DNA from: a virus
Direction: 5' to 3' (one strand)
Length of the DNA stretch: 36,676 nt
Virus record (IMG/VR): IMGVR_UViG_3300015265_000212
Span: 1 to 36,676 of that record
Below are positions 1-36,676 of this stretch, one piece after another; within the stretch, counting starts at the first letter, position 1, and each line of letters opens with the position of its first letter. The notes under the pieces are model-generated. The model did no database searches and had not been told where the DNA came from. It saw only the letters and a list, made by a program, of their open reading frames with translations. The translations under genes and the position numbers were made by a program.

Positions 1-2193
1 TTATTGAGGTGCTGTTTCGGTATCAGGCGTGGGCATGGTGCTGCCGGCCGCCGGGGATTTAGGCCATGGCCATGGCTCTTGCGGCGCAGCCGCTTTCGGC
101 TTGCGTGCACGCGGTGCCGGCTTCTTGACTCCTGTTTCTGGCTGGTCGACCTCAACTGCTGCAGGCGGCTCGATCGTGGCCATTTCTACGTGCGTAGTTA
201 GGTTGATTTGCTTTGCGAGGTCGTCGGCGTCTTCGTCGCACTCAGGTACTGGGGCTTTTTGGCTATCAGTCCCGCTGGCGGCGTTATCCACGGCGGATGG
301 CAATCGGGTGGGGTGGCGCCATTCGTTGTTGGAGAGCAGGAGCCAGCCTTCTTTTTCTGCTGCATTTACTGCTGCAATGCCGAGCTTTGGGCGCTCGGCG
401 CATATGAATTTGAAAAGGTCATTGAACCGGTCCGGCAGAGTTCTCATGAAGTCGCGCAGTTGGTGCTCCTGTACATCCTCAAATTCGATCGACGCCATTT
501 CCAGCTGCAGGCGTACTTCTTCCGGCTCAATGCCCTCATGCTTGGCCATGGCATGTATTGCGGCCTGCTGGTTCTCGAGATCTTCGTTATCCCAGCCATT
601 GGTAATCAGGCTGTCGCCGAGCAGTAGGTCGACCAGCAGCAACTGAACATCGGGCAGGCCGGCTTGATCGATATAAGCGTGAATGCTCTCGGTACTGGAG
701 GTGTCAAACGTGTATACGCCGGCGAGAGCCTCGTCTGGGAGATCGCGGTCAATCAGCACCAGTTTGGTAAATTCGCGCAGCGAGGCCAGTGAGAAGCCGT
801 TGGCGCCGCGTGCGCGCAGTCGTTTGTAGAGCTCGATGCGGTAGGCTTCTTCTTGCTCCGCTTTGATTTCCTCTGCGCGCGCGGCTACGCGCTGCTTTTC
901 GGCGGCGGCCTGGTTCGCCGGCGTATTGGCAGCGGCTTCCTTCTTCGCTGCAGCCGCACGAATAGGAGCCATGCGCGCCTCGTGGATTTCGACTGTTTCA
1001 CAAGCGCCGGCATTTTCCAAGAGCTTTTGGATTAGCGCTTTATCGTAAAAGGGTGTCAGGGCACCGTTGGCCTGCTTGACATACCATGCTGGCTCAGGCA
1101 GCAGGCCGCCATCGAGGAAGGTCGCTGCGTTGCCCTGATTTTGCGTGGCAGGGGCATTGCGATCAAATACCCATAACGGTGAGTCGGCGGTAACAAACTC
1201 ACTGTAACGTGTGTAGGCATTTTCACGATCACGCTTTGCCCCTTCTTCGCCTTCATATACTGGCGGGCCACCCTTGCTAGCGGCGGCAATGGTTAGTGCG
1301 TCGTGCGCCGAGCGTTTCTCAGCGTAGCAAGCCGGATCTGTGCAGACGTCTGCACTTTTGATGTCCTTGAATACCTCCGGCTGGTTGCCAGTCTTTTTTG
1401 GACATTTGGAGCATGCGCCGGCCAGCGGTAATAACGTTGCGTCGGTCAGCTTGAATTTGGCGCGCGTCAGGTCCATGGTGTAGTTGGCCTGAATGTGTAC
1501 GACAGCCCGGCGATAAGACATTGACTCGCCCGTGCCTTGCCAGGGAGCGGTGATCTCAGTGAGCGCTTTTAGCTGGAGTTCCGGTACTGGAATACGGGCG
1601 AGCAACAGAGCGGTCGATGCATCGATTGCGTCATTGAGGAATTTTTCTCGGACGCTGGCGGTCAAGGCACACAGTTTCAGGCGGCCATAGATGTGGCTGC
1701 GCGACTTCTTCAGCTTTTCCACCAGGCGATCAGCGGTGTAGCCGGCATTGAGCATCAGCTCCTGGAACCCTTCGGCTTCTTCCATCGGGTGTGGGTCTTC
1801 GCGCTGCAGGTTCTCCAGCAGCTGGATCTCGCGCGCCTGCAGGTCAGTCAGCTTGCGGATCATGGTCGGACCGCGCTGCAGCTCGGCGATGTTGCCGGCG
1901 CGCCAGCGGCGCTCACCGGCGACGATCTCGAAATGCTGAGGCGCGTCAGCGGTTGGCGTGACAGGGCGAATCAGGATGGGCTGGACAATTCCAACTTCCT
2001 TGATGTTGGCGGCCAGTTGCTCCAGAGCGGTCTGGTTGAACCGTTTGCGGTTGGTGTAGCTGGGGCGGATATCGGCCCAGTCGGTGATTGCGAATACCTG
2101 GTCGTCGACCAGCTCGTCGACGACGATGCGTTTCTCGCTGCGGGCCGGGGCTTTCTTCATGCCTCCGATTGTGGGTATTACGAGGTCGCTCAT
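1..2193 (-). CDS. ParB-like (ParB/RepB/Spo0J family) protein, 730 aa
   Basis: The N-terminal third carries a ParB/sulfiredoxin-type domain with the signature GERRWRA at residues 93-99, followed by a KorB/HTH-like helical region at about 140-215. Four cysteines at 261, 264, 284 and 289 (CxxC...CxxxxC) look like a zinc-binding knuckle, as in long phage and PRTRC-type ParB proteins. An Ala/Glu-rich segment lies at about 415-450, and the C-terminus is a Pro/Lys-rich tail. The ATG at 2193 has a good Shine-Dalgarno (TAGGAG, 7 nt). It is the fourth gene of the PL operon. No ParA is seen, so a classical partition role is unproven; DNA binding, nuclease or regulatory roles are equally possible. The stop codon is the first base of the window, so the gene is complete. 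One copy of the repeated 16-bp palindrome lies inside it, in the cysteine-knuckle codons. Confidence 0.85.
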   Translation of the reverse strand: MSDLVIPTIGGMKKAPARSEKRIVVDELVDDQVFAITDWADIRPSYTNRKRFNQTALEQLAANIKEVGIVQPILIRPVTPTADAPQHFEIVAGERRWRAGNIAELQRGPTMIRKLTDLQAREIQLLENLQREDPHPMEEAEGFQELMLNAGYTADRLVEKLKKSRSHIYGRLKLCALTASVREKFLNDAIDASTALLLARIPVPELQLKALTEITAPWQGTGESMSYRRAVVHIQANYTMDLTRAKFKLTDATLLPLAGACSKCPKKTGNQPEVFKDIKSADVCTDPACYAEKRSAHDALTIAAASKGGPPVYEGEEGAKRDRENAYTRYSEFVTADSPLWVFDRNAPATQNQGNAATFLDGGLLPEPAWYVKQANGALTPFYDKALIQKLLENAGACETVEIHEARMAPIRAAAAKKEAAANTPANQAAAEKQRVAARAEEIKAEQEEAYRIELYKRLRARGANGFSLASLREFTKLVLIDRDLPDEALAGVYTFDTSSTESIHAYIDQAGLPDVQLLLVDLLLGDSLITNGWDNEDLENQQAAIHAMAKHEGIEPEEVRLQLEMASIEFEDVQEHQLRDFMRTLPDRFNDLFKFICAERPKLGIAAVNAAEKEGWLLLSNNEWRHPTRLPSAVDNAASGTDSQKAPVPECDEDADDLAKQINLTTHVEMATIEPPAAVEVDQPETGVKKPAPRARKPKAAAPQEPWPWPKSPAAGSTMPTPDTETAPQ
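1340..1355. repeat. 16-bp palindrome GTGCAGACGTCTGCAC, copy 1
   Basis: Perfect palindrome, identical to copies at 9565, 13057 and 30865. This copy lies inside the ParB-like gene, where it encodes part of the cysteine knuckle. Function unknown. Confidence 0.8.
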
Positions 2194-2227
2194 GTGCGGC
2201 TCCTAGTTGTGGGCGGGTACGGCCCGG

Positions 2228-2431
2228 TTAGCGTTTAATGAAATCGAAAGGGGTGCTGTTGCCGATGGCGAGCAGTTCATGGCCCTCGGCCAGCTGCGCT
2301 ACCAAGGCGGCCTTGGCCTGGCGCGGAGTCATGGCGCGGCCGTCCGGGTGGGTGAAGCCGCGCAGCTCGTGGAGCGGCCTGGCCAGCACGCTGCGTACGT
2401 CGATTGCCAGGTGGACGAGTGGGGCGGTCAT
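2228..2431 (-). CDS. Small phage protein, 67 aa, unknown function
   Basis: I do not recognise this protein. Its start overlaps the stop of the upstream gene as ATGA (2428-2431), which implies translational coupling, and it ends 34 nt before the ParB-like start. The sequence is moderately charged, with a short helix (RQAKAALVAQLAEG), and has no signal peptide, membrane segment or obvious metal site. The coupled position in the PL operon is the main evidence that it is real. Confidence 0.6.
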   Translation of the reverse strand: MTAPLVHLAIDVRSVLARPLHELRGFTHPDGRAMTPRQAKAALVAQLAEGHELLAIGNSTPFDFIKR

Positions 2432-2745
2432 GCCGGCAGCCGTGGCAGAGGTACGCCCAGCCTGACGCCCACGCCGGTCGGCACGACAATGTTGATCAGC
2501 CAGACGGTGTGCAATGGGTTGGGCTGTGCGGTGGCCATGACGGGCGGTTCGATCCGGTAGCCTCGCGCACGCATGACGTCGAGCAGCCGCAGCATGTCGA
2601 TGCTGCGGCCACCGTCGGACGACAGGTCTGCCGGAGCGCAGCGAATGGATTTGGCCAGGTGCTGCAGGCGGGCCAGTGCGGCGGACGCGGCGAGGGCTTG
2701 GCTCAGATGTTGATCGTGTGCCCGCGGCTTGGTGGCGGTCTTCAT
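2428..2745 (-). CDS. Phage protein, 105 aa, unknown function
   Basis: The frame is open further upstream (to 2859), but I place the start at the ATG at 2745. That ATG has a Shine-Dalgarno (AAGG, about 8 nt) and overlaps the stop of the preceding small gene as ATGA. The product begins MKTATKPRAHDQ, has an Ala/Leu-rich helical middle and a hydrophobic C-terminal stretch (WLINIVVPTGVGVRLGV) that may be a beta-hairpin. No family recognised. It is the second gene of the PL operon and overlaps the next gene by 4 nt. Confidence 0.6.
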   Translation of the reverse strand: MKTATKPRAHDQHLSQALAASAALARLQHLAKSIRCAPADLSSDGGRSIDMLRLLDVMRARGYRIEPPVMATAQPNPLHTVWLINIVVPTGVGVRLGVPLPRLPA

Positions 2746-2912
2746 TGCGCTGCCTTGAGTGGCCTTACGGATACCAAGCATGGCCCGTAAATGTCGACCA
2801 TTTGCATAACCACGGATGCCGCGTCCACAGCGATGGCTGAAAGAGGGCGGGCGTCGCAAGGCAATTGGCCAGGCATGCGAACGGTGACTGCGAAGAGACT
2901 TGTTTTGCCCAT
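2742..2912 (-). CDS. Small first gene of the leftward early operon, 56 aa
   Basis: This short frame starts with ATG at 2912 behind a strong Shine-Dalgarno (AAGGATA directly before the ATG) and about 30 nt downstream of the PL promoter. It encodes MGKTSLFAVTVRMPGQLPC and continues for 56 residues, ending in an ATGA overlap with the next gene. The pattern of a beta strand then an Ala/Val-rich helix (AIAVDAASVVMQMVDIYG) resembles small PL-operon proteins of other proteobacterial phages, but I cannot assign a function. Early position and coupling make it a candidate host-takeover or regulatory peptide; that is inference. Confidence 0.6.
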   Translation of the reverse strand: MGKTSLFAVTVRMPGQLPCDARPLSAIAVDAASVVMQMVDIYGPCLVSVRPLKAAQ

Positions 2913-2948
2913 TATCCTTGCTCCATTGGTGTGGTTGACCTTTGGCGG

Positions 2949-2977
2949 ATATTACTAAATGGTAATGTTCAAGTCAA
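2949..2977 (-). promoter_or_regulatory. PL, leftward early promoter
   Basis: On the minus strand: -35 TTGACT (2977-2972), exactly 17 nt spacer, -10 TAATAT (2954-2949). This is close to sigma-70 consensus. The -10 and spacer are covered by the operator at 2951-2966 and the -35 touches the one at 2976-2991, so bound repressor would block it. It drives the small genes and the ParB-like gene, probably into the integrase if the genome is circular. Confidence 0.85.
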
Positions 2978-2991
2978 CACTAAATGGTGAT
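2951..2991. promoter_or_regulatory. Left operators (OL), two repressor/Cro sites
   Basis: Site 1 at 2951-2966 reads ATTACTAAATGGTAAT; site 2 at 2976-2991 reads AACACTAAATGGTGAT. Both fit the palindrome ATTACC-N4-GGTAAT found perfectly at 3861-3876. Their starts are 25 bp apart, and they flank or overlap the PL -10 and -35. A further half-match ends GGTAAT at 3070-3075. Confidence 0.8.
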
Positions 2992-3030
2992 ATTGGATTT
3001 TTCCGAGGAATTAGTTACAAATTGACGGCG

Positions 3031-3057
3031 AAAAAAAAGCCCCGATCGGGGCTTTTT
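3031..3057 (-). terminator. Intrinsic terminator after the repressor gene
   Basis: A perfect hairpin (AGCCCCGATCGGGGCT, self-complementary through its centre) is flanked by A8 on the left and T5 on the right. Read on the minus strand it ends in T8. It lies between the repressor stop and PL, so it would stop repressor transcripts from running into the early-left operon. Confidence 0.85.
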
Positions 3058-3110
3058 GGTGTGCTGAATGGTAATGTTGCGGCGCGGTGGCGCTCTTTTT
3101 GGGGTGAGGG

Positions 3111-3800
3111 TTAGACGTGATTGCTATCTTTTTTGACAACTCGACCGATTATCAGGCACTCGCGGTCACGGCAGAGCTTTCTCCCATACTTTGCCTGGTC
3201 GCGGTTATCGGAACTTAGCCACCATTCGCCGATATCTCTTGTCATTCGCTTTACAACAGCTTCGCCGTCGTAGTTGACAGCAAACACTGCCGAATCGACG
3301 GGCTTTGTATCTGCAGTATTGACGACCACCGTGTCTCCATCGTAAAGGGCTGGCATCATGCTATCGCCCTTTACTTGGATGGCGATCAGCCGATCAGGGT
3401 CGAGGCCATGGTCCCTTATAAATTCGCGGCTCAGGGCGTATGCGCCCCCCTCGCGCCGGTCGTCTTCTACCTGAAAGCCGGTAATCCCCGCTGATAGTCG
3501 CAACTTGACTCTACGAATGAATACCATGCTGTTCTCTTCGGGGTCTGCAAGAACAACTCGTTGAAATTTAACCAGGTTGTTTGGAGATGCAAGCTCGGCA
3601 ATCCCATCTAGCCAGCCTGGAGGGAGGCCGCATCTTGCTTCGATCTTGCGGGCCTTTTTTTCGCCGAACGATTTGGTCTTGAGCAGCCCTGAAATTTCGC
3701 TTTGGCTTTCACCCGTTTTTGCAACGAAGTCCGCCTGAGACTCGTAGTGCTCCTGTATTAGCTGAGCAAGTCGCTCACGTCGGGTGTCTTGAATAGTCAT
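3111..3800 (-). CDS. CI-type prophage repressor with S24 self-cleavage domain
   Basis: 229 aa. Residues about 7-65 form a helix-turn-helix of the lambda-repressor type (AKTGESQSEISGLLKTK). The C-terminal half is an S24 LexA/UmuD-type peptidase with cleavage site Ala104-Gly105 (SAGITG), catalytic Ser147 (GDSMMP) and catalytic Lys184 (VVKRM). It should bind the ATTACC-N4-GGTAAT operators, repress PL and PR, and be inactivated by RecA-stimulated self-cleavage after DNA damage. It is divergent from the Cro-like gene, with three operator-like sites in the 83-bp gap, and is followed by its own terminator at 3031-3057. A GAAGGGGA stretch about 10 nt upstream of the ATG may serve as ribosome site. 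Confidence 0.92.
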   Translation of the reverse strand: MTIQDTRRERLAQLIQEHYESQADFVAKTGESQSEISGLLKTKSFGEKKARKIEARCGLPPGWLDGIAELASPNNLVKFQRVVLADPEENSMVFIRRVKLRLSAGITGFQVEDDRREGGAYALSREFIRDHGLDPDRLIAIQVKGDSMMPALYDGDTVVVNTADTKPVDSAVFAVNYDGEAVVKRMTRDIGEWWLSSDNRDQAKYGRKLCRDRECLIIGRVVKKDSNHV

Positions 3801-3819
3801 CTGGAGATTGTCCCCTTCA

Positions 3820-3876
3820 ATTACCGTTTAGTAAATTACCAAAGGGTGTTGACCATTGTCATTACCGTTTGGTAAT
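3820..3876. promoter_or_regulatory. Right operators (OR), three repressor/Cro sites
   Basis: Sites at 3820-3835 (ATTACCGTTTAGTAAA), 3835-3850 (ATTACCAAAGGGTGTT) and 3861-3876 (ATTACCGTTTGGTAAT, a perfect dyad apart from the central 4 bp). They fill the gap between the repressor and cro. The third overlaps the PR spacer and -10; the second touches the -35. The graded match to consensus suggests graded affinity, as in lambda OR. Confidence 0.85.
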
Positions 3877-3878
3877 AT
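3849..3878 (+). promoter_or_regulatory. PR, rightward early promoter
   Basis: -35 TTGACC (3849-3854), 18-nt spacer, -10 TAATAT (3873-3878). The predicted start point, 6-7 nt after the -10, falls on or next to the cro ATG at 3884, giving a leaderless message. The perfect operator at 3861-3876 lies in its spacer and -10. Confidence 0.8.
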
Positions 3879-3883
3879 TTGGC

Positions 3884-4126
3884 ATGGACAAATTACACCT
3901 TTACCTAAATAGCCTCACGAAGGACGAAAGGGCCTCATTTTTTGCCCGAGTAGGAACGAGTGAGGGATACCTGCGAAAAGCTATCAGCATCCAGCAAAAG
4001 CTTGGCGAAGGCCTATGTATCAGGATCGAACGTGAATCCTCAAGAGCTGTCCGTTGTGAGGATTTACGTGTGGATGTTGATTGGGGGTACCTCCGGTCGG
4101 GTGCTCCAGCTAATCAGGGTAAGTGA
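3884..4126 (+). CDS. Cro-like (YdaS-type) repressor, 80 aa
   Basis: Starts MDKLHLYLNSLTKDERASFF, the pattern of YdaS/Cro-type proteins. A small helix-turn-helix spans about residues 18-60 (RVGTSEGYLRKAISIQQKLG, then an ArgIleGlu segment). The frame extends back to a TTG at 3869, but that lies upstream of the predicted transcript start. The ATG at 3884 directly follows the PR -10 by five bases and no Shine-Dalgarno is present, so leaderless initiation is likely. It should compete with CI for the same operators and favour lytic growth. The stop overlaps a GTG at 4123, and the better start of the next gene is at 4189. Confidence 0.8.
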   Translation: MDKLHLYLNSLTKDERASFFARVGTSEGYLRKAISIQQKLGEGLCIRIERESSRAVRCEDLRVDVDWGYLRSGAPANQGK

Positions 4127-4188
4127 TTGATTACCAAGAATACCGTTTTGCTACTGCGGGCCACAACCACCACTGTGAAGGATATGTT

Positions 4189-4656
4189 GTGAAAATTAGA
4201 AAATCGTACCTTGGCATGATCAAGGCATTTCCTGGCGGTTGGGACGCAATTGCAGCCGCCCTGGGCATGAGCCGTAACGGACTGGAAAACCGAGTCTACG
4301 AACGCAAAGGGCAGGGCGTTGCGGTCGACACTGCGCTGCAGTTGCAGGCGTTCTCTGGCACCACGCTGTTTGCCGAGGCTGTGGCCGCATCGAGCGGCGG
4401 CGCATTCGTCAAACTCCCGGCAGATCTTTCGGAAGGCAATGAAGTGTTGGCTAAGAAGTTCCGTGAGGTGTATGTGCGCCTGGGCGGCTTTGCGGCGCGC
4501 TTTGAAGAGGCCACTGCAGACGATGTGATCGATGACCGTGAGCGCGCCGATCTCGACGCCATCATGGACGGATTGCATAAATCTCTGGCAGAGATGATGG
4601 CGCTGACCTACCGCGTATATTGCGCGCCTGACGTTGTTGCAGGCGGTGCAGCATGA
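4189..4656 (+). CDS. YmfL-family regulator at the cII position
   Basis: 155 aa starting with GTG at 4189, chosen because GAAGGA lies 6 nt upstream; the open frame begins at 4123 but the extra residues look unlike the family. The product begins MKIRKSYLGMIKAF and continues GGWDAIAAALGMSRNGLENR, a helix-turn-helix typical of YmfL/CII-position proteins found after cro in proteobacterial prophages. The C-terminal half is helical and acidic. By position it may act like CII as an early activator, but activity on any promoter here is inference. The next gene overlaps by ATGA. Confidence 0.7.
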   Translation: MKIRKSYLGMIKAFPGGWDAIAAALGMSRNGLENRVYERKGQGVAVDTALQLQAFSGTTLFAEAVAASSGGAFVKLPADLSEGNEVLAKKFREVYVRLGGFAARFEEATADDVIDDRERADLDAIMDGLHKSLAEMMALTYRVYCAPDVVAGGAA

Positions 4657-5111
4657 GCAGCGTTCGTAATCGTAGTGTCGGACCGCGTTTTGGCACAAGG
4701 CCGTACATGGCCTTGAAAGCCTTGCACCAGCTCGGTGGCTCCGCTTTTCAGATGGAGTGGATGTGCATGGCCGGTTGCAGCACATCAGCAAGTCGTTTTG
4801 AGATCGACGTGGTGTATTACCTGGTCAATTCCGGCATGGTTACTGCGCGGAGTTCGGCGTACAGTATCACTCCAGCCGGATTGAACTGGCTAGGTGCCGT
4901 ATCACAGGGGGATGGCAAGCCGAGCGTAACGGCGCAGGTTGCCGGACCGCGCTACGTGCCCGAAAAGCGGCCGCTTTCTGTCTCCAATATGGCGCGGCCG
5001 TCCTTGGCGCGGCCAGGATCATTTGACTACGCAGCCATTCCCTCGCGCATGGGCGATCAGCGCGTGCCGCACGGCTTGGCCATGCCTGGGGTTAAGGATG
5101 CGCAGCAGTGA
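4653..5111 (+). CDS. Phage protein, possible winged helix, 152 aa
   Basis: The ATG overlaps the preceding stop (ATGA, 4653-4656), so it is translationally coupled. Residues about 15-85 (MALKALHQLGGSAFQMEWM, then VVYYLVNSGMVTARSSAYSI) look like a winged-helix fold in which a wing follows an 'S-x-Y-x-I-T-x-A-G' turn. The C-terminal 60 residues are Pro/Arg/Ser-rich and probably disordered. I cannot name the family. Its place immediately before the primase-helicase suggests a replication-initiation or regulatory role (inference only). Confidence 0.55.
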   Translation: MSSVRNRSVGPRFGTRPYMALKALHQLGGSAFQMEWMCMAGCSTSASRFEIDVVYYLVNSGMVTARSSAYSITPAGLNWLGAVSQGDGKPSVTAQVAGPRYVPEKRPLSVSNMARPSLARPGSFDYAAIPSRMGDQRVPHGLAMPGVKDAQQ

Positions 5112-8086
5112 GCGACGTTAGTCAGATCCTTATCGATATGCAGGCCTGTGGCCTGCCAAGTCCTCCAAACGGCATACTCGTTACAGATGGAAAGCTACAC
5201 AAATACGGCAAGGGTAAAAAGGCTTGGTACTCGCTGCGTGAAATCGACCTCAGATCTGGCCGGCGCGTCATCGTCGGATCGTTCGGGCTGTACCAGGGGC
5301 AGGACTCGGGCAAGGTAAAGGTCAATGCCGATGTCGCGGGCCTGGCCCCCGAGGACATCGCTGAATACCATCGCAAGCAGAAAGAAACGGCAGCCCAGGA
5401 AGCTGAGGACCGTCGGAACAAGGCGCGTCTGGCGGCCAATCGTGCGCGCGACCAGTGGAACAAGGCGGCGAACGTGCCTGTCTTGCATCCATACCTTGAG
5501 CGAAAGCAGATTGAGCCTCAAGGTGTGCGTGTCAGCGCTGACGGTCTGCTGCTGATCCCGGCCATGCGTGACGGGCAGATGGTCGCTGTGCAGAAGGTCG
5601 ACGCGGCCGGCGTGAAAAAATTCAACTTTGACAGCGATACGATTGGTGCCGGGCATACGCTGGGTGTGCTGGCCGGCGCGCCGGTGATCGGCGTGGGAGA
5701 GGGTTACGCCACCAGTCGCACCATACACATGTTGGCTCCGGCAGGGTTCCCGGTCGAGGTTGCATTCACTGCCGGAAATATCATGGCGGTGGCGCTGCGC
5801 CTGCGTGCGGCGCATCCCGATGCACACCTGCTGTTCTTTGCCGACGACGACTACTTGCTGCAGGAGCGCTTTGTTCGTGACCTGGCAGATGACTTTGGCG
5901 TGTCGGCGCCGGTGGCCATCGACGGCGAGACGCATATGGTGCGCAGCGATGATGGCCAGATCGTGGAGGTGATGGCGCGCTGGATGAAAGACGCCCAGGG
6001 CGTCGACTACATCGCTGCCGACGTGCGCCGCGCGCGTGGCACGGTGCGCACGCCGAAGTTCTCGAACGCCGGCGTTTCAAGCTGTCGTGCGGCCGCTGCT
6101 GCAGTCGGTAACGCATCCGTGGTGCTGCCAGCTTTCCGTGATCGCGGCGGCCGCAAAATCAGCGACTTCAACGACCTGGCCATTGAGGAGTCGTTCGAGG
6201 TAGCTGCGGCGCAGATCGGGGTTGCCATCCTTGCTGCGCAGCAGCCTGGTTCTGCTCTTGCCGTTCATCCTGCCGCGCCAGCGGCCGCATCCAATACCGC
6301 TGACGTGGCAAGGGCCGGTGACAGTACCGAAGCCGATAGCCTAGCTCCCCCTGCTGCGAAGCAGCCTGGTTTCGCTTCTCCTGCAGTTGATGCCGCGCCA
6401 GCGGTGTTCCTCGATATGGCCGTGCTGTTCGCCGAGGGCGTGGCCGAGGCCTCCCCCGCCCCCCTCGTTGCGCAAGGCGGCGCCGATGAGGCGCCCGCCG
6501 TCCCCGCTTCGATTGATGTCCTGGCTGAAGCACATGCCCATTCCCCGCCCCCCTTGGAAACGGCTGCGGCGCCGGGAACGACAGGCGCGTTCACGCTGGA
6601 ATGGGCTGTGTCGCACTGCGCCCTGGTGCAGGGATCGACCGATATATGGGACAGCCTGAACAAGTTGCGGATGAAGAAGGCGGCCTTTGTCGATATGGTC
6701 GGCAAGGAGGTGGCCAAGGGCTGGTCATCGGCGCCGGTACGCCGGACGATCTCGCCTCGGGCCTTGCCTAAGACCGTGCGCGGCGTCGCATCACAAGACG
6801 GGGTGGCGGGGGGCGACAACATCGTCATGATGCTTGATCGCTATACGCTGCTGTACGGCACCAAGACGGTATTCGATGCGGACAAGAAGTCGATCATCGC
6901 GTATGACGCCATGGCACTGGCGCGCGGCAATGACCTGGCAACGCGCTGGCTGGCCCATCCGCTGCACATGGAAAAGGACTACGACAAGGTCGTATTCGAC
7001 CCGACACAGCGCGTCGACCTGAATACGCATATCAACCTGTTTGAGGGGTTCCCGTTGACGCCCCGGCCAAACGAGGCGAAGGCGCAGTTGGTGCTCGAAC
7101 TGCTGTGGAGTTTGTGCGCCACCGAGGCCAACGGCGCTGACGTGTTCCGCTGGGTGCTGTGCTGGCTGGCCTACCCACTGCAGCACCCTGGCGCCAAGAT
7201 GCAGACCGGCCTGCTGTTCTTCGGCGAAAAGCAGGGCACCGGCAAGTCGCTGTTCTTTGAGGGCATCGTCAAGCCGATCTATGGTGCCCACGGCGCCACA
7301 GGCGGGCAGCATCAGCTTGAGGGTGCATACACCATGTGGCGCTCACAAAAGCTGTTCGTGCTGTTCGAAGAAATCCTTTCCAGGCAGGACAAATACAGTT
7401 ACTTCGGCTTGATCAAGCACATGATCACCGGCCGCGATACGCCCATCAGCCAGAAGTTCAAGGACGACAGGGTCGAGGCCAACCACATGAACTGCGTGAT
7501 GTTGTCGAACGAGTTCCAGGCCATCCCGCTGGAACCGGAAGATCGCCGCTTCCTGGTGGTCGACGTGCGCCAGCCGCTGGCTGTTGAGTTGCTGGCCAGG
7601 ATCACGGCCGAGCTGGAGGGGGGCTTGATCGAGGCGTTCTATGCGTTCTTGCTTGCGTATCCCCTGGGCGACTTCACGCCGCACACGAAGCCACTGATGA
7701 CGCCATCCAAAGAGCGTGTGATCAATTTCGGGCGGCCGGACTGGGAGGCCTTCTATTTAGCCTGGCGCAATGACGAGTTGGCGGCGCCGTACTGCACCTG
7801 CTTGTCTACCGATCTATACAACGTGTTCTCTCGCTACAGCAGCAAGTACGGCCTGCGCTCGATGTCGATGACCAAGTTCAACGAATTGATAGGGCAGCGG
7901 CTGAAGAAGAACCGCCAGTGGGTCAATTTCACGACGACAGGCAAGGGGAAGCTGCTGTCGGTGTTTCACGTGCCATACGTGCCCGCTGAAGGCGATCAGC
8001 CGGAGGTCGGGCGCGAGGGATCGATCAGCGAGCAGTGCAAAGTTTTCCGCGATCTGGCGGACGTACGGACGGAGCCGGGATGCTGA
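5108..8086 (+). CDS. Primase-helicase: Toprim plus superfamily 3-like (DUF5906-type) helicase, 992 aa
   Basis: Starts with GTG at 5108, overlapping the upstream stop by 4 nt. Residues about 1-90 are an N-terminal extension. Residues 140-260 form a Toprim domain with Glu198 (GVGEGYAT) and the Asp cluster 246-248 (FFADDDY). A low-complexity Ala/Pro linker spans about 375-490. Residues about 560-900 hold a P-loop helicase with Walker A GEKQGTGKS (706-714) and Walker B LFVLFEE (749-755). It would prime and unwind DNA at the phage origin. The fusion of primase and helicase in one chain is common in phages and P4-like elements. The paired GTTAAC sites directly downstream may be its origin. No separate loader or ssDNA-binding gene is seen. 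Confidence 0.88.
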   Translation: MSDVSQILIDMQACGLPSPPNGILVTDGKLHKYGKGKKAWYSLREIDLRSGRRVIVGSFGLYQGQDSGKVKVNADVAGLAPEDIAEYHRKQKETAAQEAEDRRNKARLAANRARDQWNKAANVPVLHPYLERKQIEPQGVRVSADGLLLIPAMRDGQMVAVQKVDAAGVKKFNFDSDTIGAGHTLGVLAGAPVIGVGEGYATSRTIHMLAPAGFPVEVAFTAGNIMAVALRLRAAHPDAHLLFFADDDYLLQERFVRDLADDFGVSAPVAIDGETHMVRSDDGQIVEVMARWMKDAQGVDYIAADVRRARGTVRTPKFSNAGVSSCRAAAAAVGNASVVLPAFRDRGGRKISDFNDLAIEESFEVAAAQIGVAILAAQQPGSALAVHPAAPAAASNTADVARAGDSTEADSLAPPAAKQPGFASPAVDAAPAVFLDMAVLFAEGVAEASPAPLVAQGGADEAPAVPASIDVLAEAHAHSPPPLETAAAPGTTGAFTLEWAVSHCALVQGSTDIWDSLNKLRMKKAAFVDMVGKEVAKGWSSAPVRRTISPRALPKTVRGVASQDGVAGGDNIVMMLDRYTLLYGTKTVFDADKKSIIAYDAMALARGNDLATRWLAHPLHMEKDYDKVVFDPTQRVDLNTHINLFEGFPLTPRPNEAKAQLVLELLWSLCATEANGADVFRWVLCWLAYPLQHPGAKMQTGLLFFGEKQGTGKSLFFEGIVKPIYGAHGATGGQHQLEGAYTMWRSQKLFVLFEEILSRQDKYSYFGLIKHMITGRDTPISQKFKDDRVEANHMNCVMLSNEFQAIPLEPEDRRFLVVDVRQPLAVELLARITAELEGGLIEAFYAFLLAYPLGDFTPHTKPLMTPSKERVINFGRPDWEAFYLAWRNDELAAPYCTCLSTDLYNVFSRYSSKYGLRSMSMTKFNELIGQRLKKNRQWVNFTTTGKGKLLSVFHVPYVPAEGDQPEVGREGSISEQCKVFRDLADVRTEPGC
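6234..6410 (+). repeat. Imperfect internal duplication in the primase-helicase linker
   Basis: Two related segments start near 6234 and 6352, about 118 bp apart, each encoding a QPG...AP-rich stretch (AAQQPGSALAVHPAAPAA versus AAKQPGFASPAVDAAPAV). The linker between the Toprim and helicase parts seems to have grown by tandem duplication. Confidence 0.5.
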
Positions 8087-8395
8087 GACTGCTGATTACA
8101 GGGTTGTGCCGGGTTGCCGGGAGCCGTGATAGCGCAAGAGTGTTTATCCATGCGGGTTCTACATGGTTAACAGGGTTAACAGAGTGTCTCGCGTGTGTGC
8201 GCGTATGTGCTGGTGTTGATGCTGCAAGGTAGACGCAAGAGGGTGAAATCTCTCACACGTGTACTTACCCATGTTAACCCTGTTAACCATGATCAAAGTG
8301 AGTATTCATGCGGGTTGTGGCGTATCAGGGTTTGCCGAATGCATGGTTAACCACTGTTAACGATGTTGAACAACCAAAGACGGCCGGGAGAGGCG
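8087..8395. other. Noncoding stretch with three paired GTTAAC sites, candidate origin of replication
   Basis: I see no convincing gene in these 309 bases. Six GTTAAC hexamers occur as three close pairs: 8166/8175 (3-bp gap), 8273/8282 (3-bp gap, inverted relative to the first pair, AGG versus CCT) and 8346/8356 (4-bp gap). Each pair is bordered by CATG. The octamer-plus motif TCATGCGGGTT/CCATGCGGGTT is also repeated near 8148 and 8307. Placement right after the primase-helicase gene suggests an origin or an initiator/regulator binding array; that is inference. Confidence 0.55.
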
Positions 8396-8689
8396 ATGGC
8401 GAAATCGAATATGCGGGAGCAAATGCCCCAGGTGGCCGCGATCATCGATGCGTTCCGCGAGGCTTTTGGGACGGAGGTGGTGGACGCGGCGATACGGCGC
8501 GGCATGCGTGGCGGGCAGGGGTTCCACGCTACCGAGAATGGGCATGAGGTGGGCACGCCGGTGTATCGGGGCGTGCCGCTGGATAGGGCGCCTGGACGGT
8601 ATGAGGCGCGGATGGGCGAGGTGGCATGGCAGGCAGCATTGGATCAGCAAGTATTGGACAACGAAAAGGGGCAGGGTAATGGAAGTTAA
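8396..8689 (+). CDS. Small phage protein, 97 aa, unknown function
   Basis: The frame opens at 8363, but the ATG at 8396 has a clear purine-rich ribosome site (GGGAGAGG) and the extra residues are coded by GTTAAC-region sequence, so I use 8396. The product begins MAKSNMREQMPQVAAIIDAF and contains a helix followed by a Gly/Arg-rich loop (RRGMRGGQGFHATENGHEVG). No known family recognised. Its end overlaps the next gene by 11 nt, so the two are probably co-translated. Confidence 0.65.
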   Translation: MAKSNMREQMPQVAAIIDAFREAFGTEVVDAAIRRGMRGGQGFHATENGHEVGTPVYRGVPLDRAPGRYEARMGEVAWQAALDQQVLDNEKGQGNGS

Positions 8690-9317
8690 AGACGAGGCAG
8701 TGTTTGAAAACGTAGGGCAGGCGGTGCATGTGTCGTTCCTGATCATGGCGCAGGAGGCCAAGCAGGACGCGCCATTGCGGGCGGCATTGATCCGGGCGAT
8801 GGAGTCGGTGGTGCTGAGCGGCCGGCAGCGCTGCTGGCTGGACCAGCTGCGTGGCGCGTCGACGGGCAGTATCAACTTCGGCGGCCTCAATGGCAACGAG
8901 GTGCGCGCCCAGTGCGCCCTGGTGCTGCAGGCGGTAAAGCACCGGTTGCCGGCGACTGAGATGTGGGTGCTGCAGGCGAAGTATGGCGAGACCGATTTCG
9001 AGGACGTGGACGGCAAGCGGCGCTTTGCTTTCTCAGCTGAGCGCATCGCGGCCATCAAGGGTCTGGCGGATTGGTTCCGGCCAATGTTTCCAGCGTTGAA
9101 CGCGATGGCGATCGACTGCATGCTGGGACGTTTATTCGCCAATCACAAGCAGTTGGACATTACGGTGCGCGATCTTGCCGCGTCTTTTGGCGGCAGCCGC
9201 ATGACCTATCAGCGCGCATCGAAGAAAATGCAGGATCACCTGCGGGACATGGAAGAGATTGCATTCAAGAGACTGGCGCCGAGCTTCATGTCCCAGGGAG
9301 TAGTTGGCGTTTTTTAG
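8679..9317 (+). CDS. Candidate Q-type late antiterminator/regulator, 212 aa
   Basis: Start placed at the ATG at 8679 (AGGGTAATG; a longer open frame to 8448 is a shadow of the previous gene). Residues about 35-95 are helical and contain GNEVRAQCALVLQAVKHRL. The C-terminal part (about 140-205) holds a helix-turn-helix-like stretch (ITVRDLAASFGGSRMTYQRA) resembling sigma region 4. Function is inferred mainly from context: it is the last early gene, and a strong promoter with an intrinsic terminator just downstream lies immediately after its stop, exactly as for lambda Q and pR'-tR'. I cannot confirm family membership from sequence alone. Confidence 0.6.
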   Translation: MEVKDEAVFENVGQAVHVSFLIMAQEAKQDAPLRAALIRAMESVVLSGRQRCWLDQLRGASTGSINFGGLNGNEVRAQCALVLQAVKHRLPATEMWVLQAKYGETDFEDVDGKRRFAFSAERIAAIKGLADWFRPMFPALNAMAIDCMLGRLFANHKQLDITVRDLAASFGGSRMTYQRASKKMQDHLRDMEEIAFKRLAPSFMSQGVVGVF

Positions 9318-9324
9318 CTATCGC

Positions 9325-9354
9325 TTGACGCGGCTGTGACAAGCCATGTATATT
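9325..9354 (+). promoter_or_regulatory. Late promoter (pR'-like)
   Basis: -35 TTGACG (9325-9330), 18-nt spacer, -10 TATATT (9349-9354); a 17-nt alternative is GTATAT. It begins 8 nt after the stop of the Q-like gene. Its transcript would reach the terminator at 9425-9461 and form a roughly 100-nt leader RNA unless antiterminated. Confidence 0.7.
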
Positions 9355-9360
9355 TCGGTC

Positions 9361-9461
9361 ATTCTCGGAGTAACTGTATCCAAGGCAATATTTATCTGCC
9401 GACTCTGAGACGCAAGACCAGATCAACCTCGCCAGGCGGCATGCCTCGCGGGGTTTTTTTT
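9361..9461 (+). ncRNA. Predicted short late-leader RNA (analogue of the lambda pR' leader)
   Basis: Inferred transcript from the pR'-like start point near 9361 to the terminator at 9461. No conserved RNA family is recognised; it is listed because the promoter-terminator pair defines it. Confidence is limited by the lack of expression data. Confidence 0.4.
9425..9461 (+). terminator. Intrinsic terminator tR'-like
   Basis: Outer stem AACCTCGC with GCGGGGTT (one G-T pair), inner AGGC with GCCT, followed by T8. It sits about 70-75 nt after the -10 of the late promoter and before all late genes, so late expression requires read-through. Confidence 0.8.
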
Positions 9462-9492
9462 ACGCCTACGTCTGTGGCCTACCAGTGGCTCG

Positions 9493-9606
9493 ATGGTATT
9501 CGACCTGGTGGCCCTCATCAAGGAAATGTTGGGCAGTGAAATTGTAAAGGTTGTGGCGTTCTCAGTGCAGACGTCTGCACAAGTTTTCCAACTACGAAAG
9601 AGGTGA
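9493..9606 (+). CDS. Possible 37-aa small ORF in the late leader
   Basis: ATG at 9493 opens a frame beginning MVFDLVALIKEMLGSEIVKV that ends TGA at 9604-9606. The amphipathic start looks protein-like, but no clear Shine-Dalgarno precedes it. The repeated 16-bp palindrome lies inside and encodes part of SVQTSAQ, the same peptide its copy encodes in terL. May be a real leader peptide or a chance frame. Confidence 0.3.
   Translation: MVFDLVALIKEMLGSEIVKVVAFSVQTSAQVFQLRKR
9565..9580. repeat. 16-bp palindrome GTGCAGACGTCTGCAC, copy 2
   Basis: Exact copy between the late terminator and the Z-like gene. The identity with the copy at 13057 extends to 21 nt (9562-9582). Confidence 0.8.
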
Positions 9607-9658
9607 TCCCGTCTGACCCGCGAGATAAGCGGTGTCTACAGGTAGCGTGTTTCGTTTG

Positions 9659-9680
9659 CCCGCCGTGCGCGGGTTTTTTT
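9659..9680 (+). terminator. Second intrinsic terminator in the late leader
   Basis: Stem CCCGC/GCGGG with loop CGTGC, followed by T7, ending 39 nt before the next start codon. A second barrier to non-antiterminated late transcription. Confidence 0.65.
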
Positions 9681-9719
9681 ACATGTGTGGTGCTTGGCTT
9701 GACCGGGGAGGGTATCTCG

Positions 9720-10370
9720 ATGCCAACGATTGAATTGCAAGGGCTTTCCCAGTTGATGGCCAGGCTGGACGATGCGGGTAAGCGGCAGATGCCATTCGCT
9801 GTTGCCAAGGCCCTGACCCAAACTGCGAGACAAACAGCAGCGGCTGAGACTGCGCACATCAAGGCGATCTTCGACAAGCCGACGCCATTCACGCAGCGCG
9901 CGGTCGGCGTGACCACGGCAACTAAGGCAACGCTCAGCACGCGCATCTTCGTGAAAGATATTCAGGCGAAGTATCTGATGGAGGAGGCAACTGGCGGCCG
10001 GCGTGCCTTCAAGACATTTGAAGAGAAGTTTGCCGATAGCGGTGCGCCTCAGATCGCGTTGCCTGGTGCGGGCATGCAGCTCAATCAGTACGGGAACATG
10101 AGCAAGGCCAAGATCATGCGCATTGCGAAAGATCTAAATACGAATGCATCGAGCAAACGATTCTTCAAAGGTACACCTAAGGGGCAGAAGCTGCCAGCAG
10201 GGATCTATGCCCGAACCAACGACAACCGGCACATCACTCCGCTGATCCGTTTTGCAACCGATGCGGTGTACAAGAAACGGTTCGAGTTCAGCGCCATCGC
10301 CATGGAAACTATCACGGCGAACCTGGAGGCGAACCTGATCAGCGCCTGGGAAGCAGCACTGCGAAGCTGA
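9720..10370 (+). CDS. Putative minor tail protein (gpZ-like), 216 aa
   Basis: Start at the ATG at 9720 behind GGGGAGGG; the frame opens earlier, at 9603, through the terminator hairpin and is not used. The product begins MPTIELQGLSQLMARLDDAG and continues with an Ala/Thr-rich helix (AVAKALTQTARQTAAAETAH) and a basic Thr/Pro segment (FDKPTPFTQRAVGV). This pattern resembles lambda gpZ and related tail-completion proteins (a self-assembly helix after 'LxxLxxxLxxAG'). The position upstream of terS is unusual, since gpZ normally lies between FII and U. Assignment is by resemblance only. Confidence 0.5.
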   Translation: MPTIELQGLSQLMARLDDAGKRQMPFAVAKALTQTARQTAAAETAHIKAIFDKPTPFTQRAVGVTTATKATLSTRIFVKDIQAKYLMEEATGGRRAFKTFEEKFADSGAPQIALPGAGMQLNQYGNMSKAKIMRIAKDLNTNASSKRFFKGTPKGQKLPAGIYARTNDNRHITPLIRFATDAVYKKRFEFSAIAMETITANLEANLISAWEAALRS

Positions 10371-10605
10371 TGCCGCTCCCGGCCGGTCTGGTCGCCACGC
10401 AGTAGTGCCATCGAGGCCGAACCGCCCGACGCGGCTCGAAACGCTCCCATCGAGGGGGCGGAGGATTTTCCAGGGTCCTTCCCCGAGCCTACCGCGCATG
10501 GGTAAATTCGCGCTCGGTTTGTCCGGCGTCGGAGAATTTTTAAAAGGGTAGTCACACAGGGTAGTCACTCTGGTAGTCACTGCCGCAGTCACTGAGGTAG
10601 TCACT
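10371..10605. other. Candidate cos region upstream of terS
   Basis: 235 noncoding bases between the Z-like gene and terS. They contain a G/C block around 10448-10465 (CGAGGGGGCGGAGG), which resembles lambdoid and P2-type cosN surroundings, a CCATCGAGG repeat (near 10408 and 10447), and the phased repeats at 10548-10604. The terminase is of the lambda gpA type, so a cos site here is expected. The exact nick positions cannot be read from sequence. Confidence 0.5.
10548..10604 (+). repeat. Five phased GTAGTCAC repeats, candidate cosB (TerS-binding) site
   Basis: GTAGTCAC starts at 10548, 10561, 10573, 10585 (as GCAGTCAC) and 10597: spacing 13, 12, 12, 12. The last ends one base before the terS ATG at 10606. 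In lambda the gpNu1-binding R sites of cosB lie in the same place. Candidate terminase-binding iterons; transcription-factor sites are the alternative. Confidence 0.7.
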
Positions 10606-11181
10606 ATGCTGATGGGATATCGAGAGTACGCCCGTCATCGCGGCGTAAGCCTGGGGGCTGTGCAAAAAGCACTGCGTGCTGGCCGGATCAATGCGAACGC
10701 GGACAAGAAAATTGATGCAGCTGTTGCGGATCGTGAATGGGACGTCAACACGGATGCGTCGCGCATTGCGGTCAGCGCCGTTGAAGTCGCCGCACCCCTG
10801 GCTCAAAAAGAAATTTCTTTTGCTGCGCCGGCGGGGGAGGAGGCCGACAAGCCGGCGGCCGAAGAGTTAACCGGCAGCGACAAGAGCGCCAGTGAATACC
10901 GCGAGAACAGGTCGAAGCGTGAGTACTATGTGGCGGCCAAGCACCAGCTGGAGTACGAGCAGCTGCTCGGGCAATTGATCAACGTCGACGATGCCAAGCG
11001 CATCGCCTTCACTTCGTTTCGCGCCATCCGCGATTCCGTACTGAACGTGGCGGCGCGTATCAAGGACCAGCTGGCTGCCGAGACCGACCCGCATGTTTGC
11101 GAGGAATTGCTGGACCGCGAACTGTCCGCTGCGCTGGCCAGCGTTGACGTCGGCCAGCTGGTGGCCGAGTCGGAGGATTAG
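10606..11181 (+). CDS. Terminase small subunit, 191 aa
   Basis: Residues 1-45 (MGYREYARHRGVSLGAVQKA then LRAGRI) form a winged-helix/HTH domain typical of gpNu1-like small terminases. An Ala/Glu-rich linker spans about 60-105, and a long helical C-terminal region (EYYVAAKHQLEYEQLLGQLI) probably oligomerises and contacts TerL. It would recognise the cos site; the phased repeats just upstream are the obvious target. No clear Shine-Dalgarno; the start could also be the ATG two codons later (MGYREYA). It is followed directly by terL with no gap. Confidence 0.85.
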   Translation: MLMGYREYARHRGVSLGAVQKALRAGRINANADKKIDAAVADREWDVNTDASRIAVSAVEVAAPLAQKEISFAAPAGEEADKPAAEELTGSDKSASEYRENRSKREYYVAAKHQLEYEQLLGQLINVDDAKRIAFTSFRAIRDSVLNVAARIKDQLAAETDPHVCEELLDRELSAALASVDVGQLVAESED

Positions 11182-13152
11182 ATGGGGGCAACGGACGAGT
11201 TCCTGCGTGCGATCGGTGAGGCAATCCTGCCCGATAGCAAACAGTCGATCAGCGACTGGGCACAAGACAACCGCATCCTTCCGCCAGACAGCCCGGAACC
11301 AGGAGCCTGGCGTAACAGCCGCACGCCGTACCTGGTGGGCATCATGGATGCGCTGTCGCCCAGCAGCAAGTACCGCGAAGTGTATCTCAAGAAGGGCCAC
11401 CAGCTTGGAGGCTCGGCACTGGGTGAAAATTTCATAGGCCACAGCATCACCAGTGCGGCCGGCAATATTCTCGCCGTTTTCGCCACGGTGGAGGACGCGG
11501 AAAAGTGGGAGCTTTCGCGCTTCGAACCGATGCGCGAATCGACGAAGGCGCTGCGCAAGCGGGTGCTCGATGCCGGCATCAAGGGTGCTGATAACACCAA
11601 GCGGCGCAAGAAATTTCCAGGTGGCTTCATTCAGCTGATCGGTGCAAACCGGCCTGGCGGTTTGAAGTCGTCGACCATGCGCTATGTGCTGCTCGAAGAG
11701 ATGGACGAGTATGCCGGCGATATCGGCAACCAGGGTAGTCCCGAAGAGCTGGCGCGCAAGCGCACCAGTAACTTTGGCAGGAAGGCACGCATCTTCGGCA
11801 ACAGCACGCCGACGATCAAGGGCGCCTCGGCGATCGACCGGAACTACGAGCGGGGCGACAAACAGCACTACATGGTGCATTGCCCGGACTGTCGCGCGCC
11901 ACAGTTCTTCAAGTGGCCGAACATGAAGTGGCCCAAGGGACAGCCGGGGAAAGTGGCGTACGCCTGTGAGTGCTGCGGCGCCCTGAATACCGAATCGGTC
12001 TGGAAGACGAAGGGTTACATCAACGCCCACTGGCTGCCGACTGCGGTGGGTGAACCCGGCGTGGCCAGCTTTCATCTGCCGAGTATGTACGCGCCGCTTG
12101 GATGGCGTGCGTGGGACGTGCTTGCCGGCGAATTCGAGGCTGCGGCAAACGACCCTGTCGCTTTGAAAGTGTTCGTCAATAACGAGCTAGCCGAGTGTTG
12201 GGAGGATTTGAGCGGGCAGATCAAAGGTGCCGAGATCGCAAAGCGGCGCGAGGCCTATGAACTGCGCACTATCCCCGTCGGCTGTCTAGCCCTGGTGATG
12301 TCCGTCGACGTGCAAGGCAACCGGCTGGAGTACAAGATATTGGGCTTCGGCAGGGGCAAGCGTCATTGGGTGATCGATTACAACATCATCGATGGCGATC
12401 CGGCGAAGGACGATGTATGGACGCGTTTGACGGCGATACGCGAGCGGCCGATAGAAAACAGCTTCGGTGTCTCGATGCGAGTGCAGACCTGCGCCATCGA
12501 CTCCGGCGGCCACCATACACATGAGGTGTATCACTATGCCAGGTTGCATCGGCATGCTGGGGTGTTTGCTGTGAAGGGTTGGTCGATGAGCGGCAAGCCG
12601 GTGATCGGTCGGCCGTCGATACAGGACGTCAATCACAAGGGTAAGGTGATCAAGGGCGGGGTGCAACTGTGGATGGTGGGTAGCGATACCGGCAAGTCTC
12701 TGCTGTTCAACTATATCGCTTCAGACGAGGAGGCCGTGCCGGAAGAGCGTTTCATTCACTTTCCGATTGGTTTGTCGGACGAATACTTCGAGCAGCTGAC
12801 TGCCGAGGTGTATGACTCAACCAAGAAGACCTACCGCAAAATTGCCGGCCGGCGAAATGAGGTGATCGACTTGTTTGTGTATGCCTTCGCGGCGGCGTTT
12901 CACCCGCTGCTGCGCCTGGACACCATGCGCGACGCTGACTGGACGCAGCTGGAAAGCATGGTCGAACCGGTCATTGGCGACCTGTTCAGTGCTCCGATCC
13001 GGATGGGGGCGCAGGCGGCGGAAGCGCCGGCCGGCATCGAGTACCCGACAGCATCAGTGCAGACGTCTGCACAAACACCCACGCCCGCTGTGGCCGTCGC
13101 GCAGCACCACGACGACGACTGGCTCAGCGGCACCGATAACTGGCTGGAGTAA
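11182..13152 (+). CDS. Terminase large subunit, lambda gpA family
   Basis: 656 aa, ATG immediately after the terS stop. The N-terminal ATPase has a degenerate Walker A region (KKGHQLGGSALGEN, about 70-83) and Walker B YVLLEEMDE (168-176). A zinc-ribbon-like set of cysteines is at 234, 237, 262 and 264/265 (CPDC...CECC). The C-terminal nuclease part shows an acidic strand VDVQGN (about 376-381), CAIDSGG, and RNEVIDLFVYAFAA. These features and the length match gpA-type terminases that cut at cos sites. The C-terminal tail is Ala/Thr/Pro-rich and contains copy 3 of the 16-bp palindrome, read as SVQTSAQ. Confidence 0.92.
   Translation: MGATDEFLRAIGEAILPDSKQSISDWAQDNRILPPDSPEPGAWRNSRTPYLVGIMDALSPSSKYREVYLKKGHQLGGSALGENFIGHSITSAAGNILAVFATVEDAEKWELSRFEPMRESTKALRKRVLDAGIKGADNTKRRKKFPGGFIQLIGANRPGGLKSSTMRYVLLEEMDEYAGDIGNQGSPEELARKRTSNFGRKARIFGNSTPTIKGASAIDRNYERGDKQHYMVHCPDCRAPQFFKWPNMKWPKGQPGKVAYACECCGALNTESVWKTKGYINAHWLPTAVGEPGVASFHLPSMYAPLGWRAWDVLAGEFEAAANDPVALKVFVNNELAECWEDLSGQIKGAEIAKRREAYELRTIPVGCLALVMSVDVQGNRLEYKILGFGRGKRHWVIDYNIIDGDPAKDDVWTRLTAIRERPIENSFGVSMRVQTCAIDSGGHHTHEVYHYARLHRHAGVFAVKGWSMSGKPVIGRPSIQDVNHKGKVIKGGVQLWMVGSDTGKSLLFNYIASDEEAVPEERFIHFPIGLSDEYFEQLTAEVYDSTKKTYRKIAGRRNEVIDLFVYAFAAAFHPLLRLDTMRDADWTQLESMVEPVIGDLFSAPIRMGAQAAEAPAGIEYPTASVQTSAQTPTPAVAVAQHHDDDWLSGTDNWLE
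13057..13072. repeat. 16-bp palindrome GTGCAGACGTCTGCAC, copy 3
   Basis: Exact copy inside the 3' end of terL, in codons for a disordered tail. Flanks match copy 2 for 21 nt in total. Confidence 0.8.
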
Positions 13153-13157
13153 AAACG

Positions 13158-13379
13158 ATGGCATTTACACTAAAACAACTATCCGCGCTGGAAGCGGCCA
13201 TCGGCAGCGGCGAGCTGTCGATTGAGTATGACGGCAAGAAGGTTACCTACCGCAATATGGCCGATCTGACGAAGGCCTATGAAATGGTCAAGAACCAACT
13301 GATGGCCTCGGGCGCACTGGCGGCGCCGGCGATGTCCAACCGTGGCCCGGCGACTTTGACGGTTTTTTCGCGGGACTGA
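13158..13379 (+). CDS. Head-tail joining protein, gpW family, 73 aa
   Basis: Small protein of the size and helix-strand-helix pattern of lambda gpW: MAFTLKQLSALEAAIGSGEL, then strands around VTYRNMADLTKAYEMV. gpW plugs the portal and stabilises packaged DNA. It lies between terL and portal, the lambda order. Start supported by GGAG 10 nt upstream. The C-terminus ends SRD one base before the portal ATG. Confidence 0.85.
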   Translation: MAFTLKQLSALEAAIGSGELSIEYDGKKVTYRNMADLTKAYEMVKNQLMASGALAAPAMSNRGPATLTVFSRD

Positions 13380-13380
13380 C

Positions 13381-14844
13381 ATGGGTGCGATGACCGATAT
13401 GAACTGGCTCGACCGTGCCGTCAACTTCATCAGTCCCGGCCATGGCGTGCGGCGCACTCAGGCGCGCATGGCACTGGAGATGGCGCGTGCCTATGAGGCG
13501 GCCAAGGTAGGGCGGCGTGGGGATGGATGGCGGGCAGGTAGCGGCAGTGCCAATGCGGAAGTGCTGCCGGCGTTGTCCATCGTGCGCAACCGCGCCCGCG
13601 AGGCGGTGCGCAATAACGAGTATGCAAGTGCCGCGTTGAATGCCCTGGTCACCAACACGGTCGGCATCGGCATTGTCGGCAAGGCGCCTGATCAGGCGCT
13701 GTGGGACGACTGGTGCGAGTACTGCGACGCGGACGGCCAGCTGGACTTCAATGGCTTGATGGAGCTGGCGGCCCGCACGCGCTATGAAAGCGGCGAAGTG
13801 CTTATCCGTTTTCGCTGGCGCAGTCCCGAAGATGGCCTGGTGGTGCCGCTGCAGTTGCAGGTGCTTGAGCCGGATCACCTCGATACGCTCAAGACCGGCC
13901 CGCTAGACAATGGCAACTACGCCATTGCTGGTGTGGAATACAACATCATCGGCCAGCGCCTGGCGTACTGGCTGTTCCCGTCGCATCCCGGCGAGGTGCT
14001 GATCATTGGTGGTAACCGCTTGCAAAGCAAGCGTGTGCCGGCCAGCGAGGTGCTGCATTACTACCGCAAACGCCGACCGTCGCAGGTGCGTGGCATGCCG
14101 GAATTTGCCGTCTCGCTGATGCGCTTGCGTGACCTGGGTGATTACGAGCAGGCTGAACTGGTGCGCAAGAAAATCGAGGCGTGCTTTGTTGCCTTCGTGC
14201 GTACCGATAATGAATCGGCGCGCCTTGGCCAAGTGCAGAGCAATGCCGGGACGAACGAAAAGGTCGCGCCGGGCATGATCAAGTACCTGAACAACGCCGA
14301 GAGCGTCGACTTCGGGGCGCCGGCGGCATTCAGCGGCTATGGCGAATATGCTGCCACGCAGCTGCACGCTATTGCAGTTGGCGCTGGCGTCACCTACGAA
14401 CAGTTGACGGGCGACCTGTCACGCGTCAATTACAGCTCGATCCGCGCCGGCCTGGTGGAGTTCCGCCAGCGCATCAAGCAGGAGCAATGGCTGTGTTTGG
14501 TACCGATGGTACTCAACCCGATTGCTCAGCGCTTCCAGCAGGCGGCCAGGCTGGCCGGTGCACAACGGGCGCCATCGGCGCGCTTTGTCTGGACCATGCC
14601 GAAGCTAGAGTACGTCGACCCGTACAAGGAAGTGCTGGGTACCAAGGAAGCTATTCGAGGGACCTTGCAAAGCCTGTCTGAAGCGATCCGTTCGCGCGGC
14701 GATGATCCTGAAGCGGTCTTTGCCGAGATTGCGAAAGAGCGCAATCGCATGAAGGAGCTCGGCATCCTGAGCGATTCAGACGCGGCGGTGAGTAGCAAGC
14801 TGATCGATGCGGCAACGGCCGCCGCTGTGATGGGCGTCGAGTAG
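13381..14844 (+). CDS. Portal protein, lambda gpB family
   Basis: 487 aa. The N-terminal ALSIVRNRAREAVRNNEYAS is the typical lambda-family portal signature, and YESGEVLIRF with the following LQVLEPDHLD strand is also characteristic. A central Ser/Tyr-rich segment YEQLTGDLSRVNYSSIRAGL matches the clip/wing region of this family. It forms the dodecameric ring through which DNA enters and leaves. Start codons at 13381, 13390 and 13399 are all possible; I keep the first, which follows the gpW stop by one base. A strong terminator follows the gene. Confidence 0.92.
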   Translation: MGAMTDMNWLDRAVNFISPGHGVRRTQARMALEMARAYEAAKVGRRGDGWRAGSGSANAEVLPALSIVRNRAREAVRNNEYASAALNALVTNTVGIGIVGKAPDQALWDDWCEYCDADGQLDFNGLMELAARTRYESGEVLIRFRWRSPEDGLVVPLQLQVLEPDHLDTLKTGPLDNGNYAIAGVEYNIIGQRLAYWLFPSHPGEVLIIGGNRLQSKRVPASEVLHYYRKRRPSQVRGMPEFAVSLMRLRDLGDYEQAELVRKKIEACFVAFVRTDNESARLGQVQSNAGTNEKVAPGMIKYLNNAESVDFGAPAAFSGYGEYAATQLHAIAVGAGVTYEQLTGDLSRVNYSSIRAGLVEFRQRIKQEQWLCLVPMVLNPIAQRFQQAARLAGAQRAPSARFVWTMPKLEYVDPYKEVLGTKEAIRGTLQSLSEAIRSRGDDPEAVFAEIAKERNRMKELGILSDSDAAVSSKLIDAATAAAVMGVE

Positions 14845-14863
14845 TTCCACTAATGTTGTTTGC

Positions 14864-14896
14864 AGCCCGCTGGCTTATCCCGGCGGGCTTTTTTTT
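14864..14896 (+). terminator. Intrinsic terminator between portal and capsid genes
   Basis: 10-bp stem AGCCCGCTGG/CCGGCGGGCT (one G-T pair), loop CTTATC, then a run of T ending at 14896. The capsid gene Shine-Dalgarno (GAGG) follows within 5 nt. Late read-through by antiterminated polymerase would be needed. Confidence 0.85.
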
Positions 14897-14905
14897 GAGG
14901 AAATT

Positions 14906-16942
14906 ATGCCGAATCCGAATGCCGCAACTGAAGTGTTGCAAATGCCGATGATGACGCGCCTGGCGCCCATCAATGTGCCGGAAGGTGATACGCGCACTGT
15001 GGACCTGGTGTGGACTGCCGGCGCCGGCGTGCGCCGCTATGACTGGTACAACGATCGTTACTACATCGAGGAACTGAGCCTCGACCCCAAGCACGTACGC
15101 ATGGGCCGTTTCGAGTCCGGGCGCGCGCCACTGTTGAACACCCATTCGCGCTGGGACTTGAGTTCCGTGATGGGCGTGATCCGCAGCGCCTCGCTGGCCG
15201 GCGACGAAGGCCAGGCAACTGTGGAGTTCTCGAAGCGCGCCGACGTCGAGCCCTACTACCAGGACGTGGTCGACAAGATTATCGGTAACGTTTCGGTCGG
15301 CTACAGCGTGTATGCATATGACCGCATTCCACCCATGAAGGAGGGTGAATCGTGGCGTTACGTGGCTATCGACTGGGAGCCGACCGAGGTCTCGTTGGTA
15401 CCCATCGGCGCAGACGCCGACTGTGGCGTGCGCAGCGATGACCCGGCCAAGCCGAACACAGGGCCAGCTGTTCGCATGGCGCCTTGTACTTTTTCCACCC
15501 GCAGCAACCCCGTATCAACTATCTCGCCGGCAGCCGCCGTCGATCACACCAGAGAGGAAAACACCATGCCAGGTGCAGCAAACAACACCCCGGCGGCGGC
15601 ACCAGCTGCCGGCGACCAAGGCCAGCAGGCTATCAACCAGCGCGCGCTCGATGATGCGCGTGCAGAGGGCGCGCGTCTGGAAGGCGAACGTCAATGCGGC
15701 ATCCGCGAAGCCGTCACCTTGGGCGGCCTGGAGCCGGCCTACGCAGATCAACTGATCGGCAACCGTGACATGACGGCCGAAGGCGCAGGCCTGGCCGTGC
15801 TACGCGAAAAGGCCAAACGTAGTGCGGCCACGCCGACGCGCTCTGGCGCGCATATCCAGACTGTCAGCGACGAGACGGATAACCGCCGTGCCGCGATCAC
15901 GGACGCAATCGTGCATCGCCTGAACCCAAGCGTTGCGCTGCCTGAGCATGCGCGCCAGTACCGCCATATGTCGCTGCTGCGCATGGCTGAAGAAACGCTC
16001 GATCACGCTGGCGTCAACGTGCGCGGCCTGTCGGGCATCGAGATCGCCGGCCGTGCTATGCATACGACGTCTGACTTCCCGGCCATCCTGTCGAACGTGC
16101 TGAACAAGCGCCTGCGCCAGGCATACGCGGAAGCGGAGCGCACCTACAAGCTGTGGGCGCGCCGTGCACCGAATGCCCCCGACTTCAAGAAAATGCAAGT
16201 CGTGCAAATGGGCGGCGCGCCGGATCTGTTGAAGCTCAATGAAGCGGGGGAATATCAGTACGGCACCATCAACGACGCCGGTGAAACCTACGGTGTGGTG
16301 ACGTATGGCCGCATCGTGGCGGTATCTCGCCAGACTCTGGTCAACGATGATTTGCGCGCCCTGGACCGCTTGGTTGCCGCTTTCGGTGCTTCGGCCAGCC
16401 GCCTGGAAAATCGCCTGGTGTACGCACAGCTCACCGGCAACCCAGCCATGGGCGACGGCAAGCAGCTGTTCAGCGCGGATCATGGCAACCTCGGTGATCC
16501 TGGCGCGATTTCGGCGGCGGCGCTGGGTAAGGGCCGCAGCCAGATGCGCCTGCAGAAAGGTCTGGCCGGCGAAGAGCTGAACGTGGTGCCGAACTTCCTG
16601 ATCGTGCCGACGGCGCAAGAGCAGCTGGCATACCAGTACACCAGCAGCAACTACGTGCCGGCCAAGGCGGGCGACGTGAATGAGTTCCGCGCCGGCGGCC
16701 GCACGGCGGTCGAACCGATTGTCGAGCCTCTGCTGGACGGCAATAGCGCGACGGCATGGTATCTGGCCTCGAACAGCGGCGAGATCGACACTGTCGAATA
16801 CTGCTGGCTCGATGGCGCCGAAGGCGTCTGGATCGAGAACGAAATCGGCTTCGACGTGGACGGCATGAAGGTCAAGGCGCGCCTGGACTTCGCGGCCAAG
16901 GTGGTCGATCACCGTGGCCTGTGGAAAAACGCCGGCGCATAA
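14906..16942 (+). CDS. Prohead protease-major capsid protein fusion, 678 aa
   Basis: Residues about 15-175 are an S78/U35-type HK97 prohead protease with His80 (LLNTHSRWD), Ser130 (NVSVGYSV) and Glu161 (PTEVSLVPIGAD). Residues about 180-330 are Ala-rich and charged, like a scaffold/delta domain. Residues about 335-678 look like an HK97-fold major capsid protein (AETYGVVTYGRIVAVSRQ, then AFGASASRLENRLVYAQL). The fusion places maturation protease, scaffold and capsid in one chain; a similar fusion occurs in some betaproteobacterial phages. An internal ribosome site with ATG at 15566 (Met221) would also make a protease-free 458-aa product. Start ATG at 14906 has GAGG upstream. Confidence 0.88.
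   Translation: MPNPNAATEVLQMPMMTRLAPINVPEGDTRTVDLVWTAGAGVRRYDWYNDRYYIEELSLDPKHVRMGRFESGRAPLLNTHSRWDLSSVMGVIRSASLAGDEGQATVEFSKRADVEPYYQDVVDKIIGNVSVGYSVYAYDRIPPMKEGESWRYVAIDWEPTEVSLVPIGADADCGVRSDDPAKPNTGPAVRMAPCTFSTRSNPVSTISPAAAVDHTREENTMPGAANNTPAAAPAAGDQGQQAINQRALDDARAEGARLEGERQCGIREAVTLGGLEPAYADQLIGNRDMTAEGAGLAVLREKAKRSAATPTRSGAHIQTVSDETDNRRAAITDAIVHRLNPSVALPEHARQYRHMSLLRMAEETLDHAGVNVRGLSGIEIAGRAMHTTSDFPAILSNVLNKRLRQAYAEAERTYKLWARRAPNAPDFKKMQVVQMGGAPDLLKLNEAGEYQYGTINDAGETYGVVTYGRIVAVSRQTLVNDDLRALDRLVAAFGASASRLENRLVYAQLTGNPAMGDGKQLFSADHGNLGDPGAISAAALGKGRSQMRLQKGLAGEELNVVPNFLIVPTAQEQLAYQYTSSNYVPAKAGDVNEFRAGGRTAVEPIVEPLLDGNSATAWYLASNSGEIDTVEYCWLDGAEGVWIENEIGFDVDGMKVKARLDFAAKVVDHRGLWKNAGA
15551..15568 (+). 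promoter_or_regulatory. Internal ribosome site and start codon inside the protease-capsid gene
   Basis: AGAGAGGAAA at 15551-15560 then ATG at 15566-15568, in frame as Met221, with 7 nt between AGGA and the ATG. It lies exactly between the protease and the scaffold-like part. Such a start would give excess scaffold-capsid over protease, like nested lambda C/Nu3. Confidence 0.65.
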
Positions 16943-17005
16943 GCGCTGGTCAAGCGGCGCCATCGCTTCGCGGTGGTGCCCCACTTTACTTTTCAAGGAA
17001 TCGAG

Positions 17006-17344
17006 ATGAAAAATTTTGTACAGCCAGGCAATACCTTGACGCTGCCGGCACCTTATGACCTGTTGAGCGGCTCCGGTTTTCAAGTCGGTGCATTGTTCGT
17101 CGTTGCTTGCACTGATGCCGCAGTTGGTACGCAAGTCGAGGGCGTGACGGATGGTGTATTCATGTTGCCGAAGACCGGCGCCCAGGCCTGGGCGATTGGC
17201 GCGCGGATCTACTGGGACGATGTCAACAAGCGCTGTGATAGCGATACCGCCAAGGGCGACCTCATTGGCGTGGCCACGCTGGTGGCGGCAAACCCGTCGA
17301 CGGTCGGCTACGTCCGCCTGAACGGCGGCGCGGTTGGCGCATAA
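17006..17344 (+). CDS. Capsid decoration protein, DUF2190-like, 112 aa
   Basis: Starts at the ATG at 17006 with AAGGAATCGAG upstream; an open frame from 16973 is longer but lacks support. MKNFVQPGNTLTLPAPYDLL with later DDVNKRCDSDTAKGDLIGVA is typical of DUF2190 proteins, beta-rich capsid cement/decoration proteins that follow the capsid gene. It takes the place of lambda gpD. It follows the capsid gene by 63 nt and precedes the FII-like gene. Confidence 0.8.
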   Translation: MKNFVQPGNTLTLPAPYDLLSGSGFQVGALFVVACTDAAVGTQVEGVTDGVFMLPKTGAQAWAIGARIYWDDVNKRCDSDTAKGDLIGVATLVAANPSTVGYVRLNGGAVGA

Positions 17345-17356
17345 GCGAGGCCTACC

Positions 17357-17665
17357 GTGTCATTTCATGCGGAGCGTTTCTGGAGCGCATTCCAGGGCGT
17401 GGGCATGCTTGACGAGGCCAGCTACCAGCCGCCAGTTGGCGACCTGGTAGTGTTCTCGGGCGGTTTCAAGCGGCCCGACCAAGTGGTGCTCGACGGCATG
17501 GTGCATACCACCGACTACAGCATCGAATACATGGCTAGTGCGGTGGAGCTGAAACGCGGCTTCATCATCACCGTTGATGGTGTGCAGTACAAGGTGCGGC
17601 AAACGCCAGTTGGCAATGGTGATGGCGAGTTCGTCACCGCCTTGCTGGAAAAGGTTCTGTCATGA
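17357..17665 (+). CDS. Head-tail joining protein, lambda gpFII-like, 102 aa
   Basis: GTG start at 17357 with GAGG 7 nt upstream. The size, small beta-barrel pattern (VVLDGMVHTTDYSIEYMA, VELKRGFIITVDGVQYKV) and position between decoration and tail terminator match FII-type head-tail connectors. It would sit on the head vertex and receive the tail. The stop overlaps the next ATG by 4 nt. A related connector family is the alternative. Confidence 0.7.
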   Translation: MSFHAERFWSAFQGVGMLDEASYQPPVGDLVVFSGGFKRPDQVVLDGMVHTTDYSIEYMASAVELKRGFIITVDGVQYKVRQTPVGNGDGEFVTALLEKVLS

Positions 17666-18078
17666 CTCTGCGCGAAACATTCATCCAGGAACTGATGGCA
17701 CTGCTTACGGCGGCGCCATCGTTTCCGGCTCAGGTTGAGCGGTCCCTTTCGGTGGCTTTTGGCCGCGACGAAAGTCCAGTACTGGTGATCCACCGTGGTG
17801 CCGAGGACGTTGAGTCCGATCTGTCGGGCGAAACTATCCGGGAGTGCGAGATCCTTGTTAGCGTCATCACACGCAGCGACGTGCCTGACCAGCAAGCGGA
17901 CAGCATCATGGAAGCAGCACATCCGCTGCTGATGGCGTACAGGGCCGACAACTTGCTACAAATATGGGAGGTTGGAACAAACGCTCCCATGTTCGCCAAT
18001 ACGGATGGGCAGGCTTGCATGCTGACCACTCGTTACCGTGCGCAATACCGAACCGATACGCTAAGCCTGAGTGCCTAG
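17662..18078 (+). CDS. Tail terminator, lambda gpU-like, 138 aa
   Basis: Coupled to the preceding gene by ATGA. N-terminal helix (MTLRETFIQELMALLTAAPS) followed by a beta-rich core with 'VLVIHRGAEDVESD' and 'ECEILVSVITRSDVPDQQAD', the pattern of gpU/tail terminator proteins that cap the tail tube. Position directly before the tail tube gene agrees. A terminator hairpin lies between the two. Confidence 0.72.
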   Translation: MTLRETFIQELMALLTAAPSFPAQVERSLSVAFGRDESPVLVIHRGAEDVESDLSGETIRECEILVSVITRSDVPDQQADSIMEAAHPLLMAYRADNLLQIWEVGTNAPMFANTDGQACMLTTRYRAQYRTDTLSLSA

Positions 18079-18096
18079 CGTGTCATCCATTTTTTC

Positions 18097-18122
18097 GGCC
18101 GCCTGATGGCGGCCTTTTTTTT
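18097..18122 (+). terminator. Intrinsic terminator before the tail tube gene
   Basis: Stem GGCCGCC/GGCGGCC with loop TGAT, then T8. It is followed at once by GAGGAG and the tail tube ATG. A T-run also precedes the hairpin. Confidence 0.85.
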
Positions 18123-18134
18123 GAGGAGTTACCT

Positions 18135-18551
18135 ATGGCAACCGGCGGCATTTCGGCACAGGGCAGTGACCTGGCCATCAATACGGGCACCGCGCTGGCC
18201 CCGGCCTGGACCAAGATCAAGGGCGTTATTTCCTTCAACGGCCTGGATGGCTCGGCTTCGGATATTGACGTTACCGATCTCGATAGCACCGCGATGGAAT
18301 ACATCAATGGCCTGGTCGACAACGGCAAGTTCAGCATGGAAGCGAAGACCTTGCACACCGATCCAGGGCAAATGGCCCTGCGTGCGGCGCTGGTCAGCGG
18401 CGAACGCACCAGCCTGCAGCTGACCTTTCCCGACGAAGTGGTGGCAACCTTTGACATCCTGGTTAAATCCATGCCAGTCGCGGGCGGCGTAAACGCGGTG
18501 CTGAAGGGCACGATTGATACCAAGGTCACCGGCGCGGTGGTGTGGTCATGA
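18135..18551 (+). CDS. Major tail tube protein, lambda gpV-like, 138 aa
   Basis: ATG at 18135 with GAGGAG 8 nt upstream, a strong ribosome site as expected for an abundant protein. The sequence MATGGISAQGSDLAINTGTA and the later strand pattern (IDVTDLDSTAMEYINGLVDN) are typical of siphophage tail tube proteins. It polymerises as rings around the tape measure. The stop overlaps the ATG of the G-like chaperone. A frame open from 17964 is an artefact crossing the terminator. Confidence 0.85.
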   Translation: MATGGISAQGSDLAINTGTALAPAWTKIKGVISFNGLDGSASDIDVTDLDSTAMEYINGLVDNGKFSMEAKTLHTDPGQMALRAALVSGERTSLQLTFPDEVVATFDILVKSMPVAGGVNAVLKGTIDTKVTGAVVWS

Positions 18552-18946
18552 GCAGCCTGTTGAGCAAGTCGGCCATCCTGGCCGCAAACGACTTGAAGTA
18601 TGAAGACGTTGCCGTCCCCGCTTGGGGCGGTAAGGTGCGGGTTCGTGCCATGACGGGCATGGAGCGCGATGCCTTCCGCGCTTCCATCGCATCTGAAGCG
18701 GGCGTGCCAGTCGGGCGCTTCTCGGCGGCCTTGCTGGCGGCCACCATCGTCGATGAGGCAGGCGCTTGCCTGTTCACGTTGAGCGACATTGAAGCACTGC
18801 AGGCCAAGTCGGCGGCTTCACTGGATGGCCCGGCTGAGGTTGCCATGCGCTTGAATGGCCTGGGCGGTAAATCGGATACCGACGCGGCAAAAAACTCCGT
18901 GAGCGGCCAGAGCGGCGATTCTGGTTCCGTCTTGCCAAAGAGCTAG
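18548..18946 (+). CDS. Tail assembly chaperone G (unshifted product), 132 aa
   Basis: ATG at 18548 overlaps the tail tube stop as ATGA. The protein has the gpG pattern: 'VPAWGGKVRVRAMTGMERDA' strands then helices and a polar C-terminus. It binds the tape measure protein during tail assembly. At 18889-18895 it contains a -1 slippery heptamer, so a fraction of ribosomes make the longer GT form. This is the normal two-product arrangement in siphophage tails. Confidence 0.82.
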   Translation: MSSLLSKSAILAANDLKYEDVAVPAWGGKVRVRAMTGMERDAFRASIASEAGVPVGRFSAALLAATIVDEAGACLFTLSDIEALQAKSAASLDGPAEVAMRLNGLGGKSDTDAAKNSVSGQSGDSGSVLPKS

Positions 18947-19254
18947 GCAAGTCGGTAAGACAGGCCCAGCTGGAGATTTCGTCGGCTGAGTTCACCGAGT
19001 GGATGGCCTATTACGCATTGGAGCCATTCGGTGAGCTGGTTGCCGATTATCGGCACGGCGTTGCCAGCTCCTTGTTGGCGAATATCAACCGTAGTTCCAA
19101 GGATCGTCCAGAGCCGTATAAAGCGGACGACTTTATTTACTGGCGCGATACCGGGCAACAGCAAGAAGAGGCTGAGCCAGTGCTATTGGATGATCCAGTG
19201 GCGCACGGACAGCTGCTGCGGGCGGCTTTGTTTGGCGTCCGACCTTCATCATAA
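18548..19254 (+). CDS. Tail assembly chaperone GT (product of -1 frameshift), about 235 aa
   Basis: Join of 18548-18895 and 18895-19254. After the slip at A AAA AAC the reading continues LRERPERRFWFRLAKELGKS and then SSAEFTEWMAYYALEPFGEL, a typical T-domain signature (the 'SSxEFxEWxAYYxLEP' pattern). The T frame has no start with a ribosome site of its own and is open through the slip site, which supports fusion rather than a separate gene. The T part recruits tail tube protein to the tape measure complex. Ends TAA at 19252, just before the tape measure gene. Confidence 0.85.
18889..18895 (+). other. -1 programmed frameshift slippery heptamer A AAA AAC
   Basis: The heptamer is in the correct phase of the G frame (A | AAA | AAC: Lys then Asn). 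A -1 shift enters the open T frame. Analogous to the lambda G-T frameshift, although lambda uses a different heptamer. Confidence 0.85.
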
Positions 19255-19265
19255 AGAGGCACAAC

Positions 19266-21851
19266 ATGGCAAGTTTGGGTTCGCTCGTCGTCATTCTTGA
19301 GGCGAACATCGCACGCTATCAAGCAAACATGGAGCGTGCGGCGCAAGGCACCGAGGCGGCGATGCAGCGAATGCAGGGCGCCGCCAGTCTGGTGGCTACT
19401 GCCGTCGGCCTGATCGGCGTCAGCCTGTCGGTCGATGCCCTGGTTGGTATGGCAAACGACGCTATCGATGCCCTGGCCAGCCTTGATGATATGGCGCAAA
19501 AGACGGGGGCTTCGGTTGAAAATCTCTCGCGCTTGAGCCAGCTGGCTTCTGCCACAGGCGCTGATTTCGGTGCCGTGGATGCCAGTCTGGTGAAGTTGTC
19601 CAAAGGACTGGTGAGCGTCGACGACGAGGGCAGCAAAGTACGCAAAGCGTTGACGGCGCTGGGTATATCCACGCGGGACCTGAAGAATCAGGACCCGTCC
19701 GCCACCTTTATCGAAATAGCGAAGAAGCTGCAAAACTACAGCGACGGCACCGGCAAGGCCGCGCTGATGAATGACTTGCTTGGCAAGTCAGGGGCAAATC
19801 TTTTGCCCTACATGAACGACATAAATGATCACCTCCATCGTTTTCAGGGCGTTAGTGCCGATGCGGCAACGGCTGCAGCCAATTATCAAGACCAGGTTGG
19901 CTTCTTGAAGGTCAAGCACGAGGCCCTGGTCACGCAGATTGTCGTAGATGCACTGCCGGCAATGACGGACTTTGTGGAAGCCTTTGCTGATCTGAAGAAG
20001 GGGGCCGACGATCTTTATGGCGTGAATGTGGCGGAGTGGAGCGACAATCTGGCCGTCGGGCTGGCGAGGGTGGTGGACGTCGCTATTTTGATCCCCCGTA
20101 TCCTGAATACTGTGGCCGGAAGTTTCAAGTCAGTGTATGCAGACGTCATGGTCATTGCTTCCGCTGCCAAACACTTGAATCTGAACGGCGTAATCATTAA
20201 TGCAGCCGAAGGTAAATCTTCTTGGGATGAGTTCCAGAAAGATGTTGATGCTCGTAACAAGATTGTTGAGGAGGCAAATAAAGACCTTTCCGACTTGTGG
20301 GACAACCCGGCCAACATGATGGAGCAATCGGTTCTCGGCCGGATTGCAAAGCGTACTCCCGCAGGGGAGGTGCCAGCGGCTGATGCGCCAGACGAGCCTA
20401 AGAAAACACTGGCGTACGCAAGCGAGAATGAAGTCGAGGCAGCGGGGGCAAAAGCCAAGAAGCTGCTTGATATGCGTCTTAAAAGCCTGGAAGATGGCTT
20501 GTCCAAGCAGCAGAATGCTCTGGAATTCGGCAATAAGTACATGTCGGAACTGCGCAGCCAGGATATTGTGGACCAGGAGACATATAACGATTACCTGCAA
20601 AAAGCACTTGATTCGGGCCTGGCCATTGCTATCAAGGCCTATGACGCGGAAATTGCCCTTCTCAAGGCGCACCAGGCCAAGGCCGTCAAGGTATCCGACC
20701 GCGACGATGACCAGCAGGCGATTGTCAACCTGCAGGCGAAAAAGGCTAAGGCGCTGCAGGACGCAGACCAGGACAGCACCATGCTCAAGCTGGAACTGTC
20801 CAGGGCACAAAGCGACTTGAACAAGCTGGTGAAAGACTGGAACCTGCAACAGAGCCAGTCGATCAGCCAGATGCAGTTTGAAAACACCCTGTACGGCAAG
20901 TCGGCGCTGGAGGTGGCCAAGCTCACGGCCCAGCGCCGTATCGAGCTCGACATCGAGGAAAAGATCAGGCTCGCGCGTGAAAAAGGCAATATCAGCGACG
21001 AATCGGTTGAACAGTTCCGTCAGGACGGTAAGAAACAGGTGACGCAAGTCAATAAGGCCGCGACTCAGTCGGTGGCCCAGCAGATCGGCGAAACCCTGCG
21101 CACACCGGAGCAGGTGGAAAACGAGCAATACGCCAACCGCCTGAAGGATCTGCAGGCCTTCCGCGATGCCGAGTTGGAGAATACGGTGGAAGGCAATCGC
21201 TTGATCGAGGAGGAAAACCAGCGGCATACCCTGGCGATGATGGAGATGCAGTCGTCTTACCAGTTGCAGTCACTTGGGGCGGCCGGCAGTGCCGCCGACC
21301 AGTTGTATGGATTGATGCAGCAGTCTGGCAAGGAACAATCTGCTCTGGGTAAATCGGTATTTCTGGCCAGCAAGGCAATCGCCGTGGCCGAAATCCTCTT
21401 GAACACGGAGGTCGCCGCTGCCAAGGCAGGCGCCCAGCTGGGTATCTTCGGCATTCCCATGGCGACGATGATCCGTGTGACTGGCTATGCCAGTGCTGGC
21501 ATGGTGGCAGGCATGGCCATTGCCGGCATGCGCGAGAAGGGCGGTCCGGTCTGGAGCGGTGGCGCCTTCATCGTTGGCGAAAAAGGACCGGAGATTTTCC
21601 AGCCGTCATCGCACGGCACCATCATCCCGAATAACAAGCTCGGCAGTGGCAGCGCAAGTGATGTGAAGTGGACGGTGGTCAACACCGGCTCACCTTTGCG
21701 CATCAAGGAGACGCAGCGCGTATCCGAGGATGAGTGGGCCTTGATCGTGGAGGATGCCGTCAGTTCCGTGGCGGCGCAGATGGCCGATCCCAACAGCAAG
21801 GTCAGCCGTGGGATGGGCCGCAACTTCAACACAACCAGGAGCCGAGGCTGA
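19266..21851 (+). CDS. Tail tape measure protein, 861 aa
   Basis: Start ATG at 19266 with AGAGG upstream. N-terminal MASLGSLVVILEANIARYQA and long helices, a central coiled-coil-rich part (about 380-640), hydrophobic helices at about 695-760 (SVFLASKAIAVAEILLN, later MVAGMAIAGM), then a C-terminal GGPVWSGGAFIVGEKGPEIF motif common in tape measure C-termini. At roughly 1.5 A per residue the 861 aa predict a tail of about 130 nm. Located after G/GT and before the tip genes. It overlaps the next gene by one base. Confidence 0.92.
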   Translation: MASLGSLVVILEANIARYQANMERAAQGTEAAMQRMQGAASLVATAVGLIGVSLSVDALVGMANDAIDALASLDDMAQKTGASVENLSRLSQLASATGADFGAVDASLVKLSKGLVSVDDEGSKVRKALTALGISTRDLKNQDPSATFIEIAKKLQNYSDGTGKAALMNDLLGKSGANLLPYMNDINDHLHRFQGVSADAATAAANYQDQVGFLKVKHEALVTQIVVDALPAMTDFVEAFADLKKGADDLYGVNVAEWSDNLAVGLARVVDVAILIPRILNTVAGSFKSVYADVMVIASAAKHLNLNGVIINAAEGKSSWDEFQKDVDARNKIVEEANKDLSDLWDNPANMMEQSVLGRIAKRTPAGEVPAADAPDEPKKTLAYASENEVEAAGAKAKKLLDMRLKSLEDGLSKQQNALEFGNKYMSELRSQDIVDQETYNDYLQKALDSGLAIAIKAYDAEIALLKAHQAKAVKVSDRDDDQQAIVNLQAKKAKALQDADQDSTMLKLELSRAQSDLNKLVKDWNLQQSQSISQMQFENTLYGKSALEVAKLTAQRRIELDIEEKIRLAREKGNISDESVEQFRQDGKKQVTQVNKAATQSVAQQIGETLRTPEQVENEQYANRLKDLQAFRDAELENTVEGNRLIEEENQRHTLAMMEMQSSYQLQSLGAAGSAADQLYGLMQQSGKEQSALGKSVFLASKAIAVAEILLNTEVAAAKAGAQLGIFGIPMATMIRVTGYASAGMVAGMAIAGMREKGGPVWSGGAFIVGEKGPEIFQPSSHGTIIPNNKLGSGSASDVKWTVVNTGSPLRIKETQRVSEDEWALIVEDAVSSVAAQMADPNSKVSRGMGRNFNTTRSRG

Positions 21852-22336
21852 TGCCGACACTGCCAACAGGATTGACGCCCACGGTCGCCGCATATTCGCA
21901 CGGCGGACCGGGCGGCGTGATGCGCACCGAGGTCTCAGGCGGTGCGGCGCGCTACGGATTGGATTATGGCCGGGGCACTCAGCAATTTAATGTGACGCTG
22001 ATATTGGACAAGCTAAAGTTTTCCGTCTGGACAGCGTTTTTTCATCACATTATTTTAAAGGGAGCTATTACCTTCGATATGCCGCTCGATAGCGGTTTTG
22101 GTACGGAAGCGCATGCCGTCAATATTCTGCCAGGGACGTACTCTGCCAGCCGCACGGGCGGTACCGCCATGGTGGTGGCCTTCGTCGTTGAGGCCGAGAG
22201 CAAGGTCTACGATATGACTGCAGCGGATGCTGCAGGGCTGATCGATGTCTACTCGACTTACGGTGACGACTCGAACAAGCTGCTCGATCGCTTGGCCCAG
22301 TTCGCCAACGTCGACACCAACGTATTGGATTTCTGA
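21851..22336 (+). CDS. Minor tail tip protein at the gpM position, 161 aa
   Basis: ATG at 21851 overlaps the tape measure stop by one base. Beta-rich protein (RTEVSGGAARYGLDYGRGTQ, VTLILDKLKFSVWTAFFHHI) that follows the tape measure gene as lambda gpM does. The sequence after TPTVAAYSHGGPGGVMRTEV looks like a distal-tail beta-sandwich. I assign the role by gene order; homology to gpM itself is weak by eye. Confidence 0.65.
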   Translation: MPTLPTGLTPTVAAYSHGGPGGVMRTEVSGGAARYGLDYGRGTQQFNVTLILDKLKFSVWTAFFHHIILKGAITFDMPLDSGFGTEAHAVNILPGTYSASRTGGTAMVVAFVVEAESKVYDMTAADAAGLIDVYSTYGDDSNKLLDRLAQFANVDTNVLDF

Positions 22337-22851
22337 TGAGTATAGACATAGGAAGCCGCTTGCGGCGCTTCTTGGCATCGGCGCCGCAGGCCGTCTGGCC
22401 TATCCAGACGATACAGATCAGTCACCCGGCCATGAGCCGGGATTTTTATTTGTGGCGCGAGCCTTACGTCGGGCAGGTGACCATCGAGGACGGCAGCATC
22501 GTCTCGATGTTGCCCTGCAATATAGAGACCAAGCTCGCCGGCAGCCAGGGCCACCTCGATCAGAAGTTCGATATTCGCCTGGGCCTGGTCGAAGCGTCCG
22601 AGCAGGACCAGTTCCAGGCCGAGATGGATCGCGTGCCGCTGGCCACCAAAGAAAAAGTGCGCATCGTGTACCGCGAATACCTGAGCGACGACCTGCGCGA
22701 GCCGCAGGCGGTCGCGGTGCTGCAGGCCGAGAGCATCACCTACATGTTGGGCGCTGCCGGCATCAGCGCCGTCTCGCCGCGGCTGAACGTTACCCGCACC
22801 GGCGAGCTATATGTGCCGCGCGAGATTCCCATGCTGAGAGGATTTTTATGA
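22336..22851 (+). CDS. Tail tip protein at the gpL position, DUF1833-like, 171 aa
   Basis: ATG at 22336 overlaps the preceding stop. The C-terminal AESITYMLGAAGISAVSPRL followed by NVTRTGELYVPREIPMLRGF is characteristic of DUF1833 phage proteins. Two cysteines are not arranged like the iron-sulfur site of lambda gpL. It is a baseplate/tip component between M- and K-like genes. The stop overlaps the next start by ATGA. Confidence 0.7.
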   Translation: MSIDIGSRLRRFLASAPQAVWPIQTIQISHPAMSRDFYLWREPYVGQVTIEDGSIVSMLPCNIETKLAGSQGHLDQKFDIRLGLVEASEQDQFQAEMDRVPLATKEKVRIVYREYLSDDLREPQAVAVLQAESITYMLGAAGISAVSPRLNVTRTGELYVPREIPMLRGFL

Positions 22852-23219
22852 ACGTCAATGATTACTTGGAGCGGCAGTACGAGACGCCGCCATGCTGGCA
22901 GCTGGTGGCTGATGTGTATGCCAGTGAGCTGCAGCAGACCGTGACTGATTACCGCACCATCAACAGCTCGATCAGGGCAATTGCCAGCGCATTTCGCATC
23001 GCCCTGCATAAATCCCCGGCAGGATTCGCCCAGATCGCCGCACCAGGCGATTTTTGCATCGTCCTGATGGGTAAGTCCCAGTCCATGGGGTTGCATCACT
23101 GTGGCGTGTTCTACGAGGGCAGGGTGCTGCATGGCCTTGCCGACGGCAACCGTTATGAGGAGCTGTCGGTGATCAGTGACGCCTATCCCCTGATCGAGTA
23201 CTGGGCGAAAACACCATGA
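22848..23219 (+). CDS. NlpC/P60-like tail tip peptidase, gpK position, 123 aa
   Basis: ATG at 22848 overlaps the preceding stop as ATGA; a longer open frame upstream is a shadow. Cys16 in ETPPCWQLVADVY and His84 in GLHHCGVFYEG have the spacing and context of an NlpC/P60 Cys-His pair. Such proteins cut or bind peptidoglycan during DNA entry or help tail assembly. Lambda gpK also has a JAB metalloprotease domain, which is absent here. It overlaps the J-like gene by ATGA. Confidence 0.72.
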   Translation: MNVNDYLERQYETPPCWQLVADVYASELQQTVTDYRTINSSIRAIASAFRIALHKSPAGFAQIAAPGDFCIVLMGKSQSMGLHHCGVFYEGRVLHGLADGNRYEELSVISDAYPLIEYWAKTP

Positions 23220-25948
23220 CGCTCATTCGTTTGTTTGAATCGCCGTTCGCGCCGGTGGCGCCGCTGGTGTTCGAGGCTGAGAGCCTGGCGCACTGGCTGC
23301 TGGAGCATTACGGTGACGCGCCGCGCGTGACTGTACAAATATTTGCCGGTGAGCCATCTAGCTCTACCGAGATCAGCCATGATGCCGAGGCCATATTGGC
23401 GAACGACTGCGCCGAGTACGTGGTGCTGCAGTCGCCAGGTATTCCGGCCGCGTGGATACCGTACGTGATCGCTGCCGTGATGGCGGTAGCCGCCTACGTG
23501 CTGATGCCGAAGCCGGTAATGCCGGGCAACGTCAATCGCACGCAGCAAAGTCCGAACAACTCGCTGGGCCAGCGCGAGAACAAGGTGCGGCTGATGGAGC
23601 GTGTGGAGGATATCTATGGCACGGTGCTGTCAATCCCGTCGCTGATGATGCCGACGTACACCAAGTACATCGGCCACCGCAAATTCGAGTATGGCTATTA
23701 CTGCGTGGGGCGCGGCTATTACGACATTGACGAGGTGCAGGATGGTGATACGCTGATTGCCGACATTCGTGGCGCCAGTGCGGCATTTTATGACCCGTTC
23801 ACTTCGCCCAATAGTGGCTCCCCAGTGTTGCAGATCGGTGATGCCATCATCGATGGCATTGTCTCGGCGCGGCGTGCAATCGAGGTGGATGGCATTACGC
23901 TCAAGGCGTTGAACCAAGTGCAGCTTCCGGCCACAGGCATCTATACGTTTGACCATGGCAACCGACTGACGCAACTGAACAAGGAGCCTAACTTCAATGC
24001 GGTAGCGGCGCTGGGCGACGTACTGACGATCAGCGGTGCGGCCAAGGTCGTGACGACCTCGGGCAGTGCAAGTTTTACAGCCGCCACGAAAACGCTGCGC
24101 GATTCAGCCGGTGCGGCGCTGTTCGCTGCCATCGCTGTGGGCGACGTGGTGACGGTAGGTGGTACCGCCTCCAATAACGGCCCGCGCACCGTGACGGCAA
24201 AGCCTAACACGGGGACGCTGGTTGTGGCGGGGCCGGTGGTCGACGAAGAATCGATCACCGCCAGCTTTGCAGCGGCGCGCGACTATAGCGGCAGCTACGA
24301 GATCAGCGCCATTGACGATGGCTATGTCGAACTGCTGGGCGTAGCCTGGCCGGCCGACTACACTGCCAGCGGCGTGCGCGTGCAGCTGGCCGACGTCAGC
24401 GACTATACGGACTGGGTGACGCTGCCAGGCAAGGATCGCACCGAGGTCTGGTGCAATGTCGTGGCGCCGACTGGCATGTTCCGCGACGATGGCGGCAAGA
24501 CGGCGACGACGGTGACGTTTGCCATCGAGATCGAGAAGCTGACAGCAGCTCTGGTACCCACCGGCACAGTGGAAGTTGTTTCGGGCAGCTTGACTGGCGC
24601 GGTTCAGGACGAGCGCGCCGAGACCATCGAGCGGCGTACGGCCTGGACCGGTCCAGCCAGGGTGCGCATGCGGCGCGTGAGCCAATACGACTATGCGTTC
24701 AAGGGCACCATCGTCGACGAAATCAAGTGGCAGGACGTGTATGCCGTTTCGCCGGTCGACAGGGCCGAGTTCGGTAATAAGACGACGGTGCACACGGTCA
24801 CCCAGGCAACCGCGCGCGCTACCACGATGAAGACGCGGCAGCTGAACTGCTTGGCCTCGCGCCGCTTGCCGCTCTATGACGGCGTGGCGTTCTCCGGCGC
24901 CTTCGATGCGGACGGGCGCCACGTGGCCGGCAGCATCGCCGCCACCTCGCGCCTGGTCGACATCATCGCGGCGGTGGCGCTCGATCCCATGATCGGCCGG
25001 CGCGACCTGGCCAGCGAAGTGGACATGCGGCAGATCTGGTCGGTGCAGCAGCAGCTCGATACTTGGCGGCCGGATGTGGGGCAGTTTAATTTTACGCTGG
25101 ACTCTGACAACACCAGTTTCGAGGAAACCGTGATCATGATCGCCAACGCAGGCTTTTGCATCGCTTACCGGCAGAACGGCAAAATCCGCCTGGCGCTCGA
25201 TCGGGCCCAGCCGGTCAGCACGGCGCTGTTCACGCATCGCAATAAGAAGCCGCGCTCGGAGACGATCACCAGGGCGTTCGCCAACGATGCCGATTATGAC
25301 GCCGTCGAATTCGTGTACGTCGACCCGGACTCGCTGCAGTCGGAAACGATTACCCTGCCGCTTGATGGCAGCCACACCAAGGCCAAGAAATTCGAGATCC
25401 CCGGCATCCGCAGCTTCGCGCAGGCCTGGCTGCGGGCCAATCGAGAGTACCAGAAACTGCTTGGCCAGCGTATCACCATCGAAACCAGCACCACCAGCGA
25501 TGCGCGGGCCCTGCTGCCGAACGCCCGCGTTGATATTGTCGATAACACGCGTTTCAAATCGTATGACGGCGAGGTAGTGGGGCAGGCCGGGATGGAACTG
25601 ACCTTGAGCCAGGACGTGACTTTCGCGCCGGGACTGCCGCACAGCATCGTGTTGATGCGTCGCGATGGCAGCCTGCAGAGCATTGTTTGCCACGCCGGCA
25701 GCGCGGCTAACCGGGTGGTGCTGCAGGCGCTGCCCAGTGAGGCCCTGGTGACTTCGTATGGACGAGAAGGGGTGCGCACCATCTACAGCTTCGCGGCTGA
25801 CAGCGCGCGGGGGGCGATGGCGTACCTGGTGCAGGAAATTGATTTGTCGGATGCGCAGTATCCGATCATCAGGGCGATCAATTACAGCGCCGATTATTAC
25901 CAGATGGATTACGCCGCCATCCCGGCAAAAGATTCGATCATCAATTAA
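23216..25948 (+). CDS. Tail tip/host-specificity protein J with N-terminal gpI-like part, 910 aa
   Basis: Residues about 1-75 look like a small ubiquitin/MoaD-like domain and 76-100 contain a hydrophobic segment (IPYVIAAVMAVAAYVLM), matching lambda gpI. No separate I gene exists, so this seems an I-J fusion. Residues about 110-900 are the TipJ-like part (ENKVRLMERVEDIYGTVLSI; later TWRPDVGQFNFTLDSDNTSF and SFEETVIMIANAGFCI). The protein forms the tail tip through which DNA passes and contributes to host recognition. The lambda J C-terminal receptor-binding region seems absent, so binding is probably done by the next gene. Coupled to K by ATGA. Confidence 0.82.
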   Translation: MTLIRLFESPFAPVAPLVFEAESLAHWLLEHYGDAPRVTVQIFAGEPSSSTEISHDAEAILANDCAEYVVLQSPGIPAAWIPYVIAAVMAVAAYVLMPKPVMPGNVNRTQQSPNNSLGQRENKVRLMERVEDIYGTVLSIPSLMMPTYTKYIGHRKFEYGYYCVGRGYYDIDEVQDGDTLIADIRGASAAFYDPFTSPNSGSPVLQIGDAIIDGIVSARRAIEVDGITLKALNQVQLPATGIYTFDHGNRLTQLNKEPNFNAVAALGDVLTISGAAKVVTTSGSASFTAATKTLRDSAGAALFAAIAVGDVVTVGGTASNNGPRTVTAKPNTGTLVVAGPVVDEESITASFAAARDYSGSYEISAIDDGYVELLGVAWPADYTASGVRVQLADVSDYTDWVTLPGKDRTEVWCNVVAPTGMFRDDGGKTATTVTFAIEIEKLTAALVPTGTVEVVSGSLTGAVQDERAETIERRTAWTGPARVRMRRVSQYDYAFKGTIVDEIKWQDVYAVSPVDRAEFGNKTTVHTVTQATARATTMKTRQLNCLASRRLPLYDGVAFSGAFDADGRHVAGSIAATSRLVDIIAAVALDPMIGRRDLASEVDMRQIWSVQQQLDTWRPDVGQFNFTLDSDNTSFEETVIMIANAGFCIAYRQNGKIRLALDRAQPVSTALFTHRNKKPRSETITRAFANDADYDAVEFVYVDPDSLQSETITLPLDGSHTKAKKFEIPGIRSFAQAWLRANREYQKLLGQRITIETSTTSDARALLPNARVDIVDNTRFKSYDGEVVGQAGMELTLSQDVTFAPGLPHSIVLMRRDGSLQSIVCHAGSAANRVVLQALPSEALVTSYGREGVRTIYSFAADSARGAMAYLVQEIDLSDAQYPIIRAINYSADYYQMDYAAIPAKDSIIN

Positions 25949-25969
25949 CCAGCATGCAAGCAACAGGGC

Positions 25970-25993
25970 GCTCTTCGGGGCGCTTTTTTTACG
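25970..25993 (+). terminator. Intrinsic terminator with UUCG tetraloop before the tailspike
   Basis: Stem GCGCTC/GGGCGC (one G-T pair) with TTCG loop and T7. It sits between the J-like gene and the tailspike Shine-Dalgarno (AGAAGG). Confidence 0.8.
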
Positions 25994-26013
25994 TCCCAAT
26001 AGAAGGTAAAAAA

Positions 26014-27873
26014 ATGTCATCAATTACGATCACAGACCTCAACAATGCGAAATCCGATGTCGATCATATTGCCGAGATCGCAACGTCAAGGGCGATAACT
26101 GCGACCGACCGGAAGGGGAATGTAAAGGACACCATCGCCGGAGCAGTCGCCAAGATCGCGGCATTCAACAGTCGTGGGGTATGGGGGGCCGCCACTGCGT
26201 ATGCAGTGAAGGATCTTGTTTCGAATGCCGGCACCTGGTACGTGGCCGTGGTTGCGCACACGTCCAGCGCGGCGTTTGCAACTGATGCGGCGGGCAAGTG
26301 GCGCGTGTACCAGGGCGTGACATTGGGCGATCTTGCCGCAATCGGTGGCGCGTCATTGGTTGGTATTAGGAGTGGACAGACACTGGGGGACATATTCCAG
26401 AACTTTTATGTTGCTACAGAATACGATGACATTGAAAAGATACTCGCCGACACTAGCGGCCCGGTCTGCATTTACCTTGCTGCAAAGCGATTTAAAGCGC
26501 CGTTGAAATCGCTGACATATAAACGCGACGGTATAGCCCTAATCGGAATGATGAGTCCTAGAAATTCACAAGACAACACCCGAATGGAAAATGGCTCTAT
26601 TGTTGAAGGTACTTTGTTTTTTCAAGGTTGCAATTCGGGAGTTCTTTGCGATATCGGGGTCGACCGGGGCTTATATGTAACTAATAACCTGTTTGCAGGT
26701 GTGCGTAGTGATGGATTGGTTGTGACTTCCATAGTTGATGGCGATACCTCACAGCCCCGAGAAATAAACGGATGGGTTATTTCCAATGTTAGTGGTTTGG
26801 TTCCAGTAAATACAGAACAAAACCCAAGTAAAGGCCACGCTATTCTAATAGAAGGTGTTAATGGAATAAATAGTAAAGTTGGCGATTTATCAGGAGACGG
26901 AGGTTCGTCGGCAGTTGCAATTAAATGCAAAAACATGAAAATAGGAAATGTAAAAGGTGTTCGCGGTTTTCCGTATAACATAGTCTTAAAGTCTAACACA
27001 TACGCGAATTTCAATGATATACAAACCGGTGTACTAACAAGCCGCGACGGCGGGGGTATTGCTATTGTGGCGGATGATGTAACGGTTGGTTATGGATTAG
27101 CACGCCTTGAAATCGAAGGGTATTTTGCAACAAATTGCCAATGGGGGCTTAGGACTGATAGCGCTTCGGGCCAACCTATCAGCGATGTTCATATTGGATT
27201 CGCATTCGGCAGAGGTATAACCGGCACGGGCTTGCACATAAAAGGTGCGAATACAAGCCGTATAACTGTGGATAATCATTCGTTCGAAGGTTGTCAAACC
27301 GGCGTGATAGTGAATGAAGGCGCGACCGGCGTTGATATTGGCGCAGGTAATGTTGTTGGAAGTAAGGCAAACGGATACTTTATAGACTCAGACAGTGTTA
27401 TCTCTGGCCATATTAAATCTACGTATAACACTGGTTGCGGCATTGTGACATATTCGCCTAATTTTTGCTGCGATTCGTTTAACGGCAATAATAATACAGG
27501 TGGGAATTACGGAGGCCCTTATGTGCCGTGTCCGATTGCTGCGTCTGAATTTTTCTTTGCTTATCTTTCAGCGGGTATGTTATCGCCATCACCGATAACA
27601 CTTTCCATTGGAGCTAAGTTTATTTTTTCATTTGTAAACGGTGACATTTCAAGAAGTGGCGGCGGTTCTATAAATTCTGGAACCGAACTTTGTATAATAC
27701 CTAGCGCAATACGACCAATATCCTCTAAATTTATTATGGTTGGGGTTTTGCTTGTTGGTGGCAGTTTTGATGTTCAACCTGCAACAATCAATAACGCAGA
27801 CGGTGTTGTAACATATCGCGGACAACCCGCAGCCACTATTTACCTCGGCGGGAACTCATTCGACAGACGTTAA
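26014..27873 (+). CDS. Tailspike/receptor-binding protein with beta-helix, 619 aa
   Basis: ATG at 26014 with AGAAGG upstream. Residues about 1-120 are high-GC-coded and include a carbohydrate-binding-like stretch (GVWGAATAYAVKDLVSNAGT, WYVAVVAHTS), typical of virion-attachment ends. From about residue 125 the DNA becomes clearly AT-richer, and the protein turns into a repetitive Asn/Gly/Ile-rich pattern (e.g. GLHIKGANTSRITVDNHSFE) expected of a right-handed parallel beta-helix. Such spikes bind or cleave surface polysaccharide. A catalytic set cannot be identified by eye. The composition change suggests that the receptor-binding part was acquired by recombination. Confidence 0.75.
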   Translation: MSSITITDLNNAKSDVDHIAEIATSRAITATDRKGNVKDTIAGAVAKIAAFNSRGVWGAATAYAVKDLVSNAGTWYVAVVAHTSSAAFATDAAGKWRVYQGVTLGDLAAIGGASLVGIRSGQTLGDIFQNFYVATEYDDIEKILADTSGPVCIYLAAKRFKAPLKSLTYKRDGIALIGMMSPRNSQDNTRMENGSIVEGTLFFQGCNSGVLCDIGVDRGLYVTNNLFAGVRSDGLVVTSIVDGDTSQPREINGWVISNVSGLVPVNTEQNPSKGHAILIEGVNGINSKVGDLSGDGGSSAVAIKCKNMKIGNVKGVRGFPYNIVLKSNTYANFNDIQTGVLTSRDGGGIAIVADDVTVGYGLARLEIEGYFATNCQWGLRTDSASGQPISDVHIGFAFGRGITGTGLHIKGANTSRITVDNHSFEGCQTGVIVNEGATGVDIGAGNVVGSKANGYFIDSDSVISGHIKSTYNTGCGIVTYSPNFCCDSFNGNNNTGGNYGGPYVPCPIAASEFFFAYLSAGMLSPSPITLSIGAKFIFSFVNGDISRSGGGSINSGTELCIIPSAIRPISSKFIMVGVLLVGGSFDVQPATINNADGVVTYRGQPAATIYLGGNSFDRR

Positions 27874-28167
27874 GTAAGTCCCCGGCCTAAAAAACCGGAG
27901 ATTTTTCCACATCGAACTTAAATAAAAAAATTCAACTTCTTCAATCTCCCTAGCAACCGATTTGCCGAAGCGCCCGATATCCCGCAAACAGGCGTTAACC
28001 TCGTTTACTTACCAATCAAAATCTATATCATTTTGGAAACTATCAGGTAGTGTCATGCGCGGCTTTACACCTTCGGACTACCAGTTAATTTCCGCGCTGC
28101 CATTTATTGGCTTTGCATTTCTACTCGATTAAATCACTCGCTTGACGGCGGGAACCGAAAGGAATTC
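27874..28167. other. AT-rich gap between tailspike and lysis genes
   Basis: 294 bases without a convincing longer gene. It holds a weak CCGG...CCGG hairpin with T-run just after the tailspike (27883-27910), a stretch of A/T-rich sequence and a possible 25-aa frame (28055-28132). It may be a recombination boundary. Confidence 0.5.
28055..28132 (+). CDS. Possible 25-aa peptide (MRGFTPSDYQ...)
   Basis: ATG at 28055 gives a 25-residue product with a hydrophobic centre (LISALPFIGFAFLL). Upstream AGGTAG is a poor ribosome site. It could be a real small membrane peptide of the lysis region or the remnant of a larger gene. Low confidence. Confidence 0.3.
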   Translation: MRGFTPSDYQLISALPFIGFAFLLD

Positions 28168-28533
28168 ATGACTGAACCCGCAACAATTACCGCCGCCGGC
28201 GGCGCGCTCGCGCTCGGCACCGTGACACTGAGTGGCTCGATTCTCGGGCTGGAATACGGAGTGCTGCTCGCTGGAATGTTTGGCGGCCTCGTCGCGCTAT
28301 CATTTATCGAGCCGACCACTCGCGCCAAAATGGTGACCTCTGTGATCACCAGCGCCCTCGTGGCCGGCTACGTCGGCCCCATCGCCCATGTCGGCGTGCT
28401 GGAGTATTTCCCTTGGACGGCAAAATCGGCGGAAATTGTGCGTTGGTTCTGCGCCTTCGCTGCCGGCGTCTCGGCGCAAACCATCGTGCCGCTCGGCCTG
28501 GGCTGGCTCAAAAAACGCGGAGGTGCACAGTGA
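28168..28533 (+). CDS. Putative holin, 121 aa, three membrane segments
   Basis: ATG at 28168 with AAAGGA upstream. Hydrophobic segments at about 10-30, 33-50 and 56-75, with a fourth weaker one near 95-110, and a basic C-terminus (LKKRGGAQ). Located first in a lysis cassette followed by another membrane protein, an endolysin and spanins. Role: forms holes in the inner membrane at lysis time. The next gene overlaps via GTGA. Confidence 0.65.
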   Translation: MTEPATITAAGGALALGTVTLSGSILGLEYGVLLAGMFGGLVALSFIEPTTRAKMVTSVITSALVAGYVGPIAHVGVLEYFPWTAKSAEIVRWFCAFAAGVSAQTIVPLGLGWLKKRGGAQ

Positions 28534-28793
28534 GTGCCATGCTTGCCTTGAACTGGCTGGCGGGGATCATCCTGCTGGCCCATGCCCTGTGCGTACTCAA
28601 CCGCATGCACCGCCGCAGCAATCACCTGTACCGCCTGTTCTACGTGCTGCTTGGCGTGGGCGCCATTGCCGTGGTCGCTGGCCCGCTATACGGCTACACG
28701 CAGCCGCCGCCGGGCGAAGTGCTGCTGAACGTGGGCATGACCGGTGTGGTCATGGTTGGATGGTTTGTTAAAAATAGAAGGGCGACACCATGA
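28530..28793 (+). CDS. Second small membrane protein of the lysis cassette, 87 aa
   Basis: GTG start at 28530 overlaps the preceding stop; the upstream open frame is a shadow. Three hydrophobic segments at about 4-21, 36-54 and 66-81 separated by a basic loop (NRMHRRSNHLYR). Could be the true class I-type holin, an antiholin or a second holin working with the upstream protein. It overlaps the endolysin start by ATGA. Confidence 0.6.
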   Translation: MSAMLALNWLAGIILLAHALCVLNRMHRRSNHLYRLFYVLLGVGAIAVVAGPLYGYTQPPPGEVLLNVGMTGVVMVGWFVKNRRATP

Positions 28794-29254
28794 ATTTGAC
28801 CAAGAATTTCACCCTGAGGGAACTGACGGACTCAGCCTGGGCAACGGCCAACCGCGTAGATAACACGCCGCCGGCCACCGTGCGGGCCGAGCTTCAGCGC
28901 ACGGCCGAGCTGCTGCAGCGCATCCGCAACTACCTGACAGCCTGCACTGGCGTTGATACGCCATTGAGCGGTATTAGCGGCTATCGCTCGATTCCGGTGA
29001 ATCGCGGCGTCGGCAGCAGCGACGGCAGCGATCACGTGCGCGGCATGGCAGCCGACTTCAAGGCGCGCGGCATGACGCCGTACCAGGTGTGCCAGGCGCT
29101 GTTGCCCAAGTTGGATGAGTTCGGCATCGGCCAGATCATCAACGAACTGACCTGGGTGCATGTCAGCACGAAAATGGTGGCCAGGCCGATCAATCGCATC
29201 ATCACCATCGACCGCTATGGTACGCGCGCAGGCATCCTGCAGGGGCGGCCTTGA
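28790..29254 (+). CDS. Endolysin, peptidase M15 family (M15_3-like), 154 aa
   Basis: ATG overlaps the previous stop. The zinc-binding pattern is visible: His82 and Asp89 in SDHVRGMAADF and His124 in LTWVHVS, as in M15 L,D/D,D-peptidases. No signal peptide or membrane segment, so it needs the holin for release. It would cut peptidoglycan cross-links. N-terminal MNLTKNFTLRELTDSAWATA is the typical start of these phage M15 proteins. Confidence 0.85.
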   Translation: MNLTKNFTLRELTDSAWATANRVDNTPPATVRAELQRTAELLQRIRNYLTACTGVDTPLSGISGYRSIPVNRGVGSSDGSDHVRGMAADFKARGMTPYQVCQALLPKLDEFGIGQIINELTWVHVSTKMVARPINRIITIDRYGTRAGILQGRP

Positions 29255-29646
29255 GCGCGCTGGGCACGCTGGCGGCCAGCGCCGTCAGCGGGATATGGAA
29301 GATGGCGACCGTCGCATTGGCCGTCGTGCTACTGGTGGTGGCGAGCGCCACCGGTACCGGCTGGTGGCTGGCCGCCTGCGACCGCGACGTGGCGCGCGCG
29401 GCGTTGGTGAAAGAGCAGGGAGCCAGTGCCGCGCTGCGCGCCTCGATCAACGAGCAGAACCGGGCTATCGACGGCATGGCCAAGGCCACCCTGGTGGCGC
29501 AGGAGCGCGGCGCGGCGGCGCAAGTGGCAGCCGCTGCCCAGGGAAAGAAGTACGACGCGGCCCTGGCGCAGATTGTGGGCGCGCGTGCTACTACGTGCGA
29601 CGAGGCGATGCCCGCCGTCAGGCTGCTGCTGGAGGGCATGCAATGA
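29251..29646 (+). CDS. Inner-membrane spanin, Rz-like, 131 aa
   Basis: TTG start at 29251, overlapping the endolysin stop. One N-terminal membrane segment (about 18-42, ATVALAVVLLVVASATGTGW) followed by an Ala/Gln-rich periplasmic coiled coil (ALVKEQGASAALRASINEQN). This is the Rz topology. It partners with the lipoprotein encoded next to disrupt the outer membrane. Confidence 0.75.
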   Translation: MSALGTLAASAVSGIWKMATVALAVVLLVVASATGTGWWLAACDRDVARAALVKEQGASAALRASINEQNRAIDGMAKATLVAQERGAAAQVAAAAQGKKYDAALAQIVGARATTCDEAMPAVRLLLEGMQ

Positions 29647-29936
29647 AAATCGTCAACTTGACCAAATTGGAAAGTTTGGCGGTAGCCGTGCTGCTGTCTG
29701 GCTGCGGCAGCACGCCACCAGCCCCGCAACGTGTCGAAATTCCAGTCTTTACACCATGTGTAAAGGCGGTGCCACAGCGGCCAGCCTACGAGTTCGACAA
29801 GCTGACGCCAGTTGCAACGGATGGCGAGATCGTCCTGGCGTTGGCGCGGGACTGGTCGCGCGGGCGGAAATATGATGTGGAGCTGGAAGCGGTAATTGCG
29901 GGCTGCGTTGCGCCAGAGGCAAAAACAGAGCGCTGA
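29643..29936 (+). CDS. Outer-membrane lipoprotein spanin, Rz1-like, 97 aa
   Basis: ATG at 29643 overlaps the Rz stop as ATGA. The signal peptide ends in lipobox LLSGC with lipidated Cys at residue 21, followed by a Pro-rich stretch (STPPAPQRVEIPVFTP) typical of o-spanins. Unlike lambda, Rz1 follows Rz instead of lying inside it. Together with Rz it completes the lysis cassette. Confidence 0.72.
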   Translation: MKIVNLTKLESLAVAVLLSGCGSTPPAPQRVEIPVFTPCVKAVPQRPAYEFDKLTPVATDGEIVLALARDWSRGRKYDVELEAVIAGCVAPEAKTER

Positions 29937-30005
29937 TTGTCGTTGCATCAACAGCGGCAATCAGCCTCGGCGCTGGCCAGGCCAGTGAGCCAAGTAGGCT
30001 CGTGC

Positions 30006-30020
30006 TACCTCGGGGAGGTA
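30006..30020. repeat. Small inverted repeat TACCTC-GGG-GAGGTA
   Basis: 6-bp inverted repeat with a 3-bp loop, between Rz1 and the methylase gene. There is no T-run, so it is not an intrinsic terminator. It may be an operator or a recombination boundary. Confidence 0.35.
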
Positions 30021-30050
30021 ATTCGACTCTAACATTTGGAGGTTCACATT

Positions 30051-30839
30051 TTGGCTTTTCCCATTATCCCCTGGATCGGCGGCAAACGACGCCTTGCTGA
30101 CCGCATCATTCCGCAGTTCCCACCTCACACCTGCTACGTCGAAGTCTTCGCCGGCGGCGCCGCGCTTTACTTCATGCGGCCGCCGGCGGAAGTCGAGGTG
30201 CTGAACGACGTCAACGGCGAGCTGATCAACCTGTATCGTGTTGTGAAGTGCCACCTGGAGGAATTCGTACGCCAGTTCAAGTGGGCGCTGTCGAGTCGCG
30301 AGGTGTTCAAGTGGCTGCAGGACACGCCGCCGCATACCCTGACGGATCTGCAGCGCGCGGCCCGCTTCTTCTACCTTCAGCAACATGCCTTCGGCGGCAA
30401 GGTCGACGGCCAGACGTGGGGCACCGCCACGACCGCGCCTCCGCTCAACCTGCTTCGCATCGAGGAAAATCTGTCGGCAGCACACCTTCGCCTGTCCGGC
30501 GCCTATATCGAGAACCTGGACTGGTACAAATGCATGGAGCGCTACGACCGGCCGCACACGCTGTTTTACCTGGACCCGCCGTACTGGGAAACGGCCGGGT
30601 ATGGCGTGGGATTTGAGTTCGAGCAATACGAGAAGATGGCTGAACTGATGGCGAGGTTGAAGGGTAAGGCCATTTTGAGCCTGAATGACCATCCGGACAT
30701 CCGGCGAGTGTTCGCACGTTTTCAGATGGACACGACCGGCATCCAGTACAACGTAGGCGGCGGCGGGAAGGCGGTTGAGCGGAAGGAGCTGATTATTTAT
30801 AGCTGGGATAGGGCGGCTGAGCCTGCCGGCCTGTTCTAG
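30051..30839 (+). CDS. DNA adenine N6-methyltransferase, D12 class (Dam-like), 262 aa
   Basis: The TTG at 30051 is preceded by GGAGG at 8 nt, so I prefer it to the earlier TTG at 30036. Motif X-like PWIGGKRRL (7-15), motif I EVFAGGAALY (31-40) for S-adenosylmethionine binding, and the catalytic motif IV DPPY (175-178) define the D12 class. Target sequence is not readable from the gene. It lies right after the lysis genes, as an accessory gene that could protect phage DNA from host restriction or alter host regulation. No cognate endonuclease is seen nearby. Confidence 0.88.
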   Translation: MAFPIIPWIGGKRRLADRIIPQFPPHTCYVEVFAGGAALYFMRPPAEVEVLNDVNGELINLYRVVKCHLEEFVRQFKWALSSREVFKWLQDTPPHTLTDLQRAARFFYLQQHAFGGKVDGQTWGTATTAPPLNLLRIEENLSAAHLRLSGAYIENLDWYKCMERYDRPHTLFYLDPPYWETAGYGVGFEFEQYEKMAELMARLKGKAILSLNDHPDIRRVFARFQMDTTGIQYNVGGGGKAVERKELIIYSWDRAAEPAGLF

Positions 30840-30864
30840 TAGTCTACCTTGCAGCATGCGGCTA

Positions 30865-30880
30865 GTGCAGACGTCTGCAC
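30865..30880. repeat. 16-bp palindrome GTGCAGACGTCTGCAC, copy 4
   Basis: Intergenic copy between the methylase gene and the zinc-ribbon gene. The dyad extends by CTA/TAG on each side to 22 bp (30862-30883), the longest of the four copies. Confidence 0.8.
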
Positions 30881-30952
30881 TAGTCAGCTAGATGGTTGTT
30901 TTCTTCGCATTCTGTCTGATGTGGCATCATGACGTTTTGCCAGAAGGAAATT

Positions 30953-31225
30953 ATGGAGATTTTGCTTTTTGTTTGGATCGGTAGCGCTGTGCTTTGCTGG
31001 ATCGTAGCGAACAGCAAAGCTAGGTTCGCGGGAGTCTGGTTTTTGCTTGGGCTGATATTTGGGCCACTGAGCCTGATTGCTGTGGCGGTGATGCCATCCG
31101 TTGAAGCGGACAAGACGGCTCCGTCACCCAAAACTCATGTTAAGTGTCCGGATTGCCGAGAACTCGTCATCAAGGATGCTCGGAAATGCAAACATTGCGG
31201 CTGTACGCTTATCCCACAAACATAG
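30953..31225 (+). CDS. Membrane protein with C-terminal zinc ribbon, 90 aa
   Basis: ATG at 30953 with AGAAGGAAATT before it; an earlier ATG at 30929 is weaker. Two hydrophobic segments (about 3-18 and 28-48) are followed by a four-cysteine zinc ribbon CPDC...CKHC near the C-terminus. Similar small proteins occur in bacteria and prophages, function unknown. AT-richer than the structural genes, so it looks like a recently acquired accessory gene (moron). Confidence 0.65.
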   Translation: MEILLFVWIGSAVLCWIVANSKARFAGVWFLLGLIFGPLSLIAVAVMPSVEADKTAPSPKTHVKCPDCRELVIKDARKCKHCGCTLIPQT

Positions 31226-31275
31226 AAATAAGGTGGTGTGGAGATCTGGTTGACTTTAGTAATGCAACTTAGTTT

Positions 31276-31770
31276 ATGGGGGACGTTTCTTTGGAATCAT
31301 TGAATGAATGGGTCACTCCTTTTGCAGCCATTATTGCCGCAATTACTTCCACAATTAGCTGGTGGAGAGGTTTGCACGAAAAAAGCGACAAGATCAAAGT
31401 GAACTTTGGAGCCCTTCAACCTCCGATTGCCCCAGGGTTGGGCATGCATGTCGTAAGTTGCGCAGATCATGCCATTACCATTCAAGACTACGGCTTCTTC
31501 GACAGTCAAGGCAGGCTTCTTTCGATTCCTGATATGTTGGCTAATCATGAGTGTGATGATGGGATTTGCTTCGGCGGGGCGACTCTTTTGGATAAGCGCG
31601 GGAGTATTTTTGAAATTTCCTATGTCCTTCTGAGGGATAGTCAAATTGGGGCATATGCGAAAACAGCAGGTCAGGACTCACCACAGTTGCGCTTTCGTCC
31701 CGGTGTTCGTTGGTATTTGCGATGGTGGTTAAGCACGAAAGCCAGATTCCAAATGTCGAAATTTCAATAA
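31276..31770 (+). CDS. Hypothetical accessory protein, 164 aa
   Basis: I do not recognise it. An N-terminal hydrophobic segment (WVTPFAAIIAAITSTISWW, about 12-30) could anchor it in the membrane, followed by a mixed soluble part (HAITIQDYGFFDSQGRLLSI). Base composition is AT-rich compared with the phage core. No Shine-Dalgarno is obvious at the ATG at 31276; a possible -35 (TTGACT, 31250) lies upstream. The topology resembles small proteins with a membrane anchor and a beta domain found in accessory regions. Confidence 0.5.
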   Translation: MGDVSLESLNEWVTPFAAIIAAITSTISWWRGLHEKSDKIKVNFGALQPPIAPGLGMHVVSCADHAITIQDYGFFDSQGRLLSIPDMLANHECDDGICFGGATLLDKRGSIFEISYVLLRDSQIGAYAKTAGQDSPQLRFRPGVRWYLRWWLSTKARFQMSKFQ

Positions 31771-31790
31771 ATATGGTGTAATGTGTTGTC

Positions 31791-32474
31791 ATGTGTGCGG
31801 ACTATACCCCCAGCCGTAAAGAGCAAATCGAAGACCACTTTGGTGTTCGTTCGTCTCAACTCGACCTTCCGCCGGAGGCATGGCCCGGTTATATGGCACC
31901 CGTACTCCGCAGCTCGCACGAAGCGCCTGGTGAGATGGAAGTCACCCCGGCCATGTTCGGAATGGTGCCGCACTGGGCAGACCACAAGCTGGCCCGCCAG
32001 ACCTATAACGCGCGCACCGAGACGGTGGCCAGTAAGCCATCCTTCCGTAGTGCCTGGAAGCGCAAGCAGTTCTGCATCATTCCTGCGGAGAACTTCTTCG
32101 AGCCCAATTACGAAACCGGCAAGCCTGTTCGCTGGCGCATCGAGCGCGCGGACGACGGCCCGATGGCCATTGCGGGCATCTGGGAGTATCGCCCGGCCGA
32201 CCAGCTGTTGTCGTTCTCGATGCTGACGATCAACGCCGACGGGCATCCGCTGATGCAGCGCTTCCACAAGCCAGACGACGAAAAGCGCATGGTGATGATC
32301 CTAGACCCGGACCAGTACCAAGGCTGGCTGGACGGCTCGCTGGTGTCGGAGGAGGACGTTTATCGACAGTATCCTGCCGACCTGCTCGTCGCGCAGCCCG
32401 ATCCTTTGCAGCCCCGGTCAAAAGCGAAACCGGCGGCGAAGGCTGAAGCTGCGCCGCCAGACTCACTTTTCTAG
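31791..32474 (+). CDS. SOS response-associated peptidase (SRAP, YedK/HMCES family)
   Basis: 227 aa. Catalytic Cys2 follows the initiator Met (MCADYTP), with Asn73 (TYNARTET), Glu104 (NFFEPNY) and His159 (QRFHKPDDEKRM): the full set of the family. These proteins form a covalent link with abasic sites in single-stranded DNA and shield them. The C-terminus has a Lys/Ala/Pro-rich tail (about 200-227). It sits directly before the LexA-controlled umuDC pair, so a damage-tolerance cassette is likely. No LexA box is seen in front of this gene itself. Confidence 0.9.
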   Translation: MCADYTPSRKEQIEDHFGVRSSQLDLPPEAWPGYMAPVLRSSHEAPGEMEVTPAMFGMVPHWADHKLARQTYNARTETVASKPSFRSAWKRKQFCIIPAENFFEPNYETGKPVRWRIERADDGPMAIAGIWEYRPADQLLSFSMLTINADGHPLMQRFHKPDDEKRMVMILDPDQYQGWLDGSLVSEEDVYRQYPADLLVAQPDPLQPRSKAKPAAKAEAAPPDSLF

Positions 32475-32513
32475 AAACAATTTTATACTTCCTGTTTCTT
32501 GCTTCGGTCGATA

Positions 32514-32533
32514 TACTGTATAAAAACACAGTA
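32514..32533. promoter_or_regulatory. LexA-binding SOS box
   Basis: CTGT-N8-ACAG core with extended TACTGTAT...ACAGTA, very close to the E. coli consensus. It lies 12 bp before the umuD ATG at 32546. Predicted control: repressed by host LexA, induced by DNA damage. Confidence 0.85.
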
Positions 32534-32545
32534 TATTGGCCAGCC

Positions 32546-33019
32546 ATGAATGCAACATTATTAATTCTTCAATCTAGCCAGCCTGGCGTATCGCAGGTTC
32601 CTTTGCCGCTTGCGCAATATCCAATCCCCAGTGCGCAGCCGGAAATTTCTCACCGCATATCCGCTGGGTTCCCATCGCCGGCTGCCGATTACACCGAGGA
32701 CGGCCTGGACCTGAACGCGCTTCTGGTGCAGCACAAGGCCGCGTCGTTTTTTTTCACAGTTGAGGGCGACTCCATGCGCGACGCCGGCATACTGGATGGC
32801 GACAAGGTGGTGGTCGACCGCTCCGTCGCGCCATTGCACGGCCACATAGTCATTGCCGTCATCGATGCCGAATATACCCTTAAGCGCCTCTATTGCCAGC
32901 GGGGTAGGGTAGAGCTGCGCCCGGACAACCCGGCGTACAAGGCGATCTGCCTGGCCGAGGGTAGTGAACTGCAGATTTGGGGCGTGGTGACGGGCGTCGT
33001 GCGCAAGCTGCGGGTGTGA
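32546..33019 (+). CDS. umuD: UmuD-like subunit of DNA polymerase V, self-cleaving
   Basis: 157 aa. Cleavage site Ala40-Gly41 (ISAGFPSPA), catalytic Ser76 (GDSM) and Lys113 (TLKRL) are all present. Cleavage would give the active UmuD' that joins UmuC in error-prone translesion synthesis. Its promoter overlaps the SOS box. The stop is followed one base later by umuC. It is shorter than a repressor and lacks a helix-turn-helix, so it is not a second CI. Confidence 0.92.
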   Translation: MNATLLILQSSQPGVSQVPLPLAQYPIPSAQPEISHRISAGFPSPAADYTEDGLDLNALLVQHKAASFFFTVEGDSMRDAGILDGDKVVVDRSVAPLHGHIVIAVIDAEYTLKRLYCQRGRVELRPDNPAYKAICLAEGSELQIWGVVTGVVRKLRV

Positions 33020-33020
33020 C

Positions 33021-34322
33021 ATGAGCGATCCGACGAAGCAGATATTTGCGCTTGTCGACGTCAACAATATGTACGTCAGCTGTGAGCGCGCCTTCAACCC
33101 CCGCTTGCGCGATCGCCCGGTGGTGGTGCTGTCCAACAACGACGGCTGCGCCGTGGCCAGGTCGAACGAGGTGAAGGCCTTGGGCGTGCCGATGGGAGCG
33201 CCCTGGTTTCAGATGCGCGACTTGGCGCGCCAGCATGGCATTGTGGGGCTGTCCTCCAATTACACACTGTACGCGGACATGAGCAATCGCATCATGGCCA
33301 TCCTGCGGACCTACAGCCCTAACGTCGAGGTCTACTCGATCGATGAGTCTTTCCTCAGCCTGAACGGCCTGGGCGGCCTGTGGGCTTCGCCGACGGTCAT
33401 GGGGCAGGATATCCGCGCCAAGGTGGCTCAATGGACCGGCCTTCCTGTCTGCGTGGGCGTAGGCCAATCGAAGACCCTGGCCAAGCTCGCCAACCACGTC
33501 GCAAAGAAATTTCCGCTGTTCGATAGCGTTGCCGACTTCACGACCATGTCGGATGCCCGCACCGCTTGGCTGCTGCAGCGCATCGATGTCGGGGAGGTGT
33601 GGGGCGTCGGCCGGCGCCTCAGCGCCAAGCTGCGCGCCATGGGCATCAACACAGTGCAGGATTTGAAGGATGCGCCGCCCAGCTCCATGCGTGCGCACTT
33701 CGGCGTTGTGCTCGAACGCACATGCAACGAGTTGCGCGGAATATCCTGTTTGGAACTGGAAGAGGTGGCGCCGCCGCGCAAAGAAATCGTGTCGTCGCGC
33801 TCTTTCGGCACTATGGTTCTGACGGCGGCCGAGCTGGGTGAATCGATATCTACTTACGCCGCGCGCGCCGGCGAGAAGTTGCGTGGCCAGCATTCCCTAT
33901 GTGGTGCTGTCCATGTTTTTGTTCAGACAAACCGGTTCCGCGACCAGGACGAACAATACAGCAACGGAATTACCATCCCCTTGGTCGAGCCCAGCGCCGA
34001 CAACCGCGTGTTGGCCGGCGCCGCGCTGAACGGCCTAGCAATGATCTATCGTGAAGGGTTCAAATACAAGAAGGCTGGGATTATGTTGATGAACCTGCAG
34101 CCGGATACCCAGCGCCAGGCGGTGCTGTTTGATGCTGTTCCGGATAGGGCACGGTCGGTCCGCGCAATGACTGCGCTCGATGCCATCAATGACCGCTATG
34201 GACGCGACACGGTGCACCTCGGCTCTGCCGGCGTCGTCCGGCGCTGGGCAATGCTGTCTGAAAATCGAACGCCGCGATACACCACCAACTGGAGCGAGCT
34301 GCCAACAGTGCTGGCGAACTAG
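33021..34322 (+). CDS. umuC: UmuC-like Y-family DNA polymerase V catalytic subunit
   Basis: 433 aa, full family length. Asp13 (FALVDVNNMYVSCERAF) and Asp108-Glu109 (YSIDESFLSL) are the metal-binding acids; SNNDGCAVARSNEVKALGVP is the Y-family finger signature. It copies damaged DNA with low fidelity when bound to UmuD'. Carried by the phage, it would raise survival and mutation during host SOS. Co-transcribed with umuD and followed by a small coupled gene. Confidence 0.93.
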   Translation: MSDPTKQIFALVDVNNMYVSCERAFNPRLRDRPVVVLSNNDGCAVARSNEVKALGVPMGAPWFQMRDLARQHGIVGLSSNYTLYADMSNRIMAILRTYSPNVEVYSIDESFLSLNGLGGLWASPTVMGQDIRAKVAQWTGLPVCVGVGQSKTLAKLANHVAKKFPLFDSVADFTTMSDARTAWLLQRIDVGEVWGVGRRLSAKLRAMGINTVQDLKDAPPSSMRAHFGVVLERTCNELRGISCLELEEVAPPRKEIVSSRSFGTMVLTAAELGESISTYAARAGEKLRGQHSLCGAVHVFVQTNRFRDQDEQYSNGITIPLVEPSADNRVLAGAALNGLAMIYREGFKYKKAGIMLMNLQPDTQRQAVLFDAVPDRARSVRAMTALDAINDRYGRDTVHLGSAGVVRRWAMLSENRTPRYTTNWSELPTVLAN

Positions 34323-34324
34323 GC

Positions 34325-34510
34325 ATGAGTAAATTTCGAGCCCCTCTCAGCATCGAGCAGCTCAAGGAGATCCGACAGCGCAGCGATTCGGCCGACATGA
34401 GGGCTGTGTTGTGGGAGATCCGGCGCCTTCGTGCAATTGTGTCAACCGCTGATGAACTCGATCAGAGCCTTGGCGACCGTGTCGGCTTTATACGACGTCG
34501 AATCAATTAA
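34325..34510 (+). CDS. Small protein downstream of umuC, 61 aa
   Basis: ATG two bases after the umuC stop. Helical, charged protein (LKEIRQRSDSADMRAVLWEI) without known motifs. Possible third member of the umuDC operon. It converges with, and overlaps by 8 nt, the SIR2-like gene on the other strand. No family recognised. Confidence 0.55.
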   Translation: MSKFRAPLSIEQLKEIRQRSDSADMRAVLWEIRRLRAIVSTADELDQSLGDRVGFIRRRIN

Positions 34511-35438
34511 ATGCCAGCTTAGCGTAATATAAAATTTTCTCGATTTCTTCAAAGGCACTAGCAAGATGAAAGGTGGTTCCTTTCCTCTGGTCTCGTATCC
34601 AAGGAGTGTAAGACGCGTAGTCTGGATTTACGACCGCGATTACACCGGGCGCTGTAGCAAGAGGTTTGAACAGATGAGTGTCATGGGGCACATAATTTAT
34701 GCCAATAAGCACAATGATTTTTGCCTCTAATAGGCACTCGCGCCAGTAAGCCTGTCCATGATCGATGAAGCTTTGGTTGTACGGCGACGTTTTCCCTGGA
34801 CCGTAGACGGACAGTACGGGTGTGAGATTTCTGTATCTCGGCTCATTTATCCAAGCTTGGACTTCTTCATGGCTGGTAACGAGATCCATTGGCATGCCGT
34901 CAACATATTTTTCTGTCACGAAGAATTTATTGTCCCCAAAAATTGTATCCGGCGGAAGCTTTGACAGGAAGTTCGACGAGCCATGAAGTTTTAAAACACT
35001 GACCTCAGGCCGTGGAATTGCTCGCGGTGGATATTGATAACGGATGTTCCAACCAACGCTATTGAGAGCTTGTTCTAATAACAGGTCATAATTCAAAGTT
35101 CCAAATGTGACACCCATCCCTAGATTTGGCCTGAGTCCAGCCATGAGGCGAAGATAGTGATTCCCATGTTCAATCTTAAATTGGGAAAGGTAAAGTGCTG
35201 TGAGTCGCTGCACAGGTATGACAGCATCACTTCCAAGATGCGCGACAGCGGCCATGCCGGCCTCGAATCCCTGGCCTCTAAATATGTGTCCGTACTCGGT
35301 CACTAATTTTTTGGGAAGACCTCCCTTGTATTCAACTAGCTTTTCAAACAACCAGTTTCCAAGTGGAGGGCATTCTGGTGTGCATGGGCCGGAGAAGCTA
35401 CTAGCTCCCGCCCCAAAGACAACCATCAATTTCGTCAT
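34503..35438 (-). CDS. SIR2-like domain protein, candidate NADase phage-defence gene
   Basis: 311 aa from the ATG at 35438; an in-frame ATG at 35477 is possible, but neither has a Shine-Dalgarno and the shorter start puts the fold at the usual distance from the N-terminus. The SIR2 Rossmann signature VVFGAGASSFSG lies at 6-17; catalytic Asn116 with Asp118 sits in TLNYDLLLE and catalytic His152 in LKLHGSSNF. These are the residues that hydrolyse NAD in defence SIR2 proteins. The rest has no recognisable second domain. Opposite strand, AT-rich, next to the integrase: a prophage accessory locus typical of superinfection defence. NADase activity is inferred. Confidence 0.8.
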   Translation of the reverse strand: MTKLMVVFGAGASSFSGPCTPECPPLGNWLFEKLVEYKGGLPKKLVTEYGHIFRGQGFEAGMAAVAHLGSDAVIPVQRLTALYLSQFKIEHGNHYLRLMAGLRPNLGMGVTFGTLNYDLLLEQALNSVGWNIRYQYPPRAIPRPEVSVLKLHGSSNFLSKLPPDTIFGDNKFFVTEKYVDGMPMDLVTSHEEVQAWINEPRYRNLTPVLSVYGPGKTSPYNQSFIDHGQAYWRECLLEAKIIVLIGINYVPHDTHLFKPLATAPGVIAVVNPDYASYTPWIRDQRKGTTFHLASAFEEIEKILYYAKLAFN

Positions 35439-35477
35439 ATATGTTTTTTTAACAAAAACCCACGATACCGTAAACAT

Positions 35478-35686
35478 AGTTATTTAGGAACACTTATCGG
35501 TAGCTTGCTAGCTTACCGAAGGACGAAAAAAGCAGCACTAGGCGGCTTCTTCAAGCTGTCATTTTGCTGTCATTCTGGTGCCTAAACAGCCCAAATCACC
35601 CAAAAATAATGCCAACGTTGAATAATAAGTACTTGATTCTAAAGTGTTTTTTTGTTGGGGCGGCGGGAGCCGAGCCCGCCTCCACG
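35478..35686. other. Candidate attP region
   Basis: Noncoding gap at the 3' end of the integrase gene, where lambda attP lies. A perfect 6-bp inverted repeat GGCGGG/CCCGCC flanks a 7-bp spacer AGCCGAG (35662-35680), the layout of a tyrosine-recombinase core site. It is followed by TCCAC, so the end resembles the 3' end of ssrA or a tRNA T-arm. Tandem GCTGTCATT at 35555 and 35566 (11-bp period) could be arm-type sites, and an imperfect inverted repeat (CGGTAGC...GCTTACCG) lies at 35498-35518. Confidence 0.5.
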
Positions 35687-36676
35687 TCAAAGCTTTTTTG
35701 CAATCTCCGCTGCCGTCTCGTTGTAATACACCTGCAACTGGCGAATGTCCTTATGTCCTATCATCCTGGCCAGTTCTAGAATGCCTAATTTCTTAGACAG
35801 CCTTGTGACTGCTTCGTGCCGGGAGTCGTGAAAGGTAAGGTCTTCAATTCCAGCCCGGGTAACTGCCTTGCGAAACAGCGCATCGCGGCTTTCATCTGAC
35901 ACATTGAAATAAGCCGCACGTGCCGAGGGCGCTGGCAATTCGCTGAGAATTTCCAGCGCGCGCTTGGAAAGGGCGACATCCCGCTTGCTGTCGTTTTTGG
36001 TGCGTGGCAGGTGTGCTACCGAACCGGTAATGCGCTCGGGTGTCAGGCTGAGAATTTCTCCTGATCGCATGCCAGTTTCAATGGCGAACAAGAACGCTGC
36101 TGCGACCACGCTGGATGTGTTCGTGATCTCACCATCGTAGCCAAGGGCCAGGCAGATTCTGTCAATCTCTTCCTGGCTGATCAGGCGGTCCCTGGGCGGT
36201 GGGTCTTTAGGGCGGCGAACATCAGCAGTGGGGCTTTTTGCGGCCCACTTCCATTCGCGGCGGGCAGTGGTGAAAACATGCGAAATCAGATTAAGATCCC
36301 GATTGACCGTCGACCCCAATACTGTTTTGAGGCGCATGTCGCGCCACTGTCCCAAGATGTCTGGCGTAACTTCAGCGATGAGGTATTCGCCCAGCTTCTT
36401 GCCGGCGACCAAGTGACTTGCGATTGCCGCCAGTCGGATAGCCTCCCAATGTGCGCCTTTTTTGTGGACAGAAACCTCGTCACGGTACCGCTCGAATGCC
36501 TGCAGGCAGGTTTTCCCCAAGACTATGCCTGAAGCGTCGCTGCGGCGCAGTTGCGACTCGCGCTCGGCCGCCCAAGATGATGCCTCAGCTTTGGTTGAAA
36601 ATACGCCGGACTCCCGAGTGCCTTGGACAAAAATTTCTACCCGCCATCCTGACTTATGTTTTCTAAATGATGCCAT
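35687..36676 (-). CDS. int: Tyrosine-family phage integrase
   Basis: 329 aa, complete. N-terminal arm-binding-type region about 1-60, core-binding domain about 60-160, catalytic domain about 165-329 with Arg204 (TGMRSGEI), Lys227 (RTKND), His283 and Arg286 (FHDSRHEA), His308 (MIGHKD) and the nucleophile Tyr317 (or Tyr318, QVYYNET). It would catalyse integration and, with an excisionase not identified here, excision. It reads toward the candidate attP at its 3' end, as in lambda. Its ATG is the last base of the window, and the ParB-like gene stops at base 1; see the circular-genome finding. Confidence 0.93.
   Translation of the reverse strand: MASFRKHKSGWRVEIFVQGTRESGVFSTKAEASSWAAERESQLRRSDASGIVLGKTCLQAFERYRDEVSVHKKGAHWEAIRLAAIASHLVAGKKLGEYLIAEVTPDILGQWRDMRLKTVLGSTVNRDLNLISHVFTTARREWKWAAKSPTADVRRPKDPPPRDRLISQEEIDRICLALGYDGEITNTSSVVAAAFLFAIETGMRSGEILSLTPERITGSVAHLPRTKNDSKRDVALSKRALEILSELPAPSARAAYFNVSDESRDALFRKAVTRAGIEDLTFHDSRHEAVTRLSKKLGILELARMIGHKDIRQLQVYYNETAAEIAKKL

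Follow-up and report, generated by a model that had tools for sequence, protein, structure and literature searches.

A solitary SIR2-like gene of a temperate siphovirus as a candidate single-gene anti-phage effector

Introduction

The window analysed here, which is the whole stretch of DNA and consists of one virus record of 36,676 bases, carries close to its integrase gene a gene (P0001) for a SIR2-like protein of 311 amino acids, and thereby raises the question of what a lone SIR2 domain might do for a phage. Known SIR2 NADases possess an extra domain or a partner that keeps them off or switches them on. A protein with neither would therefore have either a trigger of a new kind or a mode of regulation unlike that of the known SIR2 NADases. 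The original prediction was that of a candidate anti-phage NADase acting as a single gene, with a sensing step that may be new.

Position and composition of the gene

As judged by PHROGs, the record is that of a temperate siphovirus, with genes for a ParB-like protein, a CI-like repressor, a CII-like activator, primase, terminase and portal, and further genes for head, tail, holin, endolysin and tyrosine integrase. An SOS-type group encoding an SRAP peptidase, UmuD and UmuC lies between the lysis genes and the integrase; the SIR2-like gene follows it, on the opposite strand to umuDC and on the same strand as int. The identification of these neighbors by Pfam and PHROGs (umuD, Peptidase_S24; umuC, IMS; tyrosine integrase) bears out the placement and orientation first described. 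The gene is intact and open over its full length (Table 1). Its start at 35438, as originally given, is preferred over the upstream start of the mechanically called ORF at 35477 because the GAGAS motif lies only a few residues from the N terminus in almost all relatives. The AT-richness ascribed to the gene is also evident, as its G+C content (46.6%) is lower than that of umuC (60.9%), int (54.8%) and the whole record (58%), and its third-position G+C is 45% versus 77% in umuC.

A search of the record for exact CTGT-N8-ACAG revealed no LexA site upstream of the SIR2-like gene. The exact sites are the consensus LexA site CTGTATAAAAACACAG at 32516-32531, 14 bases ahead of umuD within the SOS-type cassette (SRAP peptidase/umuD/umuC, 31791-34322), and one inside the terminase large-subunit gene (11889). 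If the search tolerates up to one mismatch, the matches number seven, which is not above chance, and nothing stands out in a search for promoters and terminators near the SIR2-like gene.

Several other features of the record are worth describing in their own right. UmuC shares 69% identity with a UmuC encoded on a Janthinobacterium replicon, and this suggests that the virus has a betaproteobacterial host. A 61-aa ORF (34325-34510, plus strand), whose sole significant match is phrog_32761, begins 3 bases past umuC and is convergent with the SIR2-like gene, overlapping its 3' end by 8 bases. The interval that separates int from the SIR2-like gene contains, immediately downstream of int, a segment (35639-35683, minus strand; GGAGGCGGGCTCGGCTCCCGCCG-CCCCAACA) that looks like a tmRNA gene 3' end. 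Its alignment with the 3' end of Pseudoduganella ssrA scores 30 versus a maximum of 25 in 50 shuffles, and its matches to the Rfam tmRNA models are weak. The segment may represent an att core within ssrA, in which case the record would be circularly permuted and the SIR2-like gene would be the last before the attachment site. After the tail genes, a gene for a 639-aa protein (25954-27873) has a G+C content of 46%, far under the phage mean, and its product matches known phage families over the first 130 residues only, as in exchanged receptor-binding proteins. At the left end of the record (1-2193) is encoded a 730-aa protein with a ParB-like N-terminal part and a long remainder without a match.

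A divergent family with an invariant active site

The family to which the window protein belongs is a phage-borne addition that goes unrecognized by the main annotation libraries or falls short of their cut-offs. The comparison with SIR2 and defense families proposed alongside the original prediction gave matches for most of the family, 21 of 28 members matching Pfam SIR2_2 (PF13289) at E <= 0.1 (best 1.1e-8). The window protein scores 19.8 bits over residues 112-156 only, under the gathering cut-off of 24.5, and has only weak matches to the PADLOC SIR2 models. Nor does the window protein have a match in PHROGs, in NCBIfam or in a single-sequence search of the PDB, and scanning viral and genome contigs with its sequence alone gave no relatives. 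One relative, 31% identical and located on a Halorubrum (haloarchaeal) plasmid, was found by tblastn; because this match supplied a seed, profile-guided scans became possible, and these recovered about 30 full-length relatives (26-39% identity), which come from proviruses, from bacterial contigs and from the one haloarchaeal plasmid. The collection comprises 17 viral and 15 genome loci (one of the latter, L021, being partial and distant) and spans Pseudomonadota, Acidobacteriota, Chlamydiota and Halobacteria. The family is rare and patchily distributed, a member being carried by 1 of 394 other genomes in the order of the Serratia locus (L009). In the tree, the window protein pairs with a Shewanella sequence (96/90) in a mixed clade of six made up of viral contigs and bacteria. 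Two metagenome bins assigned to Proteobacteria and Verrucomicrobia (L013 and L014) hold the same SIR2 gene with an identical predicted protein; as bins of different phyla share it, mis-binned contigs are indicated.

Invariant in all 28 aligned proteins are GAGAS, P24, E59, M62, N116-Y117-D118, E122, H152-G153, P207, K216, G246, D253 and H255 (Table 1). Because the catalytic residues are invariant across 28 divergent proteins, in which the relatives share 26-38% identity with that of the window, the motif is far beyond chance. A profile search of PDB sequences pairs N116 and H152 with the Asn and His in ThsA (6lhx, residues 107-154) and in the SIR2-HerA SIR2 subunit (8w9l). The catalytic residues of Bacillus ThsA, which we take to be N112 and H152, fit the aligned range of 6lhx. 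A further match in this search, to I-MsoI, was rejected as a short chance match to NYD-LLE. NAD cleavage or immunity depends on the counterparts of the pair in DSR2 (N133/H171; PMC11087589) and in the SIR2 protein of V. cholerae Nezha (N168/H227; PMC11559045).

Table 1. Coordinates in the window of the SIR2-like gene and of its conserved motifs.
Feature	Residues	Position	Strand	Basis
SIR2-like single-domain protein gene (P0001)		34503..35438	-	ORF, Pfam search, alignment, model, Foldseek
GAGAS dinucleotide-binding motif	9-13	35400..35414	-	invariant in 28 aligned proteins
PPLG motif	24-27	35358..35369	-	P24 invariant; L26 and G27 nearly so
FEAGM family signature, helical part	58-62	35253..35267	-	E59 and M62 invariant; F58 and G61 nearly so
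Catalytic Asn motif N116-Y117-D118 (in LNYD)	116-118	35085..35093	-	invariant; aligns with NYD Asn of ThsA and PsSIR2
Catalytic His motif K150-L-H152-G-S154	150-154	34977..34991	-	H152-G153 invariant; K150 and S154 nearly so; aligns with His of ThsA and PsSIR2
D253-x-H255 loop after strand 241-245	253-255	34674..34682	-	both invariant; weak line-up with PsSIR2 KDQHI

A single SIR2 fold

An AlphaFold model built on the 28-protein alignment (mean pLDDT 91.8, pTM 0.90) shows one compact alpha/beta SIR2 fold and no second domain; the FEAGM signature lies in the helical part, which includes helices 43-56 and 58-66. Among PDB structures, the top Foldseek matches are all anti-phage SIR2 proteins, namely SIR2 subunits of SIR2-HerA (for 8wld, an E value of 6.4e-8 and a TM-score, by query length, of 0.63) followed by Avs5, with CobB, human sirtuins (SIRT3), ThsA and DSR2 ranked behind. 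Alignment, profile match and fold therefore agree that GAGAS, Asn116 and His152 are intact, as first proposed, in a protein with a SIR2 Rossmann fold and an Asn/His active site.

These observations bear on two alternatives to a defense role. It is extremely improbable that the gene is a decaying or inactive moron without function: two relatives are indeed broken by frame shifts, one in a Vreelandella isolate (L012, 7881-8767) and the other in a low-coverage metagenome bin (L018, 1758-2680), but the window copy is fully open, retains every invariant residue and yields a confident fold. An active SIR2 enzyme with a non-defense role, such as a protein deacylase, an ADP-ribosyltransferase or a regulator that the phage would employ during lysogeny or takeover, is a more substantial alternative, since the CobB and SIRT3 sirtuins also match the fold and any role in lysogeny could be filled by a prophage gene that has a strand to itself. 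Such a role is nevertheless unlikely, given that Foldseek scores anti-phage SIR2 proteins above sirtuins and that relatives occur in a P2 hotspot and beside CBASS and restriction-modification genes (see below). Moreover, homology to a housekeeping sirtuin of the CobB type, which had been named as an outcome contrary to the prediction, was not observed: the window protein has no match to PF02146, and no zinc-binding cysteines are conserved in the 28-protein alignment.

Absence of a recurrent partner

All family members are single-domain proteins of about 292-318 aa, none of which carries an added domain. When 547 ORFs of at least 50 aa around the 32 loci were clustered by BLASTP, no neighbor family was present in more than 4 loci, and this clustering does not support a conserved partner gene. 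The neighbor families that do recur are repressors, tail proteins, integrases, UmuC and shared P2-type structural genes. The proximity of umuC to the SIR2-like gene in the window is seen again in proviruses L030 and L032 and is read as a common moron site, not as partnership. The description of the gene as single, with neither a second domain nor an obvious partner, thus extends to some 30 loci.

An incomplete or distributed system might still depend on a partner of another sort, either an ORF of fewer than 50 aa, which would have been missed by the clustering, or a host protein encoded elsewhere, in the manner of HerA; the SIR2 protein of SIR2-HerA, the closest fold, depends on HerA for immunity (PMC11559045). 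A required partner is rather improbable, however, as the 32 loci lack a recurrent neighbor family, and because the family crosses phyla and includes a haloarchaeon, a single conserved host partner is less likely.

Relationship to known SIR2 defense systems

The window family resembles the known SIR2 defense NADases and falls in none of the named systems tested. The SIR2 protein of SIR2-HerA (Nezha / Gao_19) is both the best fold match (8wld, 8sub, 8j4u) and the best profile match to the window protein, with which it shares the NYD Asn, the KLHGS His and a similar D-x-H loop; the two are nevertheless only about 12-15% identical, the known SIR2 chains are 381-415 aa long, and no HerA ATPase is adjacent to the window gene. 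ThsA and DSR2 have the catalytic Asn/His pair and the SIR2 NADase core in common with the window protein. However, ThsA carries a C-terminal SLOG sensor and needs ThsB, whereas the window protein is a single fold without the former and its gene has no ThsB beside it (the neighbors being umuC, the 61-aa ORF and int). Similarly, DSR2 bears a long sensor part that binds the tail tube protein, and a long C-terminal sensor region of the DSR1/DSR2 type is absent from the window protein and from the family at its lengths. A short pAgo, as in SPARSA (SIR2-pAgo), is neither adjacent nor fused at the window gene and does not recur around the 32 loci, and the STAND NTPase part of Avs5 is absent from the window protein, as judged from its length and model.

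Precedents for single-gene defense of the Sir2 type do exist. Among the single-gene models of PADLOC, PDC-S21 is matched by 14 of 28 family members (best 1e-5) and PDC-S25 by 7 of 28 (best 8e-8), in both cases with low scores and with no match for the window protein. To our knowledge, both models represent candidates without an experimental test. Another precedent is AbiH (PF14253) of Lactococcus abortive infection, a single-gene defense protein for which a Sir2-superfamily enzyme has been predicted (PMC3506569) and whose mechanism appears as unknown in PMC12322248; PF14253 weakly matches 3 of 28 family members (best E 0.0012) and does not match the window protein. The vertebrate noncanonical sirtuins FAM118A/B, here compared with the window family by description and not by sequence, have been likened to bacterial antiphage sirtuins and require filament formation for NAD processing (PMC12700824). 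The suggestion of a single-gene system is thus supported, and the family lies outside the named systems tested, but its architecture is less unprecedented than had been supposed, because AbiH is a predicted single-gene protein of this type and the two PADLOC candidates weakly match relatives.

Genomic contexts of the relatives

The surroundings of several relatives are revealing of a possible function. In L024 and L026, the gene lies between those for the portal gpQ (PF04860) and the replication protein gpA (PF05840). This interval in P2 is a defense hotspot that holds old, tin and many defense systems (PMC9122126), and these two relatives are thus located in a known phage defense hotspot. In an Anoxychlamydiales bin (L015), the gene adjoins a type I methylase/specificity fusion and an apparent HsdR, and in Serratia (L009) an integrase lies 1.1 kb from it. 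In Ketobacter (L008), a CBASS cyclase is found about 1.7 kb away, with two ORFs between it and the SIR2-like gene; the 2TM CBASS effector model has one match among the neighbors scanned, which is most likely the first of these ORFs. A PADLOC scan of 118 neighbors at the genome loci also gave Gabija-like, type IV, reverse-transcriptase and MADS-like matches, which were not placed individually and come from models some of which also match housekeeping proteins. Counting against a defense reading, many relatives have plain phage or chromosomal surroundings with no defense island. The sub-threshold SIR2_2 score of the window protein, and its lack of the extra domain or partner through which known SIR2 NADases are controlled, weigh in the same direction.

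The Ketobacter arrangement, with the SIR2-like gene downstream of the cyclase and two ORFs on the same strand, might indicate that the protein serves neighboring signaling systems in some genomes, for example as a second CBASS effector, and was captured by phages as an orphan. This is highly improbable, as that cyclase family was present in only 1 of the 12 genomes searched, the protein has no nucleotide-binding second domain and nearly all relatives are without such neighbors. A standalone SIR2 defense effector is, in contrast, well supported by genomic context, and the P2 hotspot, CBASS, type I restriction-modification and integrase associations, together with the patchy distribution of the family, lend weight to the anti-phage role first put forward.

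Proposed function and implications

The gene is probably a moron, or lysogenic-conversion gene, of the temperate siphovirus, encoding a single-domain SIR2-like NAD+ hydrolase that would act as a self-contained abortive-infection effector and be triggered directly. The NADase chemistry is suggested by ThsA, DSR2 and SIR2-HerA, which have the same Asn/His pair; the defense phenotype and the whole of the sensing step are what we infer for the family. In the lysogen, the SIR2 enzyme would be idle. Upon infection by a different phage, the SIR2 domain or its oligomer would be the direct target of either a phage protein or some change linked to infection, most likely via the family-specific helical part at residues ~28-105, which follows the first strand, bears the FExGM signature and is a candidate regulatory surface. 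The active site around N116/H152 would then open and NAD+ would be cleaved to nicotinamide and ADP-ribose, and with the loss of NAD+ the cell would stop growing and the rival phage would not be made. Activation driven by assembly has precedents in ThsA, Avs5 and FAM118 (PMC12700824).

More tentatively, the relatives may together constitute a widespread single-domain SIR2 family, mainly borne by temperate phages, in which the NADase domain or its self-assembly itself senses infection, with no sensor domain, partner or second messenger. If so, it would represent a near-minimal SIR2 immune protein, in which detection and killing are combined in one 300-residue fold, and would raise the question of how such an enzyme stays off and gets switched on without an added part. 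A family of this kind would also bear on how AbiH acts, as well as on the FAM118 sirtuins of humans.
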